This document shows positions 1 to 56,260 of a DNA stretch of 56,260 nucleotides, piece by piece (the stretch's first letter is position 1; each line of letters opens with the position of its first letter). The notes under the pieces are model-generated. The model searched no databases, was not told the DNA's origin, and worked only from the letters and a program-made list of their open reading frames with translations. This DNA is from Pseudomonadota bacterium (lineage in GTDB: Bacteria; Pseudomonadota; Gammaproteobacteria; Burkholderiales; Burkholderiaceae_C). Where the stretch lies: positions 1 through 56,260 of the forward strand of contig JAJZUZ010000001.1 in assembly GCA_021845965.1 (NCBI GenBank). Reading direction: 5' to 3'. The position numbers and the translations under genes are program-made.

Positions 1-333
1 CAACAGGGCGTCCCCGGCCCCCTGGCCGAACTGCTCGCCGAGGCCGATCTGGTGCCGCCGCGTGAGGTGCCGCCCGATGTCGCCACCATGCACTCGCAGC
101 TCCAGCTGCAGGACCTGGTCAGTGGCCAGCAGCGTCGCCTGACCCTGTGTTACCCGGCCGATGCCGATGCGGCCCGGGGCCTCATTTCCGTGCTGTCGCC
201 GGCGGGCACCAGCCTGCTGGGCCTGCCGGTAGGCGCCGAGGCCCACTGGCAGACGCCGGACGGGCGGCAGCACGCCGTGCGCCTGCTGGAGATCCTGTTC
301 CAGCCGGAAGCCAGCGGCCACTACACCCTGTAG
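1..333 (+). CDS. rnk: Rnk/GreA-C-like regulator (3' part)
   Basis: The reading frame is open from the first base of the window to the stop at 331-333, so only the last ~110 residues are visible and the true start lies upstream. The visible part matches the C-terminal FKBP-like domain of the Rnk (regulator of nucleoside diphosphate kinase)/GreA family: a VPPDVATMHS-type opening strand, LTLCYPADAD, ISVLSPAGTSLLGLPVG and a terminal FQPEASGHYTL. Rnk binds RNA polymerase in the secondary channel region in other bacteria; that role here is inferred from family membership. The N-terminal coiled coil, which separates Rnk from GreA/GreB, is outside the window, so the exact subfamily is not certain. 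Confidence 0.75.
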   Translation, partial: QQGVPGPLAELLAEADLVPPREVPPDVATMHSQLQLQDLVSGQQRRLTLCYPADADAARGLISVLSPAGTSLLGLPVGAEAHWQTPDGRQHAVRLLEILFQPEASGHYTL

Positions 334-359
334 CCACGGCAGGCCCGGGGGGAGGGTGA

Positions 360-365
360 GACAAT
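360..365 (+). promoter_or_regulatory. Putative -10 element (GACAAT) of pyrC
   Basis: GACAAT lies six bases before the pyrC ATG and is preceded by TG one base upstream (extended -10 layout). If used, transcription would start at or beside the A of ATG, giving a leaderless mRNA. A G-rich stretch at 347-360 is too far away to be a good Shine-Dalgarno. No convincing -35 is visible. Confidence 0.4.
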
Positions 366-371
366 CCGGCC

Positions 372-1400
372 ATGGATACCCTGACCCTCACCCGTCCCGA
401 CGACTGGCACCTGCACGTGCGCGACGGCGCCCCGCTGTCCACCGTGGTGCCGCACACGGCGCGCCAGTTCGGCCGCGCCATCATCATGCCCAACCTCAAG
501 CCGCCGGTGACGACGGCGACCGAGGCGGCGCACTACCGGGCGCGCATCCGCGCCGCCGTGCCCGAAGGTGTACCCTTCGAGCCGCTGATGACGCTGTACC
601 TGACGGACAACCTGCCGCCGGAGGAGATCGAGCGTGCCAAGGCGGTGGGCGTGGTGGCCTGCAAGCTCTACCCGGCGGGCGCCACCACCAACAGCGATGC
701 CGGCGTGACCGACATCCGCAAGACCTACAAGACGCTGGAGGCCATGCAGCGCGAAGGTGTGCTGCTGCTGGTGCACGGCGAGGTGACCTCGCCCGAGATC
801 GACATCTTCGACCGCGAGGCCGTGTTCATCGAGAAGCAGCTCAAGCCGCTGCGCCGCGACTTTCCCGAGCTCAAGATCGTGTTCGAGCACATCACGACGA
901 AGGAAGCCGCGCAGTACGTGCTGGAGAGCGACCCGTACACCGCTGCCACCATCACTGCGCACCACCTGCTGTACAACCGCAACGCCATCTTCACCGGCGG
1001 CATCCGCCCGCACTACTACTGCCTGCCCGTGCTGAAACGCGAAGTGCACCGCCAGGCGCTGGTGGCGGCGGCGACCAGCGGCAACCCCAAGTTTTTCCTC
1101 GGCACCGACAGCGCACCCCACCCGGCGCACCTGAAGGAGCATGCCGTGGGCTGCGCCGGCTGCTATACGGCCCATGCCGCCATCGAGATGTATGCCGAGG
1201 CCTTTGACGCCGCCGGCGCGCTGGACAAGCTGGAGGGTTTTGCCAGTTTCTTCGGCGCCGACTTCTACGGCCTGCCGCGCAACCAGGGCACCATCACGCT
1301 CAAGCGCGAGCGCTGGACACCGCCCGAGAGTTTCGCGTTCGGTGAGGCCGAGCTCAAGCCGCTGCGTGCGGGCGAGGCGCTGCCATGGAGAATGGTGTGA
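372..1400 (+). CDS. pyrC: Dihydroorotase
   Basis: Catalyses the reversible cyclisation of carbamoyl-aspartate to dihydroorotate in cytosolic pyrimidine synthesis. The 342-residue protein has the E. coli PyrC-type (class II) amidohydrolase architecture: [10 protein letters not shown] with metal ligands His13 and His15, the lysine that is carbamylated in the family (Lys98, in ACKLYPAG), later metal-binding histidines in the VHGE and EHIT strands, [11 protein letters not shown], and the catalytic aspartate in GTDSAPH. Length agrees with the family (~345). The start fits the conserved N-terminus directly. It overlaps the next gene by 16 bases, so the two are probably cotranscribed. Identification is firm. 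Confidence 0.97.
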
Positions 1401-2167
1401 GTGCGCGCGAGGGTGGTCGGCCGGAGGCGCACATCGCGCTGCTGATCGACGCCGACAACTCCCCGGCCGGCAAGATCGGGCTCATTCTGTCGGAGCTTTC
1501 CACCTTTGGCGTCACCAATGTGCGGCGCGCCTACGGAAACTGGAAGAAGGCCGAGCTGAAGGGGTGGGAGGAGAAGCTGCACGAGCATGCCATCCGCCCG
1601 ATGCAGCAGTTTGACTACTCCAAGGGCAAGAACGCCAGCGATATGGCGATGGTCATCGACGCACTGGAACTGCTGTACACGGACCGGCCCGATGCCTTCG
1701 GCATCGTGTCGTCAGACGCTGATTTCACGCCGCTCGTCATGCATCTGCGTGCCAAAGGAGCGGCCGTCTATGGCTTTGGGGCACAGAAGACGCCCGAGCC
1801 TTTTGTCAATGCCTGCTCCCGCTTCCTCTACCTGGAGAAGCTGGGAGCCGAGGAAGCCGCCGAAGCCGGCGAATCTGTCCAGGCGGCCCCCTTGCGAGTG
1901 CCGACGGCCCAGTTGAAGCAGGACACCAGGCTCGTGACCCTGCTGCGCAATGCGGTGCAGGCGGCTGCTGACGAGAATGGCTGGGCGCGTGTCGGGGCGG
2001 TCGGTCAGCAGATCGGAAACCAGGCGTCATTCGATGCCCGTAACTACGGCTACGCGACCTTGACCAAGCTGCTTGCCGCGACCCAGCTGTTCGAAATGGC
2101 GAATGAGGGGACGTCGCAAGTCGCGGTACGCGACAAGCGCCAGGCCAAGTCGGCGCGCACGGGATGA
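1385..2167 (+). CDS. NYN-domain (LabA/DUF88) protein with C-terminal OST-HTH/LOTUS domain
   Basis: A 260-residue protein in two parts. The N-terminal half is a NYN domain (PIN-like RNase fold): LLIDADNSP with the first acidic residues, [14 protein letters not shown] and the [16 protein letters not shown] strand that supplies further acidic residues. The C-terminal part (about residues 180-250) has the OST-HTH/LOTUS pattern (LLRNAV... [12 protein letters not shown]... [10 protein letters not shown]), a domain reported to bind RNA, notably G-rich RNA. The likely role is a metal-dependent RNase or RNA-binding protein; no substrate can be inferred. The start overlaps the end of pyrC, and the stop overlaps the next start (gATGA), suggesting translational coupling to the DUF3025 gene. 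Confidence 0.85.
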
Positions 2168-2910
2168 CGGACGCCATCTCGGGCGTCGACTGGTCGGTTC
2201 CCTGGCTCGCGCCCTACCGTGCCATTGGTGCGCCGCTGGCGCAGCAGGTCAACGCCGGTAGCAGTTCGTGCGACGCACTCAACCAGGTGGCTGCGCCCGT
2301 GCATTTTGTGGCGCAGGCCGAGCTGCCGGCCGGCATGGCCTACGAGCAGTTTGTTTTCGACACGGCACAGGTCCCGACGCGTGAGGGCCTGCATGATTTC
2401 TTCAACGGCCTGGTCTGGCTGCACTTTCCGCATACCAAGCGCCGGCTGAACCAGCTGCAGGCGGCGCAGATCGCGCTCGACGGCGTTCAGCCGGTGCGCG
2501 GCCCGGTGCGTGATGCCATCACGGTCTTCGATGAAAATGCCGCCCTGCTGCAGGCGCCGGACGTCTTGTGGGACGCACTCTGTGCGCGTCAATGGCAACG
2601 CCTGTTCATCGGGCTGCGTCCCCTGTGGGCGCAGGCGCGCCTGATCCTGTTCGGCCACGCCCTGCTGGAAAAACTGGTGCAGCCGCGCAAGGCCATCACG
2701 GCCCATGTGCTGCGCGTGCCGCAGGATGTCGCGCCGGCGGCGCTGGATGCCTGGCTGGCGCAGGCCTTGTCCGCCGAGCGGCTCGCCGCCAAGCCTTTCG
2801 TGCCACTGCCGGTGCTGGGTGTGCCCGGTTGGTGGGCACCCAACGAGGTGCCGTCCTATTACGATGACGCCCAGGTGTTTCGCCCGCCGCGTGCCGCGAC
2901 AGCGGGTTAG
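2164..2910 (+). CDS. DUF3025-family protein of unknown function
   Basis: A 248-residue protein that I place in the DUF3025 family from its WSVPWLAPYR opening, the EQFVFDTAQVPTREGLHDFFNGLVWLHFP core and the late FVPLPVLGVPGWW... NEVPSYYDDAQVFRPPR segment. No catalytic motif can be named and no signal peptide or membrane segment is visible, so it is probably cytoplasmic. Its ATG overlaps the stop of the NYN/LOTUS gene by four bases, so the two are likely translated together. The family is common in beta- and gammaproteobacteria and has no assigned biochemical role that I know of. Confidence 0.8.
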   Translation: MTDAISGVDWSVPWLAPYRAIGAPLAQQVNAGSSSCDALNQVAAPVHFVAQAELPAGMAYEQFVFDTAQVPTREGLHDFFNGLVWLHFPHTKRRLNQLQAAQIALDGVQPVRGPVRDAITVFDENAALLQAPDVLWDALCARQWQRLFIGLRPLWAQARLILFGHALLEKLVQPRKAITAHVLRVPQDVAPAALDAWLAQALSAERLAAKPFVPLPVLGVPGWWAPNEVPSYYDDAQVFRPPRAATAG

Positions 2911-2951
2911 GCGCAAATCGCCACAGGCACGTGGGAAATTGCGGGCACACG

Positions 2952-2980
2952 CTTGAATTGCCGGGTTTCGCCCTTACCAT
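2952..2980 (+). promoter_or_regulatory. Candidate sigma-32-like promoter of htpX
   Basis: CTTGAAT at 2952-2958 resembles the heat-shock -35 (CTTGAAA). After 13 bases comes CCTTACCAT, a weak relative of the CCCCAT -10. It lies ~45 bases before the htpX start. htpX is a heat-shock/envelope-stress gene in enterobacteria; the promoter itself is inference. Confidence 0.3.
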
Positions 2981-3025
2981 TCGCGCCATCGGCTCGCTGT
3001 GATCGGGCTGTTGTCGAAGGAAAAC

Positions 3026-3901
3026 ATGAAACGCATCATCCTGTTCGTATTGACCAACCTGGCGGTTGTCGTGGTGCTGGGCATCGTGGCCAGCCTGCTG
3101 GGCGTCAATCGCTACCTGACGGCCAACGGCCTGAATCTCGGCGCACTGCTGGGTTTTGCGCTGGTGATGGGCTTTGGCGGTGCCATCATCTCGCTGCTGA
3201 TCAGCAAGCCCGTGGCCAAGTGGAGTGCCGGCGTGCAGGTCATCGAGCAGCCGCAGACGCCGGACGAGGCCTGGATCGTCAACACCGTGCGCAAGTTCGC
3301 CGACCAGGCGGGCATCGGCATGCCCGAGGTGGGCATCTTCGAGGGGGATCCCAACGCTTTCGCCACCGGCGCTTTCAAGAACTCGGCCCTGGTGGCGGTC
3401 TCCACCGGTCTGCTGCGGAACATGACGCGCGAGGAGGTCGAGGCCGTCATCGGCCACGAGGTGGCGCACATCGCCAACGGCGACATGGTCACCATGACGC
3501 TGATCCAGGGCGTGATGAACACTTTTGTCGTGTTCCTGAGCCGCGTGATCGGCTACGCCGTCGACAGCTTCCTGCGCAAGGGCGACGACCGCGACAGCGG
3601 CCCGGGCATCGGCTACTTCGTGACCACCATCGTGCTCGACATCGTGCTCGGCTTCCTGGCGGCGATCATCGTGGCCTGGTTCTCGCGCCAGCGCGAATTC
3701 CGTGCCGACGCTGGCTCGGCCCAGCTCATGGGCCGGCGCCAGCCCATGATCAACGCCCTGGCCCGCCTGGGCGGCCTGCATACGGCCGAACTGCCCAAGA
3801 GCATGGCCGCCATGGGTATCGCCGGCGGCATCGGCGCCTTGTTCTCGACCCACCCGCCGATCGAGGAGCGCATCGCCGCCCTGCAGAACATGCAAGGCTG
3901 A
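3026..3901 (+). CDS. htpX: Membrane zinc metalloprotease HtpX (M48B)
   Basis: Inner-membrane, cytosol-facing protease that cleaves damaged membrane proteins alongside FtsH. The 291-residue product (family ~290) begins with two hydrophobic segments (about residues 4-26 and 36-56). It carries the zinc site HEVAH in [13 protein letters not shown], further membrane segments around [23 protein letters not shown], and the third ligand region FRADAGSA. The frame is open nine codons further upstream, but ATG 3026 is chosen because GAAGG sits five bases before it and the protein then starts MKRIILF as in the family. It is followed at once by a strong terminator, so it is probably a single-gene unit. 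Confidence 0.96.
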
Positions 3902-3922
3902 GCCCTCATCGCCTGTGACAGC

Positions 3923-3954
3923 GGCCGGATCGGAAGATCCGGCCGTTTGTTTTT
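3923..3954 (+). terminator. Rho-independent terminator after htpX
   Basis: A perfect 9-bp stem (GGCCGGATC at 3923-3931, GATCCGGCC at 3936-3944) with a GGAA tetraloop is followed by GTTTGTTTTT. It lies 22 bases after the htpX stop. Confidence 0.92.
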
Positions 3955-4086
3955 GCGCCGGACCGTTTCCCCTGTGAGAAATTTGCACGGACGGGGCCTT
4001 CTTGTTGGGTGGATTTCCTTGCATGCGTCTCCGGCATTGAACACAATGAATGCCGACCGGGCGGAGTCGACCCGGGGGAGGCTGAC

Positions 4087-6837
4087 TTGCAGGACTGGGA
4101 TTCCGGTATCGATGCACCGCGTGCTGCCAGCTCGCCCATCCCGCTGCCGATAGGCGCGCGCCCCTTGTCGTCGGCCGGTTTTCTCTGGCGACTGGGGCTC
4201 GGCCTGCTTGCGGTCAACCTGCTCGTCGTCGGTCTCGTCGCATGGGCCCTGTTGCAGAGCCGCGAACAGTACGAGGAAGCCGCCACCACCCAGCTCGCCA
4301 ACCTGGCCCTGCTGCTCGACCACGATATCGCAGCCGACATCGGTTCGATCGACCGGACGCTGCAACTGGGCTCGCAGTTCGTCGCCCGCCAGCTCGCCAG
4401 CGGCCGCATCGATACCCCCGCACTCAATGCTTTTTTCGAGCGGCAGCTGTTCCAGCTGGAGGTGCTCAATGGCCTGCGCTATGCGAACCGCGCGGGTGAG
4501 TTCACTCATGGCACCGGGATCCGGCCTACTACCCGGGCCTCCATCGCCGAGCGCGATTGCTTTGCCCGCCTGCGTGCCGATCCCGGGCAGGGCCTGGTGA
4601 TCAGCTGGCCTGCGGCCAGCAGGCCTCACGGTGAGTGGGGTCTGTCCCTGGCGCGTGCGGTGCGTCTGCCGGACGGGCGGTTCGCGGGCGCCATCGTTGC
4701 CTCGCTGCCGCTGGACTATGTGCGACAGACGTTCGCCGGCCTGGCGCTGGGCCGCTCGGGCTCGGTCAGGCTGTACGGCCAGGACCTGCGGCTGATCGTG
4801 CGCCATCCGCCTGGCGATGGCGCTGCCCCGGCGGACGTCGATGGCGCCGCCGACGCCCTGCGTACAAGGATTGCCGGCCAGCCCATCGAGGGCAGCTACC
4901 GCGCCCGCTCGGCACAGGACGGCCTGACGCGCCGCTTCGCCTATCGGCGCCTGGGCGATTTGCCGCTCTATGTGGAGGTGGGGCTGGCGAGCGAGGACTA
5001 CCTCGACGCCTGGCGGCGCGATGCCGCCAAGGCCGCCAGTCTGGCGGGTGTCATCGCGCTGCTGTCGCTGGGGCTGGCCTGGTTGGTCTACCGGGGCTGG
5101 AAGCGGCAGGCGCAGGCCATGAGCGCGCTGGCGCATGCCTACCGGACCCTGGACGCGGAGAAGCAGTTGAACCAGACCATGGTCCGCTCCTCGCCGGTGG
5201 CCATCTACACACGCGACCGGCGCGGCATCGTCACCGCCTGGAACCCGGCGGCGGAACGGCTGTTTGGCTGGAGCGCCGCCCAGATCGTGGGCAAGCCCCT
5301 GCTGTCGGTGCCGCCCGGTCAGGAGCATGAGTCCGAGGAGTTGCGCGACCGCGTGCTCAAGGGGGAAAGCATTGTCGATCTCGAGGTGCGACGCCAGAAG
5401 AAGGACGGGACCCTGTTCGATCTGCGCACCACCCTGGCGCCCTTGCGCGATGCCGATGGTGCCATCCATGGCTATCTGGCCATCGACACCGACATCACCG
5501 AGCGCAAGGCCGCGGAGAAACGCATCGAGTTCCTGGCCTACCGCGACGTGCTGACCGGCCTGCCCAACCGCATGCTGTTGCAGGACCGCTTCGAACAGGC
5601 CAAGGGCCACGCCGACCGCTCCCATACCCGCATGGCGCTGCTGTTCCTCGACCTGGACAACTTCAAGACCATCAACGATTCCCTGGGGCATGCGGTGGGC
5701 GACGCCCTGCTGAAGGAGATTGCCACGCGCCTGGGCGAGTGCGTGCGCGAGACCGACACCATCAGCCGCCAGGGGGGGGACGAGTTCCTCATCATCCTGC
5801 CGGATTTGCGCGGCACCGAGGTGATCACACCGGTGCTGATCAAGATCCGCGAGAAGCTGCAGCTGCCCATCCACCACGAAGGGCATGAACTCAGCACGGC
5901 GGCCTCCATCGGCGTGGCGTTGTACCCGGACGACGGGCGCGACTTCGACACATTGCTCAAGAAGGCTGACACCGCGATGTACCGGGCCAAGGAGGCCGGA
6001 CGCAACCAGTACCGCTTCTTCGACGAGCAGATGAATCGGGAGGCGGTGGAGCACCTGCGCACCAAGAGCGGCCTGCGGCGCGCCCTGGCGCGCGACGAGT
6101 TCGAACTGCATTACCAGCCGCAGTTCGAACTGGCCACGGGGCGCGTGGTCGGCGCCGAGGCGCTGCTGCGCTGGCGCGACCCGGAGCGTGGCCTGGTCGG
6201 GCCGGACCACTTCATTCCGGTGGCCGAAGAGACCGGGTTGATCGTGGCCATCGGCGAGTGGGTGATGCTGGAGGCCTGCCGCCAGGCGGCCGCCTGGCGA
6301 CAGGCGGGCCTGCCGCCGCTGGGCGTGGCCGTCAATCTGTCGGCCGTGCAATTCCGCCGCGGGGACGTCGAGCAGGCCGTGGTGCGGGCGCTGCAGACCA
6401 CCGGCTTCGAGGCTCAGAATCTCGAACTCGAACTGACGGAGTCGATCCTGATTCGCGACACTTCGCTGGCCAGTGTGCGCCGGCTCAAGCAACTGGGCGT
6501 GAGGCTGGCGGTGGATGATTTCGGTACCGGCTATTCCAGCCTGTCCTATCTGAAACGCTTCGACATCGACAAGCTCAAGATCGACAAGAGCTTCATCCAC
6601 GACCTGGCCCGCGACCCGGACGACGCGGCCATCGTGCGCGCCATCATCCAGATGGCGACCAGCCTGAACCTACGCATACTCGCCGAGGGGGTGGAGGACG
6701 CCGCCACGCTGGCGCAGCTGGGCCAGTTTGGTTGCGACGAGGCGCAGGGTTACTTTTTTGCCCGTCCCATGCCGGCGGCGGAATTCGCCACCTTCGTGCG
6801 CAAGCGCCTAAACTTGCCATCGCAGTCAGGAAAGTGA
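4087..6837 (+). CDS. Cache/PAS GGDEF-EAL c-di-GMP sensor protein
   Basis: A membrane protein that may make and/or degrade cyclic di-GMP. Order of parts: TM1 near residue 32-55, a periplasmic PDC/Cache-like region up to ~330, TM2 (SLAGVIALLSLGLAWLVY), a short linker, a PAS domain (SSPVAIYTRDRRGIVTAWNPAA... DITERK), GGDEF, then EAL. Both active sites look intact: RQGGDEF, and EALLRW, ELTES, DDFGTGYSSL, KIDKSFI and AEGVED. The frame is open upstream to a GTG at 4009 with no in-frame ATG. I prefer TTG 4087 because GGGGGAGG at 4074-4081 sits five bases before it, while 4009 has no such site; this gives 916 residues. The ligand is unknown. Confidence 0.93.
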   Translation: MQDWDSGIDAPRAASSPIPLPIGARPLSSAGFLWRLGLGLLAVNLLVVGLVAWALLQSREQYEEAATTQLANLALLLDHDIAADIGSIDRTLQLGSQFVARQLASGRIDTPALNAFFERQLFQLEVLNGLRYANRAGEFTHGTGIRPTTRASIAERDCFARLRADPGQGLVISWPAASRPHGEWGLSLARAVRLPDGRFAGAIVASLPLDYVRQTFAGLALGRSGSVRLYGQDLRLIVRHPPGDGAAPADVDGAADALRTRIAGQPIEGSYRARSAQDGLTRRFAYRRLGDLPLYVEVGLASEDYLDAWRRDAAKAASLAGVIALLSLGLAWLVYRGWKRQAQAMSALAHAYRTLDAEKQLNQTMVRSSPVAIYTRDRRGIVTAWNPAAERLFGWSAAQIVGKPLLSVPPGQEHESEELRDRVLKGESIVDLEVRRQKKDGTLFDLRTTLAPLRDADGAIHGYLAIDTDITERKAAEKRIEFLAYRDVLTGLPNRMLLQDRFEQAKGHADRSHTRMALLFLDLDNFKTINDSLGHAVGDALLKEIATRLGECVRETDTISRQGGDEFLIILPDLRGTEVITPVLIKIREKLQLPIHHEGHELSTAASIGVALYPDDGRDFDTLLKKADTAMYRAKEAGRNQYRFFDEQMNREAVEHLRTKSGLRRALARDEFELHYQPQFELATGRVVGAEALLRWRDPERGLVGPDHFIPVAEETGLIVAIGEWVMLEACRQAAAWRQAGLPPLGVAVNLSAVQFRRGDVEQAVVRALQTTGFEAQNLELELTESILIRDTSLASVRRLKQLGVRLAVDDFGTGYSSLSYLKRFDIDKLKIDKSFIHDLARDPDDAAIVRAIIQMATSLNLRILAEGVEDAATLAQLGQFGCDEAQGYFFARPMPAAEFATFVRKRLNLPSQSGK

Positions 6838-6844
6838 GGTTGCC

Positions 6845-7132
6845 ATGAAACGCTTTGTCTCTACCGCCGCGGCGCTGGCCGTTGTTGTGGTCAGTCCCGC
6901 AGTCGCGGCCCAGACGTGTGAGGAGGCCTGGGCGGCCTACAACGTCTTCAAGCAGCGCAACGTGATGGAGCCCTCGCAGTATCCGCTGACCGAGTACGGT
7001 GCGCGGGTGCGCGCGGCCTGCGGCGCCGATGCGCTGCCGGTGCCCCCGGGGACGGACACGCCGCCGCTGCCCATCATCCGCAAGCCGCACAAGCCGCTGC
7101 CGCCGCCCCCGCCGTACAAGCCCAAGAACTGA
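6845..7132 (+). CDS. Small secreted proline-rich protein
   Basis: A 95-residue protein with a typical signal peptide: MKR, a hydrophobic core to about residue 19, and a likely AVA-A cleavage site at about 22. The mature part has two cysteines (QTCEEAW and RAACGAD), which could form a disulfide, and ends in a proline- and lysine-rich tail (repeated PLPPPPP-type runs). GAGGT sits four bases before the ATG. It begins seven bases after the GGDEF-EAL gene and may share its transcript. I do not recognise a family; a periplasmic or secreted location is inferred from the signal peptide only. Confidence 0.75.
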   Translation: MKRFVSTAAALAVVVVSPAVAAQTCEEAWAAYNVFKQRNVMEPSQYPLTEYGARVRAACGADALPVPPGTDTPPLPIIRKPHKPLPPPPPYKPKN

Positions 7133-7154
7133 GCCGCGGCCGGTTTCGGTGCCC

Positions 7155-7292
7155 TCAGCAGAAGATCAGCGCCAGCCAGGCCGGCTCGTCGATCAGGTTG
7201 AGCAGTACATAGGCTCCGACGCGGTAGAGCCAGAAGGTCAGCTGGTCCTGCAGGGTCCAGCGCAGCGAGGGCAGGTCCACGCCGGCGCTCAT
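7155..7292 (-). CDS. 45-residue hydrophobic protein, coupled to the upstream FAD dehydrogenase
   Basis: A short reverse-strand gene whose ATG (7292-7290) overlaps the stop of the FAD dehydrogenase gene by four bases (ATGA), the usual sign of translational coupling. The 45-residue product starts MSAGVDLPSLRWTLQDQ and has a hydrophobic, tryptophan- and leucine-rich second half (FWLYRVGAYVLLNLIDEPAWLALIFC), possibly one membrane segment or amphipathic helix. The C-terminus is a cysteine. It faces the secreted-protein gene tail to tail. No family is recognised. Support is the overlap, the codon use (strong G/C at third positions) and a plausible membrane-like composition. Confidence 0.55.
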   Translation of the reverse strand: MSAGVDLPSLRWTLQDQLTFWLYRVGAYVLLNLIDEPAWLALIFC

Positions 7293-9097
7293 GCAAGCAT
7301 GTCCCGGGCCACCGCCTCGGCCACCTTGATGCCGTCCACGCCGGCGGACAGAATGCCACCGGCATAACCCGCGCCCTCGCCGGCCGGGTAGAGACCGCGC
7401 ACATTCAGGCTCTGGAGATCGTCCCCGCGCGGAATGCGCAGCGGCGAGGAGGTTCGTGTCTCGACGCCGGTCAGCACGGCGTCACGCATGTCAAAGCCCT
7501 TGATCTTGCGCCCGAAGGCCGGCAGCGCCTCGCGCATGGCCTCGATGGCGTAGGCGGGCAGGGCTTCATCCAGGCCGCCCAGTTTCACGCCAGGTTTGTA
7601 GGAAGGCAGCACGCTGCCGAACTGGCTGGAGGGCTTGCCCTCGATGAAGTCACCCACCAGCTGGCCCGGCGCCTCATAGGTACCACCGCCGAGGGTGTAA
7701 GCCCGGGCCTCCAAGCGGCGCTGCAGCACGATACCGGCCAGCGGGTGGTGTTGCGGCGGGTGGCGTTGCACCATCGCCGCGGCCTGGGAGGCATACCGCG
7801 TGCCATCGGTGTCGCCAAAGGCGGCGACCCAGTCGGCCATATCATCGCGACCGTTCGGAAAGTCGGCCGGATCGATGCCGACCACGATACCGGCATTCGC
7901 GTTGCGCTCATTGCGCGAATACTGGCTCATGCCATTGGTCACCACACGCCCGGGCTCCGAGGTGGCGGCCACCACCGTGCCACCGGGGCACATGCAGAAG
8001 CTGTAGACGGCGCGGCCATTCTTGGCGTGGTGCACCAGCTTGTAGTCGGCCGCGCCCAGCAGGGGGTGGCCGGCGTGCTGGCCCCAGCGCGCGCGGTCGA
8101 TCACGCCCTGCGGGTGCTCGATGCGAAAGCCCACCGAGAAGGGCTTGGCCTCCATGGCCACGCCACGGTCCCACAGCATGGCGAAGGTGTCGCGCGAGCT
8201 GTGGCCCAGCGCCATGACGACATGGCGTGCCGGCAGTTCGTAGCTCTGGCCGGTGGTCTGGTCCATGACCTGCAGGCCGCGCAAGAGCTTGCCGTGCGGG
8301 GTCTCGTCCAGCAGCACGTCGGTGACGCGCTGCTCGAAACGGATCTCACCGCCCAGCGCAATGATCTGTTCGCGGATGCCCTCCACCACCTTGACCAGCT
8401 TGAAGGTGCCGATGTGCGGATGCGCCTCGACCAGGATCTCCTCCGGTGCGCCGGCCCGGACGAATTCGTCCATGACCTTGCGGCCCAGGTGGCGCGGATC
8501 CTTGATCTGGCTGTAGAGCTTGCCGTCGGAAAAGGTGCCGGCGCCGCCTTCACCGAACTGCACGTTCGATTCCGGCTGCAGCACTTTCTTGCGCCACAGG
8601 CCCCAGGTGTCCTTGGTGCGCTGGCGTACGGTGCGGCCCCGCTCCAGCACGATGGGCCGGAAGCCCATCTGCGCCAGCAGCAGGGCGGCGAAGATGCCGC
8701 AGGGGCCAAAGCCCACCACCACCGGCCGTTCCTGCAGGCCGGCTGGTGCCTGCGCCACCGGGTGGTAGTCCAGGTCCGGGCTGGGCATGATGTGCGGATG
8801 GCCGGCGTGCTGCAGCAGCAGGCGCGCCTCCAGCGCGGCATCGTGCAGCGTCAGGTCAACGATGTAGACCGCCTGCAGCTCCTTCTTGCGTGCATCGAAG
8901 CTGCGTTTGTAGACGCGCAGTTCGGCAATCTCGGTCTCCTGGATGTGCAGGGCCGTTGCCGCGAGGCGGCGCAGGGCGGCCAGGGGGTGCGGCGCGGGCA
9001 CGCGGTCGGCATCGGTCTCGGCCGGGGCGTCGGCCGCGCGCCGCTCGGGCAGGGGCAGGTCTGCCAGCGGCAGCTTGAGTTCGGTCAGTCGGATCAT
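7289..9097 (-). CDS. FAD-dependent dehydrogenase of the COG2509 type
   Basis: A 602-residue uncharacterised NAD(P)/FAD-dependent oxidoreductase. An N-terminal ~95-residue domain contains a basic, possibly RNA- or ligand-binding stretch (RVYKRSFDARKKE). The FAD Rossmann motif follows (VVVGFGPCGIFAALLLAQMGFRPIVLERG), then the family-specific SNVQFGEGGAGTFSDGKL segment. The C-terminal FAD-contact motif is GLYPAGEGAGYAGGILSAGVDGIKVAEA. The CMCPGG sequence in the middle contains two cysteines that could be redox-active. The substrate is not known for this family. Downstream, its stop is overlapped by a 45-codon gene. No strong Shine-Dalgarno is visible before ATG 9097. Confidence 0.85.
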   Translation of the reverse strand: MIRLTELKLPLADLPLPERRAADAPAETDADRVPAPHPLAALRRLAATALHIQETEIAELRVYKRSFDARKKELQAVYIVDLTLHDAALEARLLLQHAGHPHIMPSPDLDYHPVAQAPAGLQERPVVVGFGPCGIFAALLLAQMGFRPIVLERGRTVRQRTKDTWGLWRKKVLQPESNVQFGEGGAGTFSDGKLYSQIKDPRHLGRKVMDEFVRAGAPEEILVEAHPHIGTFKLVKVVEGIREQIIALGGEIRFEQRVTDVLLDETPHGKLLRGLQVMDQTTGQSYELPARHVVMALGHSSRDTFAMLWDRGVAMEAKPFSVGFRIEHPQGVIDRARWGQHAGHPLLGAADYKLVHHAKNGRAVYSFCMCPGGTVVAATSEPGRVVTNGMSQYSRNERNANAGIVVGIDPADFPNGRDDMADWVAAFGDTDGTRYASQAAAMVQRHPPQHHPLAGIVLQRRLEARAYTLGGGTYEAPGQLVGDFIEGKPSSQFGSVLPSYKPGVKLGGLDEALPAYAIEAMREALPAFGRKIKGFDMRDAVLTGVETRTSSPLRIPRGDDLQSLNVRGLYPAGEGAGYAGGILSAGVDGIKVAEAVARDMLA

Positions 9098-9136
9098 GGC
9101 TTGTGTTGATCAAGCAAGGAGCCGACATGATACCGG

Positions 9137-10054
9137 TCAGGTCGGCAGGAAGCCTTCCACCGACAGGTAGCGCTCACCGGTGTCGTAGTTGAAGCCCAGC
9201 ACCGTGGCGCCGGCCGGCAGTTCGGGCAGCTTCTGCGCGATGGCTGCCAGTGTGGCACCGGAGGAAATGCCCACCAGCATGCCCTCTTCCCGGGCGCAGC
9301 GGCGACCCATCTCGCGCGCGGCCTCGGCGTCGACGGTGATGACGCCATCGAGCAGCGTGGTGTCCAGGTTCTTGGGGATGAAGCCGGCGCCGATGCCCTG
9401 GATGGGGTGGGGCGCGGGCGCGCCGCCGGAGATGACGGGCGAGGCCACCGGCTCGACGGCGTACACCTTGAGCCGGGGCCACTTGGCCTTCAGCACCTGG
9501 GCGCAACCGGTCAGGTGACCACCCGTGCCCACGCCGGTGATCAGTGCGTCCAGGCCTTCGGGAAAGTCCTGGATGATTTCCTGCGCCGTGGTGCGCGCGT
9601 GCACGGCCACATTGGCCGGGTTCTCGAACTGCTGCGGCATCCAGGCGCCCGGCGTGGAGGCGACCAGTTCCTCGGCGCGGGCGATGGCGCCCTTCATGCC
9701 CTTTTCGCGCGGCGTGAGGTCGAAGCTGGCGCCATAGGCCAGCATGAGGCGGCGCCGCTCAATCGACATGCTGTCGGGCATGACCAGGATCATCTTGTAG
9801 CCCTTGACGGCGGCCACCATGGCCAGTCCGACGCCGGTGTTGCCGGAGGTCGGCTCGATGATGGTGCCGCCGGGCTTCAACTGGCCGCTCTTCTCGGCCT
9901 CCTCGATCATGGCCAGCGCGATGCGGTCCTTGATGGAGCCGCCCGGGTTGCCGCGCTCGGACTTGATCCACACCTGGTGGCCGCTGCCGAACAGGCGGTT
10001 GATGCGTACGTGCGGTGTGTTGCCGATAGTCTGCAGGATGTTGACGGCTTTCAT
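9137..10054 (-). CDS. cysK: Cysteine synthase (O-acetylserine sulfhydrylase)
   Basis: Pyridoxal-phosphate enzyme that makes cysteine from O-acetylserine and sulfide. The 305-residue protein has the fold-type II motifs: the PLP lysine in [11 protein letters not shown], the substrate loop PTSGNTG, the phosphate-binding glycine loop [10 protein letters not shown], and SSGATLAA. It is called CysK rather than CysM on overall pattern, which is not certain. The start is 10054: AAGGAG lies five bases before it. A further 51 codons are open upstream but run into the RNase P RNA gene and are rejected. It is divergent from rnpB; an Rrf2-family regulator gene lies just beyond rnpB. Confidence 0.92.
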
Positions 10055-10103
10055 CTGGGCTCCTTCGTTCGGATGGTTCGATGCAGGAATTGTCGCCGCA
10101 GGG

Positions 10104-10109
10104 GATAAT
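10104..10109 (+). promoter_or_regulatory. -10 element (GATAAT) of rnpB
   Basis: GATAAT matches five of six consensus bases and ends about 8 bases before the first base of the P1 helix of RNase P RNA, the expected distance to the transcription start. A clear -35 is not seen. Confidence 0.6.
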
Positions 10110-10117
10110 CCATGCCG

Positions 10118-10445
10118 TGAAGTCAGCCAGACCGCCGCTGGTGCAAGCTGGGAAACCAGGCACTGGAGGAACGTCCGGACTGCACAGGGCAGCGTAGGAG
10201 GTAACACCTCTCCACCGTGAGGTGAGGATCAGAGCAACAGAGACGAGTCGGTGCGGGGCAACCCGCATCGGGTGAAACGGGCAATCTCTACGCGCAGCAA
10301 TACCAAGTAGGCCAGCGTTGATGTGGCTCCGCAGAGCTGGCGGGTAGGTAGCACCGAGCCGGTGGGGCGACCCCCGGCCCAGATTAATGGCGGTCACGCC
10401 GCGGGCAACCGCGGTGCACAGAATCCGGCTTATCGGCTGACTTCA
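10118..10445 (+). ncRNA. rnpB: RNase P RNA, class A
   Basis: Catalytic RNA that removes tRNA 5' leaders. The two ends pair as helix P1 (TGAAGTCAGCC at 10118-10128 with GGCTGACTTCA at 10435-10445). Conserved core blocks are present in order: GAGGAACGTCCGGACT (P4 and its 5' flank), AGAGCAACAGAGA, GGGTGAAACGGGCAA, CGCAGCAATACCAAGTAGG, and near the 3' end ACAGAATCCGGCTTATCGGC, which contains the tRNA CCA-contact and P4 3' strand region. Length (~328) suits a betaproteobacterial type A RNA. Ends are set by P1 and may be off by a few bases. Confidence 0.96.
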
Positions 10446-10495
10446 CACTTCTTTCCATGGCGGCCGCGCGGGCGGCAGCCGTGTCGGCGCCGGCC

Positions 10496-11029
10496 TCAGT
10501 GCTTGGCCGCCAAGGCGGCGGCCAGCGCGAATACCGAGTTCGGCGCGCTGGTCTTCACCGGCTCCGGCTTGCGCGCAGTGAAGATGCCGCGCCGGCCGGC
10601 CGGGCGCTCCTCGACCTGCACGCCCTTGGCACGCTGCTCTTCGCACAGCTGCTGCAGCTTGATGGACTGCAGGTGTTCCATCATGCGGCTGCTCAGGCCG
10701 GTCCACAGATCACGCGTCATCTGCCAGCCGGCCTCCCCCGCTTCCGAGGCTTCATCCGCGTGCAGCACCTTGGAGCCCTCCACGGCGCTGATGATGTCGG
10801 CCACGCTGATGGTGAGCGCGCTGCGTGCCAGGGTGTAGCCACCGCCGGGCCCGCGCGTGCTGTCGACCAGCCCGCTCTGGCGCAGCTTGGCAAACAGCTG
10901 CTCCAGGTAGGAGAGCGAAATCTGCAGCCGGCTGCCGATGGCATTCAGGGGTACGGGGCCCGACTGCTCGCGCAGGGCCAGGTCGATCATGGCGGCGACG
11001 GCAAAACGGCTCTTGGCACTCAGACGCAT
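10496..11029 (-). CDS. Rrf2-family (IscR-like) regulator lacking Fe-S cysteines
   Basis: A 177-residue DNA-binding protein. The N-terminal winged helix is very close to IscR (MRLSAKSRFAV, ISLSYLEQLFAKLRQSGLV, RGPGGGYTLAR). The region that carries the three [2Fe-2S] cysteines in IscR (about residues 92-104) has none: it reads HADEASEAGEAGW. The only cysteine is Cys129. A C-terminal extension of ~30 residues ends FALAAALAAKH. The likely role is a cluster-independent repressor or activator; the target is unknown, but cysK lies nearby beyond rnpB. Start 11029 is chosen because AAGGAG lies before it and because the family begins MRLS; an upstream start would add 16 residues. Confidence 0.88.
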   Translation of the reverse strand: MRLSAKSRFAVAAMIDLALREQSGPVPLNAIGSRLQISLSYLEQLFAKLRQSGLVDSTRGPGGGYTLARSALTISVADIISAVEGSKVLHADEASEAGEAGWQMTRDLWTGLSSRMMEHLQSIKLQQLCEEQRAKGVQVEERPAGRRGIFTARKPEPVKTSAPNSVFALAAALAAKH

Positions 11030-11103
11030 GGTGTTCTCCTTCGGGCAGATGGGTGCCGGCGAAGCGGCACAAGTCACAATTTAGGGACTCCCGAGCTTGA
11101 AGT

Positions 11104-11115
11104 AAATTCGAATTT
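11104..11115. promoter_or_regulatory. Palindrome in the divergent iscR-like/nhaR promoter region
   Basis: AAATTCGAATTT is a perfect 12-base palindrome in the AT-rich gap between the two divergent regulator genes, 43 bases before nhaR. It is a plausible operator for either regulator; binding is inferred only. Confidence 0.35.
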
Positions 11116-11157
11116 TTGTTGAAATCATTTCGAGAAAATCGCAATTTTGGAGTGGCC

Positions 11158-12054
11158 ATGAACTTCAAGCACCTGCATTACTTCTGGGTCACGGCGCGCT
11201 CGGGTGGCATCGTGAAGGCCGGCGAGCAGCTGCACACCTCGCCGCAGACCCTGTCCGGGCAGATCAAGCTGCTGGAGGAGCGGTTGGGGCGCAAGCTGTT
11301 TCGCAAGAGCGGCCGCAACCTGGAGCTGACCGAGGATGGCCGCGTGGCGCTGGGTTATGCCGACGAGATCTTCAGCCTGGGGGCCGAGCTTGAGGCGGCG
11401 TTGCGCCAGTCGGGCGGCGGCGCGCGGGCGCTGGAGTTTCGCGTCGGCGTGGCCGATTCGGTGGCCAAATCGGTGGCTTACCGGCTGCTGGAGCCGGCGA
11501 TGGACCTGGAGGTGCCGGTGCGGCTGATCGGCATGGAGGGCAAATTCCCGGAGCTGCTGGCGCAGCTGGCCCTGCAGCGGCTGGACCTGGTGATCGCGGA
11601 CGAACCGCTGACGCGGCGCATCAGCGTCAAGGCCTTCAACCATGCGCTGGGAGCCTCACCCATGAGCTTCTTCTGCGCGCCCGCCTTGCGGCGCGCACTC
11701 AAGGGGGCGTTTCCGCACTGCCTGCACGGCGCGCCGATGCTGATCCAGGGGGCGGCCTCCTCGGTGCGCCAGCAGCTCGAAGGCTGGCTGGCGCGCCAGC
11801 AGATCCAGCCGCGCATCGTGGGCGAGTTCGACGATGGTGCGTTGATGATGGCCTTTGGCCGCGAAGGGCGGGGCGTGTTCATGTCGCCCAGCGTGCTGGA
11901 GGATGAGACCGTGGCGCAGTACGGGGTGCAGGTGCTGGGCCGCAGCGAGGAGCTGGTGGAGGAGTTCTACGCCGTCTCGGTGGAGCGCCGCATCACGCAT
12001 CCGGCGGTGGCGGCCATCACCCAGGCGGCACGCGACCGCCTGTTCCACGCCTGA
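11158..12054 (+). CDS. nhaR: LysR-family regulator, NhaR-like
   Basis: A 298-residue LysR-type regulator. The N-terminal helix-turn-helix (MNFKHLHYFWVTARSGGIVKAGEQL... PQTLSGQIKLLEERLG) has the MNxKHLxYFW opening typical of NhaR, which activates the Na+/H+ antiporter gene nhaA and biofilm genes in E. coli. The LysR effector-binding domain follows. Length matches NhaR (~300). ATG 11158 is preceded by GGAG with a five-base gap; an alternative start 14 codons upstream is less likely. No antiporter gene is next to it here, so the sodium role is inference from family. Confidence 0.85.
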   Translation: MNFKHLHYFWVTARSGGIVKAGEQLHTSPQTLSGQIKLLEERLGRKLFRKSGRNLELTEDGRVALGYADEIFSLGAELEAALRQSGGGARALEFRVGVADSVAKSVAYRLLEPAMDLEVPVRLIGMEGKFPELLAQLALQRLDLVIADEPLTRRISVKAFNHALGASPMSFFCAPALRRALKGAFPHCLHGAPMLIQGAASSVRQQLEGWLARQQIQPRIVGEFDDGALMMAFGREGRGVFMSPSVLEDETVAQYGVQVLGRSEELVEEFYAVSVERRITHPAVAAITQAARDRLFHA

Positions 12055-12058
12055 GCGC

Positions 12059-13162
12059 TCACGACGCGCAGGTGCCGCCCGCCTTCAACAATTCGGCCCG
12101 CTCGGGTGTGGCCGGGTGGGTACTGAGCCAGTCCGGCAACCCGCGCCTGCGCCCGGGTTCCCGGCTGTCTCGGGGCTGTCGCGACAGGGCCAGCAGCAGC
12201 TCGCCCATGGGGGCGGTGGGCTGTTGGGCGCGTGCCATCAGGGCCAGCGCAAAGCAGTCCGACTCGCTCTCGTGCTGGCGGCGGTAGGCCAGGCCGGTCA
12301 GCAGGGTGCTGGTCATGGACACGAGGTTCGACACATCGCCCAGCGCCAGGCCCAGGCCGACATTGAGCACACCCTGCTCCACCACCAGGCGCGTGCCGTG
12401 GCGGTGCTCGACATGCCCGATCTCATGGGCCAGTACGCCCAGCAGGGCCGCGTCGCCGAGCTGGTGGCGTGCTGCGGCTTCCACCAGTTCATCCGTCATC
12501 ACCACGGTGCCGCCCGGCAGGGCAAAGGCGTTCGGGCCGAGGCCGCGGCGGAACTGCAGCTCGTAACGCGGGGCATAGGCCGGGTAGCGCTTGAGCGGGG
12601 TCAGGCCCGCCAGCAGGGTGTTGAACTGGGCCCGCAGCTCGGTCTGGCGCTCCGGTGGCAGCCGCGTGGGCTGGAGCCAGCGCGCGTCGACCTGGGCCAG
12701 CGCCTGCTGGCTGAGGTTGAGCTCCCACGCCAGCGGCACCTGGCGCGTGAGTTGCGCTGCGGCCCAGGGCGTGCCGTAGCGGTAGAACCCGGCCAGTGCC
12801 AGGGTGGCGATAGCCAGCGCGCCCAGCAGCGCGGGCCAGCGCGTCTGCATGCGCTGCGCCAGCGTGGGGCGCGCGCCCGCGGCGGCCAGCGCCGCTTGCC
12901 AGGCCTGCGCCTGGGCGATCTCCACGCTGCCGTGGTCGCGCAAGGCCACGGTGATGCGTTCGGGCACGTGGCCTGCGCTCCACTGCGGCGGCCACTCCAC
13001 CTCGTCATGCTCAAAGCGCCGCGAGGCGGCATGCGCCAGATCCAGCACATGCAGGCGCAGCGCCGGGCCCTTGCGGCCGGGTTCGAGCGCGATCAGCACG
13101 TCGCGCGCGCGGCTGCTGCGGCCGTTGAACCAGCGCGCGCGGATCAGCTCTGCCTCGGCCAT
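12059..13162 (-). CDS. M48-family zinc metalloprotease, single-pass membrane protein
   Basis: A 367-residue protein. Residues 1-105 form an N-terminal domain of unknown role. One membrane segment lies at about 109-127 (WPALLGALAIATLALAGFY), followed by a peptidase M48 domain with the zinc motif HEIGH at 246-250, the third ligand region ESESDCFA and a closing STHPATPERAELL. It probably cleaves or chaperones envelope proteins, like YcaL/BepA relatives. The gene starts five bases after the stop of the YjgN-like gene and is surely cotranscribed with it. The frame stays open far upstream, but that stretch overlaps the YjgN-like gene and is not coding. Confidence 0.9.
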   Translation of the reverse strand: MAEAELIRARWFNGRSSRARDVLIALEPGRKGPALRLHVLDLAHAASRRFEHDEVEWPPQWSAGHVPERITVALRDHGSVEIAQAQAWQAALAAAGARPTLAQRMQTRWPALLGALAIATLALAGFYRYGTPWAAAQLTRQVPLAWELNLSQQALAQVDARWLQPTRLPPERQTELRAQFNTLLAGLTPLKRYPAYAPRYELQFRRGLGPNAFALPGGTVVMTDELVEAAARHQLGDAALLGVLAHEIGHVEHRHGTRLVVEQGVLNVGLGLALGDVSNLVSMTSTLLTGLAYRRQHESESDCFALALMARAQQPTAPMGELLLALSRQPRDSREPGRRRGLPDWLSTHPATPERAELLKAGGTCAS

Positions 13163-13167
13163 GCGGA

Positions 13168-14397
13168 CTAGCCTACGATGTCCAGCCCGGCCATGTCGGC
13201 CAGGGCATCGCCCAGCGCGTGTTGCTGCCGCACCATCTGGCCCACCAGCTGGTCCAGGCCGCCCTTGACGTGCAGGGTCACTGAGTCGACCTTCATGTGG
13301 TACTCGTTCACCCGTGCAAAGGGGCGGTACAGGCCCAGCGTGAGCACGGTGAAGAGCAGGTTCTTGAGCCGTCGCCGCACGTAGGCCCAGGGCCGCAGCT
13401 CGCATTTGAAGCGCGCGACCTGGCTCAGTCCCACATTGCTCCAGATCAGCCGGAACATGCGCGCTTCCCGGTAGGCGCGTGCCGGCGCCGAGGCGATGAC
13501 CAGCCCGGCGATGAAGGCCAGCACACCGACAAAGACCGCCAGCACGAACACCATGCCGGTCCGCGGCAGATGCCCAAAGGTCAGGCCGGCCGCCAGCCCC
13601 AGGCCCACCGCCAGCAGTGCGACCAGGGCCGCGCCGGCGATGAATACGCCGATGGTAGCCAGCCAGATGCGCACGAAGTCGCCGTAGACCGGTTTCCAGC
13701 GGCCCCGTTGGCCGCCCAGACTGCTGCGCAGCACCAGCAGGCTCTTGTAGTTGTATTCGATGCGGATGACGCACAGCACGCTGAGCACGACCCCCAGAAC
13801 GATCAGGCAGCCCGTGGCGGCGTTGAGCCGCGCCAGGCCGGGGAAGGGCGGGGCGCTGCGCGGTGCGCGCGCGGGCGGCGCCACCGGCAGCTCCGGCGCC
13901 AGCGCGTCCAGGCCGTAGGTGATGCCGATCCAGAGGCCCGCCATCGCGAACAGCGGCCAGCTCGCGAGGTAGACGTCCTTCCAGCTCGCGGCAAAGCGCA
14001 ATTGCAGGCCGCGCCAGCGCGTGCTGGCCAGGCGAAAGCGCATGGCGCTGCCCCAGATGTAGGGAGCGAGCAGGGCGGCGGCCAGGATGAAGAGCGAGAC
14101 CGCGGTGTCCTGCCCCGTCTCGGAGGCGATCTTGAAGGCGATGTAGAGCAGCACGAAGATGACAAAGCCCAGCACCATCTTGCGCAGCGGCGCGGCAAAT
14201 TCCAGCGGACTGCCGGCGATCACGGTGTGGTCGTAGAAATAGCGCGCCGTGCGCTGGCGTGCCCAGGGCGTGTACAGGCCCAGGGTCAGCAGGGACAGCA
14301 GCACATTGACGATCCAGACCCGGAAGTACTCACTGCCGCGCCCGGAAAACTTCAGGCGATAGGCGTCGATGCCGTGGCGGCTGTTATTGCTGACCAT
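13168..14397 (-). CDS. YjgN-like (DUF898) inner-membrane protein
   Basis: A 409-residue polytopic protein. The N-terminal pattern YRLKFSGRGSEYFRVWIVNVLLSLLTLGLYTPWARQRTARYF and its internal repeat near the C-terminus (FTVLTLGLYRPFARVNEYH) are the hallmark of DUF898/YjgN. Several strongly hydrophobic stretches between them indicate about six to eight membrane segments. The function of the family is unknown. GGGAGGG lies three bases before ATG 14397. It is the first gene of a two-gene unit with the M48 protease, which suggests that the two act on the same envelope process. Confidence 0.88.
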   Translation of the reverse strand: MVSNNSRHGIDAYRLKFSGRGSEYFRVWIVNVLLSLLTLGLYTPWARQRTARYFYDHTVIAGSPLEFAAPLRKMVLGFVIFVLLYIAFKIASETGQDTAVSLFILAAALLAPYIWGSAMRFRLASTRWRGLQLRFAASWKDVYLASWPLFAMAGLWIGITYGLDALAPELPVAPPARAPRSAPPFPGLARLNAATGCLIVLGVVLSVLCVIRIEYNYKSLLVLRSSLGGQRGRWKPVYGDFVRIWLATIGVFIAGAALVALLAVGLGLAAGLTFGHLPRTGMVFVLAVFVGVLAFIAGLVIASAPARAYREARMFRLIWSNVGLSQVARFKCELRPWAYVRRRLKNLLFTVLTLGLYRPFARVNEYHMKVDSVTLHVKGGLDQLVGQMVRQQHALGDALADMAGLDIVG

Positions 14398-14435
14398 CCA
14401 CCCTCCCTGGTGAAACCTGTGTGCGGGCCAGTGTA

Positions 14436-15335
14436 TCAGCGCGTTTCCTGCAGTCGCTCCACGTGCGCCAGCAGGGAGCGCCGGGCCATGGGCCACAGCT
14501 GCGCCGGCACGTCGTCATAGGCCAGGGGCAGCCAGTCGTCCAGCGTGCCCCCGGGCAGCGCCTGCATGGCACGGCGGATCTTGTCCTCGCGCTGCAGGCG
14601 GTGCGCCTTGAGCCGGGCGATGGCGGGCCGTGCCTGCGGCAGCACGTGGCCGTGGGCGGGCAGGATGTATTCGAGCTGCAGCCGCGCGCAGGCGGCGTCC
14701 AGCGCGTCCAGTGCGTCGAGGTAGTGCGTCATATTGCCGTCGGGCGGGTTGATGACGGTGGTGCTGCCGTTGAGGATGTGGTCACCCGAGAACAGCAGCC
14801 CGTCGCCGCGCTGGCCGGGCAAAAGCAGGCACAGGTGGTTGGCCGCGTGCCCCGGGGTATGCAGGACATGCAGGGCATGGCGCAGGCCGCCGTCGGGTGC
14901 GTGCAGGGCCAGCACCTCGCCGTCGTCCAGCACGCGGTCGGGCGCGAAGTGGCTGTCGGCGCGTGCGGTCGGCGCGGAGGGCCGGCCCAGCACCGGTGGC
15001 GCCACGCGCCGGCCGCGCTCGCTGCACAGGCGCTGCAGGGGACGGGCTGCCGGCGCGTGGTCGGCATGTGAGTGCGTGCAGACGATGAGGCGGATGTCAC
15101 CGCCGCAGGCCTGCCACAGGCGTTCGACATGGGGCGGCTCGTCCGGGCCGGGGTCGATGACGATCCAGCCGGTGGCGGCCTCGCCGACCAGGTAGCTGTT
15201 GGTGCCGGGGCCGGTCATGACGCCAGGGTTGGGGGCCGTCAGGCGCTGCAGGTGCGGCAGCAGGGCCACTGCCCGCTCGTGCTGCCACGGGGGGGTCGCG
15301 TGCAGGCCGACATGGGGTTCTTGCGTACTGGACAT
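14436..15335 (-). CDS. MBL-fold metallohydrolase
   Basis: A 299-residue metallo-beta-lactamase-fold hydrolase. It has the metal motif HSHADH in VCTHSHADHAPAARPL, GPGTNSYLVG, LHTPGHAANHLCLLL (third histidine), FSGDHI (bridging aspartate) and ILPAHGHVL. A winged-helix-like C-terminal region follows, as in LACTB2-type proteins. Those relatives are RNA endonucleases or thioester hydrolases; the substrate here is not known. Start 15335 gives an N-terminus of plausible length; an ATG seven codons upstream (15356) is an equal alternative. It is divergent from the TctC-like gene, with ~50 bases between them. Confidence 0.85.
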   Translation of the reverse strand: MSSTQEPHVGLHATPPWQHERAVALLPHLQRLTAPNPGVMTGPGTNSYLVGEAATGWIVIDPGPDEPPHVERLWQACGGDIRLIVCTHSHADHAPAARPLQRLCSERGRRVAPPVLGRPSAPTARADSHFAPDRVLDDGEVLALHAPDGGLRHALHVLHTPGHAANHLCLLLPGQRGDGLLFSGDHILNGSTTVINPPDGNMTHYLDALDALDAACARLQLEYILPAHGHVLPQARPAIARLKAHRLQREDKIRRAMQALPGGTLDDWLPLAYDDVPAQLWPMARRSLLAHVERLQETR

Positions 15336-15388
15336 GGCGGGGTTTGCTCTTACCATGCCACGATACCAAAACCCTGAGGAGACGCACG

Positions 15389-16363
15389 ATGAACAGAAAG
15401 AAATTCCTGCCGCTGTTGCTGGCGCTGATGTGCCTGGCGGGTCTCGCGCCCGCTGCGCAGGCCCAGGAGTGGCCGGGCAAGCAACCCATCAAGCTGGTGG
15501 CCGTATTTCCGCCGGGCGGTTCGGTGGACCAGGTGGCGCGCCTGCTGGCGCCGCATCTGCAGCAGGAGCTGGGGCAGAACGTCATTGTCGAGAACAAGGG
15601 TGGCGCCTCCGGTTCCATCGGAGCGGCCCAGGTGGCCGCCGCCGCGCCGGACGGCTACACCTTTGCCGTGGTGTTCGATACCCATGGTGTGAATCCGAGC
15701 CTGATTCCGAATCTGCCTTTCGACTCGCGCAAGGACCTGACGACCGTCGTCGTCGTCGGCACTTCGCCCATGGTGCTGGCCACCCATGCCGGTTCCGAGT
15801 TCAAGACCTTTGCCGACGTCCTGGCCGCCGGCAAGACGGCCAAGGGGGCGAGCTACGGCTCCATCGGCTCGGGCAGCCTGGGCCACCTCGCCATGGCCCT
15901 GCTGGGCAAGAACAACGGCATGAACTTCGTGCATGTGCCCTACAAGGGCGGCGGCCCGCTGATGAACGACGCCGTCGCGGGCCACGTGCCGCTGGCCATC
16001 GGCTCGGTTTTCGTCGTCAAGCCGCACATCGACAGCAAGCGCCTGCGGCCGCTGGCGGTGACCAGCAGCAAGCGCGCGCGCGAACTGCCGGACGTGCCCA
16101 CGATTGCCGAGAGCGGTTTTGCCGGCTTCGAGGCCCCGGCCTGGTGGGCCGTACTGGCCCCGGCCAAGACACCGGCGCCGATCGTCAAACGCATGAACGA
16201 AGCCATCAACAAGGTCATGAAGAACCCTGACGTGGCCAAGCGCCTGGAGACCCAGGGCATTGACGTGCTGGGCGGCACGCCACAGGCCGGCCAGGCCTTC
16301 GTCGAGCACCAGATGGACATCTGGGCCAAGGTGGTGAAGGACAACGACATCAAGCCGGACTAG
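15389..16363 (+). CDS. Bug/TctC-family tripartite transporter substrate-binding protein
   Basis: A 324-residue periplasmic binding protein. It has a Sec signal peptide (MNRKKFLPLLLALMCLAG... AQA-Q, cleavage at about residue 25). The family motifs follow: WPGKQPIKLVAVFPPGGSVDQVARLL, QNVIVENKGGASGSIGAAQVA, PDGYTF, HVPYKGGGPLMNDAVAGHVPLAI and PDVPTIAESGFAGFEAPAWW. Such proteins bind small carboxylates for a TctAB permease and are very numerous in Burkholderiales, usually as orphans, as here. The ligand cannot be read from the sequence. GAGGAG lies eight bases before the ATG; a start 15 codons upstream is less likely. Confidence 0.93.
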   Translation: MNRKKFLPLLLALMCLAGLAPAAQAQEWPGKQPIKLVAVFPPGGSVDQVARLLAPHLQQELGQNVIVENKGGASGSIGAAQVAAAAPDGYTFAVVFDTHGVNPSLIPNLPFDSRKDLTTVVVVGTSPMVLATHAGSEFKTFADVLAAGKTAKGASYGSIGSGSLGHLAMALLGKNNGMNFVHVPYKGGGPLMNDAVAGHVPLAIGSVFVVKPHIDSKRLRPLAVTSSKRARELPDVPTIAESGFAGFEAPAWWAVLAPAKTPAPIVKRMNEAINKVMKNPDVAKRLETQGIDVLGGTPQAGQAFVEHQMDIWAKVVKDNDIKPD

Positions 16364-16493
16364 GTTTCCCCCAGGCTGCGCTCCCTTCGTTCGCTCATTG
16401 CCGTGGGGGTCTTAGCCCCCCCAGGGGCAACGCCAGCGGCCCGGCGAAGCCGGTTCCGCGGCGTTCCCCCGGGGGCTCCGGCGATGCCGCAAC
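16364..16493. repeat. GC-rich intergenic element between convergent genes
   Basis: This 130-base gap between two convergent genes is dominated by C- and G-runs (CCCCCAGG, CCGTGGGGG, CCCCCCAGGGG, CCCCCGGGGGC). They can form several hairpins in either direction and may stop transcription from both sides. It resembles the C-run intergenic sequences common in Comamonadaceae; that comparison is from memory. Confidence 0.45.
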
Positions 16494-17039
16494 TTATTCT
16501 TCTGGTGTGATCTGCAGCGCCACGAGGAAGCGCGCCACCATGTTGTAGGTGGCGATGGCGCTGGTCAGCTCCACGATGCCGGTCGCGTCGAAGTGCCGGC
16601 GCAGGGCGTCAAAGACCTCGTCGGCCACCTTCACGTCCAGTGTCATCTGCGCCGCATAGCGGATGACCAGGCGTTCCACCTCGTCCAGCGCCGGGTCGGC
16701 CGGCAGGCCGCGCGGATCGGCCTGGACGAAGGCGTTGAGCGCGTCGAGCTGGGCCTGCGTGCCGCCGGCCGCCAGGAAGTCGGGCGCGTGGTGGTGGTAC
16801 TCGTACCGGGCGCCGGTGAGCAGTGCCACGGTGCAGATGCCGAGTTCGCGCAGCTTGCGGCTGGTTGGCAGCTCGGTACGTACGGCGCGCAGGTAGGTGT
16901 TCCAGCCGCGCGCCAGCGGCTCGCTCCACAGCAGCGCCTTGTCCAAATTGATCAGGGCGCCGCCGCGGCGGGCCTTGATGGCCTCCACCAGTTCGGTCGG
17001 TTGGGCTTTGCGTTCGGGCGTCCAGTCGGGCAGTCGCAT
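16494..17039 (-). CDS. Carboxymuconolactone decarboxylase/AhpD-fold protein without CxxC
   Basis: A 181-residue all-helical protein of the CMD/AhpD-like family: LRELGICTVALLTGARYEYHHHAPDFLAAGGTQAQLDAL, followed by RLVIRYAAQMTLDVKVADEVFDAL and ELTSAIATYNMVARFLVAL. The place where AhpD has its redox CxxC pair reads YEYHHHAP, so a peroxidase relay of the AhpD type is not expected; the histidines may form the active site instead. Its natural substrate is unknown. It is divergent from dapF with a 70-base gap. The start is set by the family N-terminus (MRLPDWTPERKA); the Shine-Dalgarno is weak. Confidence 0.82.
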   Translation of the reverse strand: MRLPDWTPERKAQPTELVEAIKARRGGALINLDKALLWSEPLARGWNTYLRAVRTELPTSRKLRELGICTVALLTGARYEYHHHAPDFLAAGGTQAQLDALNAFVQADPRGLPADPALDEVERLVIRYAAQMTLDVKVADEVFDALRRHFDATGIVELTSAIATYNMVARFLVALQITPEE

Positions 17040-17095
17040 CGTTGTTTTCTCGTCGGTGGCAGAAACAGGTCCCAAGGATAGCCGGTGAATCGGCG

Positions 17096-17101
17096 GATAA
17101 T
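17096..17101 (+). promoter_or_regulatory. Putative -10 element (GATAAT) of dapF
   Basis: GATAAT (five of six consensus bases) ends eight bases before the dapF ATG, and no Shine-Dalgarno lies between them. It fits a leaderless or very short-leader transcript. Confidence 0.45.
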
Positions 17102-17109
17102 TTGGCGCC

Positions 17110-17973
17110 ATGCGTATCCGCTTTACCAAGATGCAGGGCGCGGGCAACGACTTTGTGGTGCTCGACGAGACCCGGGGCCGTCTGGGCTTGAGCACGGCCC
17201 AGTACCGCTGGCTGGCCGACCGGCACTTCGGCGTGGGGGCCGACCAGATCCTCACCGTGCGGCCGGCGCCGTCGGCGGGCCTGGATTTCGAATACGTGAT
17301 CCACAACGCCGACGGCGCCGAGGTGGAGCAGTGCGGCAACGGCGCACGCTGCTTTGCGCGCTACGTGCGCGACCAGGGCCTGACCACCAAGGACACCCTG
17401 CGCGTACAGACGCTGGGCGGGGTCATCGAGCCGCACCTGACGCCCGACGGTCGCGTGACCGTGGACATGGGCGCGCCCATCTTCGAGCCCGAGCGTATTC
17501 CGTTTGACGCGGCCGGCCTCGCGCCGGTGCCCAGTGGCGCCTGGCAGACCTGGCCGCTGCAACTGGCAGACAGCACGGTCCAGGTGGCCGTCGTGTCCAT
17601 GGGCAATCCCCATGCCGTGCAACTGGTGGCCGACGTGAAGACGGCGCCGGTGCAGGCCCAGGGACCGCTGATCGAGAATCACAAGCGCTTCCCGCGCCGT
17701 GTGAACGCCGGTTTTCTGCAGGTGCTGGATCGCCGCCACGTGAAGTTGCGGGTGTGGGAGCGCGGCGCCGGCGAAACGCTGGCCTGCGGCACCGGCGCCT
17801 GCGCGGCCGTGGTGGCCGGCATCCGCCTGGGGCTGCTCGATGCGCGCGTGGATGTGGAGACACACGGCGGCGTGCTGACCATCGAGTGGGCCGGTGGCAC
17901 CACCCCGGTCCGGATGACCGGCCCGGCCACGACTGTCTTCCAGGGCGAAGTGGACGTGCCCGAACTGAACTGA
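17110..17973 (+). CDS. dapF: Diaminopimelate epimerase
   Basis: Converts LL- to meso-diaminopimelate, the substrate of MurE and the precursor of lysine. The 287-residue cytosolic enzyme has both catalytic cysteines: Cys75 in EQCGNGARC and Cys226 in LACGTGAC. It also has the N-terminal [10 protein letters not shown] and the substrate loop MGNPHAV. Length is normal (E. coli 274). It heads the dapF-DUF484-xerC group, the same order as in enterobacteria. Its product feeds the peptidoglycan genes 15 kb downstream. The start matches the family N-terminus exactly. Confidence 0.97.
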
Positions 17974-17988
17974 ATTCCCGCAAATCTC

Positions 17989-18660
17989 ATGAGCACCATC
18001 ACCGAACAAGACATCGCCCACTACCTGCGCGACAACCCGGAGTTCTTCGAGCGCCAGGCCGATCTGCTGGCCGACGTGCGCCTGATCAGCCCGCACAGCC
18101 GGCGCGCCGTCAGCTTGCAGGAGCGCCAGGCCGAAATGCTGCGCGAGAAGATCCGCATGCTCGAAGGCCGGCTGATCGACATGATCCGCCACGGCAGTGA
18201 CAACCTGGCCTTGTCCGACCGCATGCTGTGCTGGGCGCGCGACCTGTTTCTCACGCAGCAGCCGGCCGACAGGCCGGCGGCCATTGCCCGTTCCATCCAA
18301 CTGCAGTTCGCCGTGCCGCAGGCGGCCATCCGCGTCTGGGACGTGGCGCCGGCCTTTGCCGGGGCCGCGTTCGCGCAGGGCGTGAGCGAGGACGCGCGGC
18401 TGTTTGCCAGCTCCCTGCAAGAGCCCTTCTGCGGCGTGAATTCCGGCTTCGAAGCCACCAGCTGGCTGGAGCAGCCGGCCCAGGCGGTCTCGCTGGCCCT
18501 GCTGCCGCTGCGCGCGCTGGACGCCGGCAACCAGGGGCCGGCCTTCGGCATGGTCGTGCTCGCCTCGCCGGATTCGCAGCGCTACACCAGCACCATGGGG
18601 ACCGAGTTCCTGGCGCGCATCGCCGAGGTCGCGAGCGCCGCGCTGTCGCCGCTGAGGTAG
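17989..18660 (+). CDS. DUF484-family protein
   Basis: A 223-residue protein of the DUF484 family. The conserved N-terminus is TEQDIAHYLRDNPEFFERQADLLADVRL, then HSRRAVSLQERQAEMLREKIRMLEGRL (a predicted coiled coil, about residues 38-65), then a GAF-like domain. The family sits between dapF and xerC in many proteobacteria, as here (15 bases after dapF, three bases before xerC), but its function is unknown. No membrane segment or catalytic motif is visible. Cotranscription with both neighbours is near certain from the spacing. Confidence 0.9.
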   Translation: MSTITEQDIAHYLRDNPEFFERQADLLADVRLISPHSRRAVSLQERQAEMLREKIRMLEGRLIDMIRHGSDNLALSDRMLCWARDLFLTQQPADRPAAIARSIQLQFAVPQAAIRVWDVAPAFAGAAFAQGVSEDARLFASSLQEPFCGVNSGFEATSWLEQPAQAVSLALLPLRALDAGNQGPAFGMVVLASPDSQRYTSTMGTEFLARIAEVASAALSPLR

Positions 18661-18663
18661 GCC

Positions 18664-19623
18664 GTGGAGCCGAGCGCCGTGCCTGCCAGCGCCGATCAAG
18701 CCCTGATCGAACGCTACCTGGAGCACGTGCGGGTCGAGAAGCGCCTGGCGCAGCGCACGGTCGAACTGTATGCGCTGGACCTGCGCAAGCTGGGCGAGTT
18801 TGCGGCGCAGGCCCGGGTTGCCTTGTGCGAGGTGCACAGCGCCCATGTGCGGCGCTGGATTGCGCAGATGCACGGCGGCGGGCGCAGCGGGCGCGGCATT
18901 GCGCTCATCCTGTCGGGCTGGCGCGGTTTCTACACCTGGCTGGGGCGCGAGGGTCTGGTGGCCAGCAACCCGGTGCAGGACGTACGTGCGCCCAAGGTGG
19001 CCAAGCCCCTGCCCAAGGCGCTCAGTGTCGACGACGCTGTGCAGCTGGCGGGTTTCCGCGCCGAAGAGGGTGATCCCTGGCTGGAGGCGCGCGACGCGGC
19101 CATCGCGGAGCTGCTCTACAGCAGTGGCCTGCGCGTGGGGGAATTGACGGGCCTGGATGTGGCGGCCAGCGGCGCGGCGCGCGGCTGGATCGACCTGCAG
19201 GCGGGTGAGGCGCATGTGCTGGGCAAGGGCAGCAAGCGGCGCACGGTGCCCGTCGGGCGCGCGGCCCGCGAGGCGCTGCAGCGCTGGCTGCAGGTGCGTG
19301 CCCACGGCGGGGTGGACGCCGGGCAGCCCGCCCTGTTCATCGGCCGCGGCGGCACGCGTCTCACGGCGCAATCGGTCTGGCAGCGCCTCAAGCGCCGCAG
19401 CCTGCGGGCCGGACTGGCCACGCCCGTGCACCCGCACATGTTGCGCCACTCTTTTGCCAGCCACGTGTTGCAGTCCAGCAGCGACCTGCGCGCCGTGCAG
19501 GAGTTGCTCGGGCACGCCAACATCAGCACCACCCAGGTCTACACACGGCTGGATTTCCAGCATCTGGCGCGCGCCTACGACGCGGCGCATCCGCGGGCGC
19601 GCGCCAAGGGCGGCAGCAAATAG
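18664..19623 (+). CDS. xerC: Tyrosine recombinase XerC
   Basis: Site-specific recombinase that, with XerD, resolves chromosome dimers at dif during division. The 319-residue protein has the N-terminal SAM-like core-binding domain and the catalytic domain with the full set of residues: Arg157 in SSGLRVGEL, Lys191 in GKGSKRR, His258 and Arg261 in HMLRHSFASH, His284 in LLGHANISTT, and nucleophile Tyr293 in TQVYTRLD. The start is GTG 18664, three bases after the DUF484 stop. XerC rather than XerD is chosen from the dapF-DUF484-xerC context. Confidence 0.95.
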   Translation: MEPSAVPASADQALIERYLEHVRVEKRLAQRTVELYALDLRKLGEFAAQARVALCEVHSAHVRRWIAQMHGGGRSGRGIALILSGWRGFYTWLGREGLVASNPVQDVRAPKVAKPLPKALSVDDAVQLAGFRAEEGDPWLEARDAAIAELLYSSGLRVGELTGLDVAASGAARGWIDLQAGEAHVLGKGSKRRTVPVGRAAREALQRWLQVRAHGGVDAGQPALFIGRGGTRLTAQSVWQRLKRRSLRAGLATPVHPHMLRHSFASHVLQSSSDLRAVQELLGHANISTTQVYTRLDFQHLARAYDAAHPRARAKGGSK

Positions 19624-19656
19624 CGAGCCGGGGCGGCTTGCCGTCGGGCACCCGTC

Positions 19657-21423
19657 CTAGAAGGTCTCCCATTCGCCATCGTCCGCCGTAGCCGGCTTGG
19701 CCGGCGTCCGGGGGGTGACGGCGGCGACCGGCGTGGCCGGGCGGTGGCCGGCCAGCCGGGCGGTGGCCGGTGGCGCCGGGGGGCGTGCGATCCGCGCCAT
19801 CGGCGTTTTCGGCGCGGGTGCGCTGGCCGGCCGGGGCGGGGCGGCGGGCGCGGCGCGGGCCAGGCCGGCTCCGGCGTCGCTGCCCAGCTTGAATACCGCG
19901 ACCGTCTGCACCAGATCCTGGGCCTGTGACTTCAGGCTGCCTGCAGCGGCGGCCATCTGCTCCACCAGCGCGGCATTCTGCTGCGTGGTCTGGTCCATCT
20001 GGGTAACGGCTTCACCGACCTGCGCGACACCGGCGCTCTGCTCGGAACTGGCGGCGCTGATCTCGCCCATGATGTCGGTCACGCGGCGGATGCTGGCCAC
20101 GACTTCGTCCATGGTGTGGCCGGCCTGGTTGACCTGGGCACTGCCTTGCTCGACCCGGCTCACGCTGTCGGTGATGAGCTGCTTGATCTCCTTGGCCGCT
20201 TCGGCGCTGCGCTGCGCCAGCGAGCGCACCTCACCCGCCACCACCGCAAAACCGCGGCCCTGCTCACCGGCGCGCGCGGCTTCCACGGCGGCATTGAGGG
20301 CCAGGATATTGGTCTGGAAGGCAATGCCGTCGATGACGCTGATGATGTCGTGGATCTTGCGGCTGGCGTCGTTGATGCCTTTCATGGTGTCCACCACCTG
20401 GGCCACCACCTCGCCGCCCTTGATGGCAACCGAACTGGCGCTTTGCGCCAGCTGGTTGGCCTGGCGCGCGTTGTCGGCGTTCTGCTTGACGGTGGAGCCG
20501 AGCTCTTCCATCGAAGCGGCGGTTTCTTCCAGTGCGCTGGCCTGGCTCTCGGTACGGGCCGAGAGGTCGCTGTTGCCCTGCGCGATCTCGGCGCTGGCGG
20601 TCGCCACCCCTTCGCTGCCCTGGCGCACGCGCACCACCAGCTGCGTCAGCGAGGCCTGCATGTCACGCAGGTCGTGCAGCAGCTGGCCGATCTCGTCGCG
20701 CGTATTGGGGTTGATGGGCGAGCTCAGATCGCCCTCTGCCACCTTGCGGGTGAGCGCCGCCACATAACTCACGCCGCCGGTGATGGCGCGCGTCAGCGCG
20801 CGTGCGATCAGCAGGCCCAGCACGATGGTGACGGCCAGACCGGCGAGGTTGGCGTACGTCACCACGGTTTGCAGCTCGGCGCTGGCGCTGCGCGCCTGCT
20901 CCGCGCCGTCGGCGGCCATCTTGGCCATGGCGCGCAGCTCCGCCCCCAGGGTCTGGAAGGTCTGCAACGCGGGGCCCTTGAGGATGTCGAGGGCCTCCTC
21001 GTCGCGGCGCTGGCGCGCCAGGTCCACGATTTCGGCTTGCTGGGCCACGTATTTCTTCCACGCGTCCTGCAACTTCGCCAGGTGCGCGCGTTCCGCGTCT
21101 TCCAGGGAGAGGGCCGCATAGGCCTGCAAGCTCTGACCGACCTGGTCGCGCAGGCCCTCCATCTGCTTTTCCAGCGCCTTGCGCTCGTCCTCGCCGAAGC
21201 TCAACACCTGCTGGAACTGTGCCGCCCGCAGCAGGCTGGACTGTGTGCCTATGGCGCCCGCGTGCGACGTGGCCGGCAGCCAGTGCTCGGCCAGCGCGCG
21301 CGAATGGCTGTTGAGGGCAGCGGTGCCGAAGATGGCCACCAGCGCCTGGACGGCGGCCAGGGCCAGCACGAGCAGGAACCCGCCCATCAACTTGCTGCCA
21401 ATCTTGATGTCCTTCAAACGCAT
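19657..21423 (-). CDS. Methyl-accepting chemotaxis protein with C-terminal EWETF tether
   Basis: A 588-residue chemoreceptor. TM1 is at about 13-35, followed by a periplasmic four-helix-bundle-like domain (~36-189), TM2 at about 190-208, HAMP, and the signalling domain with the invariant hairpin tip [39 protein letters not shown] (written here only to mark the motif class). After the bundle comes a ~65-residue alanine/proline-rich linker ending in DDGEWETF. In enteric receptors a terminal NWETF pentapeptide binds CheR and CheB, so this receptor is likely a high-abundance, self-adapting type. GAGGAG lies six bases before ATG 21423. The ligand is unknown. Confidence 0.94.
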
Positions 21424-21498
21424 GCCTGACTCCTCGCATATCTGCTCATGTCGGACACTCTAGCGAAATTGGCGCCGATTGGAAGCCCGGAAAAGCCC

Positions 21499-21504
21499 GA
21501 CAAT
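21499..21504 (+). promoter_or_regulatory. Putative -10 element (GACAAT) of rlmI
   Basis: GACAAT ends six bases before the ATG at 21511, with no Shine-Dalgarno between. It is the same layout as pyrC and hslV and suggests a leaderless mRNA. Confidence 0.4.
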
Positions 21505-21510
21505 CCCGGT

Positions 21511-22695
21511 ATGAAAGTGATACGCATCAAGGACGGCAAGGAGCGCTCGCTGCTGCGCCGCCATCCCTGGATCTTCGAGTCCGCCATCGCCAAGGGAGGC
21601 GGCGACGCCGGCGAGACCGTGCGCGTGGAGTCGCACAGCGGCCAGTTCCTGGCCTGGGCGGCCTTCAGCCCGCAGTCCAAGATTCGCGCGCGCGCCTGGA
21701 GTTTTGACGAGGCGCAGCGCATCGATGCGGGGTTTTTCCGCAGCCTCGTGGCGGGTGCCATCCGGGCCCGCGCGCGTTTTGACATCCGCAGTGACGGCAT
21801 GCGCCTGATCCACGGTGAGGCGGATGGCTTGCCGGGACTCATTGTCGACCGCTACGGCGACACCCTGGTGGCACAGTTCCTGAGTGCCGGCGTCGAGCGC
21901 TGGAAGGCCGTGCTCACCGATGCGCTGCTGGCCGAGACCGGTTTGAGCAGACTCTACGAGCGCTCGGATGCCAGTGCGCGCGGACTCGAAGGTCTGCCCG
22001 AGGCCACCGGCTGGCTGCACGGCGAGGGCCCCACGGCGCTGGTGCTGCGCGAGCACGACTGGCGGCTCGGCCTGGACATTGCCCATGGCCACAAGACCGG
22101 CTTCTACCTGGACCAGCGCGACAGTCGCAGGCACTTTGCCGATACCACGCGGCGCCTGCAGTTCCAGCGTGTGCTCAACTGCTACTGCTACACCGGCGGC
22201 TTCAGTGTGGCGGCCCTGGCCGGCGGTGCCGCGCATGTGACCTCCATCGATTCGTCCGGCCCGGCCATCGACCAGGCGCGCGCCAACGTGGCGCTCAACG
22301 GCTTCGATCTGGCGCGCACCGAGTTCCTCGACGCCGACGTGAACGCCAGCCTGCGCCGCTTCGCGCAGGAGGGGCGTACGTTCGACGCCATCGTGCTCGA
22401 TCCGCCGAAGTTCGCGCCCACCGCGGCCCACGCCGAGCGCGCCGCGCGCGCCTACAAGGACATCAACCGGCTGGCCTTCAAGATCCTGGAGCCCGGCGGC
22501 GTGCTGTTCACCTACTCCTGCTCCGGTGGCATCAGTGCCGATCTGTTCCACAAGATCGTGGCCTCGGCGGGCCTGGACGCCGGCGTGGATGGCTACATCC
22601 ACGAGCGTCTGGGCGGCGCCCCGGACCACCCCATGACCATCAACTTCCCCGAAGGCGAGTACCTCAAGGGCCTGGTGGTGATGCGCAAGGGCTGA
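21511..22695 (+). CDS. rlmI: 23S rRNA (cytosine1962-C5)-methyltransferase, RlmI-type
   Basis: S-adenosylmethionine-dependent RNA m5C methyltransferase. The 394-residue protein has an N-terminal PUA domain (RIKDGKERSLLRRHPWIFESAI), the linker DGMRLIHGEADGLPGLIVDRYGD, and the Rossmann methyltransferase part: GFYLDQRDSRR, VLNCYCYTGGFSVAALAGGA, VLDPPKF, and the catalytic cysteine in TYSCSGGIS. Length agrees with E. coli RlmI (396). An in-frame ATG 21 codons upstream exists, but ATG 21511 matches the family N-terminus. It is divergent from the chemoreceptor gene, about 87 bases apart. The exact rRNA position is inferred from the family. Confidence 0.92.
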   Translation: MKVIRIKDGKERSLLRRHPWIFESAIAKGGGDAGETVRVESHSGQFLAWAAFSPQSKIRARAWSFDEAQRIDAGFFRSLVAGAIRARARFDIRSDGMRLIHGEADGLPGLIVDRYGDTLVAQFLSAGVERWKAVLTDALLAETGLSRLYERSDASARGLEGLPEATGWLHGEGPTALVLREHDWRLGLDIAHGHKTGFYLDQRDSRRHFADTTRRLQFQRVLNCYCYTGGFSVAALAGGAAHVTSIDSSGPAIDQARANVALNGFDLARTEFLDADVNASLRRFAQEGRTFDAIVLDPPKFAPTAAHAERAARAYKDINRLAFKILEPGGVLFTYSCSGGISADLFHKIVASAGLDAGVDGYIHERLGGAPDHPMTINFPEGEYLKGLVVMRKG

Positions 22696-22777
22696 CGGCG
22701 GAGCGGGTAACCCCAGGCCAGCCGGCCCTTGAGCCAGCCGCTAAACTCCCCATCTATCCCCCCAACCGCTTCGCTGG

Positions 22778-22801
22778 CCAATTGCATCGTGTGCAAGTTG
22801 G
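22778..22801 (+). promoter_or_regulatory. Inverted repeat upstream of the CobW gene
   Basis: TTGCA at 22782-22786 and TGCAA at 22792-22796 form an inverted repeat with a five-base centre, flanked by CCAA and TTGG. It lies 27 bases before the CobW start codon and could be an operator; the regulator is unknown. Confidence 0.35.
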
Positions 22802-22828
22802 CGGCCACTCCCTTCTGAGATTGCATCC

Positions 22829-23929
22829 ATGGCCCTGATCCCCGCCACCATCCTCACCGGCTTCCTAGGTTCCGGCAAGACCACCCTGCTCAAGCGCGTA
22901 CTGCAGGAAGCGCACGGCCAGAAGATCGCCGTGATCGAGAACGAGTTCGGCGAGGAGAACATCGACAACGACATCCTGGTCTCCGACACCCAGGAGCAGA
23001 TCATCCAGATGAGCAACGGCTGCATCTGCTGCACCATCCGCGAAGACCTGCGTTCCACGCTGCAGCTGCTGGCGGCCAAGAAGCGCAAGGGCCTGCTGGA
23101 CTTCGAGCGCGTGGTGATCGAGACCACCGGCCTGGCCGATCCCGGCCCGGTGGCGCAGACTTTCTTCATGGACGACGAGATCGCCGAGAGTTTCCTCCTG
23201 GATTCCATCCTGACGCTGGTGGACGCCAAGCACGCGGCCCAGCAGCTCAATGACCGGCAGGAGGCGCGCCGCCAGGTGGGTTTCGCCGACCAGATCTTCA
23301 TCAGCAAGACCGACCTGGTCGGCGCGGATGAGGTGGACGCCCTGCAGCACCGCCTGAAACACATGAACCCGCGCGCGCCGCAGAAGGCCGTGCACTTCGG
23401 CGAGGTGGCGATCAGCGAGGTGTTCGACCTGCGCGGCTTCAATCTGAACGCCAAGCTGGAGATCGACCCGGATTTCCTCAAGGACGAGGACGACCACAGC
23501 CATTGCGACCACGAGCATGGGCACTGCGAGCATGTGCACGGACATGGCCACGACCACCATGACCACGCGCCCGGCGAGCAGTGCAGCCACCCCTCGCACC
23601 AGCACGGCCTTGGCCACCACCACCATCACGACGATGATGTCAAGAGCTTCGTCTTCCGGTCCGAACGCGCTTTCGATCCGGCCAAGCTGGAGGATTTCCT
23701 GGGCGCCATCATCAACATCTACGGCCCGCGCATGCTGCGCTACAAGGGCGTTCTGCACATGAAGGGCACCGACCGCAAGGTCATCTTCCAGGGCGTGCAC
23801 CAGCTCATGGGCAGCGATCTGGGGCCGCAGTGGGCCGAGGGAGAGCAGCGCCTGAGCAAGATGGTTTTCATCGGCATCGACCTGCCCAAGGACATCCTGC
23901 TGCAAGGGCTGGAGCAGAGCCTGGTCTGA
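22829..23929 (+). CDS. CobW/COG0523 GTPase with histidine-rich metal-binding loop
   Basis: A 366-residue G3E-family GTPase, probably a metal (zinc) chaperone. Walker A is GFLGSGKTT (residues 11-19). The metal-binding CxCC motif is Cys65-Ile-Cys67-Cys68, the switch region is VVIETTGLADPGP, and the guanine motif is SKTDL. A very histidine-rich, acidic insert at about 218-273 (many HxH repeats plus three cysteines) separates the GTPase from the C-terminal CobW_C domain (AFDPAKLEDFLGA... KGVLHMKG). It precedes dksA by 330 bases. COG0523 proteins next to zinc-independent paralogues are often part of zinc-limitation responses; that link is inference. Confidence 0.92.
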   Translation: MALIPATILTGFLGSGKTTLLKRVLQEAHGQKIAVIENEFGEENIDNDILVSDTQEQIIQMSNGCICCTIREDLRSTLQLLAAKKRKGLLDFERVVIETTGLADPGPVAQTFFMDDEIAESFLLDSILTLVDAKHAAQQLNDRQEARRQVGFADQIFISKTDLVGADEVDALQHRLKHMNPRAPQKAVHFGEVAISEVFDLRGFNLNAKLEIDPDFLKDEDDHSHCDHEHGHCEHVHGHGHDHHDHAPGEQCSHPSHQHGLGHHHHHDDDVKSFVFRSERAFDPAKLEDFLGAIINIYGPRMLRYKGVLHMKGTDRKVIFQGVHQLMGSDLGPQWAEGEQRLSKMVFIGIDLPKDILLQGLEQSLV

Positions 23930-24257
23930 GAACGGGTGCATGGATGCGCGGCGCCGCCTGATCGCGGTGTTGGGCGGTGTTGGCCCTCCTCGCCAGGGGG
24001 AAGCGCGCTGCGGCGGCCGGGCTGTGTCCGCCTTGCGCCCGGGCCGCTCGCAACGATTGCTGCACAGGTTCCGAGCCCCGCGGCGGGACGGCTCCCAACG
24101 ATCTGTCTCGGTTTCGCAACCCCGGTGTCAGACCCGTGAAAGGCGGTACACTCGCGCGCCATAAATTTTGGCCGGAACCCGCTGACGGGCCCCCAATGCG
24201 GGTATAACAGCAGGCCAGAAGAAACGCGCGCAGGCCCCGCCTGCCAGGAGACAAGAA
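23930..24257 (+). other. 328-base gap upstream of dksA
   Basis: No convincing gene is seen here; short open frames on both strands lack Shine-Dalgarno sites and family patterns. The 5' two thirds is GC-rich. The last ~135 bases hold the likely dksA promoter region, including an AT-rich patch (ATAAATTTTGG at 24161-24171) and TATAAC at 24203-24208. Confidence 0.5.
24125..24152 (+). promoter_or_regulatory. Candidate dksA promoter
   Basis: GTGTCA at 24125-24130 and TACACT at 24147-24152 are separated by 16 bases and each match four of six consensus bases. A second possible -10, TATAAC at 24203-24208, lies closer to the gene but has a poorer -35. Confidence 0.35.
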
Positions 24258-25265
24258 GTGAAAGCCAAACCAGGAAAGGTGTCCGTGTCTTCCAAAGCCA
24301 AAACCGCTGCGGGCAAGGCCCAGCCGACCCCGAAGAAGGCTGCTGCCAAGCCGGCGGCCAAGGCCAAGCCGGCCGTGAAGACTGCCAAACCTGGGGTGGC
24401 CAAGAAAGCCGTGGCCAAGACGCCTGCCAAGAAGGCGGCGGTCAAGCCGGTGGCTTCCAAACCCAAGGCGGCCGCCAAGCCGGCGGTGAAGAAGGCGCCG
24501 GTCAAGGCCGCGGCCCCCAAGACCAAGGCGGTTGCCAAGCCCTCGGCCAAGGCCCCCGTCAAGGCGCCGGCGCCGGCCGCGGTGGTGGCCAAGCCCGTTG
24601 TGAGGCCAGCGCCGAAGGCCGAGCCCGTGAAGCCCGCGGCGCCGGTTGCGGCCCCCGAGGCGCCGGTGCGTACCAGCAAGGCGGCGACCCGCCTTGCCCA
24701 GTTGACTGTTCCCTCCATGGCCCAGACGGTGGCTTCCACCGCTGTCAAGGCCAGTTACACCCCCACCATGTCCCAGACCCTGATTGCCCCCCCTCTGCCC
24801 TCCGCCGTCAAGAAAGACCCGAAGCTGGCCAACAACTGGAAGACCAAGCCCGGCGAAGCGCTGACCGACGACGAGCTGATGGCCATGCCCGACAGCGAAT
24901 ACATGAACGACAAGCAGCTGGCCGCCTTCCGCATGCGCCTGCAGCAGCTCAAGCAGGACATCCTGAACAATGCCGGCGAGACCACCGAGCATCTGCGCGA
25001 AGAGACGGTGATCGTGCCGGATCCGGCCGACCGCGCCACCATCGAGGAAGAGCACGCCCTGGAGCTGCGCACGCGTGACCGCGAGCGCAAGCTGCTCAAG
25101 AAGATCGAGCAGTCCATCGCCCGCATCGATGCCGGCGACTACGGCTATTGCGACGAGACCGGCGAGCCCATCGGTGTCGGCCGGCTGCTGGCGCGACCCA
25201 CGGCCACGCTCTCGCTGGAAGCCCAGCAGCGGCGCGAGCTGAAGCAGAAGATGTTTGGAGACTGA
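24258..25265 (+). CDS. dksA: DksA with K/A/P-rich N-terminal tail and a one-cysteine finger
   Basis: RNA-polymerase-binding transcription factor that acts with ppGpp. The 335-residue protein is more than twice the usual length (~150). Residues 1 to ~140 are a lysine/alanine/proline-rich histone-H1-like tail (repeated KPAAK, KKA and KAPVK units). Residues ~190-335 are DksA. The coiled-coil tip aspartates are kept (Asp255 and Asp258 in DPADRA). The zinc finger has only the first cysteine (Cys298); the other three positions are Thr301, Ser319 and Ala322, so no zinc site of the E. coli type can form. The start is GTG 24258 with AGGAG seven bases before it. Confidence 0.95.
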   Translation: MKAKPGKVSVSSKAKTAAGKAQPTPKKAAAKPAAKAKPAVKTAKPGVAKKAVAKTPAKKAAVKPVASKPKAAAKPAVKKAPVKAAAPKTKAVAKPSAKAPVKAPAPAAVVAKPVVRPAPKAEPVKPAAPVAAPEAPVRTSKAATRLAQLTVPSMAQTVASTAVKASYTPTMSQTLIAPPLPSAVKKDPKLANNWKTKPGEALTDDELMAMPDSEYMNDKQLAAFRMRLQQLKQDILNNAGETTEHLREETVIVPDPADRATIEEEHALELRTRDRERKLLKKIEQSIARIDAGDYGYCDETGEPIGVGRLLARPTATLSLEAQQRRELKQKMFGD

Positions 25266-25315
25266 GCCTGCCGCAACGGCTTTCCACCACGGCATCCGAC
25301 TCATGACCGCAAGAC

Positions 25316-27190
25316 ATGGCTGAAGGCGAAACCCGATCGAGCGGCCTGCTGTCCAAGGTAGCCAAGTTCGTACGCAATCCGACCAAGGATTGGTCCGAGC
25401 TGGACGATAAGGAGGGCGGACCGGACAGCGGTTACAGCCGCGAAGCGCTCAAGGAGATGATCGAGCGCAAGCGGCAAAACGACTTCGTGCGCAAGCGCGA
25501 GTTCGATCACCTGCGCAAGCTGCGCCGCCGCGAGCCGCTCACGGGCGCCGAGCAGGCGGGCCGGCCGTCTTTCTTCCAGAGCAGCATGACGTCCAACCAC
25601 GACGATCGTGCCGAGACGCTCAAGAAGATCGACGAGATCGAGGCGCAGATGTCGCGCCAGTGGTGGAAGGGCAAGCAAGGCGAGGGCGAAGCCGCCCGCG
25701 GCGGTGGCGGCTTCCCGCACTCGGCCGGGCTGCGGCCCGAGGCGGGACCGACCCAGCCGCCCGGTCCCTCGGTCGTGGGCCGCATCGCCGGTGCCTCCCA
25801 GCAGGACGAGGACAGCCACTTCGAATCGACCGAGGCGTCCTCGGTCATCCCCAGCGGTCAGTGGACCGATGCGCCGACGGCCTACACGCCCACCCAGATG
25901 GCCGAGGCTGCGCCCACGGTGCCGGGCTCGGTGGCGCCTGCCACGTCCGCGCCGGCGGCACCGCGGCCCCTCATGGGACAGTCGCCGGCAATGCCGGGCA
26001 TGGCCACGGTGGCGCCGCGGGTTCCGATGGGGGCCGGCTTCTCGACCCAGCGCCTGTATGCGGCGGTGCCGGCCGACAGCCTCACCGACCCCGATCTGGA
26101 AGAAGCCGCCATCCGTTTTGCCAATGGCGACGATGCTGGTGCCGAGGAAAGCCTGATGGCGGCGCTGCAGGGGGCCCATCTGCGGCCCGATCTGGCCGAG
26201 GCCTGGATGTCGGCGCTGTTCGACCTCTACCGCGCCACGGGCCAGCAGGCACGCTTTGACAGCGTGGCCATCGAGTTTGCCAACCGTTTTGGCCGGTCGC
26301 CGCCGGCCTGGTTCTCCACCCCCGACCAGCTGGCGCGCATGAGTGCCAGCGCCGCGCCGACACGCCAGACCCGGGCGGCCTCTGCCGGGGGTGAGCCGGA
26401 TTGGCGCAGCCCGGCCACCTTGTCGGCGGCGGCACTGGAAGAACTGCAGGCCCTGACCCGCGTGCCGGGCCCCTTGCTGCTGGACTGGAGTGCGCTGTCC
26501 AACATCGGGCTCGATGCCGTGACGCCGCTGGCGCGTCTGGTGGCCTACTGGGCTGTGACGCCCGCCACGCTGGTCTGCCGCGGCCACGCCGCTCTGGAGC
26601 GGGCGCTGCAGGTACTGACGCCCTCGGGCGACCGCACGGTGGATCCGGTGTGCTGGCAGTTGCGCATGGACGCGCTGCGCATCATGCGCCTGCAGGACGC
26701 CTTCGAGCTGGTGGCGCTGGACTACTGCGTGACCTTCGAGGTCTCGCCGCCCTCCTGGCAGGACCCGCGCTGTACCTGCGAGCTGCAGGATCTGAGTGAT
26801 CCCCATGCCCTGGAGGAGGAAGACCTGCGGTCCAACTGGGATCATCCGCACTCCACCTGGGATGATCCGCTGCAGGGCCTGACCGTGCCGGTCGGCCTGG
26901 AAGACCAGCCGCCGGCCGTGGTCGAACTCTCGGGCGAAATCCTGGGCGACGCGGGCGATGTGCTGGCGCGCCTGGAAGCCGGCATGGAGGAGTCGCATCG
27001 CCTGGTGATCTCCTGCGCACGACTGATCCGTGTGGATTTCACCGCCGCCGGCAGCATCCTGAACTGGGTGGCCGAGCAGCAGGGCAAGGGCTGTCAGGTG
27101 CAGTTCCGCGATGTCAACCGCATCGTGGCGGCCTTCTTCAACGTGATCGGCATCACCGAGCACGCACGCGTCGTCCCCCGCGCCGGCTGA
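25316..27190 (+). CDS. Large STAS-domain protein of unknown function
   Basis: A 624-residue cytoplasmic protein. Residues 1-120 are charged and helical (SREALKEMIERKRQNDFVRKREFDHLRKLRRRE). Residues ~120-245 are low-complexity Gly/Pro/Ala. A helical TPR-like stretch (~250-330: LTDPDLEEAAIRFANGDDAGAEESL... FDLYRATGQ) follows. A STAS-like part lies at ~365-480 (LSAAALEELQALTRVPGPLLLDWSALSNIGLDAV), and a second STAS domain closes the protein (PAVVELSGEIL... RVDFTAAGSILNWVAEQQGKG). STAS domains usually act as phospho-switch partners. It lies between dksA and hslV and may be cotranscribed with dksA (50-base gap). I know no function for it. Confidence 0.75.
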   Translation: MAEGETRSSGLLSKVAKFVRNPTKDWSELDDKEGGPDSGYSREALKEMIERKRQNDFVRKREFDHLRKLRRREPLTGAEQAGRPSFFQSSMTSNHDDRAETLKKIDEIEAQMSRQWWKGKQGEGEAARGGGGFPHSAGLRPEAGPTQPPGPSVVGRIAGASQQDEDSHFESTEASSVIPSGQWTDAPTAYTPTQMAEAAPTVPGSVAPATSAPAAPRPLMGQSPAMPGMATVAPRVPMGAGFSTQRLYAAVPADSLTDPDLEEAAIRFANGDDAGAEESLMAALQGAHLRPDLAEAWMSALFDLYRATGQQARFDSVAIEFANRFGRSPPAWFSTPDQLARMSASAAPTRQTRAASAGGEPDWRSPATLSAAALEELQALTRVPGPLLLDWSALSNIGLDAVTPLARLVAYWAVTPATLVCRGHAALERALQVLTPSGDRTVDPVCWQLRMDALRIMRLQDAFELVALDYCVTFEVSPPSWQDPRCTCELQDLSDPHALEEEDLRSNWDHPHSTWDDPLQGLTVPVGLEDQPPAVVELSGEILGDAGDVLARLEAGMEESHRLVISCARLIRVDFTAAGSILNWVAEQQGKGCQVQFRDVNRIVAAFFNVIGITEHARVVPRAG

Positions 27191-27382
27191 GGGGTTGCCC
27201 CCTCGACGCCCGTTCACTGCGGGTCGCTCGCACGGCGACGGCGCCCCAGGCTCGCTCTCTTCGGCCTGTCCAAGCCTGCGCCGGCAGGTTGGGAACCGCA
27301 GGCCTCGGGCCCCTCAGGCGGACACCCGGTGGCCCGGCCAGGGAAATGGGTGAGCTGACCGGGCCGGCGCTGGCGAATGCCG
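27191..27382 (+). other. Intergenic region before hslV
   Basis: About 190 GC-rich bases with several small inverted repeats (for example CCTGC and GCAGG around 27277-27290). No gene is supported and no clear heat-shock promoter consensus was found, although hslVU is a heat-shock operon in E. coli. Confidence 0.4.
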
Positions 27383-27388
27383 GACAAT
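27383..27388 (+). promoter_or_regulatory. Putative -10 element (GACAAT) of hslVU
   Basis: GACAAT ends six bases before the hslV ATG at 27395, with no Shine-Dalgarno. The layout is identical to that of pyrC and rlmI. Confidence 0.4.
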
Positions 27389-27394
27389 ATGGCC

Positions 27395-27943
27395 ATGGAA
27401 CAGTTTCACGGCACCACCATCATCAGCGTGCGGCGCCAGACGCCGGCCGGCCTGCAGGTGGCCATCGGCGGCGATGGCCAGGTCACCTTGGGCAATATCG
27501 TCGTCAAGGGCACCGCGCGCAAGGTGCGCAAGCTCTACCACGGCAAGGTGCTGGCCGGCTTTGCCGGCGCCACGGCCGACGCCTTCACGCTCTTCGAGCG
27601 CTTCGAGGCCAAGCTGGAAAAACACCAGGGGCACCTGCAACGCGCCGCCATCGAGCTCACGCGTGACTGGCGCACCGACCGCGTGCTGCGCCGGCTGGAG
27701 GCCATGCTGGCCGTGGCCGACCGCGAGTGCTCGCTCATCATCAGCGGCAACGGCGACGTGCTGGAGCCGGAGCATGGCATCGTGGCCATCGGCTCGGGCG
27801 GTGCCTATGCGCAGTCGGCGGCCATCGCGCTGCTCAAGCACACGCAACTGGACGCGGTGGATATCGTCAAGCAGTCGCTCGAGATCGCCGGCGAGCTCTG
27901 CATCTACACCAACCTCAATCACACGATCGAGGTGCTGGAATGA
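27395..27943 (+). CDS. hslV: ATP-dependent protease peptidase subunit HslV
   Basis: Proteasome-like threonine protease of the HslUV (ClpYQ) complex, forming a double hexamer capped by HslU. The 182-residue protein contains the N-terminal nucleophile region [44 protein letters not shown] is the family core. The catalytic threonine should be Thr7, preceded by a short MEQFHG leader that must be removed; E. coli HslV needs only Met removal. ATG 27395 is chosen because the family in this order begins MEQ; two in-frame ATGs upstream are less likely. Its stop overlaps the hslU start (ATGA). Confidence 0.95.
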
Positions 27944-29286
27944 GCAGCATGACCCCGCAGGAGATCGTCTCCGAACTCGACCGCCACATCGTCGGCCAGG
28001 CGCAGGCCAAGCGCGCCGTGGCCATCGCGCTGCGCAACCGCTGGCGCCGCCAGCAGGTGGATGCCGCGCTGCGGCCCGAGATCACGCCCAAGAACATCCT
28101 GATGATCGGCCCCACCGGCGTCGGCAAGACCGAGATCGCGCGCCGGCTCGCCCGGCTGGCCGATGCGCCGTTCGTGAAGGTGGAAGCCACCAAGTTCACC
28201 GAGGTCGGCTATGTGGGCAAGGACGTGGACTCCATCATCCGCGACTTGATGGAAGTGGCCGTCAAGCAGACGCGCGAGGTCGAGATGAAGAAGGTGCGCA
28301 CGCGCGCCGAAGATGCGGCGGAGGAGCGCATCCTGGACATCCTGATTCCGCCGCCGCGCTCCGACTTTGGGGCGCCGGAGCCGGCCGAGGGCAGCGGCAG
28401 CAAGGACAGCACGGCGCGCCAGGTCTTCCGCAAGAAGCTGCGCGAGGGCCAGCTCGACGAGCGCGAGATCGAGCTCGACGTGGCCGAGCCGCGTCCGCAA
28501 CTGGAGATCATGGGCCCGGCGGGCATGGAGGACATGGCCGAGCAGCTGCGCGGCATGTTCGGCCAGCTGGGGGCCGGCAAACGCAAGCTGCGCAAGCTGA
28601 AGATCGCCGAGGCGATGAAAATGCTGGTGGATGAAGAGGCGGCCAAACTGGTCAACGAGGACGAGATCCGCACCCAGGCGCTGCACAACGCCGAGCAGAA
28701 CGGCATCGTCTTCATCGACGAGATCGACAAGGTCACCTCGCGCAGCGACGGTGGCAATACGGCCGAGGTCTCGCGCCAGGGGGTGCAGCGCGATCTGCTG
28801 CCGCTGGTGGAGGGCACGTCGGTCTCCACCAAGTACGGCGTCATCAAGACCGACCACATCCTTTTCATCGCCTCCGGCGCCTTCCACCTGAGCAAGCCCA
28901 GCGACCTGATTCCCGAACTGCAGGGGCGCTTCCCGATCCGGGTGGAACTGGCTTCGCTTTCCGTGCAGGACTTCGAGGCCATCCTGACGCAGACCCATGC
29001 CTCGCTGGTGAAGCAGTACCAGGCGCTGCTGGCGACGGAAGGCGTGCAACTGGAGTTCACCCCCGAGGGCATCACGCGGCTGGCGCAGATCGCCTTTGAC
29101 GTCAACGAGCGTACCGAGAACATTGGTGCGCGCCGCCTGGCCACGGTGATGGAGCGCCTGCTGGACGAGGTCAGCTTCAATGCCACGCGCCTGGGCGCCC
29201 AGACGGTGCGTATCGATGCTGCCTATGTGGACGCGCGCCTGGCGGACCTCAGCCGCAACGAGGACCTTTCGCGCTACATCCTCTGA
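27940..29286 (+). CDS. hslU: ATPase subunit HslU
   Basis: AAA+ unfoldase that feeds substrates to HslV. The 448-residue protein has Walker [10 protein letters not shown], the pore loop GYVGKDVDS, an intermediate (I) domain at about 110-240 with [15 protein letters not shown], Walker [11 protein letters not shown], sensor 1 around LFIASGAFH, and the arginine-finger/sensor 2 part [16 protein letters not shown]. The C-terminus LSRYIL is the HslV-docking tail. Length agrees with E. coli (443). It overlaps hslV by four bases and is the last gene of the unit. Confidence 0.97.
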
Positions 29287-29509
29287 GGCTGGCGCGCGGG
29301 CGCCGTTGCTGGGCCGGAATGAAGTCCGAGGCACCCTGCGTGGCTTTTTTGCTCGCGCCCCGGCGCCTTGGCGGCGCCTCGCTCTGCTTCATGCATCACA
29401 TTCATATCGGTTTCTAAGTCCTTCATTTAGAACACTTTTTTCCGCGTCGATCAATGCAAAAGTGCTTCTAAGTCCTTGATTTCATTGAAAAATTTCCCGT
29501 GCGCGCCTC
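29287..29509 (+). other. Gap between hslU and the mraZ promoter
   Basis: No gene is seen. The first 100 bases are GC-rich, with a GGCGCC-TTGGC-GGCGCC hairpin. The rest is unusually AT-rich for this genome and contains a 17-base direct repeat (listed separately). Confidence 0.5.
29412..29482 (+). repeat. Direct repeat upstream of mraZ
   Basis: TTCTAAGTCCTTCATTT at 29412-29428 recurs with one mismatch at 29466-29482 (54-base period). The copies lie 137-207 bases before mraZ in an AT-rich stretch and may be regulatory. Confidence 0.55.
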
Positions 29510-29537
29510 TTGTTCTCGGTTGATTTGCTGCTAAAGT
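29510..29537 (+). promoter_or_regulatory. Candidate mraZ (dcw cluster) promoter
   Basis: TTGTTC at 29510-29515 and TAAAGT at 29532-29537 with a 16-base spacer. The -10 overlaps the first MraZ box, which would fit autorepression. Confidence 0.35.
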
Positions 29538-29568
29538 GCAAAAAAGTGGAATTAAGTGGTGAAAAGTG
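29533..29568 (+). promoter_or_regulatory. MraZ operator: four boxes with exact 10-bp period
   Basis: AAAGTG, AAAGTG, TAAGTG and AAAGTG begin at 29533, 29543, 29553 and 29563. MraZ autorepresses by binding tandem ~10-bp-spaced repeats upstream of its own gene in other bacteria; the array here has that geometry and ends 50 bases before the mraZ start. Confidence 0.75.
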
Positions 29569-29618
29569 CCTTCGCGCTTTTCACCCTCCGGTGCTGGTGT
29601 TGAAAAGGGGTTGTGCGC

Positions 29619-30047
29619 GTGTTTCAAGGGGCTTCGTCGCTGAGTCTGGATGCCAAGGGGCGGCTGTCGGTGCCGACCCGGCATCGTGACGTGCTCAGCG
29701 CCACCGCGGCCGGCCAGCTCACCATCACCAAGCACCCGCACGGCTGCCTGATGGTCTTCCCGCGCCCCGAGTGGGAGAAGTTTCGCGAGCGCATCGCGGC
29801 GCTGCCGATGGCAGCGCAGTGGTGGAAGCGCATCTTCCTCGGCAATGCCATGGACGTGGAGATGGATGCCACCGGGCGCGTGCTGATCTCGCCCGAGCTG
29901 CGCGCCGCCGCCAACATCAGCAAGGACACCATGCTGCTGGGCATGGGCAACCACTTCGAGCTCTGGGACAAGGCCATCTACGACGCGCAGGAGGCGCAGG
30001 CCATGCAGGGCGAGATGCCCGACGTCTTCAAGGACTTCTCCTTTTGA
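29619..30047 (+). CDS. mraZ: Transcriptional regulator MraZ
   Basis: First gene of the dcw cluster; a ring-forming DNA-binding protein that represses the cluster. The 142-residue product has two AbrB-like repeats, each with the DXXXR signature: [11 protein letters not shown] and [14 protein letters not shown]. The start is GTG 29619 ([11 protein letters not shown]), which matches the family and has AAGGGG eight bases upstream. A GTG two codons earlier is too close to that site. Its stop is followed nine bases later by rsmH. A matching operator array lies just upstream. Confidence 0.95.
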
Positions 30048-30056
30048 AGGAAGACG

Positions 30057-31007
30057 GTGGAAAACGCCCCATGGACACACACCACCGTCTTGTTGAACGA
30101 AGCGATCGAAGCCTTGCTCAACAAGCCGCAGGATCTGCCGGATGTGCCCGATGCGGACCCGGCCGATGGCGCCTATGTGGACGCCACCTTCGGCCGCGGC
30201 GGCCATTCGCGCCTGCTGCTCTCCAGGCTGTCGCCGCGCGGGCGGCTCACCGCCTTCGACAAGGATCCGGCGGCGATTGCCGAGGCGAACACCATTACCG
30301 ATCCGCGCTTTGCCATCCGGCACCAGGGCTTCCGGCACCTGCACGAACTGCCGCCCGCCAGTGCGGCCGGCGTCCTGATGGACCTGGGCGTGAGCTCGCC
30401 CCAGATCGACGACCCGACCCGCGGTTTCAGCTTCCGTTTCGACGGCCCGCTGGATATGCGCATGGACACCACGCGGGGCCAGAGCGTGGCGCAATGGCTG
30501 GCGACAGCCGAAACCCGAGAGATCGCGGAGGTGATACGTGACTACGGTGAAGAACGGTTTGCTGGCCCGATTGCAAAGGCGATTGTCGCGCGCCGACAGG
30601 AACGGGGCCCAGTTTCAACCACCGGCGAACTGGCCCAGCTCGTGGCTGACGCGGTCAAAACCCGCGAGCCGGGCCAGAACCCTGCAACGCGCACATTTCA
30701 GGCTCTTCGGATTTTCATCAACGCCGAGCTTGAGGAGCTGCAAGAAGCGCTAGCGGCAAGTCTGGATGTACTTCAACCCGGAGGACGGCTGGTCGTGATC
30801 AGTTTCCACTCGCTGGAAGACCGCATCGTCAAGCAGTTCATCGCGCAGCATGCCCGCGAGGTGTACGACCGCCGGGCGCCGTTTGCACCGCCGAAACCCA
30901 TGAAGCTGCGCGCGCTCGACCGCATCAAGCCCTCCGCGGCCGAGGTGGCGGCCAACCCGCGGGCGCGCAGCGCCATCATGCGCGTGGCCGTGAGGACAGC
31001 CGCATGA
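30057..31007 (+). CDS. rsmH: 16S rRNA (cytosine1402-N4)-methyltransferase RsmH
   Basis: SAM-dependent methyltransferase (MraW) that modifies C1402 in the ribosomal P site. The 316-residue protein shows [14 protein letters not shown], the SAM motif [56 protein letters not shown], and the C-terminal HSLEDRIVK and [12 protein letters not shown]. The start is GTG 30057 with AAGGA five bases before; an ATG five codons later would remove conserved residues. Its stop overlaps the ATG of an unexpected 43-codon ORF rather than ftsL. Confidence 0.97.
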
Positions 31008-31135
31008 GCCGCGAAATCTCCAAGCGCTGCATCGCAGGTGGTTTCACCGCCGGGCCGTCCCAAGGTGAAACGCGGCTCCCACGGGGGGCAGGGCGTCACA
31101 CGCAGTGGGCAACCGTGGGGGCCGCATTCTCATGA
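31004..31135 (+). CDS. 43-codon ORF bridging rsmH and ftsL
   Basis: An open frame starting with ATG that overlaps the rsmH stop (ATGA at 31004-31007) and ending with a TGA that overlaps the ftsL ATG (ATGA at 31132-31135). GAGG lies eight bases before its start. The product ([17 protein letters not shown]...) is basic, glycine-rich and unlike any family I know. The DNA contains two inverted repeats, so it may be an inserted palindromic element kept in frame to pass ribosomes to ftsL. Whether the peptide matters is unknown; translation as a relay is the more likely role. Confidence 0.4.
31041..31123 (+). repeat. Two inverted repeats between rsmH and ftsL
   Basis: GTTTCACC at 31041-31048 pairs perfectly with GGTGAAAC at 31064-31071. 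Immediately after, GGCTCCCACGG at 31074-31084 pairs with CCGTGGGGGCC at 31113-31123 (10 of 11). The second hairpin ends eight bases before the ftsL ATG. Confidence 0.7.
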
Positions 31136-31461
31136 CGCGGGTCAACCTGGTCCTGCTGCTGGCCGTACTGGCCAGTGCCCTGTACCTCGTCAATGTGCAG
31201 TACGAGTCGCGCCGGCTCGTGACCGAACTGGAGCGCACCGCGCTGGAGGCGCGCCGCATCGAAGTCGAGCGCGAACAGCTGGAGCTGGAAAAGCGCGAGC
31301 AGGCCACGGTGCAGCGTGTCGAAAAGCTGGCCAAGGACAAGCTGGACATGCGTGTGGCCACGCCCGCGATCACCGACTATGTGAGCTACCAGCCCTACAG
31401 CGGCAGTGTGCGGCCCGGCGCGGTCGTGCAGCCGCAGGTATCCGGAGGGCGACTGCAATGA
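31132..31461 (+). CDS. ftsL: Cell division protein FtsL
   Basis: Small bitopic divisome protein that, with FtsB and FtsQ, forms the activation hub for FtsWI. The 109-residue product has a short cytoplasmic start, one membrane segment (about residues 3-22, VNLVLLLAVLASALYLVNVQ), and a periplasmic leucine-zipper-like coiled coil (~25-75, rich in E, L and R). Start ATG 31132 follows the family pattern MTRxNLVLLLAV; a GTG nine codons upstream is possible. The stop overlaps ftsI by four bases. Confidence 0.93.
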   Translation: MTRVNLVLLLAVLASALYLVNVQYESRRLVTELERTALEARRIEVEREQLELEKREQATVQRVEKLAKDKLDMRVATPAITDYVSYQPYSGSVRPGAVVQPQVSGGRLQ

Positions 31462-33203
31462 GCAGCCGCAGCATCCAGTACACCTCCAGTCCGCTGCTGG
31501 CCAGCCGCACGCCGGTATGGCGCAGCAAATTCGTGGTGGCCATGCTGGCGCTGAGCTTTGTGGTGCTGGCCGGGCGGGCGGCCTACATCCAGGTCATCTC
31601 CAACGACTTCTTCCAGAAGCAGGGCCAGGTGCGCTTTGCCCGTACGCTGGAGATGCCGGCCAACCGCGGCCGCATCCTGGACCGCAACGGCCAGATCCTG
31701 GCCACCAGCGTGCTGGCACCCAGCATCTGGGCGATTCCCGAGGACGTGGAGGGCGATCCGAAGCAGTTGCAGCGCCTGGCGCGCCTGCTGGACATGCCGC
31801 TGTCCGAACTCAAGCGCAAGCTGGATGACGAGGACAAGACCTTCGTCTGGCTCAAGCGCCAGGTCGACGAGCCGGTGGCCCGGCAGATTGCGGCGTTGAA
31901 CATCAAGGGCATCTACCAGCGCAAGGAGTACAAGCGCCAGTATCCCGAGGGTGAGGTCGCCGCGCACCTGGTCGGCTTCACCAGCATCGAGGACCACGGC
32001 CAGGAGGGTGTGGAGCTGGCCTTCAACCAGACGCTGGCCGGCAAGCCCGGCTCGCGCCGCGTCATCAAGGACCGCCTGGGCAATGTGGTCGAGGTGGTGG
32101 GTGAGACCGTGCCGCCGGTGGAGGGGCGCGACGTGCAGCTGTCCATCGACAGCAAGATCCAGTTCTATGCCTACCAGCGCCTCAAGCAGGCGGTGCGCGA
32201 CAACCAGGCCAAGGCCGGCAGCGTCGTGGTGCTGGACGCCCAGACCGGCGAGCTGCTGGCCCTGGCCAACTACCCCAGCTACGTCCCGGGCAAGCGCCAG
32301 AGCTTCAAGGATGCGCCGATGCGCAACCGCGCGCTGACCGATTCCTTCGAGCCGGGCTCCACCGTCAAACCCTTCGTCGCCGCGCTGGCGCTGGAAAAAG
32401 GGGTGGCCACGCCGGGCACCACGCTGCAGATCAGCCCCAACGGGCGCTTCAGCCTGGGCGGCGCCACCATCACCGATACGCATACCTACGCCATGTTGAC
32501 CGTGAGCGAGGTGATCCAGAAGTCCAGCAACATCGGTATTACCAAGCTGGCCATGCAGATGCCGGCCCAGGATCTGTGGGAGATGTACAGCCAGGTGGGC
32601 TTCGGCCAGCGGCCGCAACTGCCGTTCCCCGGTGCCGTCAGCGGTCGCCTGCGGCCGTGGAAGACGTGGCGGCCCATCGAGCACGCCACCATGAGCTACG
32701 GCTATGGCCTGTCGGCCAGCCTGGTGCAGCTGGCGCATGCCTACACCGTGTTCGCGCACGACGGCGAGCTGCTGCCCATCACACTGGAAAAGGCGCAGGG
32801 CCCGGTCACCGGCGTGCGATTGATCCAGGCCAAGAACGCCCGTGCGATCCGTCGCATGTTGCAGATGGCCACCGGTCCCGGCGGCACCGCCCCCAAGGCG
32901 CAGACCGTGGGTTATTCGGTGGGCGGCAAGACCGGCACCGCGCGCAAGCAGGAAGGGCGCGGCTACGCCGACAAGAAGTACCGCGGCTTCTTTGTCGGCA
33001 TGGCGCCCATCGAGCAGCCGCGCGTCATCGTGGCGGTCATGATCGACGAGCCCGATGCCGGCAAGTTCTACGGCGGTGACGTGGCGGCCCCGGTCTTCAG
33101 CGAGACCGTGCAGCAGACCTTGCACCTGATGGGCGTGCAGCCGGACATCGAGGTCAAGCCGCAGATCGTGGCCCGTGTCGAAGGACAGGAGGCACCGCTG
33201 TGA
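31458..33203 (+). CDS. ftsI: Peptidoglycan transpeptidase FtsI (PBP3)
   Basis: Septal class B penicillin-binding protein that cross-links peptidoglycan with FtsW. The 581-residue protein has an N-terminal membrane anchor (~23-45), a PBP dimerisation/pedestal domain (RGRILDRNGQILATS), and the transpeptidase domain with the three motifs: SxxK as Ser301-Thr-Val-Lys304, SxN as Ser356-Ser-Asn358, and KTG at 491-493. Length matches E. coli FtsI (588). Start and stop both form four-base overlaps with ftsL and murE. Confidence 0.97.
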   Translation: MSSRSIQYTSSPLLASRTPVWRSKFVVAMLALSFVVLAGRAAYIQVISNDFFQKQGQVRFARTLEMPANRGRILDRNGQILATSVLAPSIWAIPEDVEGDPKQLQRLARLLDMPLSELKRKLDDEDKTFVWLKRQVDEPVARQIAALNIKGIYQRKEYKRQYPEGEVAAHLVGFTSIEDHGQEGVELAFNQTLAGKPGSRRVIKDRLGNVVEVVGETVPPVEGRDVQLSIDSKIQFYAYQRLKQAVRDNQAKAGSVVVLDAQTGELLALANYPSYVPGKRQSFKDAPMRNRALTDSFEPGSTVKPFVAALALEKGVATPGTTLQISPNGRFSLGGATITDTHTYAMLTVSEVIQKSSNIGITKLAMQMPAQDLWEMYSQVGFGQRPQLPFPGAVSGRLRPWKTWRPIEHATMSYGYGLSASLVQLAHAYTVFAHDGELLPITLEKAQGPVTGVRLIQAKNARAIRRMLQMATGPGGTAPKAQTVGYSVGGKTGTARKQEGRGYADKKYRGFFVGMAPIEQPRVIVAVMIDEPDAGKFYGGDVAAPVFSETVQQTLHLMGVQPDIEVKPQIVARVEGQEAPL

Positions 33204-34720
33204 GCGTGCAGCTGCAGACCCCCGAGCAGGCCGCGCGCTGGCTCAAGGCCAGCGTGCACGGCACGCTGCAGACCGACAGCCGCAAGGTGGGCACGGGCGA
33301 CGGCTTCATTGCCTGGCCGGGGGCGGCGCGCGATGGCCGCCAGTTCGTCGCCGGTGCCCTGGCCCAGGGCGCCGCGGTCTGCCTGGTCGAGCGCCGCGGA
33401 GTCGGGCCCTACGCCTTTGCCGATGAGCGCATCGCGACCTACGAGGGACTGAAGGCCGCCAGCGGACCCATTGCGGCTGCCTACTACGAGCAGCCCTCGC
33501 AGCAGCTGGAGGTGCTGGCTGTGACCGGCACCAATGGCAAGACCTCCACGAGCTGGTGGCTGGCACAGGCGCTGTCGGCGCTGCAGCCGCCCGTCCCCTG
33601 CGGCCTGATCGGCACGCTGGGCGTGGGCCGCGCGCCTGTGCCCGGCGCGCAGGAAGAAGCCAGCGTGGTGAGCACCGGTCTCACCACCCCCGATCCGGTC
33701 CTGCTGCAGCAGACGCTGCGCCGCTTCGTCGATGAGGGGCTGGCCGCCTGTGCCATGGAGGCCTCCTCCATCGGCATCGAGGAACGGCGCCTGGATGGCA
33801 CGCGCATCCGCACCGCCATCTTCACCAATTTCACCCAGGACCATCTGGACTACCACGGCAGCATGGAGGCGTACTGGCGCGCCAAGGCGGCGCTGTTCGA
33901 CTGGCCGGGCCTGCGCGCCGCGGTTGTCAACGTGGACGACCCCAAAGGGCATGAACTCGCGGCAACCCTCGCCGGACGCGCGCTGGACCTGTGGACGGTG
34001 TCGCTGGGTGCCGACGCGGGCGCGCGCCTGACGGCGCGTGACATCCGCATGGGCGACCATGGCGTGCATTTCGACGTCTGCGAGGGCGCCGAGTGCCTGA
34101 CCCTTGAAACCCAGACGCTGGGTGACTACAACGTCAGCAATCTGCTGGGTGTGATTGCTGCCTTGCGCACGCTGGGTGTGCCGCTGGAGGCGGCGGTACA
34201 AGCCTGCCGCGTCCTGCACCCGGTGCCGGGGCGCATGGAATTCCAGGGCGGCGACGCCCTGCCGCTGGCGGTGGTGGACTATGCGCACACGCCCGACGCG
34301 CTGGCGCAGGTGCTGCGTGCACTGCGGCCGCTGGCGGCGCAGCGCGGCGGTCGCCTGTGGTGCGTGTTCAGCTGTGGTGGCGACCGCGACCCCATCAAGC
34401 GTCCGCTCATGGGCGCAGCGGCGGCTGCGCATGCGGACCAGATCGTGCTGACCAGCGACAACCCGCGCAGCGAGGACCCGCAGGCCATCGTGGCCCAGAT
34501 CCGTCCCGGCCTGGCGCAACATGGCGCTGTGCAGGTGGTGCTGGACCGCGCGCAGGCCATCGCGCACGCGCTGGCGCAGGCGCAGGCCGGCGACGTCGTG
34601 CTGGTGGCAGGCAAGGGGCACGAGGACTACCAGGAGTCGGCCGGCGTGCGCGTCCCGTTCTCGGACGGCCGCGAAGTGCGGCAGGCTCTGCAGGCCCGCA
34701 GCCGGGGATCGGCGGCATGA
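33200..34720 (+). CDS. murE: UDP-MurNAc-tripeptide synthetase (meso-DAP adding) MurE
   Basis: Adds meso-diaminopimelate to UDP-MurNAc-L-Ala-D-Glu in the cytosol. The 506-residue Mur ligase has the ATP loop TGTNGKTST, EASSIGIEERRLDG, the central FTQDHLDYHG, and the DNPR motif (SDNPRSED), which marks specificity for diaminopimelate rather than lysine. KGHEDYQE is near the end. The start is GTG 33200, overlapping the ftsI stop (GTGA). DapF, which makes its substrate, is encoded in this window. Confidence 0.96.
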   Translation: MSVQLQTPEQAARWLKASVHGTLQTDSRKVGTGDGFIAWPGAARDGRQFVAGALAQGAAVCLVERRGVGPYAFADERIATYEGLKAASGPIAAAYYEQPSQQLEVLAVTGTNGKTSTSWWLAQALSALQPPVPCGLIGTLGVGRAPVPGAQEEASVVSTGLTTPDPVLLQQTLRRFVDEGLAACAMEASSIGIEERRLDGTRIRTAIFTNFTQDHLDYHGSMEAYWRAKAALFDWPGLRAAVVNVDDPKGHELAATLAGRALDLWTVSLGADAGARLTARDIRMGDHGVHFDVCEGAECLTLETQTLGDYNVSNLLGVIAALRTLGVPLEAAVQACRVLHPVPGRMEFQGGDALPLAVVDYAHTPDALAQVLRALRPLAAQRGGRLWCVFSCGGDRDPIKRPLMGAAAAAHADQIVLTSDNPRSEDPQAIVAQIRPGLAQHGAVQVVLDRAQAIAHALAQAQAGDVVLVAGKGHEDYQESAGVRVPFSDGREVRQALQARSRGSAA

Positions 34721-36138
34721 GCGCATCCATCATGCTCACTCTGCAGCAAGCCCTGCCCTGGCTGGCCGATGCCCGTCTGGTGGGCGACGGCCTGGTGGGG
34801 GTGCAGCGCGTGCACAGCGACACGCGCACGCTGCAGCCGGGCGACCTGTTTGTGGCGCTCAGGGGCGAGCGCTTCGACGGCAACAGCTTCCTGCTGCAGG
34901 CCAGGGCGGCCGGCGCGGTGGCCGCCCTGTGCAGCGACGAGGCCGCCTTGCGTGCCAGTGGCTTGAGCGGCCTGGTGGTGCCCGACAGCAAGGCGGGCCT
35001 GGGCCAGCTGGCCATCGGCTGGCGCGCGCAGTTCAAGGTGCCACTGATCGCCGTTACCGGCAGCAACGGCAAGACCACGGTGACGCAGATGATCGCCGCC
35101 ATCCTGCGCGCCTGGAAGCCGCAGGCCACGCTGGCCACCGAAGGCAATCTGAACAACGACATCGGCGTCCCGCTCACGATCCTGCGCCTGCGCGCGTCGC
35201 ACGAGGTGGCGGTGGTGGAGCTCGGCATGAACCACCCGGGGGAGATTGCCGCGCTGGCGACCATTGCGCAGCCGACGGTGGCGCTGGTGAACAATGCGCA
35301 GCGCGAGCACCAGGAATTCATGGCCACCATCGAGGCGGTGGCGCGCGAGAACGGCGCCGTGATTGAAGCGCTGGGTGGCAGCGGTACCGCGGTCTACCCG
35401 GCGGACGACGCCTACAGCCCGCTGTGGCATGAGCTGGCGGCCAGCCGCGCGCAGCTGACCTTCGCCATCACGGGGCAGCCAGGCGCTGCCGACGTGCAGG
35501 GTGAGGTGCCGGCCTGGACGGGCGCGGCCTGGCAGGTGCGCGCGCGGACGCCCGCGGGGGCGTTGAGCTACACCCTGCGCGTGGCGGGCCTGCACAACGT
35601 GAAGAACTCGCTGGCCGCTGCGGCCTGTGCCCTGGCGGCCGGCGTGCCGCTGGCGTACATCGCGCAGGGACTGGAGGCCTTCGAGCCCGTGAAAGGGCGT
35701 TCGCGCGCACTGGTCCTGCAGCTGGGCGGCCGTGCACTGACGCTGGTGGATGACAGCTACAACGCCAACCCCGACTCTGTGCGTGCCGCCATCGACGTGC
35801 TCGCCGGCCTGCCGGGGCCGCGCCTGCTGGTGCTGGGCGACATGGGCGAGGTGGGCAATGAAGGTCCGCGCTTTCATGCCGAGGTCGGTGCCTATGCGCG
35901 CGAGCGCGGCATCGAGCATCTGTATGCCCTGGGAGAGCAGAGTGCCGAGGCCGTGCAGAGCTACGGCGCCGGCCGCCATTTCGCCGACATCGACAGCCTG
36001 AATGACGCGGCAATGCAGCTGCTGCCGCGGGTCGCCAGCGTGCTGGTCAAGGGCTCGCGCTTCATGCGCATGGAGCGCGTGGTGCAGGCGGTGAGCGCGT
36101 ACGCCGAACAGAACAAGGACGAACATCATGCTGCCTAG
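34717..36138 (+). CDS. murF: UDP-MurNAc-tripeptide:D-Ala-D-Ala ligase MurF
   Basis: Completes the pentapeptide by adding D-Ala-D-Ala. The 473-residue Mur ligase has an N-terminal substrate domain ([24 protein letters not shown]), the ATP loop [10 protein letters not shown], the central [11 protein letters not shown] and NAQREHQEF, and C-terminal [13 protein letters not shown] and [10 protein letters not shown]. Length is close to E. coli (452). It starts at ATG 34717 in a four-base overlap with murE and overlaps mraY by 11 bases. Confidence 0.96.
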
Positions 36139-37306
36139 CCTGGCCCAGTGGCTTCAGACCCTCTCACCCGAATTCGGCTTCTTCCGGGTGTTTCAGTACC
36201 TGACCTTCCGCGCCGTCATGGCCGCCGTGACCTCCCTGCTGATCGGTCTGGTCGCCGGCCCCTATGTGATCCGTCGTCTGACCGAGCTGAAGATCGGCCA
36301 GCCCGTGCGTGGCTACGGCATGCAGACCCACCTGTCCAAGAGCGGGACCCCCACCATGGGCGGCGTGCTCATCCTGCTGGCCATCGGCATCTCGACCCTG
36401 CTGTGGTTCGACTGGTCCAACCGCTTCGTGTGGATCGTGCTGCTGGTGACCCTGGGCTTCGGCGCCATCGGCTGGGTCGATGACTGGCGCAAGGTGGTCA
36501 ACAAGGACCCCGAAGGGATGCGCTCGCGCGAAAAGTATTTGTGGCAGTCGGTGATCGGCCTGATCGCCGCCTTCTATCTCGTCTTCTCGATTTCCGGCAG
36601 CAGCAACCAGGGCGTGTGGGAGCTTTTCATGACCTGGGTCCGGTCGGGTTTCTCGGTCGAACTGCCGGCGAAAGCCGGCCTGCTGCTTCCTTTCTTCAAA
36701 CAGGTCAGCTACCCCCTGGGCGTGATCGGCTTCGTCATACTGACCTACCTGGTCATCGTCGGCGCCAGCAACGCGGTGAACCTGACCGACGGCCTGGACG
36801 GCCTGGCCATCATGCCGGTGGTCATGGTGGGCTCGGCGCTGGGCGTGTTCGCCTACGTGACCGGCAGCGCGGTCTATTCCAAATACCTGTTCTTCCCGCA
36901 CATCCCCGGTTCGGGCGAAGTGCTTATCTTCTGCTCGGCCATGGCCGGCGCCGGGCTCGCCTTCCTGTGGTTCAACACCCATCCGGCCCAGGTCTTCATG
37001 GGCGACGTCGGCGCGCTGGCGCTGGGCGCAGCGTTGGGCACGATTGCCGTCATCGTGCGGCAGGAGATCGTGCTGGCCATCATGGGTGGCATCTTTGTGG
37101 TCGAGGCTCTGTCGGTGATGCTGCAGGTCTCGTATTTCAAGTACACGAAACGTAAATACGGCGAGGGCCGGCGCATCCTGAAGATGGCGCCGCTGCACCA
37201 CCACTTCGAGAAGAGTGGCTGGAAGGAGACGCAGGTGGTGGTGCGCTTCTGGATCATCACCATGCTGCTGTGCCTCGTCGGTCTGTCGACCCTGAAATTG
37301 CGATGA
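36128..37306 (+). CDS. mraY: Phospho-MurNAc-pentapeptide transferase MraY
   Basis: Inner-membrane enzyme that makes lipid I from UDP-MurNAc-pentapeptide and undecaprenyl phosphate. The 392-residue protein has about ten membrane segments and the catalytic motifs of the family: GTPTMGG, DDWRKV (aspartate pair), [14 protein letters not shown], and the cytoplasmic histidine motif [13 protein letters not shown]. The family is ~360 residues; a slightly long insert lies around [19 protein letters not shown]. The ATG lies inside the end of murF; the stop overlaps murD by four bases. Confidence 0.97.
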
Positions 37307-39192
37307 ATGTGAACGAACCTGACGATCCCAGCGACATCCCGACGCAGCCGCCCTACGAGGAGCCGGCGGAGCAGGTGTCGCTGCCGCCGTCCGAGCCCGC
37401 GGCGGAAGATGCGCCGCAGTTGCCGGCGCAAGAGCCGGTTCCAGCGTCTGCGCCGCCAGGGGCCACCCCACAGCCCGCGGCGCCCGGCAAGGGCGCTGCC
37501 CGTCCCTTGCCCGAGACCTTGACGGCCGCGCGCGATGCCGCCGCCTTTGTCGCGCAGCTCTTTGCCGAGGCCCACGTGCCGGAGCCGACACCCTCCGCCA
37601 CGGCCGAGCCCGGATCGGCGCCAGTGCAGGAGGCCGATGCGGGCGCCGACGAAGCGACAGAGGCGCAGGAGCCTGGGGCCGAGCCGGTGGTGTCGCCGCT
37701 GAAGGACCAGCACGTGCTGGTCCTGGGCCTGGGTGCTTCGGGGCTGGCCATGACGCGCTGGTGCGTGCGCCAGGGCGCGCGGGTGACGGTGGTCGACACG
37801 CGCGAGGCGCCGCCGCAGCTGGCGCAGCTGCGGGCCGAGTTGCCGCAGGTGACCTTCCGTGCCGGCGCCTTCGAGCCCGGCCTGATCGAGGGGCAGGACA
37901 TCCGCGCTGTCTTCAAGAGCCCGGGCCTGTCGCCAGCCGCCGTCGCGCCGCTCTGGCAGGCGGCGCAGGCCATCGGCCTGTGGGTCGGCGGCGAGCTGGA
38001 CCTGTTCGCGCGTGCGCTGCGCGACCTGCAGACCGAGCGCGGCTACGCGCCCAGGGTGCTTGCGGTCACCGGCACGAACGGCAAGACAACCACCACGGCG
38101 CTGACCGGCCAGCTGGTGGCGCAGGCCGGCAAGACGGTGGCGGTGGCGGGCAATATCGGCCCGAATCTGCTGGACGTGCTGACGCAACATCTCGATACCG
38201 GCACCCTGCCGGAGGTCTGGGTGCTGGAACTGTCGAGCTTCCAGCTCGAGGGCGCGCAGGGCTTTGAGCCCACCGCGGCCGTGGTGCTGAACGTCACGCA
38301 GGATCATCTGGATTGGCACGGCAGCATGGAGGCCTACGCGGCGGCCAAGGCGCGCATCTTCGGCAGCAAAGGGCTGCTGGTGCTCAACCGTGACGACCCG
38401 GCGGTGATGGCCATGCTGCCCGAGCCGGTGCGCGTCAAGCTGCAGAAGCCGCAGTGGCGCGACTACGTGAGCTTTGGCGCCGAGATGCCGCAGCGGCCGG
38501 GCGACTACGGCATCGAGATCGTCAACGGCATGGCCTGGCTGGTGCGGGCGATGGAAGCCGACGAGACGCAAAAACGCAAGCGCGGTGAAGAGGTGGAACT
38601 CTTCATCCAGCGGCTGATGCCGGCTGGTGCCCTGCGCATCCGCGGCCGCCACAATGCCACCAATGCACTCGCCGCCCTGGCACTGGCGCAGGCGGCCGGC
38701 TGCACGCTGGCCCCCATGCTCTATGGCCTGCGCGAATACCGCGGCGAGCCGCACCGTGTGGAGCCGGTCGCCATGGTGCGCGAGGTCGAATATTTCGACG
38801 ACAGCAAGGGCACCAATGTCGGCGCCACGGTGGCGGCGCTGACCGGGCTGGGCGCCGAGCGGCGGGTTGTCGTCATTCTCGGCGGTGACGGCAAGGGGCA
38901 GGACTTCGCGCCGCTCTATGGCCCGGTGCAGCGCTATGCGCGCGCCGTCGTGCTGATCGGCCGCGATGGGCCGGCCATCCGGGCCGCCGTACAGGGCACC
39001 GGCGTGCCCCTGTTCGACGCGGCCACCTTGCCCGAAGCGGTGGCTATTGCGCAGGCCCAGGCGCAGCCGGGCGATGCCGTACTGCTGTCACCGGCCTGTG
39101 CCAGCTTTGACATGTTCGACAACTACGAGCACCGCGCGCGTGTCTTCGTCGCAGCGGTCCAGGCGATCTCCGACGAGGGAGGGCTGGCGTGA
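37303..39192 (+). CDS. murD: UDP-MurNAc-L-Ala:D-Glu ligase MurD with long N-terminal extension
   Basis: Adds D-glutamate to UDP-MurNAc-L-Ala. The canonical enzyme begins near residue 133 with [17 protein letters not shown] and carries [59 protein letters not shown] and [16 protein letters not shown]. In front lie ~132 acidic, proline/alanine-rich residues, apparently disordered apart from a helix around 70-90. Total length is 629 against 438 in E. coli; a charged insert ([14 protein letters not shown]) adds more. The start is fixed by the four-base overlap with mraY. No in-frame start near residue 130 with a Shine-Dalgarno was seen. Confidence 0.95.
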
Positions 39193-40439
39193 CGGCCGTC
39201 GTGCAACGCATCCGTGGCTGGTTCGGCGGCGCGCCCGCGAGCGATGCCCTGCCGGTGCGCCTGGGGCCGCACGCCCTCGGGCGCAGCGGCAGCCAGCCGG
39301 TGCGGCTGTCGGATTTCGATCACGCGCTGATCTGGGTGGTGGTGGCCCTGCTGGCCTGGGGCCTGGTCATGGTGTACTCGGCCTCCATTGCCTTGCCGGA
39401 CAACCCCAAGTTCGCCCGCTACGCCCACACGCACTTCCTCAGCCGGCACCTGTTCTCGCTGGCGGTGGCCTTTGTGGCGGCGCTCATCGCCTTTCAGCTG
39501 CCGATGGCCAAGTGGGAGAAATACGCCCCCTGGCTGCTGGTGGTGGCGCTGCTCTTGCTGGTGGCGGTCTTGATCCCCGGGGTGGGCAAGGGCGTCAATG
39601 GCGCACGCCGCTGGATCTTCCTGGGCGTGATGAACTTCCAGCCCTCCGAGCTGGCCAAGCTGGCCGTGCTGCTCTACGCGGCCGACTACATGGTGCGCAA
39701 GATGGACGTGAAGGAACATTTCTTCCGTGCCGTCGCGCCCATGGGCGCCGCGGTGGCGGTGATCGGACTGCTGCTGCTGGCCGAACCCGACATGGGCGCT
39801 TTCATGGTGATCGCCGTGATCGCCATGGGTATCCTGTTCCTGGGCGGCGTGAACGCGCGCATGTTCTTCCTGATCGCCACCATCCTGCTGGTGGCCTTCG
39901 TGCTGATGATCGCCATGAGCGAGTGGCGGCGGGAACGCATCTTTGCCTACCTCAACCCCTGGGACGAGAAGGCCACCCTGGGCAAGGGTTACCAGCTCTC
40001 GCACTCGCTCATCGCCATCGGGCGCGGCCAGATTTTTGGCGTCGGGCTGGGGGGCAGCGTGGAGAAGCTGCACTGGCTGCCCGAAGCGCACACCGACTTC
40101 CTGCTCGCCGTCATCGGCGAGGAGTTCGGCCTGCTGGGGGTGCTCACCGTCATCGTGCTTTTCCTCTGGCTGACGCGCCGCGTCATGCACATTGGCCGCC
40201 AGGCCATTGCGCTGGACCGCGTCTTCGCCGGCCTGGTGGCGCAGGGCGTGGGCGTATGGATGGGTTTCCAGGCCTTCATCAACATGGGCGTGAACCTGGG
40301 CGCCCTGCCGACCAAGGGCCTGACCCTGCCTTTCATGAGCTACGGCGGTTCGGCCATCCTGATGAACATGGTGGCGGTGGCCATCGTGCTGCGGATTGAT
40401 TATGAAAACAGACAGCTCATGCACGGAGGCCGGGCATGA
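39189..40439 (+). CDS. ftsW: Septal peptidoglycan glycosyltransferase FtsW
   Basis: SEDS-family polymerase that works with FtsI at the septum. The 416-residue protein has an N-terminal ~45-residue cytoplasmic stretch, about ten membrane segments and the SEDS signatures: [80 protein letters not shown] (motif region only) and [15 protein letters not shown]. The start is GTG 39189 in a four-base overlap with murD. The last codons (QLMHGGRA) lie in the first copy of a tandem duplication that continues to murG. Confidence 0.96.
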
Positions 40440-40450
40440 GCTGTCTGTTT
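40406..40450 (+). promoter_or_regulatory. Perfect 16-bp hairpin at the ftsW stop, SD in the loop
   Basis: AAACAGACAGCTCATG at 40406-40421 is the exact reverse complement of CATGAGCTGTCTGTTT at 40435-40450. The 13-base loop contains GGAGG, and the 3' arm contains the ftsW TGA and the next ATG (40436). CTGTTT at 40445-40450 can instead pair with AAACAG at 40456-40461, which gives a mutually exclusive structure. Confidence 0.65.
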
Positions 40451-40614
40451 CACCAAAACAGGGCACAGCGCGCAGCGCGGCATGACGCGGCACGCGGCGT
40501 GGCTCATGCACGGAGGCCGGACATGAGTTGTCTGTTTCAACAGAACCGGCACGGCGCGCAGCGCTGCAGGGTGCGGCACGCGCCATGGCTGATGCATGGG
40601 GGGCGCTCATGAGC
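40416..40614 (+). repeat. Imperfect tandem duplication (87-bp period) at the ftsW/murG border
   Basis: Unit 1 is 40416-40502 and unit 2 is 40503-40588; a partial third copy begins at 40589. The first 37 bases of units 1 and 2 differ at two positions. Each copy carries a (C)TCATGCA...GGAGG-like...ATGAG module, so start sites occur at 40436, 40523 and 40609 (murG). Confidence 0.85.
40436..40612 (+). CDS. 58-codon ORF of two 29-residue repeats between ftsW and murG
   Basis: Starts with an ATG overlapping the ftsW stop (ATGA) and ends with a TGA overlapping the murG ATG (ATGA). The product is two 29-residue repeats beginning [16 protein letters not shown] and [16 protein letters not shown]. It is basic, with Arg/His/Cys, and ends LMHGGRS, which echoes the FtsW tail LMHGGRA. 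It appears to have arisen by duplication of the ftsW-murG junction. GGAGG lies before each internal ATG. A real peptide function is unproven; a role in passing ribosomes to murG, or in tuning MurG level, is plausible. Confidence 0.5.
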
Positions 40615-41670
40615 AAGTGCGCACTCGTGATGGCCGGGGGCACGGGGGGGCACATCTTCCCGGGGCTAGCCGTCGCCGAGGCCTTGCGGGCAAAAGGCTG
40701 GCGCGTGCACTGGCTGGGCAACGCCCGGGGCATGGAGGGCAAGCTGGTGCCGCCGCGCGGCTTTGCCTTCGAGAGCATCGAATTCGGTGGTGTGCGCGGC
40801 AAGGGGCCGCTCACACTGGCCCTGCTGCCGCTGCGTCTGCTCAAGGCCTTCTGGCAGAGCCTCCGCGTGGTGCGACGGGTGAGGCCGGATGTGGTGATCG
40901 GCCTGGGCGGTTACATCACCTTCCCGGGCGGCCTGATGGGCGTGCTGCTGGGCAAGCCGCTGGTGTTGCACGAGCAGAACTCTGTCGCCGGCCTGGCCAA
41001 CAAGGTACTGGCCGGTGTGGCCGATCGCGTGTTCACGGCCTTCCCCGATGTGTTGAAAAAAGCGCGCTGGGTGGGCAATCCCCTGCGAGCCGCGTTCCTA
41101 CAGCAGGACGTACCGGCGGCGCGCTTTGCCGGCCGCAGCGGGCCGCTGCGTCTGCTGGTGGTGGGGGGCAGCCTCGGCGCGAAAGCCCTGAACGAGGTCG
41201 TGCCGCGCGCCCTGGCTCTGATCCCGGTCGAGCAGCGGCCCCAGGTGCTGCACCAGAGCGGCGCGGCACAGATCGATGCGCTGCGGGCGAACTACCAGGC
41301 GGCCGGCGTCGACGCGGAGCTCACGCCTTTCATCGAGGACACCGCCTCCGCCTTTGCCGACGCGGACCTGATCGTCTGCCGCGCCGGTGCCAGCACGGTG
41401 ACGGAAATTGCCGCCGTGGGCGCCGCGGCCATCTTCGTGCCCTTTCCCGCCGCGGTGGACGACCACCAGACGACCAACGCCCGCTTCCTGGTCGACCGCG
41501 GTGCCGGCCTGCTGCTGCCCCAGCAGGACATGACGCCGGAACGGCTGGCGCGCCTGCTGCAGAAGGCCGACCGCAACACGCTGCTGCAGTGGGCCCACCA
41601 GGCACGCCAGCTGGCCAGGACGGACGCCACCGATCAGGTGGCTGCCGCATGCGAGGAGCTCGCATCATGA
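40609..41670 (+). CDS. murG: Lipid II synthase (GlcNAc transferase) MurG
   Basis: Peripheral membrane GT28 enzyme that adds GlcNAc to lipid I. The 353-residue protein has the first glycine loop [57 protein letters not shown], and the nucleotide-sugar site [15 protein letters not shown] and [14 protein letters not shown]. Length matches the family. ATG 40609 is chosen because it starts right before the glycine loop and has GGGGGG five bases upstream; frames open further upstream run through the tandem duplication. The stop overlaps murC by four bases. Confidence 0.96.
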
Positions 41671-43082
41671 AACACGCCATCAAGCACATTCACTTTGTAG
41701 GCCTGGGCGGCGCCGGCATGTCGGGTATCGCCGAAGTGCTGCACAACCTGGGCTACATGATCTCCGGCTCCGACCTGGCCGAGAGCGCCACGCTCAGGCG
41801 TCTGGCCTCGCTGGGTATCAAGACCTGCGTCGGCCACGCGGCCGCCCACATCGCCGGTGCCGACGCGGTGGTGACCTCCACCGCCGTGAAGCCGGACAAC
41901 CCCGAGGTACTGGCTGCGCGGGAGAGGAGGATCCCCATCGTGCCGCGCGCCGTGATGCTGGCTGAGCTGATGCGCCTGAAGCAGGGCATCGCCATTGCCG
42001 GCACGCACGGCAAGACCACCACGACTAGCCTGGTGGCCAGTGTGCTGGCCGAGGCCGGTCTGGACCCGACCTTCGTGATCGGCGGACGCCTCAACAGCGC
42101 CGGTGCCAACGCGCGGCTGGGCAGCGGCGACTACATCGTGGTCGAGGCCGACGAGAGCGACGCCTCCTTCCTCAATCTGCTGCCGGTGATGGCCATCGTG
42201 ACCAATATCGATGCCGATCACATGGAGACCTACGGGCATGACTTTGCGCGCCTGAAGCAGGCTTTCGTCGACTTCCTGCATCGCATGCCCTTCTACGGCA
42301 CGGCCATCCTGTGCACCGACGACGCGGCGGTGTGCGAGATCGTGCCCCAGGTCAACTGCCCCATCACGAGCTACGGCTTCAACGAGGGCGCGCAGGTGCG
42401 CGCCGTCAACGTGCGCGCGGTGGATGGCCAGATGCATTTCACGGTGCAGCGGCGCAATGGCGTCGTGCTGCCGGACCTGGACGTGGTACTCAACCTGGCG
42501 GGGCGGCACAACGTGCTCAATGCGCTGTCGGCCATTGCGGTGGCGGCCGAGCTGGACATTCCCGACGCGGCGCTGTGCAAGGCCCTGGCCGAATTCAAGG
42601 GTGTGGGCCGGCGCTTCCAGCGCTACGGCGACGTCAGCGCGAAGGACGGCGGCACGTTCACCTTGATCGACGACTACGGCCACCACCCGGTGGAGATGGC
42701 AGCCACGCTGGCGGCGGCGCGCGGTGCTTTTCCGGGCCGGCGCCTGGTGCTGGCCTTCCAGCCGCACCGCTACACCCGTACGCGCGACTGTTTCGAGGAC
42801 TTCGTCAAGGTGATCGGCGAGGCCGATGCCGTTCTGCTGGCCGAAGTCTACGCCGCAGGCGAGGCGCCCATCGTGGCAGCCGACGGACGCAGCCTGACCC
42901 GCGCGCTGCGTGTGGCGGGCCGGGTGGAGCCGGTGTTCGTGGACGACATCGCGGCCATGCCGCAGGCCATTCTGGACAACGCACGCGGCGGCGACGTCGT
43001 CATGTGCATGGGGGCCGGCTCCATCGGGGGTGTGCCGGCCAAGGTGGCGGAGCTGCAGGCGCAGCTCTCGGGCAAGAAGTGA
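41667..43082 (+). CDS. murC: UDP-MurNAc:L-alanine ligase MurC
   Basis: First Mur ligase of the pathway, in the cytosol. The 471-residue protein shows [24 protein letters not shown], the ATP loop [62 protein letters not shown] and [11 protein letters not shown]. Length is close to E. coli (491). The start overlaps murG by four bases. In pathway order it acts before MurD, MurE and MurF, all encoded upstream in this cluster. Confidence 0.97.
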
Positions 43083-44035
43083 GTGAGGATCAAGTGAATC
43101 TCGGAAAAGTTGCCGTGCTGATGGGGGGCTCCTCTGCCGAGCGTGACATCTCCATCATGTCGGGCACGGGCGTGCTCAAGGCGCTGCAGTCGCGCGGCGT
43201 GGATGCGCATGCCTTCGACCCGGCGCAGCGCGACCTGGGTGAGCTCAAGCGCGAGGGCTTTGCGCGCTGCTTCATTGCCCTGCATGGGCGTTTCGGCGAG
43301 GACGGCACGGTCCAGGGCGCGCTCGAGCTGCTGGGCATTCCCTACACCGGCTCCGGCGTCATGGCCTCGGCCATCGCCATCGACAAGGTCATGACCAAGC
43401 GCATCTGGCTGGCCGAGGGTCTGCCCACACCGCAGTGGCGCAAGGTGGCCAGCGCGGCCGCCACGCGCGCCGCCTTCGCCGAGCTGGGGGCGCCCATGAT
43501 CGTCAAGCCGGCGCGCGAGGGCTCGTCCATCGGCCTGAGCAAGGTCATGTCCCTCGAGGAGTGCGACGCTGCCTATGCGCGCGCCGCCAAGGAGGACGCG
43601 CAGGTGCTGTGCGAGCAGTTCGTCAGCGGCGAGGAAGTGACGGTGCCGGTGCTGGGCAGCGGTGCCCAGGCGCGCGCGCTGCCGGTGATCCGCATCGTGG
43701 CGCCGGGCGGCAACTACGACTACCAGAACAAGTACTTCACCGACGACACGCAATACCTCGTACCCTGCGGCCTGCCCGCAGGCGAAGAGGAGAAGATCCA
43801 GGCGCTGGTGCTGCAGGCTTTCCAGGTCCTGGGTTGCCGCGGCTGGGCGCGTGCCGACGTGATGATCGATGCCCGCACGCGCCAGCCTTACCTGTTGGAG
43901 ATCAACACCGCGCCGGGCATGACCGGGCATTCGCTGGTACCCATGTCGGCGCGCGCGGCCGGTATCAGCTACGAGGATCTGTGCGTGCTGCTGCTGCAGA
44001 ACGCCGCGCTCGATCATGGAGGCAAGCCGACATGA
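43079..44035 (+). CDS. ddlB: D-alanine--D-alanine ligase
   Basis: ATP-grasp enzyme that makes the D-Ala-D-Ala used by MurF. The 318-residue protein has [46 protein letters not shown], the ATP-binding [13 protein letters not shown], and the C-terminal metal-ligand strand [24 protein letters not shown] 43079 is preferred because it forms the GTGA overlap seen at nearly every junction in this cluster. GTG 43094 (five codons later) has a better Shine-Dalgarno (GAGGA) and is a real alternative. The stop overlaps ftsQ. Confidence 0.95.
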
Positions 44036-44823
44036 CGCAAAGCCTGCCCGTGCCGCTCGACGTCAAGCTCATGAACCTGACAGCCAATCTGCTGCTGCTC
44101 GCGTTCGTGCTGCTGGGCCTGAGCATGGGCGGGCGCTGGCTGGCCCATCACCCGGTGTTCGCCATCCGGGGTCTGACGGTATTGGGTGATGTGAGCCACA
44201 ACAGCGCGTTGACTCTGCGCGCGCACGTGGGGCCGCAGCTCAAGGGCACCTTCCTCACCGTGGACCTGGGGGCCGTGCGGCAGGCTTTCGAGACCGTGCC
44301 CTGGGTGCGCAAGGCCGTGGTGCAGCGGGAGTTCCCGAATCGCCTGCGTGTCATCCTGCAGGAGCACCAGGCAGTGGCCTACTGGGGCGAGGAGGGCGAG
44401 TCCACCCTGGTCAACAGCTATGGCGAAGTGTTCGAAGCCAATCTGGGCGAGGTGGAGCAGGAGACGCTGCCGCGCCTGGACGGCCCGGCGGAACAGTCGG
44501 CCCAGGTGCTGGCCATGTACCGTGACCTGCAGCCCCTGTTCGAGGCGTTGGACCTGCCGTTGGAGCAGCTGGTGCTGAGCAGCCGCGGCAACTGGCAGGC
44601 GCAGCTGGCCAGCGGTGCCAGCCTGGAACTGGGCAGCGGCGAGCCCGCCGAGGTGACGGCGCGGGTGCGGCAGTTTCTCGGCACCGTGGGTCAGGTGGCG
44701 GCGCACCACGGTCGCAATCTCAGTGCACTGGAAGGTGCGGACTTGCGCTATGGCCAGGGTTATGCCTTGCGCCTGCGCGGCGTGACCACGGTGGCTGGGC
44801 AGGATCAGGCAAAGAGGCAGTAG
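44032..44823 (+). CDS. ftsQ: Cell division protein FtsQ
   Basis: Bitopic divisome protein that links FtsL/FtsB to the early ring. The 263-residue product has a short cytoplasmic N-terminus, one membrane segment (about 14-34, [19 protein letters not shown]), a POTRA domain ([24 protein letters not shown]... [32 protein letters not shown]), and the FtsQ beta domain ending near residue 250. GGAGG precedes ATG 44032, which overlaps the ddlB stop by four bases. Length is normal. Confidence 0.94.
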
Positions 44824-44846
44824 ACGGATACAGCAGGACTCCCGAC

Positions 44847-46076
44847 ATGGCAAAAGAGTACAAGGATCTGGTTGTGGGGCTGGACATCGGCACCGCCAAG
44901 GTGATGGTGGTGGTGGCCGAGGTGTTGCCCGGCGGCGAGCTCAAGCTGGCCGGCCTGGGTGTGGCGCCGAGCAATGGCTTGAAGCGGGGCGTGGTGGTCA
45001 ACATCGACGCCACCGTGCACAGCATCCAGCAGGCCCTGAAAGAAGCCGAGCTGATGGCCGACTGCAAGATCACGCGCGTCTACACCGGTATCACGGGCAG
45101 CCACATCCGCGGCATCAATTCCAGCGGCATGGTGGCGGTGAAGGACCGCGAGGTGAACGCCGCCGACGTGGCGCGTGTCGTGGAGACGGCCAAGGCCATC
45201 AATATCTCCTCGGACCAGCGCCTGCTGTTGGTGGAGCCGCAGGAATTCATCATCGATGGCCAGGACGTGCGCGAGCCCATCGGCATGAGTGGCATCCGCC
45301 TGGAAGCCAAGGTGCACATCGTCACCGGCGCGCAGAGCGCGGCCGAGAACATCATCAAGTGCGTGCGCCGCTGCGGCCTGGAGGTGGAGCAGCTGATGCT
45401 CAACCCGCTGGCGTCCAGCCTGGCGGTGTTGACCGAGGACGAGAAGGAGCTGGGCGTGGCCTGCGTGGACATCGGTGCCGGCACCACAGATGTGGCGGTG
45501 TTCACGGGTGGCGCGATCCGCTACACCTCGGTGATCCCGATCGCGGGCGACCTGATCACCAGCGACATCGCGATGGCGCTGCGCACGCCGACCAAGGACG
45601 CCGAGGACATCAAGGTCGAGAGCGGCTACGCCAAGCAGCTGCTGGCCGACCCGGACGTGCAGGTCGAGGTGCCGGGCCTGGGCGACCGCGGGCCGCGCAT
45701 GCTCAGCCGCCAGGCGCTGGCCGGCGTGATCGAGCCGCGCGTGGAGGAGATCTTCTCGCTCGTGCACCAGGTGCTGCGCGACTCGGGCTGCGAGGAGGTG
45801 CTGTCCTCGGGCATCGTGCTCACCGGCGGCAGCTCGGTGATGCCGGGCATGGTGGAGCTGGGCGAGGACATTTTCCTCAAGCCGGTGCGCCGCGGCGTGC
45901 CGAAGTACAGCGGCGCGCTGGCCGACATGGTGGGCCAGCCGCGCGCAGCCACCGTGATGGGCCTGCTGGAGGAAGCGCGGCTGGCACGCCTGCGCGGTTA
46001 CAAGGTGGCGCAGCAGCACGGATCAATGAAGACGGCGTTGGGACGCGTGAAAGACTGGTTCGTCGGGAATTTCTGA
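44847..46076 (+). CDS. ftsA: Cell division protein FtsA
   Basis: Actin-like ATPase that anchors FtsZ to the membrane. The 409-residue protein has the phosphate-1 loop VGLDIGTAKVMVVV, the SHS2/1C domain region (~85-165), phosphate-2 VDIGAGTTDVAVF, the adenosine motif VLTGGSSVMPG, and a C-terminal amphipathic membrane helix (LGRVKDWFVGNF). Length agrees with the family (~410-420). It starts 23 bases after ftsQ and is separated from ftsZ by 140 bases. Confidence 0.97.
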   Translation: MAKEYKDLVVGLDIGTAKVMVVVAEVLPGGELKLAGLGVAPSNGLKRGVVVNIDATVHSIQQALKEAELMADCKITRVYTGITGSHIRGINSSGMVAVKDREVNAADVARVVETAKAINISSDQRLLLVEPQEFIIDGQDVREPIGMSGIRLEAKVHIVTGAQSAAENIIKCVRRCGLEVEQLMLNPLASSLAVLTEDEKELGVACVDIGAGTTDVAVFTGGAIRYTSVIPIAGDLITSDIAMALRTPTKDAEDIKVESGYAKQLLADPDVQVEVPGLGDRGPRMLSRQALAGVIEPRVEEIFSLVHQVLRDSGCEEVLSSGIVLTGGSSVMPGMVELGEDIFLKPVRRGVPKYSGALADMVGQPRAATVMGLLEEARLARLRGYKVAQQHGSMKTALGRVKDWFVGNF

Positions 46077-46216
46077 CCATGACAAGCAAGAACAAGCTGT
46101 GGTTGGCCCGGGGCAGTCCGCACCGAAGACGGCGGTGCAGCGGCCCGCCAGGCTGGCCGCCACCGTGAGCAGCACACGAGGACGCAACAGGGCAAAGCAA
46201 ATTTAGGAGAACGGAT
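46077..46216 (+). other. ftsA-ftsZ intergenic region
   Basis: 140 bases. A 29-codon frame (46079-46168) starts two bases after ftsA but has no Shine-Dalgarno and a Pro/Arg-biased product, so it is not called a gene. AGGAG at about 46204-46208 serves ftsZ. The segment is long enough to hold an internal ftsZ promoter, but no clear one is seen. Confidence 0.5.
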
Positions 46217-47461
46217 ATGAGTATCGAAATGATTGAAGACGCAGCCTTCAACCTGGGCACCCAGATCAAGGTCATCGGCGTGGGCGGTGGCGGCGGCAAC
46301 GCCGTCGACCACATGATCGAACGCGATGTGCAGGGCGTGGAGTTCATCTGCGCCAACACCGACGCGCAGGCCCTGAGCCGCAGCAGCGCGCACAAGGTCA
46401 TCCAGCTCGGCGGCACCGGCCTGGGGGCCGGCAGCAAGCCCGAGAAGGGCCGCGAGGCTGCCGAAGCCGCGGTGGAGGACATCCAGTCCGCCATCGCCGG
46501 GGCGCACATGCTCTTCATCACCGCCGGCATGGGCGGTGGCACCGGCACCGGTGCGGCGCCGGTGATTGCCCGCGTGGCCAAGGAGATGGGCATCCTGACC
46601 GTGGGCGTGGTGACCAAGCCGTTCGACTGGGAAGGCGGCCGGCGCATGACCAACGCGGACGCCGGCCTGACCGAGCTGGAGGCCAACGTCGACTCGCTGA
46701 TCGTGGTGCTGAACGAGAAGCTGCAGGAAGTGCTGGGCGACGACATTACCCAGGACGAGGCCTTCGCGCACGCCAACGACGTGCTGAAGAACGCCGTCGG
46801 CGGCATCGCCGAGATCATCAATGTGCCCGGCCACGTCAACGTGGACTTCGAGGACGTGCGCACGGTGATGGGCGAACCCGGCAAGGCCATGATGGGCACG
46901 GCCGCGGCCAGCGGCCCGGATCGCGCGCGCATCGCCGCCGAGCAGGCCGTGGCCTGCCCGTTGCTGGAAGGTATCGACCTCTCCGGCGCCAAGGGCGTGC
47001 TGGTGCTGATCACTGCCGCCAAGGGCAGCCTCAAGCTGTCGGAGTCCAAGCTGGCCATGAACACCATCCGCGCCTACGCCTCGCCGGACGCGCACGTGAT
47101 CTACGGCACCGCCTACGACGACAGCCTGGGTGACCAGATCCGCGTCACCGTGGTGGCCACCGGCCTGTCGCGCCAGGGTGCGCGCCGCACCGCGCCACCG
47201 CTGCAGGTGCTGCGCACCGGCACCGACAACACCCCGTTCCAGGTGCCGACGCTGAACAACCCGGTCGTCAACGCGACTGTGCCGGGCATCCCGGCCGCGC
47301 CGGCCCCGGGCGTGCCGCAGCCGGACTACAACGCCATGGCGACGCCCAGCGTCTGGCGCACACGCGACCGCACGCAGGCCGCGGCCAAGGTGGATGCGCT
47401 GTCGTCGGGTGGCATGGACGACTTCGAGATTCCGGCGTTCCTGCGCAAACAAGCCGATTGA
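46217..47461 (+). CDS. ftsZ: Cell division GTPase FtsZ
   Basis: Tubulin-like GTPase that forms the Z ring. The 414-residue protein has IKVIGVGGGGGNAVDHM, the tubulin signature GGGTGTGAAPV, NADAGLTELEANV, and the T7 synergy region (about 200-215). A variable proline/alanine-rich linker leads to the conserved C-terminal peptide DDFEIPAFLRKQAD, which binds FtsA, ZipA or MinC. AGGAG sits eight bases before the ATG. The last codon and the stop lie inside a long palindrome shared with the ftsZ-lpxC gap. Confidence 0.98.
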   Translation: MSIEMIEDAAFNLGTQIKVIGVGGGGGNAVDHMIERDVQGVEFICANTDAQALSRSSAHKVIQLGGTGLGAGSKPEKGREAAEAAVEDIQSAIAGAHMLFITAGMGGGTGTGAAPVIARVAKEMGILTVGVVTKPFDWEGGRRMTNADAGLTELEANVDSLIVVLNEKLQEVLGDDITQDEAFAHANDVLKNAVGGIAEIINVPGHVNVDFEDVRTVMGEPGKAMMGTAAASGPDRARIAAEQAVACPLLEGIDLSGAKGVLVLITAAKGSLKLSESKLAMNTIRAYASPDAHVIYGTAYDDSLGDQIRVTVVATGLSRQGARRTAPPLQVLRTGTDNTPFQVPTLNNPVVNATVPGIPAAPAPGVPQPDYNAMATPSVWRTRDRTQAAAKVDALSSGGMDDFEIPAFLRKQAD

Positions 47462-47580
47462 TAGCCTGTCAAGCTACTGCGCGGGCACATCTTGCGCCTA
47501 TGGTGCTCGCCGTACCGAAGTACGGCTGTGCGCCTCGGCGCAAGCTGAGCCCGCTCGCTACGCCTGCCAGACTATCAATC
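47456..47580. repeat. 125-bp imperfect palindrome overlapping the ftsZ stop
   Basis: The ends GATTGATAG (47456-47464) and CTATCAATC (47572-47580) are perfect inverted repeats. The centre is CCGTAC-CGAA-GTACGG (47510-47525), and blocks such as CTTGCGCC/GGCGCAAG and CGGGC/GCCCG pair between. The RNA would form one long hairpin. It is probably a dispersed intergenic palindromic element, possibly working as a transcription or RNA-stability barrier. Confidence 0.8.
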
Positions 47581-47620
47581 CAATAGAAACCGGAGCTGGG
47601 CGAGGAAGTGCCCGCCCACT

Positions 47621-47626
47621 TAAAAT
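47621..47626 (+). promoter_or_regulatory. Putative -10 element (TAAAAT) of lpxC
   Basis: TAAAAT (five of six consensus bases) ends six bases before the lpxC ATG, with no Shine-Dalgarno. It would give a leaderless transcript independent of ftsZ. Confidence 0.4.
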
Positions 47627-47632
47627 AGCGCC

Positions 47633-48556
47633 ATGCTGCAGCAACGCACCCTCAAGTCCCTGACCCGCGCCGTTGGCGTGGGTTTGCACAGCGGCCAGCG
47701 GGTCGAAATCACGTTGCGGCCGGCGCAGCCGGACACGGGTATCGTCTTTCGGCGCGTGGATCTGCCGCAGCCGGTGGACATCCCGGTGTCCGCGATGGCG
47801 GTCAGCGACACCCGGCTGGCGTCCACGCTGGGACGCGACGGTGCCAAGGTGCACACGGTGGAGCACCTGATGTCGGCCTGTGCGGGATTGGGCATCGACA
47901 ACCTCTACGTGGATATCACCGCTGAAGAGGTGCCTATCCTCGACGGCTCGGCCGCCTCCTTCGTCTTCCTGTTGCAAAGCGCGGGCATCGCGCTGCAGAA
48001 TGCGCCGCGCCGCTTCATCCGCGTGACCAGGCCGATCGAGGTGCGCGAAGGCCAGGGTGCCAACGAGAAGTGGGCTCGCCTGGACCCCTATCACGGCTAC
48101 AAGCTCAACTTCGAGATCGAGTTCGATCACCCGGCCGTGGATTCCACCGGCCAGCGGGTCGAGTTCGACATGAGCGTGCACAACTACTCGCGTGACATCG
48201 CCCGTGCGCGCACCTTCGGCTTCACCAAGGATGTGGAGATGATGCGCGCCAACGGCCTGGCCCTGGGCGGCGGGCTGGACAACGCCATCGTGATGGACGA
48301 CTACAAGGTGCTCAATGCCGGTGGCCTGCGCTACGACGACGAATTCGTCAAGCACAAGATCCTGGATGCCATGGGCGACCTCTACATCCTGGGCAAGCCG
48401 CTGCTGGCGGCCTACAGCGCCTTCCGCTCCGGCCACGCGCTCAACAACAAGCTGCTGCGCGAGCTGCTCAGCCGCACGGACGCCTGGGAAACCGTGACCT
48501 TTGAGAACGAGAAGCTGGCGCCGAAAGGTTTTGCCCAGCCGGCGCGGGCCTGGTAA
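47633..48556 (+). CDS. lpxC: UDP-3-O-acyl-GlcNAc deacetylase LpxC
   Basis: Zinc amidase that performs the committed step of lipid A synthesis. The 307-residue protein has the N-terminal [19 protein letters not shown], the zinc ligand region [29 protein letters not shown], and in domain [42 protein letters not shown] and the late [13 protein letters not shown] with the catalytic histidine. Length matches E. coli (305), and the ATG is fixed by the family N-terminus. It follows ftsZ after the palindrome, the usual dcw order. Confidence 0.97.
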
Positions 48557-48576
48557 GACCACGGCCACCGCGCATC

Positions 48577-48753
48577 ATGCTGCTGTTTCGCTGGCTCATC
48601 CTGCTCACGCTGATCGGCGCGGCCGTGCTGTTTGCCTTCTACGTCGGCACCGGCGAGGCACGCTACCGGCGCTGGGGCCTGCTCACCCTGAAATGGTCGC
48701 TGATTGCGGCCGGCGGCTTCTTCGCGGTGCTGGTCCTGGAGCGCATCGCCTGA
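48577..48753 (+). CDS. 58-residue two-helix membrane protein
   Basis: A short gene 20 bases after lpxC, starting MLLFRWLILLTLIG and ending LVLERIA. It has two strong hydrophobic segments (about residues 2-23 and 35-55) joined by a charged loop (GTGEARYRRWG), so it is a small inner-membrane hairpin, probably with both ends on the same side. Third-codon positions are G/C-rich as in neighbouring genes. The Shine-Dalgarno is weak. No family name is known to me. It faces the reverse-strand gene at 48776 tail to tail. Confidence 0.75.
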   Translation: MLLFRWLILLTLIGAAVLFAFYVGTGEARYRRWGLLTLKWSLIAAGGFFAVLVLERIA

Positions 48754-48775
48754 GTCCAGGCCCCGTGTCCGTCCG

Positions 48776-49069
48776 CTATTTCGGCCGGCGGCTGCGCACC
48801 GCGGCGTAAGGGTCCGGCTTGTCCTCTGTGCCGGGATCCGTGCGCACTTTCACCGACTCCAGCTCGCTGAAATTGGACGGCATCTGGCTGTCCTGGAAGG
48901 CGACCGAATCTTCCCACAGCGCCCAGTCGGATTCCAGGTTGCCTTCACTGACTTCAGGCAATGGGGCCGCTTCACCGGGAGGTGTGATGCTCCTGGCGGC
49001 AGGCTTGGGACGGGGGCGCTCCGAGGGCGTGCGTGGTGGCTCGGACTTGCGTTTGAAGAATTTCAGCAT
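48776..49069 (-). CDS. Hypothetical 97-residue charged protein
   Basis: A small protein starting MLKFFKRKSEPPRTPSERPRPKP. It has a basic, proline-rich first third, then an acidic stretch with tryptophans (ESDWALWEDSVAFQDSQMPSNFSELE) and a basic end (YAAVRSRRPK). No membrane segment or known domain is seen; it is probably partly disordered. AGAGGGG lies eight bases before ATG 49069; the frame stays open upstream but that part looks non-coding. The codon pattern supports a real gene. Function unknown. Confidence 0.65.
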   Translation of the reverse strand: MLKFFKRKSEPPRTPSERPRPKPAARSITPPGEAAPLPEVSEGNLESDWALWEDSVAFQDSQMPSNFSELESVKVRTDPGTEDKPDPYAAVRSRRPK

Positions 49070-49148
49070 GCCGTAGACCCCTCTGGGCAATGGCGTTGGT
49101 AGCAATGTAGCCGGCCGTGCTGCCGCTGGCAAGGCTGCCGGCCGGGGT

Positions 49149-49697
49149 TCAGCGGCTGCGCCCGGCGCGGTACATGCCGCTGGTCCTGCGGGTCAGTGCC
49201 GTGGCCTTGGCCAGCTGCGCCAGCGCCGCGCCGGCGTGGGCCTGGGTGATGGCCAGGCCCAGGGCATCGGCGGCATCCGGGCCGGGCAGGCCGGGCAGCT
49301 TGAGCAGGCGCTTCACCATCTCCTGTACCTGGGCCTTTTGCGCCCGGCCATGGCCCACGACCGCCTGTTTCATCTGCAGCGCGGTGTATTCGGCCACCGG
49401 CAGCCCGGCCGTTACCAGCGCGGTCACGCAGGCGCCGCGGGCCTGGCCCAGCAGCAGGGTCGATTGCGGGTTGACGTTGACGAAGACGATCTCCACCGCA
49501 GCGGCCTGCGGCTGGTAGCGTTCCACCACCTCGCGGATGCCGTCAAACAGCACCTTCAGGCGCGCGGGCAGGTCGCCCTGTTCCACCTGGCTGGTGCTGA
49601 TGGTGCCGCTGGCCACATAACCCAGCTGCGCACCGGCGGCATCAATCACACCAAAGCCGGTGGTGCGCAGGCCCGGGTCGATGCCGATGATGCGCAT
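49149..49697 (-). CDS. ruvC: Holliday junction resolvase RuvC
   Basis: Dimeric, metal-dependent endonuclease that cuts Holliday junctions made by RecA and moved by RuvAB. The 182-residue protein has the catalytic acids Asp7 ([10 protein letters not shown]), Glu69 ([14 protein letters not shown]) and Asp141/Asp144 ([11 protein letters not shown]). The usual basic DNA-binding segment ([14 protein letters not shown]) is present. GGGAG lies six bases before the ATG. It is slightly longer than E. coli RuvC (173) at the C-terminus. ruvA and ruvB are not next to it. Confidence 0.96.
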
Positions 49698-49712
49698 GTG
49701 CGGCTCCCGGCC

Positions 49713-50456
49713 TCAGGGGAGTTCCGCCCGATACAACCGGCCGACGATGACGCCGGCGCGTTCGGACAGGTAGAGCGAATTGGGCAGCTTTTCGTAGTAG
49801 CGCGGGCGCGGCAGCATGACGGCCAGGCGCGCCGCCTCACCGGCGGTGAGGCGCGCCGCGGGCTTGCGGTAGTAGTGCTGCGCCGCCGCTTCGGCGCCGA
49901 ACACCCCCTCGCCCCATTCCACGTGGTTCAGGTAGAGCTCCAGGATGCGCCGTTTGTTCAGCAGCCGCTCCAGCAGAAAAGCCAGCACGAGCTCCTGGCC
50001 CTTGCGCAGGAAGGTGCGCTCGCCCGAGAGCAGCAGGTTCTTGGCCAGCTGCTGGGTGATGGTGGAGCCGCCGACGATCTTGGGCGGCTTGACGGCACGC
50101 TCGCTGTGGGCGGCGAGCTTGGCGGCGAGCTTGGCGGCGCGCTCTTCGGCGGCGGCGTTCTTCTGCCAGGCCTTCTCCATCGACTCCCAATCCACGCCCT
50201 CGTGCCAGGCAAAGCTGTCGTCCTCGGAGGCGATCACTGCGCGCTTGAGGTTGTCCGAGATCTGGTCGTAGCTGACCCACTGCTGGCGCCAGCGCAGCGT
50301 GCCCTTCTCTTGCTGGATGCGCCAGGCTTCGGAGCGCTCGAAGGTGGTGGACTTCGGATCCACGACGGCCATCAGCGCCACACGGCCCACGAAGAAGAGC
50401 TGCAGGGCGAGCAGGCTGAGCAACAGCAACGCGAGCCAACGCCACCAGGCCTTCAT
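49713..50456 (-). CDS. mtgA: Monofunctional peptidoglycan transglycosylase MtgA
   Basis: GT51 glycosyltransferase that polymerises lipid II without a transpeptidase domain. The 247-residue protein has one N-terminal membrane segment (about 6-30) and the GT51 motifs: IASEDDSFAWHEGVDW (catalytic glutamate), GGSTITQQLAKNLLLSGERTFLRKGQE, LERLLNKRRILELYLNHVEWGEGVFGAEAAAQHYY and GEAARLAVMLPRP. Compared with E. coli it has a lysine/alanine-rich insert around AAAEERAAKLAAKLAAH. It starts seven bases after the tonB-like gene and ends the operon. Confidence 0.95.
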   Translation of the reverse strand: MKAWWRWLALLLLSLLALQLFFVGRVALMAVVDPKSTTFERSEAWRIQQEKGTLRWRQQWVSYDQISDNLKRAVIASEDDSFAWHEGVDWESMEKAWQKNAAAEERAAKLAAKLAAHSERAVKPPKIVGGSTITQQLAKNLLLSGERTFLRKGQELVLAFLLERLLNKRRILELYLNHVEWGEGVFGAEAAAQHYYRKPAARLTAGEAARLAVMLPRPRYYEKLPNSLYLSERAGVIVGRLYRAELP

Positions 50457-50463
50457 GCCGTGC

Positions 50464-51321
50464 TCAGGGCGCGCTGATGCGCGTCTCCAGCGTTTCGTTG
50501 CGCGAGAACCGGAAGCGCGAGACGACGACGATCTGGTCCGCCTGCTGGCGCATGCCCCGGGTGAACTGGCCAAACGGCCCGGCGCTGCGGGCGATCACCT
50601 CCGCGCGCCGGTCCAGCAGGGGATTGCCGGAGCTCTGTGCGACCTCGGTGGCGACGACGTGGCCACGCTGGTCCACCGTCACCACCATGGTCAGTTCGCC
50701 ATAGAGCTTCTTGCCGCCGGAGCTGGGGAAGTTGCTGGTGCCCTTCTCCTCGATGGCGCGGCGCAGGCGGTCGTAGTAGATGGCGTAGGCTTCCTCGCGC
50801 GTGGACGGGCCGATGTAGCGCTTGCGCGGCTTCTGGCTTTCCTGCTTGACGCGCCGCTCGATCTCGGCCAGTTGCTTGAGCAGGAGGCGGCGCTTTTCTT
50901 CCTGGGCGACCTGCTCGCCGCTGAGCTTGCCCTGACGCGGGTCGGGAATCGGCAGGGAGGCCAGCTGCTTGCGCACCTGGGCCAGCAGCATGGTCTGCTG
51001 CCGGTACAGCTGCTGCACCCGCTTGCGGGCATCGTCGTCCAGCGTGTCGCCACTGTCGGAGATCAGGCTGGAGGGCAGCGGGCTGGTGGCACGCCCGCTG
51101 GCGGCGTCACCGCCGCCAGCCAGGCGCGCCTGCGCGATGGCCAGGGCGTGCTCCGGCGCCTCGCGCCCGCGCGCATTCACCAGGATGACCTCCAGCGGCG
51201 TATCGCGGAAAGCGCGTTCGATCGCCTCGGGGTCGACGAAGCGCACCGTCAGCAAAGCCGCATGCACCACGACCGAGACGCCGAGGGCCAGCTGCAGGGT
51301 GCTCAGATTGCGCAGTTTCAC
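50464..51321 (-). CDS. TonB-family energy-transducing protein
   Basis: A 285-residue protein with a cytoplasmic start (VKLRNLSTLQ), one membrane segment (about 10-28, LALGVSVVVHAALLTVRF, containing the SxxxH pattern of TonB proteins), a long charged helical periplasmic linker, and a C-terminal TonB domain (KKLYGELTMVVTVDQRGHVVATEVAQSSGNPLLDRRAEVIARSAGPFGQF). No exbB/exbD is adjacent, so its partner is unknown. The start is GTG 51321, overlapping the RNase stop (GTGA). It may serve envelope functions rather than iron uptake, given mtgA downstream. Confidence 0.85.
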   Translation of the reverse strand: MKLRNLSTLQLALGVSVVVHAALLTVRFVDPEAIERAFRDTPLEVILVNARGREAPEHALAIAQARLAGGGDAASGRATSPLPSSLISDSGDTLDDDARKRVQQLYRQQTMLLAQVRKQLASLPIPDPRQGKLSGEQVAQEEKRRLLLKQLAEIERRVKQESQKPRKRYIGPSTREEAYAIYYDRLRRAIEEKGTSNFPSSGGKKLYGELTMVVTVDQRGHVVATEVAQSSGNPLLDRRAEVIARSAGPFGQFTRGMRQQADQIVVVSRFRFSRNETLETRISAP

Positions 51322-53381
51322 GAGGAAGCATTATCGCCCGAAGCCTCGGCCGACTCGTTCACATCGACGGCAATGGCGATCGGACCGGCGGCCAGGTGTT
51401 CGGCCTCGGCTTCCTCCGCCTCTTCCTCCTCGACGGCGGCCGGCATGCTGTCCAGGCGCTCCAGTACCGTGCCCGTCACGTCCAGCGCCACCTCGTCGAT
51501 GGCCCCGAGCTTCACCCGTACGCGCGTGCCGCGCGCCAGGCCTTGCGCGCCCAGCACGGGCAGCACGAGCGGCAGCGTGTCGGCGCGCGCCAGGTTGTCC
51601 TTGAACACCGTCGCTTCCAGCTCGGTGATGCCCTGCTGCTGCAGGTATTTCAGTGTCCAGTAGCGCTCGATGGTGGCCTGGTAGCCGTTGTAGGCGCTGT
51701 AGGCGGCATCAAAGCCCGAGATGATGGCAAACAGTTCGGCGTCCTTGGGCTTGAACGGCGCGGCCAGCGCGGCCGTCCTGCCATGGCGCGCGCAGGCAAT
51801 GATCTGCCACTGGTTGACCAGGTCGGTATAGCGGCGCAGCGGCGAGGTGCTCCAGGCGTAGCTCTTGACGCCGATGCCGGCGTGCGGCAGCGCCTTGGTG
51901 CCCATGCGCACCTTCACGCCAGGCGCCAGGCTGGCCTGGCTGCGGTAGATGGCGGGCACGCCGAGCTCGGCCAGCCACTGGCCCCAGGTGCTGTTGGCGA
52001 GGATCATGGCCTCGGCCACCAGCAGGTCCAGCGGCGCGCCACGGCTGCGCGTACCAATCACGACCTGCTCGCGGCCATGGGGCTCGGCGCCTTCATTGCC
52101 GACGAGCTTGAAGGTGTAGTCGGGCCGGTTGAAGGTTTCGGGTTTACCGCGCACCAGTTCGCGCTGGGCCTTCAGGTGCCGCGCCAGGCGGTGCAGAAAG
52201 GCCAGCTCCTGGCGCAAGGCCGGGTTCAGCGGCGCCGGCTCCGGCTCGGTGGGCTGGAAGGCCAGGTCTTCCAGCCACTGTTCGGTGACAGCGTGGTCGA
52301 TCTGGTCGTGGCGCAGGTTGTGGGCGATCGGAACACGCTCCAGCCGCGTGTCGTGGCCCAGCACCTCCAGCGTATCCTCCCTGAAGGCGACATAGAGCGA
52401 CACGGCCGGGCAGGCGCGCCCTTCCTGCAGCGTGTAGCGCTGCACCACTTCATCGGGCAGCATGGTGATCTTGTAGCCCGGCATGTAGACCGTGGACAGG
52501 CGCGTGCGGCTCACGTTGTCCACCGGGTCGCCGCGCTGCACCGCCAGCGCCGGCGCGGCGATGTGGATGCCGACCGTCACCGTGCCCGTGCCCAGGCCCT
52601 GCACCGAGAGCGCGTCGTCGATTTCCGTGGTGGCCGAGTCGTCGATGGAGTAGGCCTGCACGCCGGCCTCCGGCAGGTCGTCGCGGATCTCGGGGGCGAC
52701 CAGGGGCGGAAAACCGTAGCCCTTGGGGAAGTTCTCGAACAGGAAGCGGCGCCAGTGGAACTGGTAGGGCGAGTCGATGGCACCGGCCCGCTGCAGCAGC
52801 TCCAGCGGCGCCAGCTGCGTGGCACGCGCGGCTTCGACCACGGCCTTGTACTCGGGGGCGTTCTTGTCGGGCCTGAACAGGATCTTGTAGAGCTGCTCGC
52901 GGATGGGCTGCGGACACTCGCCGCGCCCCAGCGCCTGTGCCCAATCGGCGATCTGCAACTGGAGCAGGCGCTTCTTCTCGATCGCCGCCAGCGCCTGCTG
53001 CACGATCTCGGCCGGGGCCTTCTTGAAGCGGCCCTTGCCGGCGCGGCGGAAGTAGTGCGGCGCCTCGTACAGGCGCAGCAGCGTTGCCACCTGCTGCGGC
53101 AGCGTGGGCGGGTCCTGGAAGTAGACGGCGGCCAGGTCGGCAAAACCGAACTCCTCCTGCGGCGCGAATTCCCAGGCCAGGTCCAGCTCGATGGACGTGC
53201 CCAGGTCTTGCGCGGCGCTCAGCAATTCCGCCGGGGCCGGCTTCTCGAACTTGAGCAGCACATGGGCCGCCTTGACCTTCACGCGCTTGCCGGATTCCAG
53301 CTCCACCTGGAGCGAGGCCTCGGCCTCCGACAGGATGCGCCCGGCGAGGAACTTGCCGGCTTCATCGAACAATGCAAACAT
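51318..53381 (-). CDS. RNase II/R-family exoribonuclease (RNB domain)
   Basis: A 687-residue 3'-5' exoribonuclease-like protein. It has an N-terminal region (1-220) of the short RNB subfamily, without the two clear cold-shock domains of RNase R. The RNB catalytic domain holds AYSIDDSATTEIDDALSV, in which one of the four E. coli RNase II aspartate ligands is Glu. STSPLRRYTDLVNQWQI carries the substrate-binding arginines. A short S1-like end (RVRVKLGAIDEVALDVTGTVLERL) and a very acidic tail (EEEEAEEAEAE) follow. It is the first gene of the rnb-tonB-mtgA unit. The RNA substrate is unknown. Confidence 0.9.
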   Translation of the reverse strand: MFALFDEAGKFLAGRILSEAEASLQVELESGKRVKVKAAHVLLKFEKPAPAELLSAAQDLGTSIELDLAWEFAPQEEFGFADLAAVYFQDPPTLPQQVATLLRLYEAPHYFRRAGKGRFKKAPAEIVQQALAAIEKKRLLQLQIADWAQALGRGECPQPIREQLYKILFRPDKNAPEYKAVVEAARATQLAPLELLQRAGAIDSPYQFHWRRFLFENFPKGYGFPPLVAPEIRDDLPEAGVQAYSIDDSATTEIDDALSVQGLGTGTVTVGIHIAAPALAVQRGDPVDNVSRTRLSTVYMPGYKITMLPDEVVQRYTLQEGRACPAVSLYVAFREDTLEVLGHDTRLERVPIAHNLRHDQIDHAVTEQWLEDLAFQPTEPEPAPLNPALRQELAFLHRLARHLKAQRELVRGKPETFNRPDYTFKLVGNEGAEPHGREQVVIGTRSRGAPLDLLVAEAMILANSTWGQWLAELGVPAIYRSQASLAPGVKVRMGTKALPHAGIGVKSYAWSTSPLRRYTDLVNQWQIIACARHGRTAALAAPFKPKDAELFAIISGFDAAYSAYNGYQATIERYWTLKYLQQQGITELEATVFKDNLARADTLPLVLPVLGAQGLARGTRVRVKLGAIDEVALDVTGTVLERLDSMPAAVEEEEAEEAEAEHLAAGPIAIAVDVNESAEASGDNASS

Positions 53382-53388
53382 GGGCTGG

Positions 53389-53394
53389 ATTGTC
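53389..53394 (-). promoter_or_regulatory. Putative -10 element (GACAAT) of the RNB operon
   Basis: On the reverse strand GACAAT ends seven bases before the ATG at 53381 and is preceded by TG one base upstream (extended -10). There is no Shine-Dalgarno. Confidence 0.4.
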
Positions 53395-53447
53395 CCATGA
53401 GCGCCGGTGACCAGCCCCTCACGCCCGGGGCGGGAGAGGACACGCGC

Positions 53448-54044
53448 CTAAGCCGCCGGCCAGGGCAGGCCCACAAACGCCAGCACCTCGTCCAGGTAAT
53501 CGGCGAACCCGCTGATGGCGTGGTCGCTGCCTTCGAGCAGGCGGATCTGTGCGCCCGGGTAGTGCACCACCATCTCGCGCCAGTCCAGCACCTCGTCACC
53601 TTTGGCAATCAGGGCGTAGTAGCGCTCGGGCCGGGTGATCGGTCCGCACTGCAGGGCGCGCAACTCGTCCACGTAGTCCGGTCGGAAGTAGAAGCGGTCC
53701 GCCGGGTCGTGCCAGCTGGTGAGCTCGCCGATGTACCGCGCCAGGTCGCGCTCCGGATGCACGGCCGGGTTCAGTACGGCGGCGCGGCAGCCGGTCTGCT
53801 CGGCGACCCAGGTGGCATAAAAGCCCCCGAGCGAGGATCCGATCACCGCCATGTGCTCCCGCGGCCAGGCGGCAATGCCCGCCATCACCTCCTCCATGGC
53901 CAGCTTCGGCGACGGCGGTAGCTGGGGGCACCAGAACGTGAGCCGCGGATCTAGGCGCTCCACGTGCTGGCGCACCAGTTGCGCCTTGGTGGATTGCGGC
54001 GAGGAGCGGAAACCGTGCAGGTAAAGCAGATGGCTGGTGGGCAT
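53448..54044 (-). CDS. yqiA: YqiA-type alpha/beta-hydrolase (esterase)
   Basis: A 198-residue cytosolic esterase of the UPF0227/YqiA group. It begins LLYLHGFRSSPQSTKAQL (oxyanion HG pattern), has the nucleophile elbow GSSLGGFYATW, an acidic residue in LIAKGDEVLDW and the catalytic histidine in EGSDHAISGF. E. coli YqiA hydrolyses short acyl esters; the natural substrate is unknown. The start is chosen at ATG 54044, where the family begins; upstream open frame belongs to the promoter region. It is divergent from the response regulator. Confidence 0.88.
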   Translation of the reverse strand: MPTSHLLYLHGFRSSPQSTKAQLVRQHVERLDPRLTFWCPQLPPSPKLAMEEVMAGIAAWPREHMAVIGSSLGGFYATWVAEQTGCRAAVLNPAVHPERDLARYIGELTSWHDPADRFYFRPDYVDELRALQCGPITRPERYYALIAKGDEVLDWREMVVHYPGAQIRLLEGSDHAISGFADYLDEVLAFVGLPWPAA

Positions 54045-54050
54045 CGCGGG

Positions 54051-54056
54051 ATCATA
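54051..54056 (-). promoter_or_regulatory. Putative -10 element (TATGAT) of yqiA
   Basis: On the reverse strand TATGAT (five of six consensus bases) ends six bases before the yqiA ATG, with no Shine-Dalgarno. It is the same leaderless layout as six other genes in the window. Confidence 0.4.
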
Positions 54057-54145
54057 GGGGGAGAAAGCAGGCCCGCCGCCACGGCGGCACCGACGATGCC
54101 CTTGGCCTGAGGTGGAGTTAAGGTGCGCAAAGTGCAAGGAGTCAT

Positions 54146-54169
54146 GACTTCCCATGTTTATGGGAGGTC
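54146..54169 (+). promoter_or_regulatory. Inverted repeat upstream of the response regulator gene
   Basis: GACTTCCCAT at 54146-54155 pairs (9 of 10) with ATGGGAGGTC at 54160-54169 around a GTTT loop. It lies in the divergent yqiA/response-regulator gap, 69 bases before the regulator start, and could be an operator or hairpin. Confidence 0.4.
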
Positions 54170-54237
54170 AGGGGCAAAAGCGACCGATCTTCTGCCGCTA
54201 TGCTTGTGCGCTTGGGGTCATAAGGGGATCACGGTTG

Positions 54238-54951
54238 GTGTGGCACGTACTGATAGTTGAAGACGACTCGCAGATGCGGGATTTTTTTGCGGCCAGCGTT
54301 TCCCGCTGCCCTGAGCTGCGCCTGGCGGGCAGTGTGGGGACGGTGGCTGAGGCGATGGCCTGGCTGGACGACGACGCCAATTTGGTTGACGTGTTGCTGA
54401 CTGATCTGGGGCTGCCCGACGGCAGTGGACTGGAGGTGATCCGCCATGCGACGAAGCTGCATCCGCGCTGCGAGCCGCTGGTGATTTCCCTGTTCGGCGA
54501 TGAGGATAACGTCCTGGCCAGCATCGAGGCCGGGGCGCTGGGCTATATCCACAAGGATTCCGCACCGGACGACATCGCCCAGACCATCCTGGAGATGAAG
54601 GCGGGCGCATCGCCGATTTCGCCCATGATCGCGCGCAAGGTGCTGGCCAAATATGCGAGCTCGCGCCCGCGTTCACCCGAGACCACGGCGCCCGCGGCGA
54701 CCGTCGCGGCGCAGGGGGGCGAGGCGAGGAAGCCGGCGGGCGAGCCAGCCCTGCTGTCCCCGCGTGAGCATGAGGTGCTGATGCTGATTGCGCGCGGTTT
54801 TTCCTATGCCGAGATCGCGCGCCTGCAGACGGTCAGTGTGCACACCGTGCAGACGCACATCAAGAACCTGTACTCCAAGCTGTCCGTCCATTCGAAGAAT
54901 GAGGCGGTCTTCGAGGCCTCGCGTCTGGGCCTGCTGCCAATCCGGGGCTGA
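54238..54951 (+). CDS. NarL/FixJ-type response regulator
   Basis: A 237-residue two-component regulator. The receiver domain (HVLIVEDDSQMRDFFAASV with the acidic pair, phospho-acceptor aspartate in VLLTDLGLPDGSG, and the switch lysine in GYIHKDSAP) is followed by an alanine-rich linker and a LuxR-type helix-turn-helix (LSPREHEVLMLIARGFSYAEIARLQTVSVHTVQTHIKNLYSKL). The start is GTG 54238, just before the first strand, with AAGGGG ten bases upstream; the frame extends further upstream without a good start. The partner kinase gene begins seven bases after its stop. Confidence 0.9.
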   Translation: MWHVLIVEDDSQMRDFFAASVSRCPELRLAGSVGTVAEAMAWLDDDANLVDVLLTDLGLPDGSGLEVIRHATKLHPRCEPLVISLFGDEDNVLASIEAGALGYIHKDSAPDDIAQTILEMKAGASPISPMIARKVLAKYASSRPRSPETTAPAATVAAQGGEARKPAGEPALLSPREHEVLMLIARGFSYAEIARLQTVSVHTVQTHIKNLYSKLSVHSKNEAVFEASRLGLLPIRG

Positions 54952-54958
54952 CAGGGGC

Positions 54959-56260
54959 ATGGCGGGCTGGCTGCGCACCCTGTTGTTCCTGGGGGGCCTG
55001 CTTTGCGCCGTGCCGGCACCGGCCCTGCAGATCGAGACGGCGCGCTACAGCTACCTACAGGACGGCGTCGTCCACAGCGGCGAGACCTCCCTGCCTTATC
55101 CCTGGGATCGCATGCACGGCAACCGCTCCGGCTCGGCCGAACTGGTCATGCCGTTCGAGTTGACCGGTAATCCGACGGCGCTCTATGGCCTCTATTTCTC
55201 GCACATCGGCAATCGTGCCGAGATCTGGCTCAACGGCAATCTGCTGTCGCGACTGGGCGGCGTCGGCACCGGCAGTCAGGAGGACTACGTCAAGGCCCCG
55301 CGCTTCTTCCTGGTGCCCGGCGAATTGCTGGTGGGCCACAACGTGCTGCGGGTCCTGCTGGAGGCAGACGGCAGCCGGCGCGGCGGGCTGTCCGCCCCCG
55401 TGATCGGCCGGGCGGATGCGGTCGAGGACATCTATCGCCGGGAGTATTTCTGGCGTGTGACGGTCTCCGTCGTCGTGGCAGTCTTCAGCCTCATTGTCGG
55501 CGTGACGGCGCTCCTGTTGTGGCTGACGCAGCGGGGGCAGTCGGTGGGGCGGGGCGACACGCGCGACGGCTTGTACCTGAGCGCGGGGTTTGCCGAATTG
55601 TTCTGGGTGCTGCGCGTGCTGGACCAGGCGGTCGAGCAGACCCCGCTGCCGTGGCCCTGGTGGACGGTGCTGCAGACCTTCGCCTTTGCCGGCTGGGTCA
55701 GCGGAGTGGCCCTGTTCTGCCAGCACGTGGCGGGCTGGGAGCAGCGGGCGAGCATGCGCTGGGTCCGGGGATGGGCCGGCTTCCTGCTGCTGACGGCGGC
55801 ACCCGCCGCCTTCCTGGCCCAGTTCTGGCAGCAGAAGCTCTACCTGACGGCCTGGCTGGGCCTGATCATGGTGTCCTTTGTCGGATACCTGGCGTACTAC
55901 GCCGCCCAGACCTTGAAGAACTGGTCGGCGGAGCAGGGGCTGGTGGTGCTGGCCGGCACGGTGAACGTGGTCGTGGGTGTACGTGACTGGCTGGTGATCC
56001 GCCTGCAGTACAACTTCGAGGAGACCAACTGGCAGCGCTACTCCTCCACCCTGTTCGGCCTCGCCCTGCTGTACGTGGTGATCGCGCGATTTCACCGCAA
56101 CCGTAGCCAGGCGCGCGACCTGATGGACAACATGGCGGCGCGGGTGCGGCAGAAGGAGCAGGAGCTGGCGGCGAGCTACCGGCAGCTGGAGCAGCTGGCG
56201 CGCGAGCAGGAGCGGGCGGCCGAGCGTGCGCGCATCCTGCGCGACATGCACGACGGGGTG
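54959..56260 (+). CDS. Membrane sensor histidine kinase (HisKA_3 type), 5' part
   Basis: The frame is open from ATG 54959 to the window end, so only 434 residues are seen. It has a signal-peptide-like start, a periplasmic beta-sandwich domain (~25-160, with YGLYFSHIGNRAEIWLNGN, like the galactose-binding-fold 7TMR-DISM extracellular part), then about seven membrane segments (~165-375), a coiled coil (RQKEQELAASYRQLEQLAREQERAAERAR), and finally the phospho-acceptor region RDMHDGV at the edge, typical of NarX/DesK-type kinases. It surely phosphorylates the regulator encoded just upstream. The signal is unknown. Confidence 0.88.
   Translation, partial: MAGWLRTLLFLGGLLCAVPAPALQIETARYSYLQDGVVHSGETSLPYPWDRMHGNRSGSAELVMPFELTGNPTALYGLYFSHIGNRAEIWLNGNLLSRLGGVGTGSQEDYVKAPRFFLVPGELLVGHNVLRVLLEADGSRRGGLSAPVIGRADAVEDIYRREYFWRVTVSVVVAVFSLIVGVTALLLWLTQRGQSVGRGDTRDGLYLSAGFAELFWVLRVLDQAVEQTPLPWPWWTVLQTFAFAGWVSGVALFCQHVAGWEQRASMRWVRGWAGFLLLTAAPAAFLAQFWQQKLYLTAWLGLIMVSFVGYLAYYAAQTLKNWSAEQGLVVLAGTVNVVVGVRDWLVIRLQYNFEETNWQRYSSTLFGLALLYVVIARFHRNRSQARDLMDNMAARVRQKEQELAASYRQLEQLAREQERAAERARILRDMHDGV

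Follow-up and report, generated by a model that had tools for sequence, protein, structure and literature searches.

Organization of the ftsW/murG junction

The genes ftsW and murG usually meet in a plain ATGA overlap, as the initial annotation of this region had assumed and as is seen in plain relatives (e.g., L005 and L008). In the 56,260-nucleotide stretch of Burkholderiales DNA analyzed here (the window), a tandem repeat lies between these two genes and forms a short open reading frame of its own. This organization raises the questions of where the repeat came from and what keeps it at this position. The features of the junction are listed below.

39189–40439, + strand: ftsW, with a putative start (open reading frame list, tblastn to relatives)
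40404–40421, + strand: arm A, GAAAACAGACAGCTCATG, the 3' end of ftsW and the target sequence (sequence, arm comparison)
40425–40429, + strand: Shine-Dalgarno (SD) sequence GGAGG of the first start module, in the hairpin loop (sequence)
40436–40522, + strand: unit 1, 87 bp (sequence, TRF, relatives)
40436–40451, + strand: arm A', reverse-complementary to A apart from a single bulged A
40455–40463, + strand: arm A'', the start of a direct copy of A
40502–40522, + strand: ftsW tail repeated in direct orientation, containing the second SD (40512–40516)
40523–40608, + strand: unit 2, 86 bp, with its parts ordered as in unit 1
40436–40612, + strand: mini-ORF of 58 codons, with an ATGA overlap with ftsW and with murG
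40609–41670, + strand: murG (open reading frame list, relatives)

Arm A and the first SD-ATGA module lie within the last 36 nt of ftsW, and the two units together span 40436–40608. Unit 1 consists of the ATGA start, the inverted arm A', a short link, A'', two GC-rich hairpins, and the copy of the ftsW tail, such that A' has two possible partners (A or A''). Unit 2 ends in an SD-like G run ahead of murG. The TRF array at 40415–40614 (period 86, 2.3 copies, 82% matches) has a score of 267, the highest in the window. A second tandem repeat in the window is located at 24429–24541 (period 60, 1.9 copies, score 156).

The three start modules recognized in the initial annotation are all present, with ATG at 40436, 40523, and 40609, each within ATGA and each preceded by an SD sequence (GGAGG in the first two cases, the G run in the third). 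The stop codon of ftsW overlaps ATG 40436 and that of the mini-ORF overlaps ATG 40609, and stop/start overlaps are found along the chain; ATG 40523 is in frame, inside the mini-ORF. The uninterrupted 58-codon frame with an ATGA overlap at both ends was confirmed by the open reading frame list. The perfect 16-bp hairpin (40406–40421/40435–40450) with GGAGG in its loop and the alternative pairing CTGTTT/AAACAG are also present, and both recur in relatives. The tandem repeat was likewise borne out by TRF and by the relatives, but the two units are not both 87 bases long, the spacings being 87 and 86. The reading of the frame as two 29-residue repeats was not upheld: the two halves are alike only over about the first eight residues (MSCLFHQN and MSCLFQQN) and differ after about residue 9 because one extra base shifts the frame of unit 1. 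This same base joins unit 1 in frame to unit 2.

Distribution of the units among relatives

Relatives were sampled through murG in 26 genomes of the genus and through FtsW at 80 named loci. Among 111 loci, three of which are the window itself, 105 had both genes readable and provided 89 distinct junction strings. A hairpin-insert pattern picked 23 of these 89, which have one to three units each, against none at plain junctions. The ATGA-to-ATGA distance in the 23 is 86, 83, 80, or 77 for final units and 87, 84, 81, 86, or 83 for earlier units. The exceptions are L053 (which contains an N run), L056 (in which a second, unrelated insert follows), and L074 (in which the next start is TTGA, outside the site pattern). 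Filled and plain junctions are found side by side in relatives at 91–92% FtsW identity.

For a wider survey, a covariance model of this short form together with its ftsW arm (R1) was run on 399 genomes of the family. R1 has matches at E ≤ 1e-3 in at least 82 of these genomes and strong matches (E ≤ 1e-8) in at least 47. The place fetched from each of the 47 genomes is at ftsW/murG in every case, some being other inserts behind the same arms and not short forms. Two of them are split by contig ends, namely G165 (ftsW on L130, murG on L142) and G002, for which L161, beside murG, was taken and the best-scoring place sits at another contig end. Among 20 weaker R1 places fetched, 14 are at ftsW/murG (two of these plain) and six are elsewhere; L160 is a seventh weak place away from this junction. 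Across the order, R1 matches at E ≤ 1e-5 were found in at least seven of 399 genomes, and the five of these outside the family have their match at ftsW/murG, with a very short insert in L185. The genome counts for R1 (family and order) and for the second model described below (R2; order and class) are lower bounds because stricter filters were used and nine to 32 candidates were scored per genome; the E-values of both models are rough (short calibration).

Pooling of the junctions from the genus and FtsW sampling with those from R1 places gave 148 distinct strings, comprising 48 with the short form, 47 with other inserts, and 53 plain. Other repeats occupy the same site in L013/L033, L043, L047, L068, L073, L084, L095, L108, L109, and L138, and several of these are in frame with murG and would extend its product N-terminally; the site therefore accepts many kinds of insert. 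In other families, the ftsW/murG junction has two tandem copies of an unrelated unit (L227) or three tandem copies of an R2-type unit (L242). A search of a plasmid collection for the repeat gave no match, and searches of the open-access literature yielded no description of an insert between ftsW and murG, nor of a Burkholderiales palindromic repeat that copies its target.

Arms that match the host's own ftsW

In the 48 distinct short-form junctions, A' is the reverse complement of each host's own ftsW 3' end. Among the 1056 cells of the A:A' helix, 964 are Watson-Crick pairs, 48 are G-U, and 44 are unpaired. The variable columns 7–14 have 370 of 384 cells paired, with six G-U (L100 contains an N), and column 12 includes all four Watson-Crick types. 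When arms were swapped between rows in 1000 shuffles, a mean of 263 and a maximum of 286 of the 384 cells were paired. Because R1 rewards pairing and contributed 25 of the 48 junctions, these were also split by source. The 23 junctions from the genus and FtsW sampling, which were not chosen by R1, have 179 of 184 cells paired (shuffled mean 139, maximum 153), and the 25 R1-derived junctions have 191 of 200 (shuffled mean 130, maximum 149). The ftsW residues at the arm sites vary between species, and A' follows this variation. In L048 and L139 the arms contain mismatches, as if one arm had been left behind after a change.

Mapped onto a tree of FtsW proteins, the pair states require a minimum of 75 changes. 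One parsimony reconstruction, for which there is no confidence range, has 55 double Watson-Crick changes and 14 one-sided changes, the rest being two-sided with a non-pair; related junctions in these counts are not independent. In an alignment of 23 rows, 95.8% of cells are paired in the A:A' helix and 91.8% in the A':A'' helix; two-sided changes affect eight of 22 pairs in the former and four of nine in the latter (mean of the shuffles for the latter, 3.0). Both helices were derived from the same 23 sequences that were scored. Further pair types in this alignment show no excess over shuffles (22 vs. 24.4). Given the small number of intermediates, copying, either at insertion or by later template switching, would explain the pairing better than slow compensation, and the likeness of the arms may be read as a sign of copying, with strong selection on RNA as the alternative.

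Such selection would be expected for a cis-regulatory leader, in which A:A' and A':A'' would be competing RNA helices and the short cistron would meter the translation of MurG under compensatory selection. This explanation would account for the covariation of both helices, the inclusion of the SD and the ATG in the hairpin, the preserved frame, and the single architecture of the short form across many genera. We nevertheless consider it rather unlikely, given that the form is patchy among close relatives, that the predominance of double over one-sided changes and the rarity of G-U pairs are unlike slow compensation, that L048 and L139 tolerate mismatches, and that the arm layout recurs at unrelated loci (see below). 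Furthermore, window positions 40300–40750 and seven relatives have no match at or above the gathering score of any Rfam family. A known Rfam RNA was accordingly rejected as a candidate for these sequences, the only matches being to miRNAs far below gathering.

A dispersed core with the same layout

At ftsW/murG there is also a long form, which consists of A', GGCGNAGGCTNAY, one or two hairpins, GGCCGNAGCC, and a direct copy of all or part of the ftsW tail. It was found in the family (L147, L154, and L167) and in other families (L182, L183, L186, L230, L238, L242, and L243). A model of the core of this long form (R2) has matches at E ≤ 1e-3 in at least 119 of 399 genomes across the order, many of them at several places. 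The genome of the window has 11 R2 matches, and four other genomes have 12, 18, 56 (G461), and 20. In 140 genomes of the class, among the candidates scored, R2 at E ≤ 1e-4 matches only the window's own genome and, weakly, G919 (2.9e-5). Within the 56-kb window, its insert included, R2 has no match at E ≤ 0.01.

The R2 core is therefore a palindromic repeat with several copies per genome, and the short form from the window does not show such dispersal. For the short-form motif GTTTCNNCAAAAC, no dispersal was visible, the best inverted-arm score being 8 among the 20 loci examined out of 24 off-target loci fetched; in G013, matches to this motif exceed the control (11 vs. 3). The exact core pattern TGTTTCGGCGNAGNCT was rejected as a high-copy repeat, with one to five matches per genome. 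Depending on the genome, its matches do or do not exceed those of the reversed control, and dispersal is visible only with R2. The exact core pattern is also present in 36 stretches of viral contigs (L360–L395), which could be prophage or host DNA.

To characterize the flanks, 57 R2 loci were fetched and 53 were kept after four cut by contig ends were dropped; nine of the 53 are at ftsW/murG, and several of these nine belong to the R2 training set. The stretch preceding the core can pair with sequence a little farther upstream (mean complementarity score 9.8, vs. 6.4 with the arms of other loci). With short loops allowed, 39 of the 53 have a stem score of at least 9 and 23 have a direct-copy score of at least 8. 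Among the 44 loci away from ftsW/murG with full flanks, some of which are orthologous or tandem copies of each other, an A:A' stem of at least 9 is present in 31 (5.3% of 865 control draws), a stem of at least 11 in the same layout in 25 (0.3% of control draws), and a direct copy scoring at least 8 in 18 (2.1% of control draws). Conversely, 13 of the 44 are without a stem of 9 and 26 are without a direct copy of 8.

Two of these elements, the clearest cases away from ftsW/murG, are located in frame within protein-coding genes. In L319, at about 1490–1620, an R2 element in an RND efflux-pump family gene has the order GAAAACATCTATCGCCATC, its inverted copy, the core, and a near-direct copy. The encoded protein has 37 residues where the best solved homolog has three, with residues 14–422 and 460–951 aligning to one RND chain at 15–424 and 428–925, and arm A' lies in the residues absent from the aligned homolog. 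The element adds about 34 residues with a duplicated NIYRHRE. In L309, at about 1490–1600, an R2 element separates the first domain from the middle one in a Mur ligase gene, with Mur ligase domains at 4–100 and 140–347 on either side; its inverted copy is clear and its direct copy is unclear. In the window's own genome, three tandem R2 copies with spacings of 95 and 99 are found at C235:11080–11349 (L311/L315), behind an apparent gene end; L318 (G021) seems to be the corresponding locus. L302 and L308, from two genomes of the genus, contain R2 copies with arms GAAAATCGCCTGCACG, and in both the copy seems to lie at the 3' terminus of one common gene.

REP elements are characterized by a GTAG or CGTC tag and a RAYT transposase gene. 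REP/BIME sequences are described as dispersed GC-rich hairpins that are at times in tandem (PMC2817692); the arms reported here differ from these in being locus-specific. Rickettsia palindromic elements (RPEs) are short palindromic repeats tolerated in frame inside protein genes (PMC2229807), and the R2 copies in L319 and L309 resemble them in this respect. The RPEs outlined in that paper have terminal inverted repeats of 12 bp, whereas the outer arms of the elements analyzed here match the local target and differ between loci, and terminal inverted repeats belonging to the element itself were not found. The YPAL/RU-2 elements of Yersinia and Erwinia are, according to the same source, not A+T rich; they contain inverted repeats internally, duplicate 3 to 26 bp of target sequence, and occupy targets that span or adjoin dyad symmetry (PMC2229807). 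The direct copies in 18 of the 44 loci and the dyad at ftsW/murG may correspond to these features. YPAL/RU-2 elements differ in belonging to another host group, and the passages on them in PMC2229807 mention no inverted target copy.

Target preference and local origin

The short form is associated with particular sequences at the end of ftsW. In the genus and FtsW sampling, GAAAAY is present in ftsW at 23 of 23 short-form junctions and at 17 of 50 plain ones (Fisher p = 1.7e-8, uncorrected for kinship); the corresponding counts for the pooled junctions are 46 of 48 and 18 of 53. A native palindrome around ATGA with 10 or 11 of 11 pairs is found at 44 of 48 short-form junctions and 13 of 53 plain ones, with R1, the source of 25 of the 48, favoring both GAAAAY and this palindrome. 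This bias fits a preferred target, although part of it may be a consequence of the insert. In further families (L275, L282, L288, and L290), the best or a strong R2 match is at ftsW/murG, which suggests that the junction is a recurrent target.

The palindrome is also what a purely local origin would start from, with slippage and template switching on the native ATGA palindrome and quasipalindrome correction producing the insert without any mobile core. Template switching is a known cause of likeness between the arms of inverted repeats (PMC7202029, PMC8604942), and the short form is without visible dispersal. This explanation appears unlikely to us, as it leaves aside the conserved non-templated link (NNC AAAA) and the twin hairpins common to several genera, and the long forms at the same site contain the dispersed core. 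The simple local duplication proposed in the initial annotation was likewise not supported, given that A' is a copy of the end of the host's own ftsW and that a core related to the insert is found dispersed in genomes.

Reading frame and peptide

An ATGA overlap provides translational coupling by termination-reinitiation, at least in the systems covered by PMC6728339 and PMC10666635. The stop-start overlaps that link ftsW, the mini-ORF, and murG are of this kind, with the difference that a single junction here is a chain of overlaps with putatively translated spacers. The relay was examined in 95 distinct inserts with at least 45 nt between the ftsW-overlapping start and murG, many of which share ancestry, under a lenient rule that accepts ATG, GTG, and TTG at several offsets. 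In agreement with the earlier suggestion that continuous translation is kept, 92 of the 95 pass, 82 by a relay and 10 by an in-frame fusion into murG, and L053 passes despite its internal N run. The failures are L027, L071, and L184, that of L071 being due only to an overlap (stop 5 nt inside murG) absent from the list of the rule. Frame-shifted controls, with 1 or 2 nt deleted behind the start, pass in 57 and 68 of 95 cases, which are high numbers because GC-rich frames are often open. The bias toward passing forms is nevertheless clear. The passing inserts include unrelated repeats (L013, L043, L073, L084, L095, L108, and L109), and the constraint therefore belongs to the site. What is under selection appears to be the stop-start relay leading into murG and not the peptide.

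Evidence on the peptide itself comes from codons 10–22 of eight comparable units, where differences at positions 1, 2, and 3 number 86, 45, and 34, and 128 codon pairs are non-synonymous and 13 synonymous. The third positions of these middle codons vary no more than the others, and a conserved peptide was rejected; the suggestion of a selected repeat peptide in the initial annotation is not sustained. In the A' part the third positions vary most (82 of 130), as they do in the tail part (76 of 110), which would be expected of copied ftsW sequence. A functional small protein of 58 residues would agree with the open frame that overlaps both neighbors and with the recurrence of MSCLF.QN, and is nevertheless very improbable, given that the middle has no third-position excess, MSCLF is the product of inverted ftsW codons, the two units use different frames beyond the start, the long forms are open in different frames by lineage, and the mini-ORF matches no Pfam family at E ≤ 0.01. 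The palindromes in mitochondrial genes of Nematomorpha are perfect inverted repeats in coding sequences in which both arms encode conserved protein parts (PMC6649704); the insert at ftsW/murG differs in adding extra, unconserved residues.

An assembly artefact was raised by the metagenome-assembled draft state of the window genome (281 contigs, 83% complete) and is hardly credible, because L011 has the same 87+86 pair in a genome (G013) listed as one contig, and such arrays are also present in records not marked as MAGs (e.g., L105 and L106). Chance is excluded by the occurrence of the same architecture in dozens of genomes.

Proposed origin and implications

The explanation that we favor, with somewhat better than even confidence, is that the repeat is a two-unit array of a structured insertion element whose arms are templated by the target and which is kept in relay-preserving forms. 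Two copies of arm A, the ftsW 3' end, would be made on insertion: an inverted one (A') that immediately follows ATGA and a direct one (A'' and the tail). The product would be A, a loop with the SD, A', the link and hairpins, the direct copy, and ATGA. Fold-back synthesis on A is the probable first step, with template switching at AAAA/TTTT microhomology then leading into the hairpin core and back out of it, and units may later multiply or vanish through slippage between the direct repeats. If the translation of murG depends on ribosomes coming from ftsW, as we propose, nearly only relay or in-frame fusion forms would persist for this reason, and the mini-ORF would be a translated spacer instead of a functional peptide. 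The additional relay steps could conceivably tune MurG, as could the alternative RNA helices. The short form may descend from the dispersed core, to which it is linked by site, arms, and layout. This putative descent rests on the long forms at the same site, because the window insert has no R2 match and GTTTCNNCAAAAC has no visible dispersal.

A broader and more tentative interpretation, which we would put at somewhat less than even, is that these elements form a class of mobile repeats without fixed ends, in which fold-back writes inverted and direct copies of the target around a hairpin core, and which at ftsW/murG have repeatedly become relay cistrons before an essential gene. If true, tiny DNA elements would spread without fixed ends, with the target supplying the arms, and near-perfect covariation of helix arms across species could come from templating and not from selection on RNA structure. 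The junctions with zero, one, two, or three units before murG provide a natural series for measuring the coupling of two essential cell-wall genes.
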